From assembly GCF_037975245.1 (NCBI RefSeq), contig NC_092583.1, positions 17,444,764 to 17,508,763 on the forward strand: a stretch of DNA of 64,000 bases, written 5' to 3'. Made by a program: the position numbers and the translations under genes. The notes beneath the pieces are model-generated. The model did no database searches. It saw only the letters and a list, made by a program, of their open reading frames with translations, and was not told the origin of the DNA. The DNA comes from Apostichopus japonicus. Lineage: Eukaryota > Echinodermata > Holothuroidea > Aspidochirotida > Stichopodidae. The stretch's first letter is position 1. Each line of letters begins with the position of its first letter. Positions 1 to 64,000 of this stretch are shown here, piece by piece.

Positions 1-402
1 TCACCCGACACAGCGACATTATCCCGCCTGTATGTTTTTCTGGCGGTAGCTGAGTACTGTGTTAAAATAATAAATAAGGTAACTAAATAGGAGCTTAAAA
101 AATATACTGTCCCATTTTTCCCCTTCAAAGTGATGTTACCATTTTTTCTTCTTCTAATTTACCAAATTTTTGGGGAAGTGTAAATTTCTAAAACGTGAGA
201 TTATAAAATAAAGAATGTTTAGATGCAACTTGCAAGGCTTCAGAAGTGCCGTTTCCGGCAATCTGAGAGGCATTGTTTGCCAAAAATTTTCTTGTACGCT
301 ACGCGCCAACCGATGGTGGCGCTCCGCTTAGATAGTGTCACGGGAACTTTCGGGCACAAAAAGTTCTGCCCCCCCAAACTGAAATGGTCCCGTACGCCTA
401 TG
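1..402 (-). mobile_element. hAT-like non-autonomous transposon, terminal part, cut by window edge
   Basis: These 402 bases match, in inverse orientation and with only scattered differences, the first ~420 bases of the element at 45330-46932. The terminus reads CGCCTATG at 395-402, the complement of the CATAGGCG terminus of the other copy. The rest lies left of the window. Homology stops exactly at 402, so the bases that follow (GCGGCCAC, 403-410) should be one half of its 8-bp target duplication. Confidence 0.75.
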
Positions 403-3400
403 GCGGCCACATCTGCTAGACTGTTAGGCCTATTGCTAATGTTACTTGTCAGTGTCCAATGAAAGGATTGGCATAAGACATACCTCAAATTATCCTCTCT
501 AGAGCTTTCTACTAAAACAAGGATAGTATTTAACAAAAATTAAGGTCATCCAAGTGAATTCCGGATAGGTTCCACGCTTTTTGAGTAGACTGCGTCACTA
601 TAACCTGGTCCCGTTATGGAGCCATTTTCATGATGATAGGCCTACTGCCACGGAAATGGCCTATATAGTTTCGTCAAAATACGAAAAATGTAAAAGTGCA
701 TTTTGTTAACATTTTTCAAAGGCTAGATAGGTAGAAATTACCCAAATTTATTGAACAATGAGCGGAGGATACTTCGCCTGTTCGTAGTCTTTAGCGAGTC
801 GAAATCGGACCTAGGGTCCTAGAATATGCTACTACACAAGGTCTATAGCTACCTGATTTACTGTTAGGCTACTAGTGTAAGCTATATTATTACTGCTAAT
901 AGATATAATGATAAAACGTAGTGGAATTCATCGCATTGACCAACTGCCACTTTTCTTTATCATATCCTTTGATACACTAGGTGAGCTTACCGTGTCTTGC
1001 AGAAACATTTTTAGTTGAAACAATTGTTAACCACCATAGCAACCGCATTCTTTCGATAACTCGACCACCGTGGTATATGTTAGAAGTCTACCTATAGCGT
1101 TATGCGAATAAGTGTTAACTACATACTATTGCACGTACGTACGTGATTATTCGCAGAATATCAATACTGGTTTATAAGAGATGATTCATATGGTAGATTA
1201 GTTTGACTGAGAACAATTATGACATGAAAGCATTTTCAATACTTATGTAATTAAACAAACACAAAACGAAAATTAAGACATCAGCTGTCACGTGATCTTT
1301 ATTGACAGCTGTTGCATAGTAATTGAATATTACATGGCTATCTGTCACCGGCTGGATCCAGGCTGGATTTTCGTATCAAAAACAGGCGAGCCTGATCAAA
1401 GATATCTTCAGTCCACAATCAGAAAATAAGCCAAATGGCTTGTTTACTGTGAGCCTTACATATAATCAATCACAGCAAATAAATATATAAAAATGAAGAC
1501 AGCAACACCCTGGGAAGAATTCTAGCTATACAGATCTCGCCCTAACTACGTATAGGGGCCTAAGTCTCGTCTGTGAATATTTTATTAACTTAACAAGAGG
1601 ACATGGATTTGCCTCATTGATATTAAGCAAATGTGTGTTATGTATTGGTCAAGCACATTCAACTACTAATACACATGGTTCAGTTATTGTACATATCTAT
1701 ATAAATAGCATTCAATTTGTGATATTTGTAAATTCTTGGAGGAATAACTGATGTTTCTTATCTACCTTCATCTACTTAAAAAAGAAAGAAAGAAAAGGGA
1801 ATCGATTGAAAGACATATTATGACTTGCCAATTACAGACGGTATGTAGGCCATGTATTGTTGATTTTCTGTTTTGTATTGCATTCCTTTGTTTAATATTT
1901 ATATCCTTACTTACCTCAATTATACTTTATAAAAAGAACTGCTAACATTCAGAATTGACCACTAGTCCGGATCCAGGACGTTCATTCCCCAACCTAAACC
2001 TAAAATAGTCAGGGACTAGAAGTTGCCTCCCAACCCCCACCCCTCCCAGGCTCAGACACCTTTGAAATCCTTTGCCCGTCACTCAGCGATGACCTGGACA
2101 TGCTTTTATGTAGCTGGTGAAGCAAGCAGGACTATAACATTACTTGGGGTACGTGGATATGGGGAAGAGGATGTGAAGGGGAGGGGTGGGGAGTGGGCAG
2201 GGGAAAGGCCGTTTCTCTTCATTAGATATTTGTGTAAAACGTAACAATGTTCTTCTTGTGACGAACTACGTTTACTCAAGTAAATGACAAAACAATTATA
2301 GCCTCAGCTGACAATGCGAGCATTAGCAAATATTCTGCTATTTGGCGTTGATTTTGCCATGAGCTGGTGATACCAGTCTTCAAAGCACCATCCACATCAA
2401 GCACAATCATGTTAGCACCAGTTGACCAAAACATCGACTAATTAACCCGAACAGAAACAAAGATGAGAAAACTAAGAATTCTTTGTGTCCTTAACCTGCT
2501 AACATATTTATTTCGTATCTACAGTTAACTTTCTCGAATAACAAACACACATACGCATCATGTATGGTTTCGTTTCATGAATTCCCTTCTAAACGTGGCG
2601 TAACCAACTGGAGGGGTGGGTGGGTGGGAGGTAGGTGGGACAAGTCCCTCCATCAAGTGGATATTCTTTCATGTCGGTGATAACTCATTTGTCAGTATAC
2701 AAACACGATTTACCCCATCGCATAATAGTTTAGGCCACGACCGTTCCCCACTGTAGAATGGTTAGGCTACGACTGTACCTTCAAAAATAGGTTTGTCACC
2801 AACTTGATAAAATGCAAACGAAGTTGAAAGATTACTATCACCAATGTACCATCATGTATTCAAAGGTGATGAATCCTTGTATTAACCAGACGTTTCATTT
2901 TTCATATCAGTTCACCACCGTTTGCCCTCAGTCCTCCTATACTCACAAATCCGTTTCTCTTTATACACACAGACCATTCCTACACACGCCCTTTAAATCT
3001 TACCCAGTCATTCAGTTCTCTTTCTATTTTCCTTAAAATAACTTTACACATGGAGATCATTTTAAATTTCCCTTACTCGTTCACTCGCTATTTCCATGTA
3101 TATGTAGATAAAGAAACATGAAAAATGATACTGCTAGTAATATATCGTTTCAATTTCGCATTTGCTCCATATTCCATTAGTATTTTGAATTGGGAGAGAA
3201 ATAAGAGGTGCTATTTTGAGAGGTGGGGGATGGTATTGACTATTGAGCTAATCTATAATAAGAGGGGAAGATAGACAAACCATCAAGAATCCATGAAAGC
3301 TATTGGTTCCAAATGTAATATATATAGATCATGATGAAACATCCTATTAATGTTTATGTACAATCACAGCCAATCAGAATACACATACTTTTATCATTTC

Positions 3401-5159
3401 TGGGTTTAAACTTGAAAGAAAAAAAAAGGGTGGGAAGGACTGTAAAAGTGACAAACGCTACCAAAAATGAAAGGCTTTTAATAGCTGTCATGGGTTTATG
3501 ACGTATAACAATTACTTTAGAATCACTCAAAATTACACTTGTAAAGGATAATTTTAAATATTCCTTGTTCTGTTGTGTCTACTTGTGAGGATGGCCGCAT
3601 AAATTTTGATATGAAAAGGATCCTTAGAAATCTCTATATCAAATTAAAAAGACTTATTCTTGCAAAATGTCCCAGAACACAAGACAAATTGAATAAATCC
3701 TGCTCATATACCTAATTTGTAGTTAAATGAGGTAATGGGTGGGGGGTCAAAACTTGCTCTAATTTAAGGACTTGTAAATCAATTATCATTCTGTATGATA
3801 CTAATTTCTAAACTTCCTTTTCTGCATTTAAATGGCTAGACTAAACTGCAAATACTTCTCATTAGTCAGGAATTGAAATGAAAGTAAACTACAGGGGGAA
3901 AAGTATAGAAAACTATGGCTACATTTGCTTGAAAAACATTGAGTTTATACAACAGACTTTATCTTTTGGTAGCCTTGGTGGATTAGAATAATTTCTTAAC
4001 TTTTATAAACATGACTGGTCAGAAACATGATCTATTGTTTCTGGATACAACAATAACAAAACCAAAGACATGTCATCATAATGTTTACCTAGATTTAACA
4101 TTTTATGCATGTGTTACATTTGTAAAAATACATATATAATTGTGAATTATGTATATAAGCTGTTTATCCACAAAACTTGCAACAGCGTGTGACGAAAAAT
4201 AAGCATAAACTGAACAATTTTTGCAACCAGACAAAAGTTCTAAACAAATGTTTAAGCTACCACTAACGCTCTGATAAGAACTTTTCCAAATAGTTTTTAC
4301 AAGACATTTCCCTTTTTCCCATTTTTGTGGGAAACTGAAGTGCTTTCAATTATGTGTGAATATTACAAAAATTAGTTAGAATATTTAGTTTTACCCAACA
4401 CAATAAACAGCCATTTAATACATGTTTCAAAACTCAGTGTTCAAAATACAGTTGACTGCTTCTTTTTATCTTCTTGTAGAGTGTATTTATATCTTTAAAG
4501 AAAGAGTTTCAATAATTAAAACAATGTTTCCTATACTACATAGTTTTTTTGAAGAGAGAAGCCCCTCCACATCTCAATTATTATGTACTTTATTTATTAT
4601 TCTAATGGTAATGCGAAATGCAACTTTGTGTTTTTCATATAAAAACTAAAAACCTCATCAAACATTTCTATCAAATTAGTATTTTTTGAAACTCAGAGCT
4701 AAGCTAATGGTTTTATTTCCATTTCTCATAACAGGGTTTCCATTTTACAAGATGAGCTGTGTTTACTTTATGAAGAATTAATACTGAAAAAAAAACAATT
4801 AAAAAAATATTACAAATGGGCGGAAAAATTAAGAGAAGACTTACGTTTACCAAAGTCGTCGGATATGTCACAAAAAGAAAAAAAGAAACGTAAAGCCCAA
4901 CTATCCAAATATTTTTCAATAAATAACATAGGTAGATAAGACAAAAGAATAATAACAACTTTTAAATGAATTCTTTTCAACATCAGAAATGAAACTGACA
5001 GATTTACTTAAAACTTTACACATTCCATGATCTTAACTTGTTGACACTTACATTATGGATTTGAGTTCACAGATAAGTCGAGAAATAGAGGACAACATTT
5101 CACTAAAATACAACTGAAGATTTTAACCCTCAATTTCTTGAAAGGTGCCAATTTATCCC
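403..5159. other. Intergenic region downstream of NBR1, no gene seen
   Basis: AT-rich DNA with short open frames but none with recognisable domains, splice continuity or length. It holds a G-tract cluster at 2610-2637, a 9-bp-stem inverted repeat (CAGCTGTCA / TGACAGCTG) at 1284-1313, and the presumed NBR1 3' UTR at its right end. Confidence 0.6.
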
Positions 5160-5184
5160 TCAATGTCTTGACAGGTGCCAATTT
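5127..5184 (-). repeat. Tandem duplication of the NBR1 stop-codon region
   Basis: Two 28-base copies at 5127-5154 and 5157-5184 differ at two positions, a 30-bp period. The upstream copy (5157-5184) contains the last coding triplets and the stop; the downstream copy lies in the 3' UTR. Confidence 0.85.
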
Positions 5185-8100
5185 TCGACGTCTTCAGCCA
5201 AAAGTTCTTGTACACACTGGTTGACATCATTCTTGTATTTGGAGAGAAGTTCTGCATTTCTATCCCGGTTTGCAAATCCCATCTCGATCAGGGCCTCCAT
5301 GGGGTTGCTGTGAGATTGCTGATAGTTGGCTGAAGGGGGCGACTGAAGGTGGATGAAAAAGTACCAAAAGAAACGTTTAGCATGTCATACGTAAGCATGC
5401 AGTTAACCATGAAGGCAGTATTCCATTGAGGGCATAGAACAGGAAGAAAACCGGGGAAATTTAAACATCCACCTTTTTATCTGTAATCATACCAGCTTCC
5501 CTACCCTCCAACCCCCCTCCCTCCCCTCTCCTCTCTCCCTCCCTCCCTCCCTCCAACCTCCTCTATCCCATTGTTATCCTTGCTATTTATTTGCACAACA
5601 AAAGAAACGTTTTCATCATTTCAGACAAAGGGATTATTTAAATTAACAGAAATCTGATCTTCATCATTGATTGATATCACTGTAACATCTTTTGTTGCAG
5701 TCTGTCCACTACGGTGTTTGTTTACGAATGCATCGCGCATGAGCATGACATTATCACGACAGACAAAATAGCTCTTATCATAATAACTGGATTAATCTTA
5801 AATAATTTTTTAAAAAAAGGCCAAATTGGTTTATCACATATGTACCCACAAACAGGACACTGCCTCTGCTAATGAGCTTAAAAATTAAATTATGTCAGAA
5901 AGTATCTGTCTATTGATTATAAGTGAATGGCTATAGGTAAGAGTGACATTACCAGCCTCTGGATATAAACAAATTCGATTTGGAGTAGCTTGGATTTAAA
6001 CTTACTGGTGGTGTAAGAAATGCAACAGCACTGTTAGCCACATCGTAAGCTTGCTTCATCACAGAAGATGCAACTTGAGCAGCACGAGCAGCGGTGATTC
6101 TATTGGAGGGAGAAGACAAGAATGTTTAGAACATTTAGAACAACATGAAAAAAACAAAACCATAGCAAAGAAAAGTTTATAAAAGACAGAAGTTTAAGCA
6201 TGTTTAGAACATTTAGCACAACAATACAAAACTAACATAACTACAATAACTACACTACTATAACTACAAAGCCCAAAACAATAGAATAGCAAAGTTGATA
6301 AAAGACTAAGAATTTAAGCATGTCTAGAACATTTAGAACAATAGGACAAAACAGACATGAAGAAAAAACAATAGCAAACAAAAGTTGATAAAAGACAAGA
6401 ATTAAAGCATGTTTAGAACATTTAGAACAACAAGACAATACAGAAATGAATCAAAATAGAATAGAGTAGTCAAGTTGATCAAAGCTGAGAAGTTTGAAAT
6501 AACTTCTATCGACAGAGAGTATATTTTAAACAACATTTGGAATGGAAGGTAGATAGTTCTAGAGGGCTACAGACCACTGGAAATCAGTGCTGGATATTTC
6601 TGAGGCATATCACACTTTTTGCTTGAGCTGTACACAGCGTGGTAATGAAGAACTGTTATAGTTAGTGTCCTACTTCGTGGAATATTTTCAGTCTAGTCTC
6701 ATGACAATATCAGTAACGTTTGCACTACGACTTCCAAAAATTCAGGTTAGCCTCCCTATGCTACATCCAGATTATAATTTCCAAACCAAGTGATCTCATT
6801 TTGACCAGGATGCCAACAGACATTTTGCTAAGAGGAGGTTGAATAGATAGCACTGCACTCCATATTATTAAGTTTAGAAAACCATTGACAGTAAGGATAC
6901 TGCATCAATCTGGAACTACATATCAATTATGAAGATCATTAACACTTTACTTTTGGATTAACAGACTTCTAATAGTTTTTATATGTTTACCGGTATTGAA
7001 CTCAAAAGACATCTGACCTACGCATAAAACCATATGATTCCTGTACTCACTAAGTTTGATCTACACACAAACGACAAGTTCATTCAAGCTTATAAGCTTA
7101 TCTATTGGGAAATTGTTTAATGGGTTTTCAGACTGCAACCTCTGTTGACTTTTGACCTCCACAAAAACAGTTGCCGCTGTAAGTCTATGAGAGTCATTAC
7201 ACTTGAATCAAATAAAGGGGACCTATACATACCCAAGTATGACACTTGCTTGGTCCTCTCCTGGTGGTGGTGGTTGTTGGAATGAACCCTGATAACTTGT
7301 TCCATCCTCATCCTCATCCTCACCATCATACTGATTATCATCTCCTCTGGGTATCTCTGCACCACCCTCCTTAGGGACGGTGACATCAGATTCTCCCTCA
7401 GACTTGGCATGGTCCTCAGCATCATGAAATACCTCGGCAGCATCTACATCTGTTTCACGGTAACCAGATGCCTCCGGCAACTCCGGAGTTGGGCTCTGTA
7501 AGGTGTTATCAAGTTTGAATAATAGGGTTGCATGAGACATTTTAAAACTGTGACTTAACAAATAAGGATTTTGAAAAAGTTTAGGAGGATAGCAAGCTTC
7601 AAACCAAATGAATTTTCATTTCAGTTTTCTTTCACTTTGTTAGGGAAACTTTTTTGGCTCTGCTTCTGGGGGAGTGGGGATGGGTAGGTTAGGGTAGGGG
7701 AGGAGTTAGCCAAACTATGTGGAATACAAAGCTGGAGCTAAATGTGTCAGAGATTGGTTCATTTGACAGCTATGCAACATGGGGCCTTTAATTGTATTAT
7801 CTGACCAGCTATGCAACATGGGGCCTTTAATTGTATTATCTGACCAGCTATGCAACATGGGGCCTTTAATTGTATTATTCTGACCCTTGAATGTCCTCAA
7901 AGGGCAAATGATTATCCATTATACAGTCATGAGTGTTTTTGCCAAGGTTGTAAACATTATGTCAAATACTGACCTCAGCTTCAACTGAGTTGCCATTCTC
8001 ATCACTAGGTAGTGCTCCTCCTGCATCATCGCTATTGTCATCAGCTTCATCTTCCAAAGGGACCAGCTCTTCTGGGATGGCTTCATCAATCTTAGTCTTC

Positions 8101-11100
8101 TCTGCCAGGGGCAAAGCATCTTGGTCGGGTGAAACCACAAACCCACACTTCATGTTATCCTCAGAAATGTTGACCACATCTAAGACGATCTCTGGGGCCG
8201 AGTAGGTACCTGGAGAGGCCATGATGATATGAGGAACCATCTCCACTTGGGGTTGGATGGGTGTAGCTGCCATCAAAGGAACCAATGGTGTCTGAATCAG
8301 GGTGTGAGATGTCGCCAACAACTGGTCGACATCAGGGATGCACCCCAACTGTTTCTCGGAAGGGATGGTGTCCTCATTAGTGGTCTCCTCTTCTTCTGAC
8401 AATTGTGCAACTGAGGTTGACAAGACACACTCTTCCAATGGTTTGTCAAGATCGAAGCAGTCTGGTAAGGGAACCACACAAAAGTCTTCCAGGAGATCTT
8501 CATCCATGGAGTCAATTGATGTGTTATCTCCTGCAGGAAAAAGTACACAACCAAAAATTATTTTGTCATCACTAATCATTTAGTTTCTTCCTCTGTTTTA
8601 TTTGTTAATAATAACTGAGCAGTTCTTCAACATTGGCTTAAGAAAAGTTGTATTCTGTGTGTTTGCAACCAATGATGCCAAAGTGCCAAGAAGCTGGACT
8701 AATATCATGCACCATTTTACTAATGAGTAAAGCATTATTTTCTGTGTCTCTAGTACAGGACTTTTGTATTTAGTTGTCATACAATCCTGAATAACTCAGA
8801 AGGCATGAGAAAAGGGTTACAGGGATTGTAAAACAAACATGAACATAAATAATGCCTAGTATGAATTAACTTTGCATTGGTCTGGTTGTTTTTGAAAAAA
8901 ATCTGTATCTTTCAAAACAAGAGAAAACTTGCTGTAAACAAATTGCACTATTGTTTATGGTACCAACCATAACCATGGCAACATGCTACCTTTGAACCCA
9001 GTTACATTCAGTTACACTTTATCATTTCAAAAGATCAAAACTGAACATAAACAGATTTGACATTTACTATGGAGATAAAAGTAAAGCACAGAAATGACCT
9101 ATCTTAGAGAACAGTTAAAAGAATATTACAGGATATTGGTTTAACCAATAAAACAAGCTGTATACTAAACATATTTATAAAAATATCCAATAGAGGCAAA
9201 TAAACAATACAAAAATACTAAAAGGTGGCAATTTTTACAATCATTTTCTACTTGGTTTGTTAGAACCTTGATCATAAATACTGAGGAAATTAAGACCTTT
9301 CTGCAGGACTATTTATATCAGTTTTTCTTCTGCCAGGGACTGAAGCTAATAATAATACACATATCATAACAGGCTAAATTACTAGGCCTCGAGTAGTTGA
9401 CCACTCACCAGTCTCTGGATTGACGATGACCATATCTGGATCTTCGTTAGATGTTAAATGTGAGTGGGTGGATAAAGGCGATTGCTCTTCCACCTCCTCT
9501 ATTCTGGCCTCTGACAATGTCTCCTTGACCTTGTTGTGGTCGGACATCTTGTTATTGAGGCTTTCTGCATCTAACTGAGGGACTGGTGACATACATGGAG
9601 TCAAACCTGAAAGGGAAGCAGGAAGAAATGATCAGTGGTAAGGTAATTAAATTAATCCCTAGTACATCTACAGACTTCCACGGAAATATCTCAACTACAT
9701 ATTAATCATTTACTACATTAAATGTAAAGGGAACATTAGATCACTTGGGAAGGAACATTAAATGTAAATGGTACATTAGATCAGTTTGGGGAGGAACATT
9801 AAATGTAAATGGAACATTAGATCAGTTTGGGGAGGAACAATTAAATGTGAATGGAACATTAGATCAGTTTGGGGAGGAACATTAAAGGTAAATGGAACAT
9901 TAGATCAGTTTGGGGAGGAACAATTATTGTAAATGGAACATTATATCAGTTGGAAGAGGAACATTTAATGTAAAATGGTACATGACATTAGTTTGGGGAG
10001 GAACATTAAACGTAAATGGTACATTAGATCTGTTCGGGAGGAACATTAAATGTAAATGGTACATTAGATCTGTTTGGGAGGAACATTAAACGTAAATGGT
10101 ACATTAGATCTGTTCGGGAGGAACATTAAACGTAAATGGTACATTAGATCTGTTCGGGAGGAACATTAAATGTAAATGGTACATTTGATCAGTTGGGGAG
10201 GAAGAGAAATGACAGACATTAACCAACTTACCGCAAGGGGTGTTGTTTGGAGTCTGTAGCCCTTCTACCTCAATCTCAACTTCATCTTCTTCTCCATCCT
10301 CCTCCTCCTGGCCTTTCTTACTTATCTTCAGCATCTCAAATGATAGGATATCTTGAGCTGTCAGTAGCTCAGTGTTAGTTGAGATGATCTTGTTGGGTGA
10401 AGATGAATCCGATTGGTCTGGCTGGAGATTGGCGACTGCTTCACTGGCCTCCATAGCCCTCTCCGTAAACTGAAACAAAATCATGTCAGAGTTGAAGAAA
10501 CCATGAAACACTTTATCCCATGGGATAACATCACACAGCTTCATACATGAATAAAGGCATTTTCTGGAACGGAGGGGGCTACAGCCGAATATGTCATATT
10601 TCTTTCTAATAAGTATGTTCTGTCAGTGGTCTGCATAATTAGCTAACTTTAAACTCTCTTCAGGCTTTTGCGATGATCCCTACCACCCACCCACCACTTA
10701 CCATCTTTAAAATCTAAACTACATTCACTTTAACCTCCGCATTCAGCAACTCAACTTACATGTGTTATCATCATTTCCCGTTCAATGGAAACTGGTTTTT
10801 CCTCTCTAGGTTCCAAAATTTCGGCTTTGTCAACAACAATGGTGCAGGAAAACCTTTGGCCAAACTGACATCCATTGTGAACCAGTCTCCAGGTGCTCTG
10901 GTAGGTGCCTGGATATCTAGGTGCTTCACATTCCACAGACACAGCACCCTCCTGACCTGGCAAGAGGGGAGCCACTGGAACAGGGTCCACAGACACATTA
11001 GGAATGTTACCCCACAAGAACTTTAACTACGAGAAAAAAGAAGTCAGTTTAAAGTCACACCACATAATGCAATGCAATCAAACCCAAGTACCAAGTACTG

Positions 11101-14100
11101 GTGTACATTTTTGGAACTCACTTGATCAAGACATCAAAAACTCAAATACTCTTAACTCATCTAAAAGAAAACTCAAGCATTACCTTTTAACTAATAGTAC
11201 AAACCACCCACGCTGAGTTGTTATATTGTCTCTTTGTATGGATTTGCTTTTACATTTCTTTGCTTCCTCTTTATATTTTTTCTCTGTTTTTCCTTATCTC
11301 TTTACTCTCTCTGTACTTACAAAATTTTTGAAATTTTCCTTTTTTTTTTGTTAAGGGTCCAGACTTGAAAAGTTTCTATTTACTTCTGGTTCCTCCACTT
11401 CCATTATAGCATATTTTGTACTTTGTTTAGTTTTATTTCATCACAATTTGAGTAAATTACTCATTGACTCTGTACTGTTTATAAATATGGAAAGTGGAAA
11501 ATAAACTTGAAACTTGAATCCTGTATTGGGTGGGTCTGTTCTGTTATTGAACCTCTAATCCTGTCAACCTGTCCATGTACATAAAAACCCTACATTATGT
11601 AGTTTACATCTCAAAGCAGAAAACAAGCTTTTGCCAAAGAAATGTTCTCCATACAAATGTGTGAGTAAATGTTTTCATTAAAGAGGTCTTCCATTATTGC
11701 TGTTGCATCACTTAACCATAAAACAACAGCTCATGTTACATTGGTTAGAGTTATGTTTGGAGTATAGTGTAAACCTCAAAAATTACAAATATCCTGTCTT
11801 CATTTTGAGTAAAAATCGCAAAAATTTGATTCATCTCCAGGGACAGCTTTGTCCCAAATCTGTGTACTTAGAAGCTTATTATCACTGTATGCATGTGCAC
11901 ATTAAAATATGGCTTTATTATCAATGTGAAAAAAGTAGAAAGCAAATAAAACTTAACTACAGCAAATAAAGCAATAACAACAACAACAACAGGAAAGAGA
12001 ATGAAACATGAACTCACATATGTATGTTCATCAAAAGGAAGGTCCCCTCCATTCAGAACCCTCCAACTTTTGGTGAACTTGGTGCCAGGTTGAAGATGAG
12101 TACCAGATGGGAAATTTACATCACCCAAGAGTAGAGCATTAAATTCCCTACAGAGAGAAAAAACATACCAATGCCAAAAGTTAATACGGGAGCTTTTACC
12201 AAAGCTGTGATAAGAATTGGCAATAAGGGCAGTTGCTAGAAAAGGGGGGGGGGGATCTTTCTAGCAGTTTCCCTCCTCATTTATTTCTTTGTTTAACAGC
12301 TCTTTCTTTTCTACTAGGTTCTTGCATATGCATATTCAATACCATTGATGGTTCAATATCATATAAGCACGCAGGGCCAGTTTCTGTAAAATAAAATGCT
12401 TTAAATTCATCATGTTTTTGTCAAGGTTTTACATATAAACATTACCCTAATGCAATGCTCTATCTATGTATATATATTATCTTTGACTCTTTACAAAGAG
12501 AAAGAGATTGAACCCAAAAATACCGATAACCTTCTTGTTGTCGTAAAGGATACCCACTCCAGAACAACCATATGTGCGTCTGATACTTACAATGTCCAGT
12601 CCTTTAGGAGCTTATCCTTGGTCAGCTCACTACCGGTAATCTGGCTGGATTCCTCCTGTTCACTGGTTTTCACTGTCGTCTCCAGTCTCTCTCTCTTTGT
12701 CGGGGATGACACCTGTGGTGATAGTGCCATCTCCTTACGTTTTCGTTTCTCCTCCCACCGTAAGAACTTCATCTCGGCCTTGGCAACTTTGTGAGCTATC
12801 TTCTTAGCATACTTGAGTTTCCTGAAAGTCACGAGAGAAACTTATACTTGTTAGTTTCAGGTTTAAATGTGACACTATTATCCTTCAAAACTCTACAAGA
12901 ATAAAAGATCAATCCAAAGAATGACATTTGCTCTGCAAACAATTTACATCCTTGAACTTATCGTGCTTGTGAACAAAGCCATCCATATGTATAAAGGTAT
13001 ATTGCAACTTTTACTTATTCAACATACATATCTCAATTGAAGGACCTATCTCATGCAGTCTACTGATGACAATAGCAGAACCAAACAATGACAGATACGT
13101 TGAGGGCAAGATGACATTGTGGTGGTACATGATCCCCCCAGTTAGTGCTGTGCTTTTGGTGGTAGCTTTACAATCCTATAGATTAACTCAAACATTAAGT
13201 TTCTGTTTCACAACACAGTTTTACCTAACAGATGATCCACCTAACCGATGATCCAGCAAATACTGTTTTACCTAAGTGATGATCCAACGAACACTGTTTT
13301 ACCTAACTGATGATCCACCTAACCGATGATCCAGCAAACACTGTTTTAACTAAGTGATGATCCAACGAACACTGTTTTACCTAACTGATGATCCACCTAA
13401 CCGATGATCCAGCAAACACTGTTTTAACTAAGTGATGATCCAACGAACACTGTTTTACCTAACTGATGATCCACCTAACCGATGATCCAGCAAACACTGT
13501 TTTACCTAAGTGATGATCCAACGAACACTGTTTTACCTAACTGATGATCCACCGAACCGATGATCCAGCAAACAATGTTTTACCTAACTGATGATCCAAC
13601 GAACACTGTTTTACCTAACTGATGATCCACCGAACCGATGATCCAGCAAACAATGTTTTACATAACTGATGATCCAACGAACACTGTTTTACCTAACTGA
13701 TGATCCACCTAACCGATGATCCAGCGAACACTGTTTTACCTAAGTGATGATCCAACGAACACTGTTTTACCTAACTGATGATCCAACGAACAGTGTTTTA
13801 CCAAACTGATGATCCAACGAAATGCTGCTTCATTGTTTCTTCAGCTCACTGCGTTTGATGCTTATTGACCAAAATTCTCAGAAACCTTTTGCAGGAGAAC
13901 ATATGTCTGGAAAATAGCATATTACTGATATTTCCTACACTCTGCCTACATTGTTTCTCGTCACCTCTTACAAAATATCGGGCCATGCCCCCTCACCTCC
14001 CCCACCCTCCCTCCCCTAAACCCTTATCTGTCATACTACTCTGCAAATCATCATGCTCTTGAATTTACCACTTCCCTATCAGAACATACTGTGACTTTGA

Positions 14101-17100
14101 TTACTAATGTCTGACAAAAGCAGACAAAGATGTTGGTTACCTTTGTTCCCACAAAGCAACGCCTTCATCATCAGTTGGGTAGACGGGTATATCCAGGAGA
14201 GGCATGGGCTGGCCGTCAAACCTCTGTCCAAGTCCCGTCACCGCTGCTTTGTAGATCTTCAAGAAGACGTGGTTCTCATTATGTACCGATCCTAAACTCT
14301 CACACTTTGAACAGAGATCAAAGTCTGGGCAATGTCTACAGGAGAGAACATTAAAATAGCTGTTTTGCAATCAGACTCAAAGTCGTCGCCTTGAGTTTCC
14401 TATCTACATGACTTATGATGCTGCTCCATACAGGTTTCTACAGTCAAAATGACAAACCCAACAATGTATTAACCAAAGCTTGGTAGAGCCAAAAAACAGT
14501 TGACAAATGTTCATATTGGGAAATGGCATTTTTCTGCAAGTATCTTTTTAGTCACACTCAGTCCACTGCGGCCTTCCCTGTTTTCCTTCGCAAATTGAAG
14601 AGTGAATTCAGATGCCTTGCTACATTTATCTCTCATTAAATCTATCAACAGAACTGCTTTGCAAATTAATTTGAAAGTGTCCAACCATAATGATGATTTG
14701 ACAGAATTGCTCACTGTCAAGCAATTGTAAGCCGTTCATTTTTCATTTGCTCTATTAATAATTTGGTCATCTGTTTAGAAAGGGCTTGACATCAAATAAT
14801 AACATCAGTGCAACCACAGAAATCATAATGGAGAGAAACAGATATGATAAGCACTGATTATTGAATTATGTCAAATGGTTCCAACCAATAGAGAAACATC
14901 ACTTGGCTCTTGTACATTAAAAGAGGAAAATCTTGGGTTCTTTCGTTGTTGTTACTCTCACTAAAGACAAACAGTAGCAAAGTTTGGGGAGCAGTGCCCA
15001 CTGTCTGGACTAACTTTTTTTCCATAAAACTTTGTAAAACATTTCAAAGAGTAATGAATTGATAATTGGATGAGTACTTACACACATTTGTATCGAATTC
15101 CAACGATATCCTGGCTACAGGAATCACAAACAACTCCTTTGTGAATAACACCTGTTGGGATAAGAGATACAAGTGGATCCTGTTCAATGGGGTCATTTAT
15201 TCAATGAAATCACTAACAGTGAAAAATTAAAGTCAACAAATTCTTACAAAAAGATGATATAAGTAAGTAGAAAATCAAATCTACATTTCAAATGATCTGT
15301 TTACAATGATGGAAAGGATCAAGGCATCACACAACCCTCAAGAACTTTTCAGCAAACAGTGAAGACGAATCCTTGGTGAGACTAAAACAGAAACTGTGAG
15401 ATGGGATTGACTAAATTTCCCATAATTCATGAACTGATAAGATACATATTTTGGAAGTGTCTGATATAAAGGAATAACATTCATTCCATCTACCTACCTT
15501 CAGCTCTCTTACGAGTATTCTCACTCTCCAGGGCAGATCTAAGTTCAGCACCGTTTAATCCAGATAGGACACCTCGTACAACCTTGTTGACAAACTGTGA
15601 AGTTAGTAAAAACGTGTGATATTTAAGTCAAATTATACTCATACACAGCTAAATAGATTATGTAATATTTGTAGATATGTCTATTATCATGGCTGAGATC
15701 TTTGTATCAGTCTAAACAAATCCAAGAAATATTCCTTCATAAGTGGAAACCTCTCAACCTAGCTACAAAAATCTTGAATCAAAAGATTTAGACCAAGTCA
15801 CAAATTAGCAATTTATTAATTGCTTTAGTACATGTGCAGTACCTGCAAACATTTTGTATCACAAATTCAGTGTAATGTTGTTACTGTTGCATGAGTTAAC
15901 CTCTGATATTTTTGACTTTTTATTCTTACCTCCTCATTAGGAGCTAGTGGCTTCTTAGGAACTCTGGTACAAGAGGGTGACCATTCAATGTTGGATGAAT
16001 GATTCTGAAATAAACATTAAAAATTATATCATAGGAAGCTGAACAGACCCAGAAATGGTTTGGAGACAACACATAAAGATATAGTTGTGAAAGTAATATA
16101 CCATCGATTTACATATTAAGGTGAATTATCATCCCTAATATGGTTTCATAGAACCAATTATCTGCTGGATTTCAATCTCTCAATAGGTAATTTGTGTCAA
16201 GCATTAAAACTGCATGATACTAACTTGCTTAATTCATCAATGTACTTGCAAAAGGATTGCTAAATATATCATTAATAATCTGGACATTCTTGACATTGGC
16301 TTACAGATTAGATTAAACGAAGCTGTGGATTTTTTACCAAAAAGATGTTTGGCTTTAAGACAGCTCATTACCTCTCTCATAGTGATGGTCTAAATAGTTT
16401 TGAAAAGCCATATCCATCACAGACCAATTAAGTGTTTCTACAAACAAAATCATAACCATCTTTGGCTGTGGTTTTTATGATGATGATGATGATGATAATG
16501 ATTATGATTATAATATTACCTTGTCTTTTATACCCTGTCTTATCTTTCGCTGGGTCACTTTAAACTCCTCTACATCTGTCAAGAGAAAGAGAGATGATAC
16601 ATGATATTGGATTTTATATAAGTACATATAGAAAACAGTTCATATGAACCTAACTTATATAATAATAATTAAGAGTTCTTATAGCGCAACTTACAATAAA
16701 GTCTCGCCGCGCTGTACTTAACCCTGGTCATTGGTAACTTGTCACACCTACACACCAAAGTGTGCACAATTCAAACAATCTCTCCTGGGACACCAAAGTG
16801 CACCTCAGCCACGTGTCCCATGGGGGTAGGGTGCAGCCACAAACCGGCACACGCAACTATATTTACAAGTCACCTCGCAAGTCCCCATTTATACACCTGA
16901 GTGAAGAGAGGCAATGGAGATAAAGTGCCTTGCCCAAGGACACAACGCAATGATCTGGCCATGGCTCGAACCTGTAATCCTTATATCAGAAGTCCATTGC
17001 CTTAACCACTTGACCACAACGCCCTCAAATGCAGAGGAGCCCTCCACCAAAGAGGAGTACCACTCACGACTTGGTAGGTAAAATGTAGGTAACATGTGAG

Positions 17101-20100
17101 GTAGAACCAGTCCACAACCTTTAAGCAGATACCTCCAGACAAAGACTACAATTATTTATAATAAAGTGTAATACTTCATTAATCCACAAAAATTATGAAA
17201 AAAACAAATTTCTACTTATATTTTTGATATCTTTTTTAATGGATATACAGCGCATACGCCACGTCTGAAATTTTTGTGGCAACATTTGGATTAACACTCC
17301 AATATATTCTCATGGTTTTGATATCAGAGACTAATTTTCTAAAGATTAGAACTAAACCTAACGTACCTTCTTCCAACACAACAGATCCATCCAAGCCTTG
17401 CAGAATATCTTGAACAATGTTGTCAACAAACTACAAAACAAAAACAAAAATATTTCTGTATACATAAAGAGATTCCTTTGGCATGTCTTAACTAAAACAT
17501 TTCCTTCATCATATACATACATGAAAAAATTATTTGTAATTCAGAAAGAAGAAATGATAAATTCATTAATATTCAAACATTTGTCACTTTGAAATTAGCT
17601 TTGAACTATTGTGTTTTGTTTCTAAATCTCAGCCCATCTTCATTGACTTCTGATAGTTATGACTCCCTCCGCTGCACTATAAAGAAAGGTGTTTCGATTG
17701 TTTCTGTTTTGTATTGTTTTCTTTTGTTCTATTTACAAACCCTCCACCCCGCTCCCCTACTCCTAACAGCTCTTGCATACCTGATCAGGAGGTTTTTTCA
17801 TATCATCCAGGGTATCCCGAGAGATACTGATGGTTGCCAGTTTATTTCTGCTGCCAGGACGTGGACGTTCCCCCAATCCTGGTAATGCACAGCCAGTCAC
17901 CGAGTCATACCTTGACCCACTGTGAGTATTGGCAGATGGCACCTACAGAAACCACCACAAAGAGTTACAGCGATTAAATTCTTATTATCAGTGGAAAAAC
18001 AGTCCTACATTTTTCATAAAATTCCAGGTGATTCTTGTGGAAGTGGAGGTTTATTTGTAACTTATATGAAGCAAGAACCAGTAGTCTGAAATCACAGACC
18101 ACAACAACATTTACTGTTCATAAACTGGTTGTATGTGAAGCAAAAACCAGTAGTCTGAAACCATGAACCACAACAACATTTACTGTTGATAAACTGGTTG
18201 CGAGTTTGGCGACCCCAATAGAAAGATTCCGCCGCCCAGTAAACAAATTTGATTTGTCAAACAACTTTAAAAGAGAGCATATACACTTGTTCAAAGATCT
18301 TTACAAAAAATGGTGTAATCATCATCTGTGAATGATTTTATCTCAGTTTAGTCTAATTATAATAAAATTTTCCATTCCAATCTTCTTATTGAATAGTTAA
18401 TGTTTGAGGAAAAACTTGACTCTCCTAGCAAAGAAATGATCATCTAATGTTCTCTTTGGTTATGATAATTGTACAGTACACTACACATCAATACAAACCA
18501 TTCTCTCCTCATACAATACAGTACACCACACATCAATACAAACCTTTATCTCCCCATACAATACAGTACACAACATATCAATACAAACCTTTTTCTCCTC
18601 ATACAACACAGTACACTACACATCAATACAAACCTTTATCTCGTTCTGTCTGCAGGAATACAGCTGATTCAATTTTCTGTTAACTTTGAATTTCAAGACA
18701 TTTCCATTTTTGCGGGCAAGCTGCTTCGCCAAGGAATATTCATCTGAAAAAAGGAAAAGATAATGGTTAATATAATTTATCCTGGATCTAATTGTCTAAG
18801 AGCAAGGCTAAAAATAAGCAGGGGCTTGGGCCAATCAGCCCATTAAACTTGTTAATCAGCCCCTTTACATCCATGAGGAAATATGCAAGGAACCTTTAAT
18901 ATCTGACAACTTTCTTTAACCACAACTTCACCCCTGGCAATCTGTTAAAGCAGTTAGGTTATAATTTGTGATTTATCTCACATTGATCACATAAATCTGT
19001 TTCCAACCAAATTCACTACAGCTTTACAAACTATAACAATAGGATGTACTGACCTTTCTGGCATATGATATCATGTCATGCGCAGACAGTCTGTGTGTAC
19101 AACACACCTTACTTAATAGGTTTGCTAACTGAAGATACTCTACACATAAAGCTAATAACAACAACAACACTCTACACAGGAATCCAGACTATGACCTAGA
19201 TTCGATGAATGACACATTTCCTAGTGCAATAACGACCTGTGGAACTTCACATATTAAGAGAAAGTTAAGTCTGCTTCCTGGAGACAAACACAACACAACA
19301 CTACACCATTGAGCAACAATAATTAAGATTACCTCATCAACTGTGTGTTCTCTGCATATTATTATACAATGATCAGATATGACCTTTGTTCAATCAACTG
19401 ACATGTTTTTGACAATTCCATCCCTAGTTATTTATGGAATCTTATTGATGTTCAAAAAAGGTCAGTAAAACTGAGTGCTTCCTCCTTATGCACTGGGTAA
19501 ACAGACTCTTATGGTAATTGTAAGACCTACTCCACAGATATCACAGGGTGCAGTAAGTATTACAAGAACTCATTAAGAGGCATTGGAAACAGTGGTATTG
19601 ATATTTATATCATTAAAACTGTTTTTGATGACAGGAACATACAGCACTATGGTAGTATTTGATTATATTTTGAACTGGTCATTATTAAAATTGTTACAAG
19701 AACTCACTAAGAGGCATTAGAAACAAAGGTATTGATATTTGTGACATTAAAACTGCTTCTGATTACAGGCACATACAACACTATAGTACTATTTGTTTAC
19801 ATGTTGAACTGGTAATTTTAACAAGTATACATTACTAGAACTGTTTAAGAGGCATTAGAAACAGTTGCATCAATATTTAAGCCTAATTTCAAAACACAAT
19901 GCTATACAGTCATCTTACTTCACCACTGTACAAATATCACAAACCATTGTTACACTGTAATGGTGCAATCTCATTGGTGCATTCTTAAATACACAAGTAC
20001 TAGGTGTGATTCTTTTTACAAGTGTAGAGTCACATGATCAGTTTAAAAGAGCTGGCTGTTATTACACAATGTTAGTAATGGCTGAAAATACTATGGTAAG

Positions 20101-23100
20101 GTCCTCTTAGAACTAATGGAGTCTCAAACTAAGCTCTATATTACATAGGTAAAGGCAAATATTACTTCATCTAGTTACATGAGTACCATCTAGATGTGGA
20201 GGTGATGACAATGGAACAGGGGTGGAACACCGTAGAATTAAGACTTGTGGAATAAAAGAATAGCAGTGAAAGCGCAATCCTTAGTACAAGCTGTAACAGT
20301 GTGAATGGTTGCATTGTTTTTACATAAATAAGGGCTATGATCCTGATAATATTACTAACAGTACTATTTTAAAACACTGCAAAATGATAATATATAAAAC
20401 CAACTCCCCAACCCAACCCAACCCTACCGAAAAACTACCTAACCCCCCAACAAACACATAAAAAAATGATATTAAAGTAATGGTACTTACCTTCTGAATT
20501 TAAGTTCACCTGTTACAAAAGTAAAAGAAAAGTAGATGAAAGCAGGTTTGAATTAGTAAATGAAAGCGCTGCAAGCTAGACATTTACTTTCCCTTTCCTA
20601 TAGGATATATATGTTTATAATAGTCATCCAGAGACACAAGGAACTGCACTGTAGGTTGTTTTTTTTTAATCTTTGAAAGCAACAGACAAACATGGCAGTA
20701 CATAATTATACACAGTACTGATCTACTTTAATAATACAATAGCAATTTTTGTGTCTCGCTAACCAATGGTAAGGCTACGTTAAGCTTCAAGACTCTATGC
20801 ATGAAGGAATTTGATCTACAATATAAAATCAATTCCACATAATGCTGTAATTGATGGTTTTTGCCAATAATGATTGCCTATTTGTAGCACAGTACTTTGA
20901 ACAAAGCAACACTGTACCCCTACAAATTTGTCCACTCTTTTGTAAGAGTCTTTCTTCCCATTAACAATTTACCATTAAGCAGATTATTTCAAGCTTCGAA
21001 CATGTTACATTGTATGAAAGCTGTTTATTCTAAATTATACATTTACTCTACATACAAAAAAACATTGTTTCCTGCTTGCAGAACATCTTTGTTATTACAT
21101 GAACAGTACAATATAGATCTGTTGAAGTATGGACATAATTTCACATGTACTCTCTTTCCCTGTGAATGTTAAGGTTTATGTTAGGTTTAAATTTTGAGTT
21201 CAAATTTTAATACGTAAAACAAAAAGCACTTATTGTTGAAATAGACTATTTTTATGATAGCACAAACATATTTATATATATACTGGCCAATCTTAGTTCT
21301 CAACTACAGGCACATTACTGTACTTTCATGAGCAACACTCAATGCGGAGAGAATAAACATACTATGAGATGAAAAATCCTTTGTCATGTGACTATCAGAA
21401 ATGTAAGCTTCCCATAAATTTCATAAAACTTCAAAACTCATACTAAACGTTGTCAAACTGTAACTCCTTCAATTCCATAGTCTGTTATCTTTATCCATGT
21501 GTACAATCACGTCGAGTGGCCAAAATTAACTGATCTGAATATTTTCTTGTTAATTTCTGAGACATGGATTGAATAGTGTCTGAAAAATATTATACAGGTT
21601 TAAAATGAAAAGTATGATGGTGAGTGCACGTACTGCCTCTGAATTTTTTTTTGTTCTCTAAGGAGACAGGTTTACAGGTTACCCTCAATATAACTACTTT
21701 GTTGCAGCCTGTGCTGGCCAAACATCTTCAAATCCCAGATACTTACCTCATCATTTTCATCATCTATATATTTCACTTCCATATCTTCAAGTTCCAGAAA
21801 ACATTTCACCTGCAAGCAAAAAATGTTTTATTCAACTAGGGCTATCCTCAGAAAGACATTCCACAGTAGCCAACAGTACACTGATAGATGATATGACATT
21901 TATGAATAGCTGAGATGACTTTTATGCATAAATCAGGGTATGGCTTGAAAATGACTACATGTAATTCTGAAGAAACAAATGTTAGTTTTCACTCATCCAA
22001 TTTGTATTACACAGTTCATTTACATAATGTAGGCAAAAATTTAAAAAAAAATCACAGTTCAAAAGTTCAAAGATCTTGGGAGTAATTTTGGGACTGTGTG
22101 ATCATGTTGGACAGGTACCAGAATTTCTGTATGCCCTGTGCAAACATTAGCTTCCACAATAAAAAAAAACTTAGCTGTGCATATCAATTTAGCCAGTAAA
22201 TGATCAAAATTTGGGGGCTTAAATACCATGACACTGTAAGAAAATCATTTCTTAAAACAAGTAGTGAACAACAAATGTACAGCAAACATAAATTTACCAA
22301 ACCTATCTACTGTACTACAATAAGATTGTCCTATCCTAGCTGGTCAATGATTTCTGTTAACTTATTTCTCAGGTTTATTGGTATCTTGATCTTCCTTCAC
22401 TGTAAGGACATTTGTCCTACTGATACTGCTAACTAGGTATCTTCTTGTTTCATTTACTGTAGGCTCGCCTAAAGCACAGCAAGTGTCGATACTCTAAAAC
22501 CACTCCTAATTCTTGCAAAATTGACTGCTCAGACTTCTTACCAATAAGCCTAGACTGTATTAAACAGATCAGCTTTACATAGACTGCTCTCTCTTAAATG
22601 TTCAAGATATCCATACTTATATCTGAGGGTGTATTGTTTAGCTATCCCAGTAATCTGCTTCCTTGTGCTTTATCTTGTGTAATTCATCCACCAAATTACT
22701 CTCAGTATGCTTATAAGAGGTCTCTACAGTGACCTTATTTTCTGTAACACATGCACTCAGCTAAGAGCTTCCAAAATGACCTGAAATCCAATCTTGTAAA
22801 TAACTATAGACACTTGTTCTACGAAATTGGCTCACATTTTTTGTTTTGTGTTATGTTTAAGTTTTCCTTCTGGGATTGTATTGTCCTTGTGATCATTAGA
22901 ATTCATAAACAACCATGTTGCTGTTTCCCCGCATTGATTGCTTGTATTTTGACTACTGAAATCCTATCTTGGAAATAGTTATACACATTAATTATACACA
23001 CTTTGTGTTTGTAAGAATCGTTTCATGTTTCTTTGCATTTTTCTCCTGTAATGTTTTCCTGCATGATTGTCTTGTCCTTGTGGTCATTAGCATTCATAAA

Positions 23101-23587
23101 CAAGTTGTTGCTGGTGTCAATCGTATGTATTTAATGTACTGTAATTTTGTATACCATACTATTACTACTACTCGGGCTAAGCCCAAGAATGTTTTCCTCA
23201 AAATTGAACTAGCCAGTATAATTTGACAATTTTCGCCTTCAACTCAAAGTGTTAGTAGGCCGAACACAAATGACAAAGGTTCACTACAGATCGAATGGTT
23301 ACCAAAGTAGTATAAGTCCAACTCAAGCTTTCGGACCTAGCCTACACTAGAAAGTAAACATATCGTTATAGCAGTAGTACATTATAGTTATACGTTATAG
23401 TTTTTAAGACAGAACGCCTATCATATGTCTAACACAATATCTACTACCGTTCACAGACACACAGTGAATGCATACAAACCATAGCAAAGACGTCAATCCA
23501 ATCGGTGTCGTAGTCAACTACACAGATCTGACTATTGCCCTTGAAGTCGAATTCCAGGGCAAAGGAGGCACCCGATTCTTCTTCCAT
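5160..23587 (-). CDS. NBR1: NBR1-like selective autophagy receptor, complete, 20 coding exons
   Basis: NBR1 binds ubiquitinated cargo and tethers it to ATG8/LC3 on the forming autophagosome. Exons in transcript order: 23480-23587, 21747-21809, 20491-20509, 18634-18743, 17781-17942, 17367-17430, 16520-16575, 15930-16004, 15498-15594, 15082-15151, 14141-14335, 12591-12821, 12018-12147, 10760-11026, 10232-10469, 9409-9606, 7974-8530, 7233-7495, 6006-6099, 5160-5342. They join in frame to 1059 residues plus stop (human protein about 966). PB1 is near residues 8-95, with acidic YIDDENDE at 50-57. A ZZ zinc finger carries Cys 260/263/274/277/283/286 and His 293/297. The FW (four-tryptophan) domain is about 425-535. 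A LIR core FCVV lies at 711-714 in an acidic context; a second candidate, FEML, lies at 593-596. An Ala-rich amphipathic helix (about 970-999) precedes a UBA at about 1013-1055 with MGFANR. The start is the first Met upstream of PB1. Odd points are a very acidic, Pro-rich exon 18 and tandem duplications at the ends of exons 4 and 20. A possible poly(A) signal is at 4712-4717. Identity rests on domain order and recognisable motifs. Confidence 0.96.
5517..5556. repeat. CT-rich simple repeat in NBR1 intron 19
   Basis: A run of C(2-4)T words (polypurine on the minus strand), no coding potential. Confidence 0.85.
6121..6478. repeat. Degenerate tandem repeat in NBR1 intron 18
   Basis: About four diverged copies of a ~90-120 bp unit with 'tttagaacatttagaacaac' and 'aaaagttgataaaagaca' words. 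It lies just upstream (in transcript sense) of exon 19. Confidence 0.7.
7770..7886. repeat. Three-copy 39-bp tandem repeat in NBR1 intron 17
   Basis: Three nearly identical copies with 'ctatgcaacatggggccttt' recur every 39 bases, about 90 bp from exon 17. High identity implies recent duplication. Confidence 0.9.
9715..10205. repeat. ~40-bp minisatellite in NBR1 intron 15
   Basis: About a dozen copies of a ~40-bp unit with 'ggaacattaaatgtaaatgg' and 'acattagatc'. Copies differ by small indels and substitutions. The array stops less than 30 bp from exon 15. Confidence 0.9.
11056..11519 (+). mobile_element. 5'-truncated non-LTR retrotransposon (LINE) 3' end in NBR1 intron 13
   Basis: On the plus strand, opposite to NBR1, the open frame ending at 11216 reads FWNSLDQDIKNSNTLNSSKR then KLKHYLL before its stop. 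This is the characteristic C-terminal tail of LINE ORF2 proteins (WNSLP..I..S.sl..FK..LK.yL). A ~300-bp 3' UTR follows, ending in a TTGAA-type repeat (aacttgaaacttgaa, 11504-11518). No reverse transcriptase domain remains; it is a dead-on-arrival fragment. Confidence 0.75.
13206..13825. repeat. Two-part (~31 + ~47 bp) minisatellite in NBR1 intron 11
   Basis: 'acactgttttacctaa' alternates with 'tgatgatccaacga' and 'tgatgatccacctaaccg', giving a ~78-bp higher-order unit repeated about eight times, with some single short units. Confidence 0.9.
16655..17024 (-). mobile_element. tRNA-Ser/Leu-derived SINE in NBR1 intron 6
   Basis: Read on the minus strand, the head at 17024-16955 has an A-box-like TGGTCAAGTGGTTAAGGCAA and a B-box-like GGTTCGAGCC, as in a class II tRNA. 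A conserved-type body follows (GTCCTTGGGCAAGGCACTTT, then CTCTCTTCACTCAGGTGTAT). The element ends in an ATT-repeat tail near 16660. It lies in the same direction as NBR1. No clear target-site duplication seen. Confidence 0.8.
18066..18202. repeat. Two-copy ~70-bp tandem duplication in NBR1 intron 4
   Basis: Two diverged copies containing 'accagtagtctgaaa' and 'ccacaacaacatttactgtt'. Confidence 0.75.
18491..18645 (-). repeat. 45-bp tandem repeat carrying the NBR1 exon 4 splice donor
   Basis: The word AAAG|GTTTGTATTGATGTG (minus strand) spans the exon 4 donor at 18634/18633. It recurs at exact 45-bp steps three more times into intron 4 (donor-like GTs near 18588, 18543 and 18498; the last has lost the AAAG). 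The exon edge itself is part of the repeat unit. Confidence 0.85.
19557..19879. repeat. Diverged ~135-bp tandem repeat in NBR1 intron 3
   Basis: Two full copies and one partial copy share 'ttaagaggcattagaaacag', 'tattgatattt' and 'acatacaacacta'. Confidence 0.7.
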
Positions 23588-25300
23588 TTTCTGCAGTTCA
23601 ACAAGATTCTTAGAACAAACTACCGATCATTTCGACATGCACTTTTAGTCCAAACTGCTCATGTTGTTGTTCAAGTTTCACCAAGTACATTTTCCTGGCC
23701 TAGTACGTCGGTATGGTTTGGAAATGTTTTTGTTTACCTTTAACCTTAGTGTTTAGATGATGACTAAGACGTTGCGCCAGAAGAACATAGAACCAACTAA
23801 TTGGGGTAAAACGACAGAAATTTGGGGCTAAGAGCTAGATTTATTGACAGTAATGATAGGAGTAAGTAATTTGCTGGTATAAAATACTATTGCTGGACAA
23901 AGAAATTGTTGAAAGCAACATCGACTATTCTTTTGTTGCGACACTGTACTGGAATATTCGGCGGAACATTATCATATACAGAAATAGATTATATGACGTA
24001 ATGAAAGTAGCCTAAGTTACGTATATGGTTGGCTGCATTGGCCAAAAGTCGGGAATATTGATCGTGCTAGCATTAATTCGATTTAATGTCGGACCGAAAT
24101 TGCGATTTGTAACTGTAAACACAATTTAAAGTATGTTTTTGCACAACCTCTCGAATAGACCTACTAATAAATCTTATTTATTGTCTAAATATGCTGAGCC
24201 TGGGAATGCACCAAACACATATTCAACTTTATTTATTATTGCTATGACTGAGGAGGGCGGGGTTGAAGGGGGGGGGGGTGGGGATTGGATGAAGGCCGGT
24301 TGCCGAGAGAGTTCGACGAAGGGTGGGGTGGGAATCAGCTTCAAAGATCCCAGTTCCATACCACTACTTTTTTCTTACAAACCTAAGTTGGTTCCTTGGG
24401 AAGTAAGGATTCATTGGTGTGGTCTGATTTTACATAAGATACGAACTTAAAACCACTTCTTTTTTCTTTCTTTTATACATATTTTGGTTACCTAGAAATC
24501 ATAGGCAGTCTTAGCATCAAATTAGGAGCATATAAAAATCTCATCTACATAATATACCTGTGGATAAACCACAATACGGCAAGAAATCTTACGATATAAA
24601 TAAATAGCCTGAGTATCACATGTTAGGCCTAACCCGGGTTACTTGTGCATAGGTCAACTACTCAAAATGGATAAGGTAATGATGCCCCAGACCACAATCT
24701 TCATACGCTCACGAATTTCTCAAGTTTCCGGGGACATAATTGTCTACGAAGTTTTATTTTCAACTTCTTTGGTAGCAGACGATATACACGGGCTAGCAAC
24801 TAGTGTAACAGAGGTTGAGTGGAGGGTGAAAAAAATAAAAATAAAACACATTGCCATCCAAGAAGTTTATTTTGAATCATTACTGAAGTGTAATTTTTAA
24901 CATGAATATTTTTTATAAACTTAGTATGCGATAACTTGGCGATGCTCAGAGCACAAATGTAATCAACTGTCTGGTTATACTTGATGTGAAGCAAAAACCT
25001 CTGGTTCACCGAGCCACACTACCAAGAGTTGGTTCCTTCATTTTGAGCTAACGGAACATGAATGCTAATTAGTAACATCCTGAAAAAAGCTCATGCAGAG
25101 AGAAATTTCTGTTATTTTTACATTTGTCGCTTGATGGTAAGTGCAGTTCAGATTAAGTAAAGCATTGTGACTCCACTTCTCACCCTTTCACTGGCCCTTG
25201 AAGCCAGATAGCTACACCGGCCATGATAAGGTGAAAGGGATAGGAAGTTGATTTACTCTTCACACCATTAGTCAAATATATCTTCATTATAGGTGTCCAT
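23588..25300. other. NBR1 upstream region, no coding sequence seen
   Basis: This region lies directly upstream of the NBR1 start codon and must hold its 5' UTR and promoter, but no TATA box or initiator can be fixed. An acceptor-like CTGCAG lies 3 bases before the ATG, so the first visible exon may follow a UTR exon. Confidence 0.4.
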
Positions 25301-25851
25301 CAGTGGCAGAGCTAGGGGTATTGGTCAAGGGTGAGAATGGTCTGTAGGGGCGCTTTCAACACTATGGTCGGGGCGGAGTGTACAGAAATTTTTGAGTCAA
25401 GATACTCCCTAGATCGCCGAAAATGTTCCTTTCCAGGCCTTGCTAATTTGCAGATAAACGAAGAATAAAATAGGTATCATCGCCATTTGTGATAACTCGG
25501 AAGTTTATATGGGTGTTGAAAGTACATGCACTTTTTCACAATCCCTGTAGTATCTTTGTGGGTGCTCATGTTTTCGTAGGCTGACACAATGCCTATTGTG
25601 CCTATTATGTATTCTGGACCTGTAAATGCCAACAATACCACATCTTGTCAGAAAATTATACATAAAATTATACACCAACAAAATGTGACAAATGTCAATA
25701 GGGAGATTAGAGCGCAATACAAAAGTAAATAATCGCGAATAAGTAAAAAGCGGTAAAAAGCTGAAAAGGGCGCCAGCAGTCCATTTGAGTCCGTCAGGGG
25801 GGCATCTGCCCCCCCCCCCCCCCCGCCTGACTGTATGGACGCTCTGCCACT
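25301..25851. mobile_element. MITE-like insertion with AGTGGCAGAGC terminal inverted repeats
   Basis: The left end reads CAGTGGCAGAGC and the right end GCTCTGCCACT, an 11-bp inverted repeat. CAGTGGC-type ends are common in non-autonomous hAT elements. The interior (~550 bp) has a long C run (about 25809-25824) and no transposase frame. Flanking target duplications are not obvious. Confidence 0.55.
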
Positions 25852-26182
25852 CAGAGCAGCTGGAGTCGTTGTAGTAATTAAATGAAAAGGTATATAAAGA
25901 TAAAAATCATACAATTTTTACTTAATCATTCTGTCCTTCATTTGCATCCAAAAACTAAAACTTTTATATTTGCTGCAGTAAAAGAGGACTCCAGCCTACT
26001 AGTAATATGCATCATTAGTAAGAATCTAGATGCTAGATGGATCATTGAATCAAACCTTTTTTTATTTGTGTGTGTCATGGAGCTAATCCTTTTGTCAAAG
26101 TGAATGTAGAATTGATGTTCTTGGTAACGAAAGCACTCCCATTTTACAATAATAACAGCAAGCCATGAAAACACACTTCCTT

Positions 26183-26225
<43 letters not shown>

Positions 26226-27219
26226 TGTAAACAAATATGAGTAGCATAAAATGTGAAAAAAAATAACATAAAATTTGCTTCATTGATTTTATATTATTCA
26301 ATGAATAATTCAAAGAGTATAATTATTATAAGCACATTTCAGAAAACCTGATATTTATTTCATTGCAAATATCACATTTCCATGATTATGAAACAGCTTC
26401 AAGATTTTAGTACAACATGTTAATATTAAAATAATTACAGAAGTAAAAGCCAGATACACAAACAAAAAGTTGAGCATTTTTAAAATACTATAACTAGAGC
26501 AAAATGTCTAAAGGTCTTAACATGTTGATTCACAAACATCAGAACTAAGGCAACTAGTTATTGTAAATATTCGTATGCAATAATGTATCATATAAGGAAA
26601 GTATTGTTGTCTCCTCTTAGTATTCTGAAAGAATTACATCAAAGATATAGATCACATCATGTTATATTTTCCAAAGTTGATATTTAGTATCAGTCGCAGA
26701 GAACATAATCAGTATTGTTTCATCATATTGATGAAGTTATATGTTTTGTGCCAATCACATTTATAAAACATCACACTTTGTTTAATACACATCACCATAT
26801 GTCTGTTTTGGGGCAGCAAGGGAGCTCGGCTGGTGTCTGTTTTGGAAGACAATTGACTCGATTGAGATGAAGAACAACTACTTATTCTGCACAATTACCA
26901 TTCAATTCTGCAGGACACGCAGAGCTGCATTAAATCAATCTATTGATAAAATTTTCCCCTCAAGTGAGCCGTATTTTGAGTTGTATATCTTGGTGAATTG
27001 AACCCTCAACCCCTCCCCCTGCATATCACACACACTATTATGAGCAAGCATCCCACTTTCATTCAAATAACTAATGAATTACTTGCTAGTTTAGATTTCA
27101 AAGACTATATCAAATAATGAAGCATAACCCTCAAATAACTAACTCTCAAGAGGGATATTCCAGGAATATTGGGAAATCCCCAAAACCCCTCCCCTCCCAA
27201 ACAAAAGCTCTTCAAAGTA
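25852..27219. other. Region downstream of the caspase gene, including its probable 3' UTR
   Basis: AT-rich, no coding exons recognised. It includes a TA microsatellite at 26186-26223 and a candidate minus-strand poly(A) signal at 26354-26359. Confidence 0.4.
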
Positions 27220-28591
27220 TTAAGTTTTTGTGTTGCCGGATGTAAAATAAACTTTTTTCATCAGCCCAGTTATAGCTGGACTAACCTGACATACCAAAAC
27301 AGTTTTAGGATCTGGAACTTTCTGATCATTTTCTTTCTTTTCTGCCTTCAACGCTTCTGCCTTCAACGCTTCTGCCTTCAACGCCTGATTTGTTGAACGT
27401 CTAACAGAAGTAAGAATGTCACACAGATGCTCACTCATGTACTTTTCCTTGAAGCATTTGTAGAGATGTTGTACATAGATGGTTCCTCTCTTTGGCTGAC
27501 GAGCGCTAGAGTAACCTGGTACGGTGCTCAAGCAGACACAGAAGTCCCCTTCGTCGGCCCATAGCTTGCTCAACTTTGCAGTTAGTCCCATACTTTCTGG
27601 ACCATCTTCACCATCTGCTGCCAACTCGTTCTCATCATCGCTCTCGACAACTTTGAAATGTTGAAATTCCACACCAGAACTTCGGAGGCAAGTGTTAATG
27701 AAAAATATCTTTGGCTTTCCTGCCAGAGCCTTGCAGTTTAGAGGTTTGAAAGGTGCTAAGTAAAAAAGAAGGAAATATGGCAGAAATTAAACATTGACTG
27801 AAATAATGGAGAATGTTAAAGAAAATGATATATTTATTAAATCTTTGCACATTATCTAGTTGCGGTAGAGTATCCTTATAGAATGGTATAAATAAGTTTC
27901 AAAGGAGTGGCTCTCTCTCTTATCCGAAGGCACCAGCCTGTCTGTTACGCCACGTTAAAATAACTATGAGGTCTGCCTACCCCTGCAATTGTTGTACTAA
28001 ATATTACCAACGCATCTGTGTTTGACTCTTACTTGCTTCTCTTTTGCTACCACTTTTTGGACCGATTCTCTTTGGACATATTCAAGTTCCTGAACTGTTA
28101 TTTACTTTACGCTTTCCTGAAACTTCCAGACACACCCTCTATATAAATTTAGCGATCCCCGACTTCCCTGGGATTTGACACCCCGACAAGGATCCCAGCA
28201 GCAGCTGGCCAAGTATCAGTAAGTAATGTATTAATGCTAAGTTGTTTGTTTTCACCAAGAGACACTGAATAGATACATTTTAAATAACAAACTACTTCTC
28301 TACTTTCTTGTGTCCATTTCCCCAATTCATAGTAGCTGCACTTCGTAACAATATATGCTATCTATCTATGCTATCAATGATATCTATGCCATCTATTCTA
28401 TCTGTATATATGTCTGTCATCATTTGTATGTATATATATATATATAAACATATATATATATATATATATAAACATATATATATGTATATATATAAACTTA
28501 TATATGTATATATATATTTATATATATATATATATTTTTTATATATATATATGTATAAATATATAAATATATATCTATATATACTTCTATA

Positions 28592-28634
<43 letters not shown>

Positions 28635-31600
28635 GTACATATATATATGTATATTTATAAATATATTCATATATATAGATATAAATATGACACCATCTTC
28701 TCAGGGACTTGATTTATTTACCACTTAATGTTTAATGATATCTTACAGATATGTCATCAAGACTTACTGAATAGATCCTGTATTATGAATGTTTCATCAT
28801 CACTTGTAATGAAGGATTTTCCATCTCCGTGAGAGCAGACGAAGCAGATGAAACAATCTCCATAAGCTTTCTGGGCCATCTGTTCTATTTCGTATTTTGT
28901 TTGTGCATGAGTCAGATTGCATTTTTCTACTACAACAAATTCCAGTACATCCTCAAATAATTCTTTCAGCATTTCTGAAACACCAATAATGAGAGATGAA
29001 AAATTTTCTAATGAGATCTGGTAACCAGAATGCAAAAACGCATTGTGGTTTCGAAGATGTAACATGAGCAGTTTTCTTCATGAATCTGACGTAATGTATA
29101 GTGAGGGTGTACAAGTTTACAAGGGTTTCACGATTTGACCTCTGATGACTCCAAATGACCTTTGACTTCCACAAAAAACAATAGGCTTCTTTAACTCAAT
29201 GTGGTACTTCTACACACTAAATTAGAGGTCAGCCCAAACTCCCAGTATAGAGTAATTGTGATTACAAGGTTTTCACAATTTGACCCCAGCATGGGTGACC
29301 CCAAAGGACCTTTGCCCTCCACCAAAAACAAAAAGCTGCTAGTGCTCAATGTGGTTCTTCTACAGATTTAATATGAAATAGGTCTGACCTTCCCTTCTTG
29401 AGATATCCTGTTTACAAGCTGGGCATCACAAACGCACTCACACACACACACAAACGCATACATACAAACCTGGATTAACTTACCTATGTCATGTTCATTC
29501 CCCGGCCTTGCATTATGATTTTTAAATTTGTCGTACGTCAAGATGAGGCAGCAACCTCTAGGAATTTGATCCATACTATATCTCTCTTCCGAGTCTGTTC
29601 TTTGCACTGGAGTAGTCACAGGATGGATTACTGGAGATAAAATGGAGTCTGAACCTGAGTCTGAACTGGAGACTGAAAAGACATTTACAATAGGATAGAT
29701 TATGTATATTCAGGCCATGATGTTATCATTAAAACAGATGGATACATTTCAAACTATCTTTTGACAATTCCAAATTTTAACAGCACTAATACTTGAATAT
29801 TGCATTCTGCAAACACTGCTTAGGACAAATATCAAAGTCATACCTCTAGCAATGCCATATTAACTTCTATTACTATTACTGCAAACCATGCAGGAAATAG
29901 CAATGCGTGCTTGTGCCCAGGCCAATTCTTATATGCAAAGTAGATAAATATGCTGGTGTTGTTGCATATAGCTAGAAAAGTTATATCATTTCCAAAAGCA
30001 GCGGACATTCTTGAGATATTTAAACCTGTCTGTCTACAAGTGTTTTCTTGTATGAGACCACACTTACCTCTGTACAGGTGCAGTGACCTTTAACCCATGC
30101 TGCAACTTTAAAGAACCAGTGATTGACAAAATAAGAAAATAATCTGTTACAACTTACCTTTAGATTCATTCGGAGTACTTTTGAGTTTATCGAGGTCTTT
30201 CTGGGTGTTCTCTGATCTTACAGTCATATTAAGATCACTAGATTCTGAAATAAAATCAACCAGAAAATGTTTCCAAATCACTAAACATCTGTGTTATGCT
30301 GAAAAAAAGTAGTTATCTCGAACAGCTGTTTGCAAGAAGAGATAATGAGGAATGGTTTCATATTGTAAACATGCTATTGATACTAGAATCCTATAACAAC
30401 GCATTTAGGTGATTAGACTAGGATGAGGGCGCTCTATACGACTAACAAGACCTGTCATTCCTGAAAACGAATCAAACAGGAAAACGTGTCATGCTAATGC
30501 TTTACACTAATGAATTTTCAAACAATATTGTATAATTTCATGTAATAAATACATTATTATTCAGAAGGACCCTCCTGCACATTTAGTCCTATAATTTCCA
30601 TAAAACAACAAATTGTATGATACACACTACCAACCAATAACCTGCCATTTATACAGAATTAATTTTAGGTATGCTAGTTGACTGTGAGGCCCAAAAGAGC
30701 TTAACTAATCAAATGACCATTAAGAGAAACAGGACAGCTTGAATAAGAATGGAAGAGATAGAATTTCATACTCAAGCCTGGTTTGGCTGATTCCATAGAT
30801 GTGGGTAGTTCTGCATGTTCCATGTCACCAGAGGCAGCCATATTCATAGAAATATCCATATTCCTTACGCCTGTCAAAACACAAAAACAAACATGGTCAT
30901 AGATACATTGAACTCATGCATGTTGAAGAATGCTTGGTCTAGAATTTTGTTTTCAAGTAAATTTAACAAAAATATGTCTTTATTATGAATTTTACTGTAC
31001 ATATACAGTAGTATACAGGTACTGGTATACAGCCCTTGCACCCTGTGTCTATCAGGGACAAGTGGGAGTAAGTGTAATGAATTCTCATTTTTATCATATA
31101 GTTAAGGCATAATAAAGGCTCCAAAAGCGAGGGCCTTGTCCAAAAACTGATACTGGGCCAGGTTTTAGGTCTGACTCTCAATACCACTACATCAGACAAC
31201 AATACTATGAGGCCTATATATTATGATGTCAATAGGCACTGAATTTATAATGTCATACTTGCTGCCAAAGAACCGATCTCAAAGCCGTTGTTTGTAGCAC
31301 TCAGTTTCTCAGGAGTGAGAAGGGAATCTTCACTTGACGTATCTTGCTCCGATTCTATTTAAAACAAAAGAGATAAACATAATTAAGACTTAGTTAAGAA
31401 TCCTTAACTGTATCAGAAACTGTAGAAAGAGGGAAATGAGGGAAGATTGCTGAGTCAAACATATTCATCCTAATCAAGTGTGTGGACCTGGCTAAAACCA
31501 CACAACCAGTTACATGACATGTAATGCATATACAGACTTCATATTAACACTCAGTTCATTTGTCATTAGTACATTGTTACCATTTCTACAAAACAATTAC

Positions 31601-34600
31601 AGCTTCCAATTTGACCCTATGCCCCCTTCCTCACCCCACCCCACCCCCCCCCCATCCACAAAACAAATTGATTCCAATCATTACATTACATCTTTATCTC
31701 ACCTAGCTGGAGTTTGTGGGTTTCTTCAGGTTGGTAGGCTTTGCTGCATTCTTCTTTTGCTAGCTTTGCAGTAGAAGGTTTTCCTTGAAAAGCAAAGGAT
31801 GAAATCAAATTCATTTTGTACACTGGAAAGCAAAGGTTAATTCTATTTTGCATGGCTGACATATCCTTGTGTATTGAGGTTATTTAAATCTAAACTCCTT
31901 GAGTTTTTAAAATTTCAATGAAAGGGATAAAACAAAAGAAAACGGGGAAAAAATTAATATCCTTACCAGGGTTTGCGTCAAGATTGGAAGTCGCATTTAT
32001 TTGATATTCAGTTCCACTGCTGGATGCTTTAGTAAGAAGAGAAAAATGACCACGGGTTATTAACGGTTCTCTCTCTGTTAATAGCTGTCAAGCTTAATCA
32101 TCTAACATACTTTTTCCAGTTTTCAAAACACATTAACACAAAGAATATGTGTTTTTTTTGTAACAGCTTGGCCAAAATTTTTCTGATTTTAAAGTTAGTA
32201 TCCTAAATTTGACTTGGGTATAAAAATGCAATTAGAACATTATCAGCTGAAACAATTGAGTGTAAAGGGCTTACAGTGAAACCTAATCAATCAAGACCTA
32301 GCATATCCAACCATTCATAATTCTACAGTACAGCACATGTTCCATGCTGTTTGTTTTACAAACATTCACCCAAGGTGAAAAAAGAAAATAACCCAGACAC
32401 AAATGCTGTGAAAAGTTACATGTCGAAGAACTTTACACAGACTGGATCCTTGAAACGTGTAAACCTGAAGAATTCCCACAACAAATCTAGAGATTATTGC
32501 TCAAATCCAGGAGATTTTAAAATGTTCTAAAGTCAACATAAGACCCATAATTTCTATAATTTTTTCACTTTGTTTTAACAGTTTAGGCTCTTTGCATCAT
32601 GTATGACATGGAGATCCTGGCCTCTATGAGCAGTGCACAGAACCGTGAGTCCCACAGTATAAATTAACTATGAGAGTTTGCAGGTATGTTTACAGGACTG
32701 GTATAAAACACAGTGTAGTTACCTAAACTATCACACAACTATCTGAATATTTGTACCCAGACAATCTCCGAGCCAGACATGTCCACACCTTTCTGTCTTT
32801 GTCCTTCTTCAGTTTATTCCCTACCCCCTTCCCCTAATCCTCTCTTTGTCCTCCACTGTTTATCTCCTACTGTACCTCTCCTCTTCCCCTGTTGGTTTCT
32901 ATCTTTCTTCTCTCCATCCCTTGTCTACTAATCCCCTTACATCTATCTCTTTGTGTTCGCCATGCTCATTAACCTGTCTGTATTCTGTGCATGTTTTTGT
33001 TCCATCTGTTACTGTTACTTGTCATTTAGCCTTTGAAGAAGATCCTGCTAGGATCGAAACGTCAGGCCAACTTACTTTTACACATTCTCCTACACAGGCC
33101 CTTTAGTGGATAAGCAGTTTGCTAACAGTTTTATTTTATTTTAATTTAAAAAAAGAACAACTTTACATCCTATGATGTCTAAGTTCCGTCTCTCAAAGAG
33201 AGATCTCGGGGGCGACAAATTCGCCATTTAATGCTCACAGGTTGGCAATCAATATATTACTTCAAAGTGCATGAGGCTGCATGTGAGTTTAAAATGACAT
33301 GATCTACACATATGATGATTGTGACATTTATGTTTGACTTCACAGATACAGATGCCGTTTTACAATTTTGCCCAAGAATAAAATATAACAAATGTTTGGA
33401 ACAATATGTTATAATATATACATGTGATAGGAGCAAACAACTATCTTGAGAACTTAGTATTTAAAATAATGAACTTGTATAGACAGAGACTGGAGCACGG
33501 ACATGTTTTTAATCTTCTTTTCATTGTCAAAATGTGGTTTTTTCCTGGAAAAATCTTCTTTAAGATCAATATTATTTTGATGAGAATCACAAAAAAATTG
33601 TTGAAGATCTCAAGATGGGAGCTACTGTATTTCTTCAGAGAAATTAAAATAACAAATTTGATATGGCCTTCTTTAAGTTTGGCCGTTAATTGACATATGT
33701 AAGGTATGGCTTGAAATGAGATCTTACAACATTCAGTTTTCTCTCCTGAACATTCAGAGTGTGTTCCTGATATTTCTTCTGAAGGATAAGCTGTATGTGA
33801 AATGAAGGAAATAATGGAATGATGAAATACAAACTATTAGCACTTAATGCATAGTTTATCAGAACCAGAATGCAAGAATGCATTGTGGTTCAATGATGCA
33901 ACATGAGCGGTTTTCTTCATGTACAACTATTAGCACTTAATGCATGGTTTATCAGAACCAGAATGCAAAAATGCATTGTGGTTGGATGATGCAGCATGAG
34001 CAGTTTTCTTCATGTACAACTATTAGCACTTAATGCATGGTTTATCAGAACCAGAATGCCAAAATGCATTGTGGTTCAATGATGCAACAAGAGCGGTTTT
34101 CTTCATGTACAACTATTAGCACTTAATGCATGGGTTATCAGAACCAGAGTGCAAAAATTAATGCATTGTGGATGGATGATGCAACATGAGCGGTTTTCTT
34201 CATGTACAACTATTAGCACTTAATGCATGGTTTATCAGAATCAGAATGCAAAACTGCATTGTGGTTGGATGATGCAACATGAGCAGTTTTCTTCATGTAC
34301 AACTATTAGCACTTAATGCATGGTTTATCAGAACCAGAATGCAAAAATGCATTGTGGTTCAATGATGCAACACGAGTGGCTTTCTTCATGTACAACTATT
34401 AGCACTTAATGCATGGGTTATCAGAATCAGAATGCAAAAATGCATTGTGGTTGGATGATGCAGCATGAGCAGTTTTCTTCATGTACAACTATTAGCACTT
34501 AATGCATGGTTTATCAGAACCAGAATGCCAAAATGCATTGTGGTTCAATGATGCAACAAGAGCGGTTTTCTTCATGTACAACTATTAGCACTTAATGCAT

Positions 34601-37600
34601 GGGTTATCAGAACCAGAGTGCAAAAATTAATGCATTGTGGATGGATGATGCAACATGAGCGGTTTTCTTCATGTACAACTATTAGCACTTAATGCATGGT
34701 TTATCAGAATCAGAATGCAAAACTGCATTGTGGTTGGATGATGCAACATGAGCAGTTTTCTTCATGTACAACTATTAGCACTTAATGCATGGTTTATCAG
34801 AACCAGAATGCAAAAATGCATTGTGGTTCAATGATGCAACACGAGTGGCTTTCTTCATGTACAACTATTAGCACTTAATGCATGGGTTATCAGAATCAGA
34901 ATGCAAAAATGCATTGTGGTTGGATGATGCAGCATGAGCAGTTTTCTTCATGTACAACTATTAGCACTTAATGCATGGTTTATCAGAACCAGAATGCCAA
35001 AATGCATTGTGGTTCAATGATGCAACAAGAGCGGTTTTCTTCATGTACAACTATTAGCACTTAATGCATGGGTTATCAGAACCAGAATGCAAAAATTTAT
35101 GCATTGTGGATGGATGATGCAACATGAGCAGTTTTCTTCATGTACAACTATTAGCACTTAATGCATGGTTTATCAGAACCAGAATGCCAAAATGCATTGT
35201 GGTTCAATGATGCAACAAGAGCGGTATTCTTCATGTACAACTATTAGCACTTAATGCATGTGTTATCAGAACCAGAATGCAAAAATTAATGCATTGTGGA
35301 TGGATGATGCAACATGAGCGGTTTTCTTCATGTACAACTATTAGCACTTAATGCATGGTTTATCAGAACCAGAATGCAAAAATGCATTGTGGTTCAATGA
35401 TGCAACACGAGTGGCTTTCTTCATGTACAACTATTAGCACTTAATGCATGGGTTATCAGAATCAGAATGCAAAAATGCATTGTGGTTGGATGATGCAGCA
35501 TGAGCAGTTTTCTTCATGTACAACTATTAGCACTTAATGCATGGTTTATCAGAACCAGAATGCCAAAATGCATTGTGGTTCAATGATGCAACAAGAGCGG
35601 TTTTCTTCATGTACAACTATTAGCACTTAATGCATGGGTTATCAGAACCAGAGTGCAAAAATTAATGCATTGTGGATGGATGATGCAACATGAGCGGTTT
35701 TCTTCATGTACAACTATTAGCACTTAATGCATGGTTTATCAGAATCAGAATGCAAAACTGCATTGTGGTTGGATGATGCAACATGAGCAGTTTTCTTCAT
35801 GTACAACTATTAGCACTTAATGCATGGTTTATCAGAACCAGAATGCAAAAATGCATTGTGGTTCAATGATGCAACACGAGTGGCTTTCTTCATGTACAAC
35901 TATTAGCACTTAATGCATGGGTTATCAGAATCAGAATGCAAAAATGCATTGTGGTTGGATGATGCAGCATGAGCAGTTTTCTTCATGTACAACTATTAGC
36001 ACTTAATGCATGGTTTATCAGAACCAGAATGCCAAAATGCATTGTGGTTCAATGATGCAACAAGAGCGGTTTTCTTCATGTACAACTATTAGCACTTAAT
36101 GCATGGGTTATCAGAACCAGAATGCAAAAATTTATGCATTGTGGATGGATGATGCAACATGAGCAGTTTTCTTCATGTACAACTATTAGCACTTAATGCA
36201 TGGTTTATCAGAACCAGAATGCCAAAATGCATTGTGGTTCAATGATGCAACAAGAGCGGTATTCTTCATGTACAACTATTAGCACTTAATGCATGGGTTA
36301 TCAGAACCAGAATGCAAAAATTAATGCATTGTGGATGGATGATGCAACATGAGCGGTTTTCTTCATGTACAACTATTAGCACTTAATGCATGGTTTATCA
36401 GAACCAGAATGCAAAACTGCATTGTGGTTGGATGATGCAACATGAGCAGTTTTCTTCATGTACAACTATTAGCACTTAATGCATGGTTTATCAGAACCAG
36501 AATGCAAAAATGCATTGTGGTTCAATGATGCAACACGAGTGGCTTTCTTCATGTACAACTATTAGCACTTAATGCATGGGTTATCAGAACCAAAATGCAA
36601 AAATACATTGTGGTTTGACCTCTAATGACTCCAAATGACCTTTGACCTCCACCAAAAACAATAGGCTTCTTTAACTCAATGTGGTACGACTACACTAAAT
36701 TAGAGGTCCGTCCAAGCTTCCAGTATTTGAGTAATCGTTATTACAAGGTTTTCACAATTTGACCCCTGGTGACCCCAACGGACCTTTGCCCTACACCAAA
36801 AATAATAGGCTTCTTTTACAGGACAAAAATTTGAGCAGGACAAATGAATATGTATGAATGCTTAGAAGGGAGGAAGAAATCAGAGTTCATGGCAATGTCT
36901 AACTGGCTATTAACAGAAAATGTAGGTTAGGACCAAGACATGACAATGGACGTACCACTGGAAGAAATGACAATTAACTCACGGTCAACAAACGGACAAT
37001 AAAAAATATTGTTGCATCTGAATAGCGGGACAACTGACATAGAAATAACTTACAGAACTAATGCATGAAACCCTTAAATGCTACCTTGTTGAAACTATTT
37101 TACAATCAAAATATGGAGAGTGTAAACTAATGTCAGTGAGAGGTTAACTGGGTTGGATTGGTTGCTTCAAGTGGAGTGTCTTTAATCAATAAAAGTTGCT
37201 ATTTCCTGACACACACAGTTTTGGTGAAGCAGATAAGTAGGCTACAGTGTGTCAGTTACATTGTACCCTGTACCCCCCTCCCCCTTAACCCCTCTCCCTC
37301 CCACACACAACTTTATCTAAATTCTTCATCATCCTCTACCAAATGAAGATTGAACTTCTTTCACAGTATTGTTAAATTCAAACAGTGATCTTAACAATGT
37401 GATTTCTCCAGCTTTACCTATATCCGGTATCAAAATTAACATTTTTCGTAGCAGCTTTTTTCATATTAATTACTGTAATTATAACTAACCTGTTTTTGAG
37501 TCCAGGTCTTTACTGTCCTTGCTCTCTGACCCACCGCATGCACCCTGAACTAGAGCTGATAGTTTGAAATCATCTTTATATTCTGCTGAGCGTGAAGTGT

Positions 37601-40600
37601 TATCTAGAAAACAACAGAGTAATTATCAGTATGAGACGGTCCATAATTTGCCAAACAATGCTTTTGACAAGACAAACAAATGCTTTTCATGAGTAAAAAA
37701 AATCAAACAATGCTTTTGATGAGTCAACAGTCAAACAATGCTTTGGAAGAGTCAACAGTCATTCAATGCTTTTGATTGGTCAACATTCAAACAATGCTAT
37801 TGATGAGTCAACATGCAAACAATGCTGGTTAAAATACTGAACACTCTCGATTAAACTGAAATGAAATCTTACTTGATAAACTTGCAGATAAATCGACTGG
37901 CCGCAGCAAGGCTTGGGTAGACCCTTTATCCTTCATGAGAAAATTACCTATCAAGCAGAAGGAAGAATGCCCTTAGACTGTTTTGATTGGCAACTTGCCA
38001 ATGGCAAGCCTCAGCTACATATGACTTCTTCCCTCATCTAGAAAATTTCTATCAAACTAGTTCTGCACTTGGCTAAAACTATGCAGTAAGCTGGTATTTA
38101 ATCTTTGACAGTTAAAAAAAAAACAAATCAAAAAAATCGAATCAAAAAACGATTTCTCACATTTTTGTGTAGAAATAATGTTTATTCATCAATATAAGTA
38201 AAATAAAAGTAGAAAGCATTGCATATAAAGGGCACTTTAGGAGACAGATATATTTCTACCAAGCTAGTGACCAAAAACAAGGATTTCCTACTGGGAGCTT
38301 TGGCTTAAAATGTTAGAGTCTGTTTCGAACTAATAATCATACCTTGGCCAACACTATTAAAAGTAGCTGACGAAGACGCCAAGGATGTATCTGTCACCCT
38401 TAACGCAGAAAACTGTGGATTAACTCCCCCAATGGAGCCATCTTTCTTGTCTTTTTCTTCAGTCAGTTTGTTTGCTTTCGGCAAATATGTTTCTAAAAAT
38501 TGAAAATGACAACAAAAAAAGGAAGTATTTCTGTTATTTCTTATAGCCTGCTTGGATGATACCATACATTATTTATGTACACTGCTCCAGTATATCACAG
38601 AAGCATCAAGTCCAAGAGAGGAAGCACAGAACTGAATGCTGGGATGCCTGTTCTAAACAATTTTACAAATTACATCTAAACAGAGCAAAATGGTCATAGT
38701 TCAGCTCAGAACTTTTAGAGTATGTGGCTTTAAATATATTTGAGATATTTTTTAGTACATTTGAGATATACTTTTAGTACAATGACAACCATTTACTTAC
38801 ATGTACACCTATAATTTCGAAAAACATGGAAACACTTTTATGATATGTGCTAATTTGGATAGGATATTGTACAGCTAAGAAGGATCTGACTTAAAATAAT
38901 TGGGACAAAGACCAAAACTTACGCTGAAATAGCAAATTAACTTCTGGGAGACACTATGGTTTAACAAAGTTACTACTGTATCAACTCAGAAAAGTAAAAA
39001 CTACACAAATTACTTATATCACAAAGGTAACATGTTGAGGGCACACTTTTTAGATCTATAGTAATACAACAAAAAATGGATTTAAGCTGTCAGTCTTCTG
39101 ATCAAATTTGTCAAAACAATCACAAAATGTCCTTTATTCAGAGCTTGATATTTACATTTGAGACTAAACATTGTACAGCAAATATACTCAGTTTACAGTG
39201 TGGGTAATGTGGGTACATGTGGGTAAATACGCTTCACTTTTTTTCTCCAAATCTAGGTTCATTAGATGACTTATTGAAAGCATGAATCTGAAAATATTCA
39301 AAACCAAGACTAATGAACCCTCACAAACATCGGCACAAAAACATAGATGAAAAGAACAAGCAAACTTTGAGGTTTACCTGCATATGTATCAACCGCTTGT
39401 GTCATCTTCTTACTGCCGACGATGTCGATAAGAGGTTTCAGATATGATATGTCTATTTCTGCAATCTCTCCAATGTTGATCAGCTTTGTAAACAAATCTA
39501 GAGCGTCTTCTACTTGTTGTTTATCTGCAGCTAAAAGATTACCTCTCAGTGAACAAAACTCAACCATTTTGCCTAAGTCCTCTTTTCTTGTGTATTGGTA
39601 AAGTTTGAACAAGAGGAGTCTGCAAACAAATAAATAAAATAGAAAGAGGACAACATGATTAGAAGATAAATAAAGTTAAAAGTTCAAGCAAGTTTTTCAT
39701 CATAATTTGTCATTAAGTACTGTGCTCAAATCTATGAACAGGTTTTCTTCAAGCCTAACAGGGTTGTTTCAAGCCTAACAGGGTTGTTTCAAGCCTTACA
39801 GGGTTGTTTCAAGCCTTTGTTTTCTTTGTCACAAGTAGTATTTGGAATAGTTTTCAAGTATAATGCTTATAAACAAAGGCATAGACTGTGTTATCCTACT
39901 CAAAGACCTGTCCATGGATTGGTAGATGTACCAAAAGTATGGTGTAATGAGGCTTCAATCAATAGTATTGTTGTATATACAGTACTATTGAACATTTTCA
40001 CTTTTATGTGCTTTTAAGACTAATTCTATGATTCTGTTCTCACTAGTTTAATAATTCAGCTTTGCTTATATGATAGTAATTAAGTTATGCATGGTGGGTT
40101 AGGGGGATAGGGGTTAGGGTTCACCCTTACCCTAACACATGGTGCTACATTCTGATGTCTCCACTGAGGGTTGCTATATGTCTAAGTTCAGTTAGGATAA
40201 CAACTTTCTAGTTCCACCCAAGACACCCATAATGCATATATATAGTCACGCCAATGCACATCTACAGTTGTAATCATTGGTACCATGGCCTTCATAACCA
40301 GATCATAAGTGACAACAAACCATATGATGATTCCCTCTATTGCCATCCCAAACTTCCTTTGCCTCCAGCCGTATTGGATTATGGTTTGTGTGAACTCAGT
40401 TATAAACCCTTATCTAACACGAATATATTTGATAAGTATTCGATAAGTATTCAAAGACTTCCTTAGTATTCAGAAAATTTACCATATAACACACAGTACA
40501 AAATAAGTATTTGAATACCTGTTAGGTATTCGAATAGGTATTTGAGTAGCTTTTGGAATAGCTATTTGAATACTTAGCTCATTTACATATAAGTATTTGC

Positions 40601-42935
40601 TCATTTAAGTAATTCGGCTCTGACAAATACTTATCGTTATTCGAATACTTATTCGCTAGTATTCGGATACTTATTCGCTAGTATTCGAATACTTATTCGC
40701 TGGTATTCGAATACTTATTCGCTGGTATTCGAATACTTATTCGCTGGTATTCGAATACTTATTCGCTGGTATTCGAATACTTATTCGCTGGTATTCGAAT
40801 ACTTATTCGCTGGTATTCGAATACTTATTCGCTGGTATTCGAATACTTATTCGCTGGTATTCGAATACTTATTCGCTGGTATTCGAATACTTATTCGCTG
40901 GTATTCGAATACTTATTCGCTGGTATTCGAATACTTATTCGCTGGTATTCGAATACTTATTCGCTGGTATTCGAATACTTATTCGCTGGTATTCGAATAC
41001 TTATTCGCTGGTATTCGAATACTTGTACGCTAATTAGTTATGTTATGAAGGCTTAACAGGTTTCTGAATACTTACTCGAATACTTATTGAATACTTGTAT
41101 GCTAATCAGTTCCAAGTAAGGAGAGTTAGGAATTTGGCCAGCTAGTTGTCGTAGCTCCTTGATTAAAACTCTCCAAACAAATAATGAGAATAACCAGAAT
41201 TCTGAAGAATGTTAAATTAAATGCACTTAATTTAAAAGTCTGTTCTGATGAGTTGGCCTGCTGGTGACATCAAGTATTCTACGACATCAGATCTTCCACA
41301 TCAGATATTCCACGACATCAGTATAGTTGAAAACAATAAATGGTATTATGAATTTCCAATCCCAACAAAATATTATCCTTTAATTTTAATCAATGGTGTC
41401 GCTGGGTATCCTTCAGTAAAATAATATCAATATCCTCTGTAGTAAAATAATGTCCTGTATAATAATAGGTGTCCTTTATAATAAAATAGTTTCCCAGACT
41501 GTCAGTTGAATATCACAACTTCCATAAAATGATAAGGACTACAGTAACTTGAACTATGTAAATTAAGGTTTAAAACAAACTATCCAGCCATTAAACTATC
41601 TTTCTCTTCTTTTACAACTGCCTTGCTCAGATACTTATAGCCAACTTCCTAACTCCTTATACCCCTCACAAAACTCCCTTTGTTACTAAAATATATACAC
41701 ACAGACCCCATTTCCTGTAGGGGCTAATTTCCAGGAACAAGAAGATAGTTGCCTAGCAACCCAGAAGAGGTAGAAGTGTAGAGGTTTTAATCCACCCTTT
41801 TGCTGCCACAAGACAACATACAAATATACTGTACAAATGTATAGCCCCTCTGTACAGTGAGCACTACACAGTGCACTAATAAACAAGTAAAACTATGGTA
41901 CAAAACAAAACTTTATGTAATAGCTGACCATCTTATAAAAGGAAATAAGTATTCGAATAGGCATTCCTTAGGTATTCAATGAAATAAGTATTCGAATACT
42001 TATTGGAATTGCTATATTTAGTATTCGATTAAGCATTCAAAGGAAAGAAGTATTTAAATACCTATTAGAATAGTTATTTTAAGTATTCAATTAGGTATTC
42101 TAAAGTCTGAATACTTAAATTTTTGAAATACCAACTATAAGGCTATTCGAATACTTAGCGAATACTTAATAGTTATTTGTTTTGGGTAAGGGAAGGTGAA
42201 CTGCTACGTAGGAACTGTGTTGTTGTCTAACACTTGCAGTAACTATCTACTGTCCAAATACAGGAAATCTCGGTAAGATTACAAATGGAAACAAACAGTG
42301 TGATTTGATCTATTGGTCACCATCTCTTTCTTTTACCTAGAATATACATGACTGTGATCCCAATCATGAATTATGGGATGACATAGCAACTCTAAAGCTG
42401 TTTAAATCAGTTGCTTACTAGGGTTTTTAAACTTTCATACAGTCCAATATTTGATATTATGTTTCCTTCTCTCTTACTTATCATTACAATTAGTGTAAGT
42501 CTTCATAATAGCCTAACATTATATAAATTATACAAGACATAGGTTACCGCCTGTCAAGTTATCAACTCACCTGAAATTGGATATGTAAGATATGCTTCCA
42601 TCTCTCCAAGCTGGTATTCCTTTGGGTTCCAGTATCGTTTTCTGTAACCTTTTCTTCCCAATGAGGTAAGTAATCTGTGACAACAATCTGACTTTTTTGG
42701 GCGAAAGAGATCCATTTCTGTTCATTTCGTAGAAAATGTCTCGAGCTGAAAGATCTCTCTTTTCTAGGAAACTTTCATCGTTCATGAATTCAAAACAGAG
42801 AAACTTTAACATTGGGACATCTTTTCCACCTATCTTTGAACCCAGTTTAAACAGCAAGTCAGCATAATCTTTCTCTGAAACAGTTGGCAATTCAGATATC
42901 TTAGCATCTGCCTCTATGTCCCCGGTTCCTGCCAT
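27220..42935 (-). CDS. CASP8: Caspase-8-like initiator caspase: two DEDs, long linker, p20/p10 domain with non-canonical active site; 13 exons
   Basis: This is a predicted cytosolic initiator cysteine protease recruited through death effector domains. Exons in transcript order: 42571-42935, 39378-39619, 38343-38492, 37873-37947, 37490-37603, 31967-32026, 31703-31783, 31259-31354, 30772-30870, 30158-30244, 29484-29672, 28768-28974, 27220-27755. They join in frame to 766 residues plus stop (human caspase-8 is 479). DED1 is about 23-100 and DED2 about 122-200. Residues 203 to about 485 are a Ser/Thr/Lys/Glu-rich linker from eight small phase 1-1 exons. The protease domain keeps P1-pocket Arg495 (IPRG), catalytic His568 (CSHGD), Cys611 ([10 protein letters not shown]) and a small-subunit Arg674 ([11 protein letters not shown]). 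The usual QACxG reads NTCLR, so the pocket Gln is Asn. The p10 part carries ALKAE three times at 713-727 from a 15-bp coding repeat. The start is the Met at 42935, chosen over one seven codons upstream because a splice-acceptor-like CAG lies between them. It could be a caspase-10-type paralogue or a regulatory pseudo-caspase. A linker exon may have been missed in the 5.5-kb intron 5. Confidence 0.9.
28430..28680. repeat. (TA)n-rich microsatellite in caspase intron 12
   Basis: About 250 bases almost entirely of TA repeats with interspersed TATG, TATAAA and TTT words, immediately before exon 12 in sequence coordinates. Confidence 0.95.
29020..29345. repeat. Dispersed repeat copy containing one 93-bp satellite monomer, in caspase intron 11
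   Basis: 29020-29085 matches one monomer of the 33829-36611 array ('ccagaatgcaaaaa', 'gcattgtggttt', 'gagcagttttcttcatg'). 29126-29345 matches 36612-36825 on the right flank of that array ('tgactccaaatgaccttt', 'caataggcttctttaactca', 'aaggttttcacaatttgacc'). Diverged relatives of the flank part occur near 7118-7205 and 51999-52110. Confidence 0.8.
32780..33145 (+). mobile_element. Possible Penelope-like retroelement fragment with hammerhead-like motif, in caspase intron 5
   Basis: A pyrimidine-rich stretch leads into 33029-33067. There GCCT, TTGAAGA, a 5-bp hairpin (GATCC-tgcta-GGATC), GAAAC, GTC and AGGC occur in the order of a minimal hammerhead ribozyme. Penelope-like elements are known to carry such motifs. 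The invariant first core C is T and the core has one extra A, so it looks degenerate. No reverse transcriptase frame is present. Confidence 0.35.
33829..36611. repeat. 93-bp satellite array, ~30 monomers with higher-order structure, in caspase intron 5
   Basis: Every monomer has 'actattagcacttaatgcat', 'cattgtgg' and 'ttttcttcatgtac'. Diagnostic variants (ccaaaatgc + aacaagagcgg; gaaattaatgc-type insertion + gatggatg; aaactgc; cacgagtggctttc; gcagcatgagcag) recur in fixed order, defining a ~466-bp five-monomer unit and longer repeats. Both exon neighbours are intact. Confidence 0.97.
36612..36825. repeat. Dispersed repeat flank bordering the satellite
   Basis: Matches 29126-29345, with differences throughout. 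It joins the last satellite monomer at the same junction order as in the 29-kb copy. Confidence 0.8.
37655..37825. repeat. Degenerate ~31-bp tandem repeat in caspase intron 4
   Basis: 'aaacaatgcttttgatgagt' and 'caacagtc' words recur about five times. Confidence 0.75.
39745..39815. repeat. ~22-bp short tandem repeat in caspase intron 1
   Basis: 'tcaagcctaacagggttgtt' occurs about three and a half times. Confidence 0.85.
40640..41025. repeat. 22-bp minisatellite built on a GTATTCGAATAC palindrome, in caspase intron 1
   Basis: About 17 copies of a 22-bp unit (cttattcgct + ggtattcgaata), almost all identical in the core. Degenerate relatives surround it at 40420-40640, 41040-41110 and 41945-42175, so the homogeneous core seems to be a recent expansion in an older repeat field. 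Confidence 0.95.
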
Positions 42936-45329
42936 GACTATATTCTGAACAATCAAGACCTGTTAGCCATAAACTGCACTTCCTGTATCTAGCCAGTAAA
43001 TCATGTAAAAGGAAAGAAAATATTGAAACAATTAACATTCAGTTTGACTCTCTTTATTCCAGACAAAAACGATGAAAGCTTAAAAAGTATGGTACAGTGA
43101 CAAAGAGTTTTACTAAATCTTTAATCGCTATAGCCCATGGACCCTGTCGCAATTTACAGTTTGCACTTGATATATATAATTGGTATTGCATCAAAAGCCT
43201 ACAGTATATAGAGGTCAGTATGGCAGCCAGGATAGACATTTTAACATGTGAGACTAATTTGATTCTGTAGGATCATATAATAGTAATTGTGTATTATAAT
43301 AGGGCCTACACACTTCTTCTTTATGTAAGAGATGCAACTCCTCAAGGTAGGCTAAGTATCATTGCTTCCTAATAGTTTGATAATGATCATAATGCCTAAC
43401 TATAAACAATAAGTATACACATTGTTTACAATTTTGAAAAATAATTTTGAAATGTTGTTGGCCATTTACTACAAGGCTTAAGCATAGGCTTTCCCAATAA
43501 TCCAAAAACTGAATGTAATAACATACAAAAAGACAAGTCCCATTCATAGCTTCTAACCCAGATCAACAACACATCAATTTAGTTGAAATTGTTAGCGTAC
43601 AGTCATTCCTCCTATTGCAAGTTTGTCATAATCTGAATGCTTTTGTTTCTAAAACTTCCAGTGATGCGAAATGAAAAGAAAAACAATATTTTCTTTAAGC
43701 AGTATCCTGTAATTTTACTATACTGTTGTAAGTAGACAGCGCCATAATTATAGATGTTGGTATGCCATCATAAATCACGCTGACGATGATGCTACGAAAA
43801 GCACGCCCAGAATTTCTTCATTTTTTTTGTCAAAATATAAAAGGTATGTGCATCTTGCTAACATACTGCAAAGCCTTATATGCCTTGGCCTTTGTAGAAA
43901 TAGATAACTCTATGCAGCAATGAGTAACAGTTGTTAGTTCAACGTATTAAGTGCGTCATATGCCTAGGCAATGATATTCTAAACTGTAAGTGGCAGTGTT
44001 ACACGTTACACTTGATTTAGCCTATGCCTATAGCAAAGTGGACACTGACGGTTTATTTACCAATCATTCGTAGAGCTTGAACCCTAGTTATTGATAGCCT
44101 AAGCCACTAGTTGAACAAACTTTTACGATTCTACATGAACATATGAATATAAAATATTAAATGCAACAAACTTTTTAAATTCCTCGGTAGTGTTTGGATG
44201 TGAACAAAACGTCAAAACTTACTTCGCGATGCCTACCGCTGAACCAGATCGAGATCTGGTGATAGATGGGATTCCCCTTACCAAAGTGAAACTGCTAACG
44301 TTGTCACGATTGCGCAGAACGGAAGCTCGCCGTGTATGGCGGGCCATCAGTCTCAAATCGTGTGGAATCGACATACCGATTTAAATCGAAATATGCCAAT
44401 TTCCTTTAACTTATACCAGTTTCTAGCAGCTTAAATTGATTTCTACCGATTTAAATTGACATATTATCGATTTAAACTGGCAGATGTCGATTTAAATTAA
44501 CTGATCCCAGTTTAATTCGACATACCGTTGATTTAAATCGACATATGCCAATTTAAATCGATGATATGTCACATTAAATCGGTATTAGATATAGCAATAT
44601 CATTTGACTTATACCAGTTTAAATCGACATATACCGATTTAAATCCATGATATGTAAAATAAATCGGTATATGTCAATTTAAATCGCCATACGCCATACT
44701 CCGTGATGGGTAATGATGTACAGCCAACCTTGTTCGATCCATTGTTGTCACAATCGCCATATACTGTTCATTCTGTCAGTACGGGTGTTTTGAAGAGAGA
44801 CATGAAAGTTCACAGGTTCGGAATTGCCAGTTTTTCCATAATTAAACGGTCATCGCTACTGCATCCAAAGTTATTTTTATATTATTTATAAATATTGAGA
44901 ATAAATTAGAGCTACCCGTGGCACATGGCAAACTGAAGATTAAGAAACAATCAATACAGGAAAACAAGAGATAAAGAAATCTGTAGACGAGATGAAGTAA
45001 TTACCAGAGCAGATAGGGTTGCTGGAAAGATTTTCTGGTGGCGTAGAGTAACTATGTTGGCCTCTTTTTACATAAGCCTATGGTCCATGTTGGCCATGAT
45101 GGTTGTGACCAGACACAATTAAATGCACTGGTGCCTTAAAGGCATTGAAGACTCGCCCCAAACCGTGTGTAGCCCTCTGAAGAAAGTGGACTTTCCGTTG
45201 CTTACAAGTGAAGGTTTCTTCTTGTCGCTACAAAATGCAGACAGTAATGAAACGTGGTACCTTGTTATCTTTATCTAGACCTGAGATGTCCATCGCTGCT
45301 ATGTACACTGTGTTGTGGGTATTGACCGT
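42936..45329. other. Upstream region of the caspase gene, no coding sequence recognised
   Basis: It holds the caspase 5' UTR and promoter in unknown position. An open frame at 44190-44384 (plus) runs into a TTTAAA-rich repeat and has no recognisable domain. Confidence 0.4.
44340..44700. repeat. Degenerate array of ATTTAAAT palindromes
   Basis: 'cgatttaaatcgacatatac' and variants on both strands recur at irregular ~25-35 bp steps. Because units are near-palindromic, the array reads alike on both strands. Confidence 0.8.
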
Positions 45330-45895
45330 CATAGGCGTACGGGACCATTTCAGTTTGGGGGGGCAGAACTTTTTGTGCCCGAAAGTTCCCGTGACACTAT
45401 CTAAGCGGAGCGCCACCATCGGTTGGCGCGTAGCGTACAAGAAAATTTTTGGCAAACAATGCCTCTCAGATTGCCGGAAACGGCACTTCTGAGGCCTTGT
45501 AAGTTGCATCTAAACATTCTTTACTTTATAATCTCACCTTTTAGAAATTTACACTTCCCCAAAAATTTTGTAAATTAGAAGAAGAAAAAATGGTAACATC
45601 ACTTTGAAGGGGAAAAATGGGACAGTATATTTTTTAAGCTCCATATATTTAGTTACCTTATTTATTATTTTAACACAGTACTCAGCTACCTCCAGAAAAA
45701 CATACATTGTTCAACGACACGTAGGCGGGATAATGTCGCTGTCTCGGTGAGACTGCAATTTGTCTCACAAAAAAAGTATAAAATATAACAAAGAATATGA
45801 TAAACCTGTACTTCTAGGCTTGTAGGCACTCCCCCCCCCCCATCCATGAACAAGAAAAATGTTTCTTATATACACTCATGTTGGGGATGTCCAGT

Positions 45896-46536
45896 CAAGG
45901 GCGGCGGAAGCACTTTTAATCTGGGGGGCACCAACCTCAAAGGGCACTTTGCAGAAATTCGATTGGACTGATGCAGCCTTATATTTAGTACCCTTTATAA
46001 CTCTTATTGTATTATCTTATTTGTGTATACACATCACTCCATCAACGCCCCCCCCCCCCCAAGGAAAATATGCATACTAGCACTGCAATTTCCAAAGCGC
46101 AAATTGGGAAACAAGGAAGTTTTCTTTTGAGACAAAATGAGGTGAAATCATGCTAGTTGCTAATGTAGGAATCTTCCGAATTAGAGTTTTTTTTTTCTTG
46201 TTAATATCTTAACAAATTTTTCCCATTCGAAATAGCTTTGAGTTTGACCCACAGAAATTCATTAAAAGTCACAGGTTTAGCCAGGATTTGCAAAGTTGTG
46301 TGCAAGACTATCTGAGCGGAGCGCCACCATCGGATGGCGCGGAGCGTACTATAAAATTTTTGGTTTTACAAACCCCTCAGATGGCCGGAAACGGCCCTCC
46401 CCGAGTGTTCATTCTGGTTCCCTGGCCTCTTGCTAACTTGAGGCACCTCAATTTTTATGTAAAAAAGGCACATTTTTAACCTGAGGAAAATTGGGGGGGC
46501 ACGTGCCCCCTGTGCCCCCCGGTTCCGCCGCCCTTG
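45896..46536. mobile_element. Nested MITE with CAAGGGCGGCGGAA terminal inverted repeats
   Basis: Perfect 14-bp inverted ends. GTCCAG occurs just outside both ends (45889-45894 and 46537-46542), offset by one base, so the target duplication is imperfect. Its interior at 46310-46400 resembles 45398-45490 of the host element (gcggagcgccaccatcgg, gccggaaacggc), so both belong to related families. Confidence 0.75.
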
Positions 46537-46718
46537 GTCCAGGTATACAATTGACTAGTTAGAAAAAAAATTGATCGTGCAAAAAGCATGGTAGCCCAGA
46601 TGAACTGGGCTTACGGTGGTGTTACACGGAATTATTCGGGCATCTTGATGCTAAATAAAGAAAATCATGGAATTGTCGGGCAAAAATTTGAAAAAGATTC
46701 GGGCAAGCTACTGCATAT

Positions 46719-46724
<6 letters not shown>

Positions 46725-46800
<76 letters not shown>
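46725..46800. repeat. (TA)n microsatellite
   Basis: TA repeat with a few TG interruptions, inside the hAT-like element. Confidence 0.95.
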
Positions 46801-47374
46801 TTCCAGAGGACAACAAAAATATATTTTTTTCTCCTCTTAGGCTGCCCAAATTTTTCAGGACTTTTGCCCGAATTTCCTGTCCTCTGGAAATTTGGGGGGG
46901 GGGCAGTCTGCCCCCTGCCCCCCCCGCCTATGTTGACCGTAGCTGCATGTATTGACTGTACCCTGTCACTAGTGTCTAATTACTGACGTGTGTGTATTTT
47001 CTGTGATCGATGGTGGTGTCTAACACTTCTGTTACACCTCATTCGAAACTAGGTCAGAATACCAGCATCAGACGTTTCTTTTGTGCGCAAGTCTTCACTC
47101 CCTTTAAGCTTTGGTTATGGTCAACTATGTGCAGCATTACTTGGGCTCAACATTATTTGGTATAAAGATGTCAAAGACGTACAACAAGATACAAATCAAA
47201 CAGACAGTAATGTTTTGCATGTATATTATAACACAACAGAAACTTCTGTAACAGGTATATATAACATTCAGAAGAAACAAAATATAATATCTGAAACAAA
47301 CTAAACATGAATAAAGAAAAAGAGGTAAAAAGTCTGAACATTTGAAAGACATAAACCAGTACTCTTGTGTCCTG

Positions 47375-47548
47375 ACTAAATTAGTCACAGGACGTAGAGG
47401 CCTGTAGTTGGGAGTTCGGAGGACTGGGTCTAATGACAGTATTGGTGAGGGTTTTCTGTAGTATGTGAAAACCCTCACCAATACTGTCATTAGACCCAGT
47501 CCTCCGAACTCCCAACTACAGGCCTCTACGTCCTGTGACTAATTTAGT
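47375..47548. repeat. Perfect 82-bp inverted repeat with 10-base loop
   Basis: Arms 47375-47456 and 47467-47548 are exact reverse complements over all 82 bases; the loop is tgtagtatgt. There is no open frame or transposon terminus at the ends. Confidence 0.95.
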
Positions 47549-48177
47549 TATAAACACAAAACATCACCTGCAACCTTCCCTCTAACAAGTGAAACATTTT
47601 GCCTTAAATCATTAACTACAAGTTCTACATTTTCAGTTTTAATGAACAAGCCTTTACACAATTTAAACTTGTAGTTAAGGTTCCGATAGTTATTCCACAA
47701 TTGTCATAATGTAAAATTTAGAATCTGTATTAACTGTAGCATATGACCTATTAATTCATCATTCTGGAGAAATATACAATAAGATATATATTATTGAACT
47801 GGATTATTACCACAGGCTTAATTGAGTAGCTTAGGGTTGAATATATTCAAATGTGTACATTGGATGTATATGGATAAGGAACGGGAGGAGAGGTGGGGGG
47901 GGGGGGCGGTGTGCCAACACAAGTTTTCAGCAAGTTTGGAATTTTCCTGATACATCTCTCAATAATATCAGCTGCACAAACCCAATCTGTTGCTAGAACA
48001 TGTTCTCACGTACAATTTTTTCACAAAAATCCACTTAATCAGAACTTCAAATATAGTAAATATAAAATATCCATATTACAATAACAGTAGAGAGGTCATT
48101 AGTATGGACTCAAAATGGCCCTAAGTTAATGAAATTCTATTTTGCAGTTGGCTTTCTAATATATTCTGCTGCCAATT

Positions 48178-48240
48178 GGTGGAGGGAAGGGGGAAGGGGG
48201 GGGGGAAGGGGGAGGGAGGGAGGAGGGAGGGAGGGAAGAG
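48178..48240. repeat. G-rich polypurine tract
   Basis: About 60 bases of GGGA/GGA runs with several G tracts, able in principle to form G-quadruplex or triplex DNA. Confidence 0.85.
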
Positions 48241-49816
48241 ACCTGATCAAAAACTTGGGACACATACACCACTTGTGACTGCTTTCTTAATTTTAGATAT
48301 GCTAAACTATAAAAGTTGTAGTAAAAATGTATATACATATGAAGAAAACGATACATTTATTTCCAAAATGGAAAATGTTATTCTCCTATCCAGTGCTATA
48401 TTTATCAACCTTCTACTCCAGGTTGTTCCCTATTATTACCCCTCACCGAGATTAACATCCCCAAGAATGCTGCTATCAGCCAATAACGTTTCCACCAAGA
48501 TAAAAAGATGAGAAAGTATAGAACAACAAAGTGCCCGTATTTGCCAGGAATTTCATACCAGGTATATCAGTTTGCCCAGTCCTATCACCCTGCCCAGGAC
48601 TATTTAGCTCATAGCCTCATATCATATAGACAACTGCTGTGAAAAAACCAAATAATGCTAAGCCGAATAACAGTATTAGTAGTACACAATATCCAATAAG
48701 ATAACACACGATTCAGATTCCTCAAAATTGTTAGTACGTAAAATTCCAAAGCTTTGTTTCAACCATTTCTAACGATGAAGTAGAAATGAATAGGTGAATT
48801 TTTAAATTTGATATTAATGAAGGGTAATTAATTTTCTAGAAAAATTTAAAGGGCTACCTGACACCTAGTCTCCTAAACGAGATATTATCCATCATATGAG
48901 ATGGTTTTAACTAATATCGTACCTGCCTATTACATGCAATGAAGATACATGTGATCATCCTAGCTATGGTGCTTTCCTTAATTACGAACAAAATATGTCA
49001 AAGTGTTTACAAATTTACAAACATGAAGTGGTTACCCATCACTATTCTTTATATAATGCTAAGATAATGGACTGTCACTGGATGGAATTCTGTTATAGCC
49101 ACTTTTTCATTGTCTAAAACTTCCCAGTCAATTTTCCATTATTCATTTATTGATATCGATAAGAAAGAGTACAAATGTCATCTTGGCAGCTGAATAATCT
49201 AGTAAAAAACAAACAATCATTATAAAAAGCATGTGAATTGTGAAAGTAGTCTGTTATATTGCTCTTGTGGAATATTTCTCTTGTTGTGAAAACTTGTGAT
49301 TCCTGATCAATTAATTACCCGTCAATGAAATATTTATGAAAATATAATCAAAACATGAGAAATGTCTTGCCCATCAGTCCACAGCAGACTTTTAATTGGG
49401 TGCGAAAATTTTAAGATTATTGGGACTGAAGATTTGTATAAGCCCAGAAAGTTATTTACCAGATCCATTCTAGCAAACACTAAGACAAACACTTCTACCC
49501 AAGGCAGTATTGTCACACAGGTAAGCACACTTGGTCTAAAGGTGAGAAAAAAGTAGCTGGAAAATGAATCATCTAGTAAGTTATAAGGTGTTCTTGGAAA
49601 TAATCTTGAAGACTCGTACCATTACCTCTTTAGCTTGATGCTTCAAATCCCAATAGAAACAAATTGAAAAAGTTTAGGTGGTTACCCCGCTTCCGCGGTA
49701 TCTGGTTATATCAATTAATATACTTGTCATGTCTCATATACCCTCACTCTAGAAAATGGGCCTCTAGTGATATGTAATTCAGCCACCAAATTACAACTCC
49801 CTAAGTAGCTCAGCAT

Positions 49817-52800
49817 TTAGTTTCCACCCAAGTAAGATGTTTTTGCGGGAGGTTCTATGCCAGCGTAGACAGGATTTGCAGCCTCGCTGACTACACGCAC
49901 ACCCAGATAAGCCATCAGTCCATCCGTGGTGAGGTCTTGTTCAATTATGATGTTGGCAAATGCATTAGCCTCGGCTTCGTATTGCGCCAAGATGGCTTCC
50001 GCTTGAGCAACGGCTCTGTGTCAAAGAATGATATAAAATATATATAAATCATGGGAAGAGAATAGAATTGAAGAAAAAAAGTAATAAGAGCAAATGACTG
50101 GTTGCTTGTAAACCTTAAACAATCCAGGGGTGAATGTATTCAGCTCAATAATCTGAGACTTCTAATAACTTATAAGTTTTTATATGTATATAATGGAATA
50201 CATGACATTAAACACTTACGCATTTCGAGAAATCCTCCCATCTGTCTCAGCTCTGTTGATATCAATAACTGCTTGCGTCTCTGCCTCTCGGAGGACGGTA
50301 TTTGCCTGGGTGAGTTGGCGAGGTCGCTCCGTCTCAGCCACTTGAATATTTTCACGAGCAGCTTCTTTGCTCTTCACAGCATCCTCATATTCTATCGGTC
50401 TCGCGATGTTATTCACCTGAAATTGAGAGCAATGTCATGAAATATCAACACTGACCTTGTGGCTGGTAGAAGAAGGTACTAATTTCAAATAAGTCTAAGT
50501 ATAGTTCACAAACATTGTAAGACTGTAAGACACAAATATTGTCAGACCTTTGACAGCATTGTTTCTAAATGAGTAAAAGCAGACAAGTGTAGCTTAGTTT
50601 ACCTCTAGGTCCGATACAGTGCAGTGTTAAAGTAGACAAGTGTAGCTTAGTTTACCTGTAGGTCCGATACAGTGCAGTGTAACAGCAGACAAGTGTAGCT
50701 TAGTTTACCTGTAGGTCAGATACAGTGCAGTGTAAAAGCAGACAAGTGTAGCTTAGTTTACCTGTAGGTCAGATACAGTGCAGTGTAACAGCAGACAAGT
50801 GTAGCTTAGTTTACCTGTAGGTCCGATACAGTGCAGTGTTAAAGCAGACAAGTGTAGCTTAGTTTACCTGTAGGTCCGATACAGTGCAGTGTAACAGCAG
50901 ACAAGTGTAGCTTAATTTACCTGTAGGTCCGATACAGTGCAGTGTTAAAGCAGACAAGTGTAGCTTAGTTTACCTGTAGGTCCGATACAGTGCAGTGTTA
51001 AAGTAGACAAGTGTAGCTTAGTTTACCTGTAGGTCAGATACAGTGCAGTGTAAAAGCAGACAAGTGTAGCTTAGTTTACCTGTAGGTCCGATACAGTGCA
51101 GTGTTAAAGCAGACAAGTGTAGCTTAGTTTACCTGTAGGTCCGATACAGTGCAGTGTTAAAGTAGACAAGTGTAGCTTAGTTTACCTGTAGGTCCGATAC
51201 AGTGCAGTGTTAAAGTAGACAAGTGTAGCTTAGTTTACCTGTAGGTCCGATACAGTGCAGTGTAACAGCAGACAAATGTAGCTTAGTTTACCTGTAGGTC
51301 AGATACAGTGCAGTGTTAAAGCAGACAAGTGTAGCTTAGTTTACCTGTAGGTCAGATACAGTGCAGTGTTATAGCAGACAAGTGTAGCTTAGTTTACCTG
51401 TAGGTCAGATACAGTGCAGTGTTATAGCAGACAAGTGTAGCTTAGTTTACCTGTAGGTCAGATACAGTGCAGTGTAACAGCAGACAAGTGTAGCTTAGTT
51501 TACCTGTAGGTCAGATACAGTGCAGTGTTACAGCAGACAAGTGTAGCTTAGTTTACCTGTAGGTCCGATACTGTACAGTTGATTCCATCCAGACGTTCCC
51601 GTACAAACTGTCGGACGGTGATCTGAAATTCTTCCCGAATTGACTGAAACTCTGTTGTGTTGTACTGACTGCAAGCTTCATGGATGGCCGACTCAGCTGT
51701 GAGGAGGGAAAGGTAGACATCAAGGGCTGACATAGCACATAGATAAGCACAGTACACCCAATAGTGAAACTAAGCTGGGGTCAAGGGATGAATGGCTCAC
51801 ACAATAACTGAATCAAAACAGCCTCCCACTTGGATCCCTAATATGCCTGTAACCAGTCCTACACACTTTAGTAGTGCTCAAGCAAACAACTTCAGGATAC
51901 ATTGTTTTCAAAGGAAAATAAACAGAACACAACCACAAACATCATCTTGCTGTTTGATACTCCTGTACATCAAAAACTAATTGCATGTTTCAAAAGGTTT
52001 AAGGAATTCGACGGAATTTGACCTCAAATGACCCATGATGGTGACCTTTACCAAAAACTACCTGGTTTTTGTACACCCTTAGATGGAGTATGAATGAAAG
52101 ATTAAAAAAAGCCAGTTGCCTCTCTTTCCACTGAAGAGTGAATGAACCAACCTTGGGGAAGTTGGGGTAGTGTGTACAAATAGAAGACTGTACACCCTTG
52201 TGATCTAATATTATGATGTATGCAACAGATTTTTCTTTCCATCCAAGTAACCAAAAAAAGGTTATATATTAAAATAAAATAAAAATCAACATTTTGTCAT
52301 GTACGTGATTAAAACCAACAGGAAATACTTCTGGGAATATTATTAAATATTTGAAAAAAAAATTGTGTCTAAAAAGACTTGATGATGATGTATTAGTTTA
52401 TTCAAAAATATTCAAAATATTTCTGTTCTCAATTCGTTTACCTGAGTTTTCAATTGCTCTTTTGAAAGTATCATGGTCTTTAAACTGAAGCACTGTGTAA
52501 ATAAGTGTCTCTTGGTTAACCTTGAAGAAAAAGGAAAGACAGAAATAATCAAACGGACTACTTACGATGTGACGGTAATGGACAAAGAAAAACTTTCAGC
52601 TTTGACCAGAAATCAGTTTCTCTGTCTTTATGTTGCAGTCCAACATACATTTAAAAAGTTTGCAAGCCAAATCATCCACAAACAAGTTCATGCTACAGAT
52701 GATACTATAAGATATACACAATGCAAGGACAGTGTGGCTGCTTGATGGTTATGCTGTACAGAACCAAACAGGTTTACTAATATTATATTCCTTACCAATT

Positions 52801-54836
52801 ATACAGCTCTACTAATTACCACAACCCATATACCATTGGGTTCTCTCAAGCCAAAAATAGTCAGCCAACTGGCTAGTTCTGACCAATGATAACTTCAACT
52901 TCTTTAAGTCATCATAGAGTTTACTTGCACTCATATTCCTCCCCTTTGGCAAATAGTTTTTTTTGTTATTACAAGTGCTTACATGCAAAAGGAATACATC
53001 ATTATAAGCTTCACAGCAAAAGAATCTTTCTTTATTTTACATTAGAATATTGTGAAGTCTCCATCAGGTTTTCCTTACTCACAAAGCCTTCATCACTTAT
53101 AGCTTTTATTTTAATGAACAAGGTACCACAGCAGGCACTAAATGCATGAAAACATGTAAACCGGCCAATATTTATCTTCGTACATTACTTGGTTTTTATC
53201 TTTCATTATTTGAAGTATTGCTTAGATGTTTAGGCTGTGACTGCACAGCAGGATGAATTGCCTACTAAAGCCTTTCTCTGGAGTACATACTACAATGGTC
53301 CAGTCCAACCAGCTATGAAATATATCGTCTGAGCCAAATCATTTGCAGGATTACCTCATCACTAGTACTTTGTCAGATGTGCCCTGGCATTGTTACTGAT
53401 TCTGATTATATAGTAATTTAATAAACAGCCTGCAAGGCAAGCATCACAACTCATTTCACATCACACAAACACAATGATAAAGGCTGTAGCACGAACAGCT
53501 TGCTAGAGGAATCCATCAGTATGAGCTGGATATTAATATATTTGAGAAGCTTAGTGTAGGTTAGTCCTTCAACTTCCTAACTACAGTGCCTTATATGGTT
53601 CGACATGATAGGTATATCATATATATTTGAGATGCTTAGTGTAGGCTAGTCCTTCAACTTCCTAACTACCCAGCGCCTTGAATGGTTCAACATGATAGGT
53701 ATACCAACAAGTTAAAGATGATTTGCATAAGGAACTCAGCTGACCTCAGCTGTGCTTAGCTTATTACATCAATTCTTACCCTTTCCCTAATCCTGCAAAA
53801 TTATTAACTGGGTGTGAATCTTTTTCCAAAATATCAAAAAAGGAACAAATATGAGAATATTGAAAAGTATGGACTGTATCTTCTCTACCAGAAAGATTGA
53901 GACTACAGGAACTACAAACACAAAACTTTAAAATTCACTGCAGCTCTTTAAAGACACTGGGGGCGATAATTAAACTTTGAAATCGGCTGGCCTGAGAGCA
54001 AACCTTCCTTAACTTATCATCAGATACCACTGTAAAACTCACTTTGTACTGGAAGGCAATGCTTAATGTCACCACCACACCATCCTTATTCAGACAATAC
54101 AAACTATCATAAGATATGGTTCGAAAGACAGCAGGGAAGATGATGAACTTGAAACCTGGTGGACCTGAATGAAGACCTTCCTCCTTAACCTCCTCATAGA
54201 GAGTTCTGGAGATGGTGTTGTACATCAGTGCCACTAATGAAAAACAAAGCCACACTATACAGTTATCAATCTGAGACTGAAATGAAACTAGGAAATTCTG
54301 GAAATTGAATCATAGACCGTTAAATATAATGTTTGATTTATTGGTAAATTTACCATACTTTTATCAATTTTAAAAAGACAAAATCAAACAAAAGGAAACA
54401 CAGCATGAAATGCTTCTTATAAATCCCAATTAAATTCTTGAAGATTCAATTGACTTCATCTGCTTTTTGAAAGGTGAGGCCTAATTTCAACTGATAACCT
54501 TAGACTTGATGACATCTTTATATATTTTTGCCCTTGGAGAGAATTAAAGCAATCCTTCCCTATACATATTCTCAATTCAGCATTTGTGTGAAATGCCTCA
54601 ACTTTCACTTACTGAAGGTGAGAAAGAAATGGAGGAGAGGGGGGGGGATACTATCCCCTCACTTTGGAACACCTGACAGACGAGGGTTCATTTGCCAGAT
54701 GATCTTGTGTTAGAGTTATATTAATCTTACTTTCATCTGACTGTAAGGTCTTCAAGGATGTTGCAATGAGGATAATGATACCAACAACACCAATAACAAC
54801 AGCGCCCCCAATTCCATACACATGCTTCTTTTCCAT
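49817..54836 (-). CDS. SPFH/band-7 (prohibitin-stomatin superfamily) membrane protein, six exons
   Basis: Exons in transcript order: 54731-54836, 54043-54233, 52442-52520, 51557-51696, 50220-50416, 49817-50015. They join in frame to 303 residues plus stop. The start is the first Met, directly followed by one hydrophobic segment at about residues 8-29 (GGAVVIGVVGIIILIATSL), a likely signal anchor. Residues 33 to about 190 form an SPFH-type domain: GLHSGPPGFKFIIFP, a DGVVVTLSIAFQYK strand, then helices ending in QFVRERLDGINCTVSDLQ. Residues about 190-260 are an Ala/Glu/Arg-rich helix (EAARENIQVAETE, AQAEAILAQYEAEANAFA), as in the coiled-coil arm of stomatins and prohibitins that drives ring oligomerisation. 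Family members scaffold membrane microdomains; no substrate can be named. I cannot assign it to a named vertebrate subfamily (stomatin, prohibitin, flotillin, erlin). A 5' UTR exon is likely, because an acceptor-like CAG lies just upstream of the Met. Exon 4 ends in a donor that is tandemly repeated 19 times into intron 4. Confidence 0.88.
50574..51560 (-). repeat. 53-bp minisatellite carrying the SPFH exon 4 splice donor, 19 copies
   Basis: The exon 4 boundary reads TATCGGACCTACAG|GTAAAC (minus strand, last exon base 51557). The same boundary sequence plus the following intron bases (TAAGCTACACTTGTCTGC) recurs every ~53 bases through intron 4, 18 times beyond the real site. Copies differ mainly in TATCGG/TATCTG and in the short linker. 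Confidence 0.95.
53543..53702. repeat. Two-copy ~92-bp tandem duplication in SPFH intron 2
   Basis: 'agtccttcaacttcctaact' and 'catgataggtat' recur in the same order in two copies. Confidence 0.8.
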
Positions 54837-57800
54837 CTCTGATCACTGCTTTGTCCTGAGTTAACTTCAAGAGAAGGAGAAAAATCATTTAACATGCAAG
54901 ACTAGATATGAAAGCAGAGATGGGAGCTATTAAGTCCAGCAGTATGAAACTGATGATACATTGTGACTTCAAATGTCTTCTGAACTTTTCATTGCACACT
55001 AAATAATAGCATATATATGTATTACATGTTTACCAAACATCAAAGAACTGCACATTATGCAATGAAAGTTGACAACCTTTCTTTTCATGAGGAGAATTAG
55101 TCCATTAACCATAGGTTGCATTTTCAGCTCTCTTGACCTAAACTTACTGAAGCTTAATATCTCCACAAATAGTCTGATGAGTTTAGAAGAGTTGATTTGT
55201 TCACACTTTGTACTGTCTTGATCTGATAGTGATTTTGCTACTAGCTGTGGGATGAGTTGCATAATAGACGAATAGGCAGCTCAACTAAGGTGCGATTACA
55301 TGGGACTGATCACTCAGCTAACCAACTGGAAAAAACCTGCATTTAGTACAAACAGCAGGTTTTTGGGTGCAACCTATAGCTAATTGCCACTTTTCCAGCA
55401 TGTTAGGTTTTGCAACTTGCATCCTATGCAGTGTATACACACAACATCACAAACATATTTATATTATATGGCCGTGGCTATTCTTACGACTAGTCGTAAC
55501 AATTATTTATAAACTATTCTTACGACAAAGGGCGAATTCAAGCGCAGTAAAGTAAATAAAGAAACTGCGCATGTAGTAGGGGTAACCCTAACCCTAACTT
55601 TAACCCTAAACCCCAATCCTAACCCTAACCCTAACCGGAAATTATTGTTACTCCTGGTCGTAAAAAATACTACTCCTGTCATAAAAATAGCAACTGCGCA
55701 TGCGTAATCGGAAATTATTCTTACGAACAGTCGTAAGAATAGCCACTTTGATATTATATACTATGACTCTACCTCTACACCAACTAAGAGTAAGACCAGG
55801 GCCCATGTAACAATGGGCCATCCTCTTTTTCAGGCTAAACATATTGTTAGTAGGCCTAGTTTGGCTAAAGTATTAGAACGTCTGGCTTGGCCTAGCATTA
55901 GTCCTGATATAACTGTGTTAAGCCTAATTAGTTAGGCTAGGCCTAGATTTAGGCGTATCACTAGGCCTAGACATAGGCCTAGTTTGGATTCGGGTAAACA
56001 AGGGCCTAACTTTCATTGAAAAATGTACCTTACTTACTTTGAGCTTAATACTAGGTTATGACTATAAGTAACGTTATTTGCTGCTTTAGTATACATTTGT
56101 AAGCATTTGTAAGCTCACGATTACCTTGAGGCTTGGAAATGTTGAAGTACCTGAATTTAACAAACTTGTACTGTACGTCTATCGACAACACCCGATCATG
56201 GTCACAGTACTGTACACTTCGGTACGCGGTGTGAGGACAACCGGTGTACAATTGATATAGGTCAAAAGATTACGTAAACAATTGTGTATACAGACCACAG
56301 AGCCGTGTAATATAGACACGGCTCTGACAGACCAAGGTAAGCGTTAAAAATAGAATAGGCTGGTGTAAATTCCAAACAGCATATTACGACATCATTTGAA
56401 AGCAGTGTGAGCTTATATACACATTGGTATAATTGATGCAGTTCATTAGCTCAAAACAAGAGTACCGGCTTGAGGCGACACCCACCCCCCCCCCCCACAT
56501 TAAATTCACATTGGGGATAAATTCCTTTGAACTTGAAGCACAGGTTGTTATATAACATTTATCAATTTATCCATCTTCTAGTTAGTCCCCCTGTTATAGA
56601 ACACAAGTATGTGCCTCTATTTATGGCAGTGGGTTTTTCTATCCATTTTCCATTACAAAAGTGACATGACCTAGGTTTCAGGGGTCCTGGTTCAAGAATG
56701 GGAGCAAGGGCACTTCAACAAAAGTATACTATAAATCGTGATCCATTGACTCAAAATGTTAGAACCAACCTTGGGAGACCCTGGATATTGATTAGTTCAT
56801 TAAGTTTTCAAGAAGTAGAAAATCTACATATGAAAGCATCTAGGTGGATGTTCTTTGTTGCAAAACTTGCAACAGTTTATCAAACAACTTGGAATAATAA
56901 ATATATCCAAGTTATCATTGGTCATCTCACTCCTACCCTCTCAGATGTATAGAGCAGGTAGCTTGTGTAAATGAGTTGTAAAATATCATAGTCAAAACCT
57001 GTAATGATGAGGATTCCTGAGAACTTTGAAATATTGAAATAGTGCATGAAAGAAAAAAATATGAAGAAGTCTGGACACTTGCAAAGTGTTAACATTTATT
57101 AGTTCACAACATGAGCAACACACTGTACAAATTGTAGTCAAACCTATGCACTAAGCATGACATGTACAGCTTACTTACACATTGTGAATGTGAATCCATT
57201 AACTAACTGTTCATTATTAAATTATCAAAAGAGATGAGTCACTACAAGTCCACACCAGTCTGAGGCCTGTCTCCTTAAACCCTCACTCACTTGTCCCCCC
57301 CCCACCCCACCTCTCCCACCCCTCCCCGAATCCATTCAGGCTCTGATATTGTGATTCCTACAGATACATGTTATGTAAAGTTATGGTATCACAAATACAT
57401 TCTCAGAAAGTGTCTTCATCATGACAATTTTTTATTTTAAATATTATTTATTATGTAAAGAAGATAAAGATTAACAAATAAAGACAGAAAAAAATTGCAA
57501 CTTTGGCATAAAACTTGAAACCAAAGAATTAATGAAATGAACAATTATTTTAAGAAAGCTTCAGACTACAACTGTTATTCTTCTTTTAATTCTTGGGATG
57601 TAATTAATCAGCAGTTACTTAAACAAAAGGCAGTCATATTGTCCTTATAAATAAGTTTCAAAGCATAGTTCTTTGTTTAATATTGTGACTTCAGCATTTT
57701 ATTGCTTATCATCTTTTCAATATTGTCATTTTTTTAAACATGACTACACTGTGAGCAACAATATCTTTCAGGACACCTAAAAGCAAGATTAATAACATTT

Positions 57801-59027
57801 TTAAAGCCTTGTTTTGTTTGGTAAGACATCAATGATCTCTGTGATATGGATGCGGTAGGTAACCTTGAAGTTGTCAGTTTTCTTAATCGATACCCTAATG
57901 AAATAACAGCAATGAAATTTGAAGAATTTATCAGAGTAGTACAGTCATTCTGCTGCAAAGTTTCCCAGAAATTTCAATCTCAGTAGCTTTCTATTCAGTG
58001 TGGATTTATAAGATACTGTTGATTGTTTTAACACTTCATTGAGCCCTCTGGCAGTACAAACTTAAAGATGGATAATCATAATAAATATAATAATAAAACA
58101 GCTGATCTAAATTAGAGTGTGTAATATATCTAACAATAGAAAGTGACTTTTGACCATTATTCACATGTTTCAAGCGGATGGCACATAGAATATGTGATTT
58201 TCAAAACTCACCATCACATATCGACAAACTTTAGCTCATTATAAACACCAAGATTATCCACAATAACCTTGCCACTAGGTTACCCAATGAACGGTCGCTA
58301 CCTTTAACTACCACTTGTGAGTTGCATTCTTAGAGCATTAACTCAGAACTCTCTTCTCTTAAGGCAACATAACCTTGCACTATGAAATATAAACTGGATC
58401 CTGAGAGGGTTTTACCATTCATTGCACCATACATCTCGGACCCTGGAATACTCATTCAGCTTACAAAAGTGGTTTAATCACTATAGCTCACTGGACCAAA
58501 GTATGTCGGAACAATAGTGTAAAAATCATGATAATTCTGAAGCCATACAACTCATGTCTGTTTCAAGTACTGCAGTTGAGCAGTATAAAAATTAAGGGGA
58601 AAAAAAATCGATTTTAATCTTGTGCTGGAAATATTTTGCCAGATATAAGATTCGTATATAAACTGGGGTAACTTGTTCTTTTCTGAGTCAATAAATTTCC
58701 GAAAGGGGCTTTACAGTATTAACAAGATAGTCATTTAAAACCTTGAGACATTTTATCCAGCAAGTTATTGGTGCCATCTGCTTCTATATTCACACTTGTC
58801 TACCATCAGAGCTGCAGTTTAGCAGTTAATTACGAAAGTTTCAGCAACGTTTTTTTTTTTACAATGAGAACAGTATTTATCTTATTCATCTCTTCAAAAA
58901 TCAAAGTTTTTTTAACACTAATAAAGATAATCTCCATAGCAAACTCTGATCTCCCATTGGGATATCTTTCTCCAGTATATATATTAACAGTCTAGGATCT
59001 TGCTGGTCAGAAACAATCTAATTCTGT
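54837..59027. other. Intergenic region between VCP and the SPFH gene
   Basis: Holds the SPFH 5' UTR and promoter and the VCP 3' UTR in undetermined position. It contains an 'aggcctag'-rich stretch at 55845-55985 and the MITE at 55474-55746. No coding exon recognised. Confidence 0.5.
55474..55746. mobile_element. 273-bp MITE-like element with telomere-type repeats inside
   Basis: Left end GTGGCTATTCTTACGACT and right end GTCGTAAGAATAGCCAC are inverted repeats of at least 17 bp, with a longer imperfect match. The interior has internal copies of ttcttacga/gtcgtaa and CCCTAA repeats at 55583-55636. No coding capacity. Confidence 0.7.
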
Positions 59028-63777
<4,750 letters not shown>

Positions 63778-64000
63778 CTAAAAACTGACAGTAAAGCAAA
63801 AATAGCACCACAGTGAAATCAAGGACTTGTGATTCCCTGAAAACGTCATCAGCCTACGAGAAATAAGGATGCTTTATGGTATTCTCATTGTTGTACGAAC
63901 ATAACTCTTGTGGCTGGCATTCCTTTACCACTTTCAATCTGAAACTGGTCATTATAGGCTTGTTATATTCAGTGGTGTTGTACTGAAATGCAATCTGTGT

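Follow-up and report, generated by a model that had tools for sequence, protein, structure and literature searches.

The human IFI6 gene (6-16, G1P3) carries a minisatellite that reportedly provides multiple splice donor sites, as described by Turri, Cuin and Porter in 1995. In one account of this gene, two downstream repeat units act as splice donors and three mRNA species result (PMC4526556). UBC and VCX3A represent a second type of system, in which every unit contains AGGT, the spacing is constant and the intervals are GT-AG (Duan et al. 2024, PMC10809524); for UBC the same source describes coding monomers and in-frame intervals of 228 nt, the splicing being shown by RT-PCR. Another known class, described for human duplicated genes, is that of internal tandem repeats at exon-intron boundaries, for which effects on splicing have been reported (De Grassi and Ciccarelli 2009, PMC2812944). 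New introns are also known to arise when a tandem duplication takes in splice sites (Rogers model; potato RdRp, PMC4974935; Drosophila, PMC2891723). Minisatellite-borne multiple donors, as in IFI6, and AGGT tandem arrays, as in UBC, are already published.

The window analysed here is a stretch of 64,000 nucleotides from Apostichopus japonicus (NC_092583.1), and positions below are those of the window. In it, a minisatellite overlaps the boundary between exon 4 and intron 4 of an SPFH/Band_7 gene, which makes it similar to the boundary repeats of De Grassi and Ciccarelli; as described, those were found through paralog copy-number variation with transcript support (PMC2812944), whereas the present array is known from one assembly. 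As in IFI6, the array begins in an exon, runs into the next intron and has a donor in each unit; as in UBC and VCX3A, each unit contains AGGT at constant spacing, giving GT-AG intervals; and as in potato RdRp, the duplicated segment holds a splice site and crosses an intron/exon boundary (PMC4974935). There are also differences. The added units of IFI6 are described as used and as giving isoforms (PMC4526556), whereas here the unit is 53 nt long and any extension meets a stop after two codons, so that extended protein isoforms of the IFI6 type came from 0 of 18 alternative donors. Unlike UBC, the units hold stops and have a weaker acceptor context, and the array occupies the beginning of a normal intron. 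In contrast to AGGT intron gain, no new intron seems to be implied, and an existing one would have been lengthened. What sets this array, in an echinoderm host, apart from the known ones is that an extension always ends the protein.

The host gene and its exon 4 donor

The gene was modelled as six minus-strand exons that join to encode a protein of 303 residues: exon 1 (54731..54836, from the ATG, with an N-terminus that looks transmembrane-like by eye), exon 2 (54043..54233), exon 3 (52442..52520, 79 nt), exon 4 (51557..51696, 140 nt, ending in phase 0), exon 5 (50220..50416, 197 nt, with the acceptor CAATTTCAG|GTGAAT) and exon 6 (49817..50015, to the stop codon). All six exons matched at the locus in the genome search, which also turned up two weak matches elsewhere on the contig; the limits of exons 1, 2, 4 and 6 rest on the exon model together with the genome exon match, and those of exons 3 and 5 on the exon model. 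Exon 4 is flanked by introns of 745 and 1140 nt, the latter being intron 4 (50417..51556, minus strand), and intron 5, at 204 nt, is the shortest of the gene. No structured RNA was found at Rfam gathering scores in window positions 49500-55000.

The spliced model had a single Pfam match, to PF01145 (Band_7; E 2.7e-20, residues 33-201), whose score of 73.6 bits against a curated cut-off of 23.6 places the protein in the SPFH/Band_7 family; prohibitin and stomatin chains were matched in the PDB (best E 7.9e-09). Because the Band_7 match spans the exon 4/5 junction, which falls after residue 172, and the prohibitin alignment is gap-free around it, position 51557 was taken as the true exon 4 donor. 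Among the five donors in the model, that of intron 3 has the same nine bases as that of intron 4, CAG|GTAAAC, and since exon 3 uses this identical donor, the array copies that carry it are donor-competent as far as their sequence goes.

Anatomy of the array

The minisatellite lies at 50576..51579 on the minus strand and has a period of 53 bp, 18.9 copies, 95% matches and 0% indels in the TRF analysis of the window, which was combined with a unit alignment. Each unit consists of ~23 nt resembling the end of exon 4 followed by ~30 nt of sequence from the start of intron 4. Copy 1 takes in the terminal 23 nt of exon 4 itself (51557-51579); the array thus starts inside this exon and its remainder fills most of intron 4, where 954 of the 1140 nt (18 x 53) were assigned to the extra copies. 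The sequence-only reading had described nineteen tandem copies of a 53-bp donor unit beside an SPFH exon, each spanning the exon 4/intron 4 boundary and carrying exon-like bases and a donor, with the true donor at 51557. The TRF copy number, the unit alignment and the protein matches across the junction agree with all of this. The span it gave, 50574..51696, does contain the array but runs past its end at 51579 as far as the 5' end of exon 4.

Nineteen donor-like sites were located on the minus strand at an exact spacing of 53 nt, their last exonic Gs falling at 51557 minus 53k (k = 0-18). Bases -3..+6 read CAGGTAAAC (CAG|GTAAAC) in 17 of the 19 copies, CAGGTAAAT (CAG|GTAAAT) in copy 13 and GAGGTAAAC (GAG|GTAAAC) in copy 19. 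The shorter word AG|GTAAA is present in 19/19 copies, as is AGGT, at a constant place of every unit. The most intron-proximal site, that of copy 19, has its last exonic-like G at 50603 (minus strand), leaves an intron of 186 nt to exon 5 and has the weakest U1 pairing of the 19.

An array of this kind is not a chance product. Among copies 2-19, the unit alignment showed 7 variable columns out of 53, in irregular order; two of the 9 donor columns varied, against 5 of the 44 elsewhere in the unit, and the donor columns of the array are thus without special conservation. The irregular differences at these 7 columns also argue against an array made or lengthened by the assembler. HiFi reads are expected to span a 1-kb array. 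The A. japonicus assembly was, according to its description, built from PacBio HiFi reads with hifiasm at 64x (PMC10344927), and an assembly artefact is extremely unlikely.

Origin and genomic setting

The genome searched comprised 671,581,487 bases (671.6 Mb) in 35 contigs; the published description of the A. japonicus HiFi assembly gives 671.60 Mb in 34 scaffolds, with 23 chromosomes of 18.21-46.02 Mb, a scaffold N50 of 29.65 Mb and 19,828 genes (PMC10344927). A 33-nt core pattern of the unit, searched with up to 3 mismatches, gave 19 matches in the genome, 19/19 of them inside the array, and the backwards-read control gave 0. The whole stretch had one match in the genome. The unit is confined to one locus within the sensitivity of the search, and a dispersed repeat or mobile origin was rejected within the same limits.

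Exon 4 (copy 1) shares 21 of its 23 exonic positions in the unit with the array consensus, and the 2 differences are synonymous third positions. As the exonic part of the unit aligns to coding sequence and the differences are synonymous, amplification would have run from the exon into the array, with the exon kept by selection; this direction fits the data, on very few sites. Subtraction of 18 units from intron 4 leaves 186 nt, a length akin to that of intron 5 (204 nt), and 186 nt may have been the length of intron 4 before amplification, a figure that comes from arithmetic and is not an observed state.

Two SPFH paralogs (L018 and L019, C23:12.36 Mb), ~9 kb apart, have identities of 37% and 31% (E 0.0014 and 1.27). 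In both, the region that is split here into exons 3 and 4 forms one exon of 250 nt with a phase 1 end, and CAGGTAAAC occurred 0 times on both strands of the ~3.2-kb stretches searched. Because the matching exon ends in phase 1 and not phase 0 and CAGGTAAAC is absent from these stretches, the paralogs were rejected as a picture of the ancestral state, and these two weak relatives are unable to date the array.

The frequency of arrays was estimated from 200 kb of sequence, sampled as one 10-kb stretch at a round coordinate on each of contigs C1-C20 (20 stretches). The sample held 14 arrays with a period of 20-150 and at least 5 copies, covering 5279 bp (2.6% of bases), and 3 of them had at least 10 copies; in the window, 7 arrays had at least 5 copies and 4 had at least 10. 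Minisatellites are common in this genome, and such an array is not exceptional for it. TRF also reported a 93-bp array of 29.6 copies with higher-order periods of 376 and 469 bp (window 33832-36615), a 22-bp array of 17.9 copies with 98% matches and the unit TATTCGAATACTTATTCGCTGG (40638-41031), and a 78-bp array overlapped by rows of 31- and 47-bp period (13212-13821).

With donors on the order of 10^5 (the number of introns per gene being assumed) and frequent arrays, many donors would come to lie inside minisatellites by chance, before any selection. Triple arrays of the consensus donor word CAGGTRAGT, which is not the word of the array itself, gave 121 overlapping matches genome-wide and 129 in the backwards-read control; a genome-wide excess of donor arrays was rejected on this count. 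Since CAGGTRAGT triples were no commoner than in the control, nothing points to selection for donor arrays. About half of the matches listed lay in one array on C22, and at least 15 distinct loci were represented. One of the 15 loci was examined (L049:1280-1860, C5). It holds a 27-bp array in which the reverse complement of CAGGTAAGT occurs 10 times over ~600 bases; the array is intronic and antisense to a gene that by eye we take to be tRNA nucleotidyltransferase-like, so that these motifs do not serve this gene as donors. Among the matches listed were also tandem units of ~67 bp resembling repeated microexons (C19:2649160-2649760, ...CTACAG|ATGCAACAACAAATGATGCAAACACAG|GTAAGT...), in which acceptor-like and donor-like words enclose an open stretch of 27 nt, and tandem units of ~56 bp that contain CAG|GTAAGT as well as an acceptor-like TTACAG|CC (C17:905383-905838).

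Consequences of downstream donor use

All 19 transcripts, one per donor, were built and translated. Donor 1 gave the full protein, and the 18 alternative donors all gave an identical protein of 174 residues ending ...SDLQVN. The start of intron 4, GTAAACTAA (51548..51556, minus strand), adds two codons and then a stop when it is retained. Since every extension opens with GTA AAC TAA after the phase 0 end of exon 4, all three length classes are truncated alike. It had been proposed that an extension of 53n bases stays in frame for n divisible by three and not otherwise, provided that no stop intervenes; a stop does intervene and makes this distinction void, as none of the 18 alternative donors gives a longer protein and no copy number yields one. 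Protein-length variants through 53n extensions were rejected, and a length-variable protein switch through downstream donors is excluded. The array had been seen as either a length-variable splice-choice element or a tolerated one in which the first donor wins; the former falls in its protein-switch form, and the latter is now the best supported.

In the 18 alternative transcripts, 241-1142 nt separate the premature stop from the last exon junction downstream of it. By the usual rule, a stop at such a distance upstream of the last junction makes a transcript a target of NMD, and the extended transcripts are expected to be NMD targets. An effect on expression level, through alternative splicing to NMD, is possible. 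A copy-number-dependent share of transcripts might use the 18 downstream donors, meet the stop and be lost to NMD, so that the length of the array tunes the SPFH protein. The early stop common to all 18 alternatives, well upstream of the last junction, suits such tuning, but it is the automatic outcome of a TAA in the first nine bases of intron 4 and calls for no design, and the donor motif has no special conservation in the array. We consider this tuning of expression unlikely.

Probable choice of the first donor

In a simple duplex calculation, the U1 pairing energy was -8.3 in 18 of the 19 donors and -6.9 in copy 19, compared with -14.0 for a perfect site. As 18/19 energies are equal, position and not pairing strength would select the donor, and the same equality also speaks for the tuning of expression by downstream donors. 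For near-equal donors, Carranza et al. report that strict exon definition leads to preference for the upstream one, and human minigenes with two identical CAG/guaagu donors and 365-nt flanking introns are described as using the upstream donor exclusively (PMC9225289). By analogy, the first donor should win at exon 4, because the exon measures 140 nt and its flanking introns 745 and 1140 nt. A point against this is that human donor-choice rules are thereby carried over to another animal.

On this basis we favour, with a probability of roughly three in four, an ordinary locus-derived minisatellite that arose from the exon 4/intron 4 junction and is tolerated because exon definition leads to use of the first donor. 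A segment made up of 23 nt from the end of exon 4 and 30 nt from the start of intron 4 would have been amplified in tandem to 19 copies, which would have stretched intron 4 from ~186 to 1140 nt and left a usable-looking donor in every copy. The first donor would most likely be picked via exon definition, with an exon of 140 nt compared with 193-1094 nt for the others, and a slightly more open local RNA fold at copy 1 may be a minor aid. The 18 downstream donors would be near-silent decoys, any use of which would lead to a stop two codons later and presumably to NMD, and the array as a whole would be close to neutral.

The predicted cost of opening the donor was lower at copy 1 than the mean of copies 2-18 by 0.87-1.05 kcal/mol in 4/4 settings, and it was the lowest of all 19 in 3 of the 4. 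When the flanks were shortened and the settings changed, copy 1 ranked as the most open in only 1 of 3, and the modelled difference in accessibility is small and not robust. A hairpin hiding the decoys alone (CUGUA...UACAG) was rejected, since CUGUA is found in copy 1 as well, at another spacing, and UACAG is missing from copy 19.

Some evidence speaks against the choice of the first donor. Under full U1 occupancy, the intron-proximal donor is classically favoured. Alternative donors can be bound simultaneously by several U1 snRNPs (PMC5389562, PMC5861446). Before differences in strength were removed from the data of Carranza et al., ~60% of all events favoured the downstream donor; in the short-intron (intron-definition) classes that preference held even after correction for strength (PMC9225289). 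Since splicing at the last copies would leave introns of 186-292 nt, a downstream preference could favour them; this also lends some weight to the tuning of expression by the most intron-proximal donors.

A copy-number-dependent switch between the two modes of donor choice would combine these rules. With few copies the intron would be short, the intron-proximal donor would compete well and transcripts would be lost; expansion would lengthen the intron and move the true donor into exon-definition territory, and the AGGT of the units would let retained stretches leave as 53n-nt introns. Longer arrays would then be safer than short ones, and the repeat would buffer itself while its length sets the level of SPFH protein. 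Such a switch is very improbable.

The AGGT of the units could also act differently, with AG|GT serving as an acceptor as well as a donor. Removal of a 53n-nt GT-AG interval would then restore the exon 4 donor, and changes in array length would be silent at the RNA level. AGGT is present in 19/19 copies and, judged from the letters, removal of any number of units regenerates the same type of junction; 8 of the 18 array copies have a branch-point-like TTTAAC ~24 nt ahead of the CAG, and dual-specific sites have been demonstrated in the tandem repeats of human UBC (PMC10809524). The acceptor context of the array is, however, weaker than that of real sites: positions -20..-4 before the CAG are 53-59% pyrimidine with a longest run of 3 in 18/18 copies, against 65-94% and runs of 5-16 in the five real acceptors of the gene, although the gap to the weakest of these (exons 5 and 6, 65%, runs of 5 and 6) is not large. 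Recursive (ratchet) splice sites are defined by a pyrimidine-rich tract directly before CAG|GT, and with a longest pyrimidine run of 3 in -20..-4 none of the 18 array copies qualifies as one. A one-unit intron of 53 nt is also unlikely, as it would be well below the 204 nt of the gene's own shortest intron and the shortest gap, 241 nt, among the 15 neighbouring exon pairs of myosin-head genes in this genome that passed the neighbour rule out of 70 matches; this objection on size is less sharp for two or more units. We regard such self-erasing splicing as very unlikely.

Meaning of the array

The array represents a known phenomenon in well-preserved form, and the frame test corrects the idea that it could produce protein variants here. 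It offers a natural experiment on donor choice, in which evenly spaced sites, 18 of 19 with the same predicted U1 pairing, are on offer and the proper product needs the first. The conflict between the upstream (exon-definition) rule and the intron-proximal rule is the main question that it raises. Should splicing always take the first donor, exon definition would be seen to prevail over 18 near-equal competitors in cis, and this outside the vertebrates. If it is not always the first, repeat length would be a possible heritable dial on the expression of this gene.
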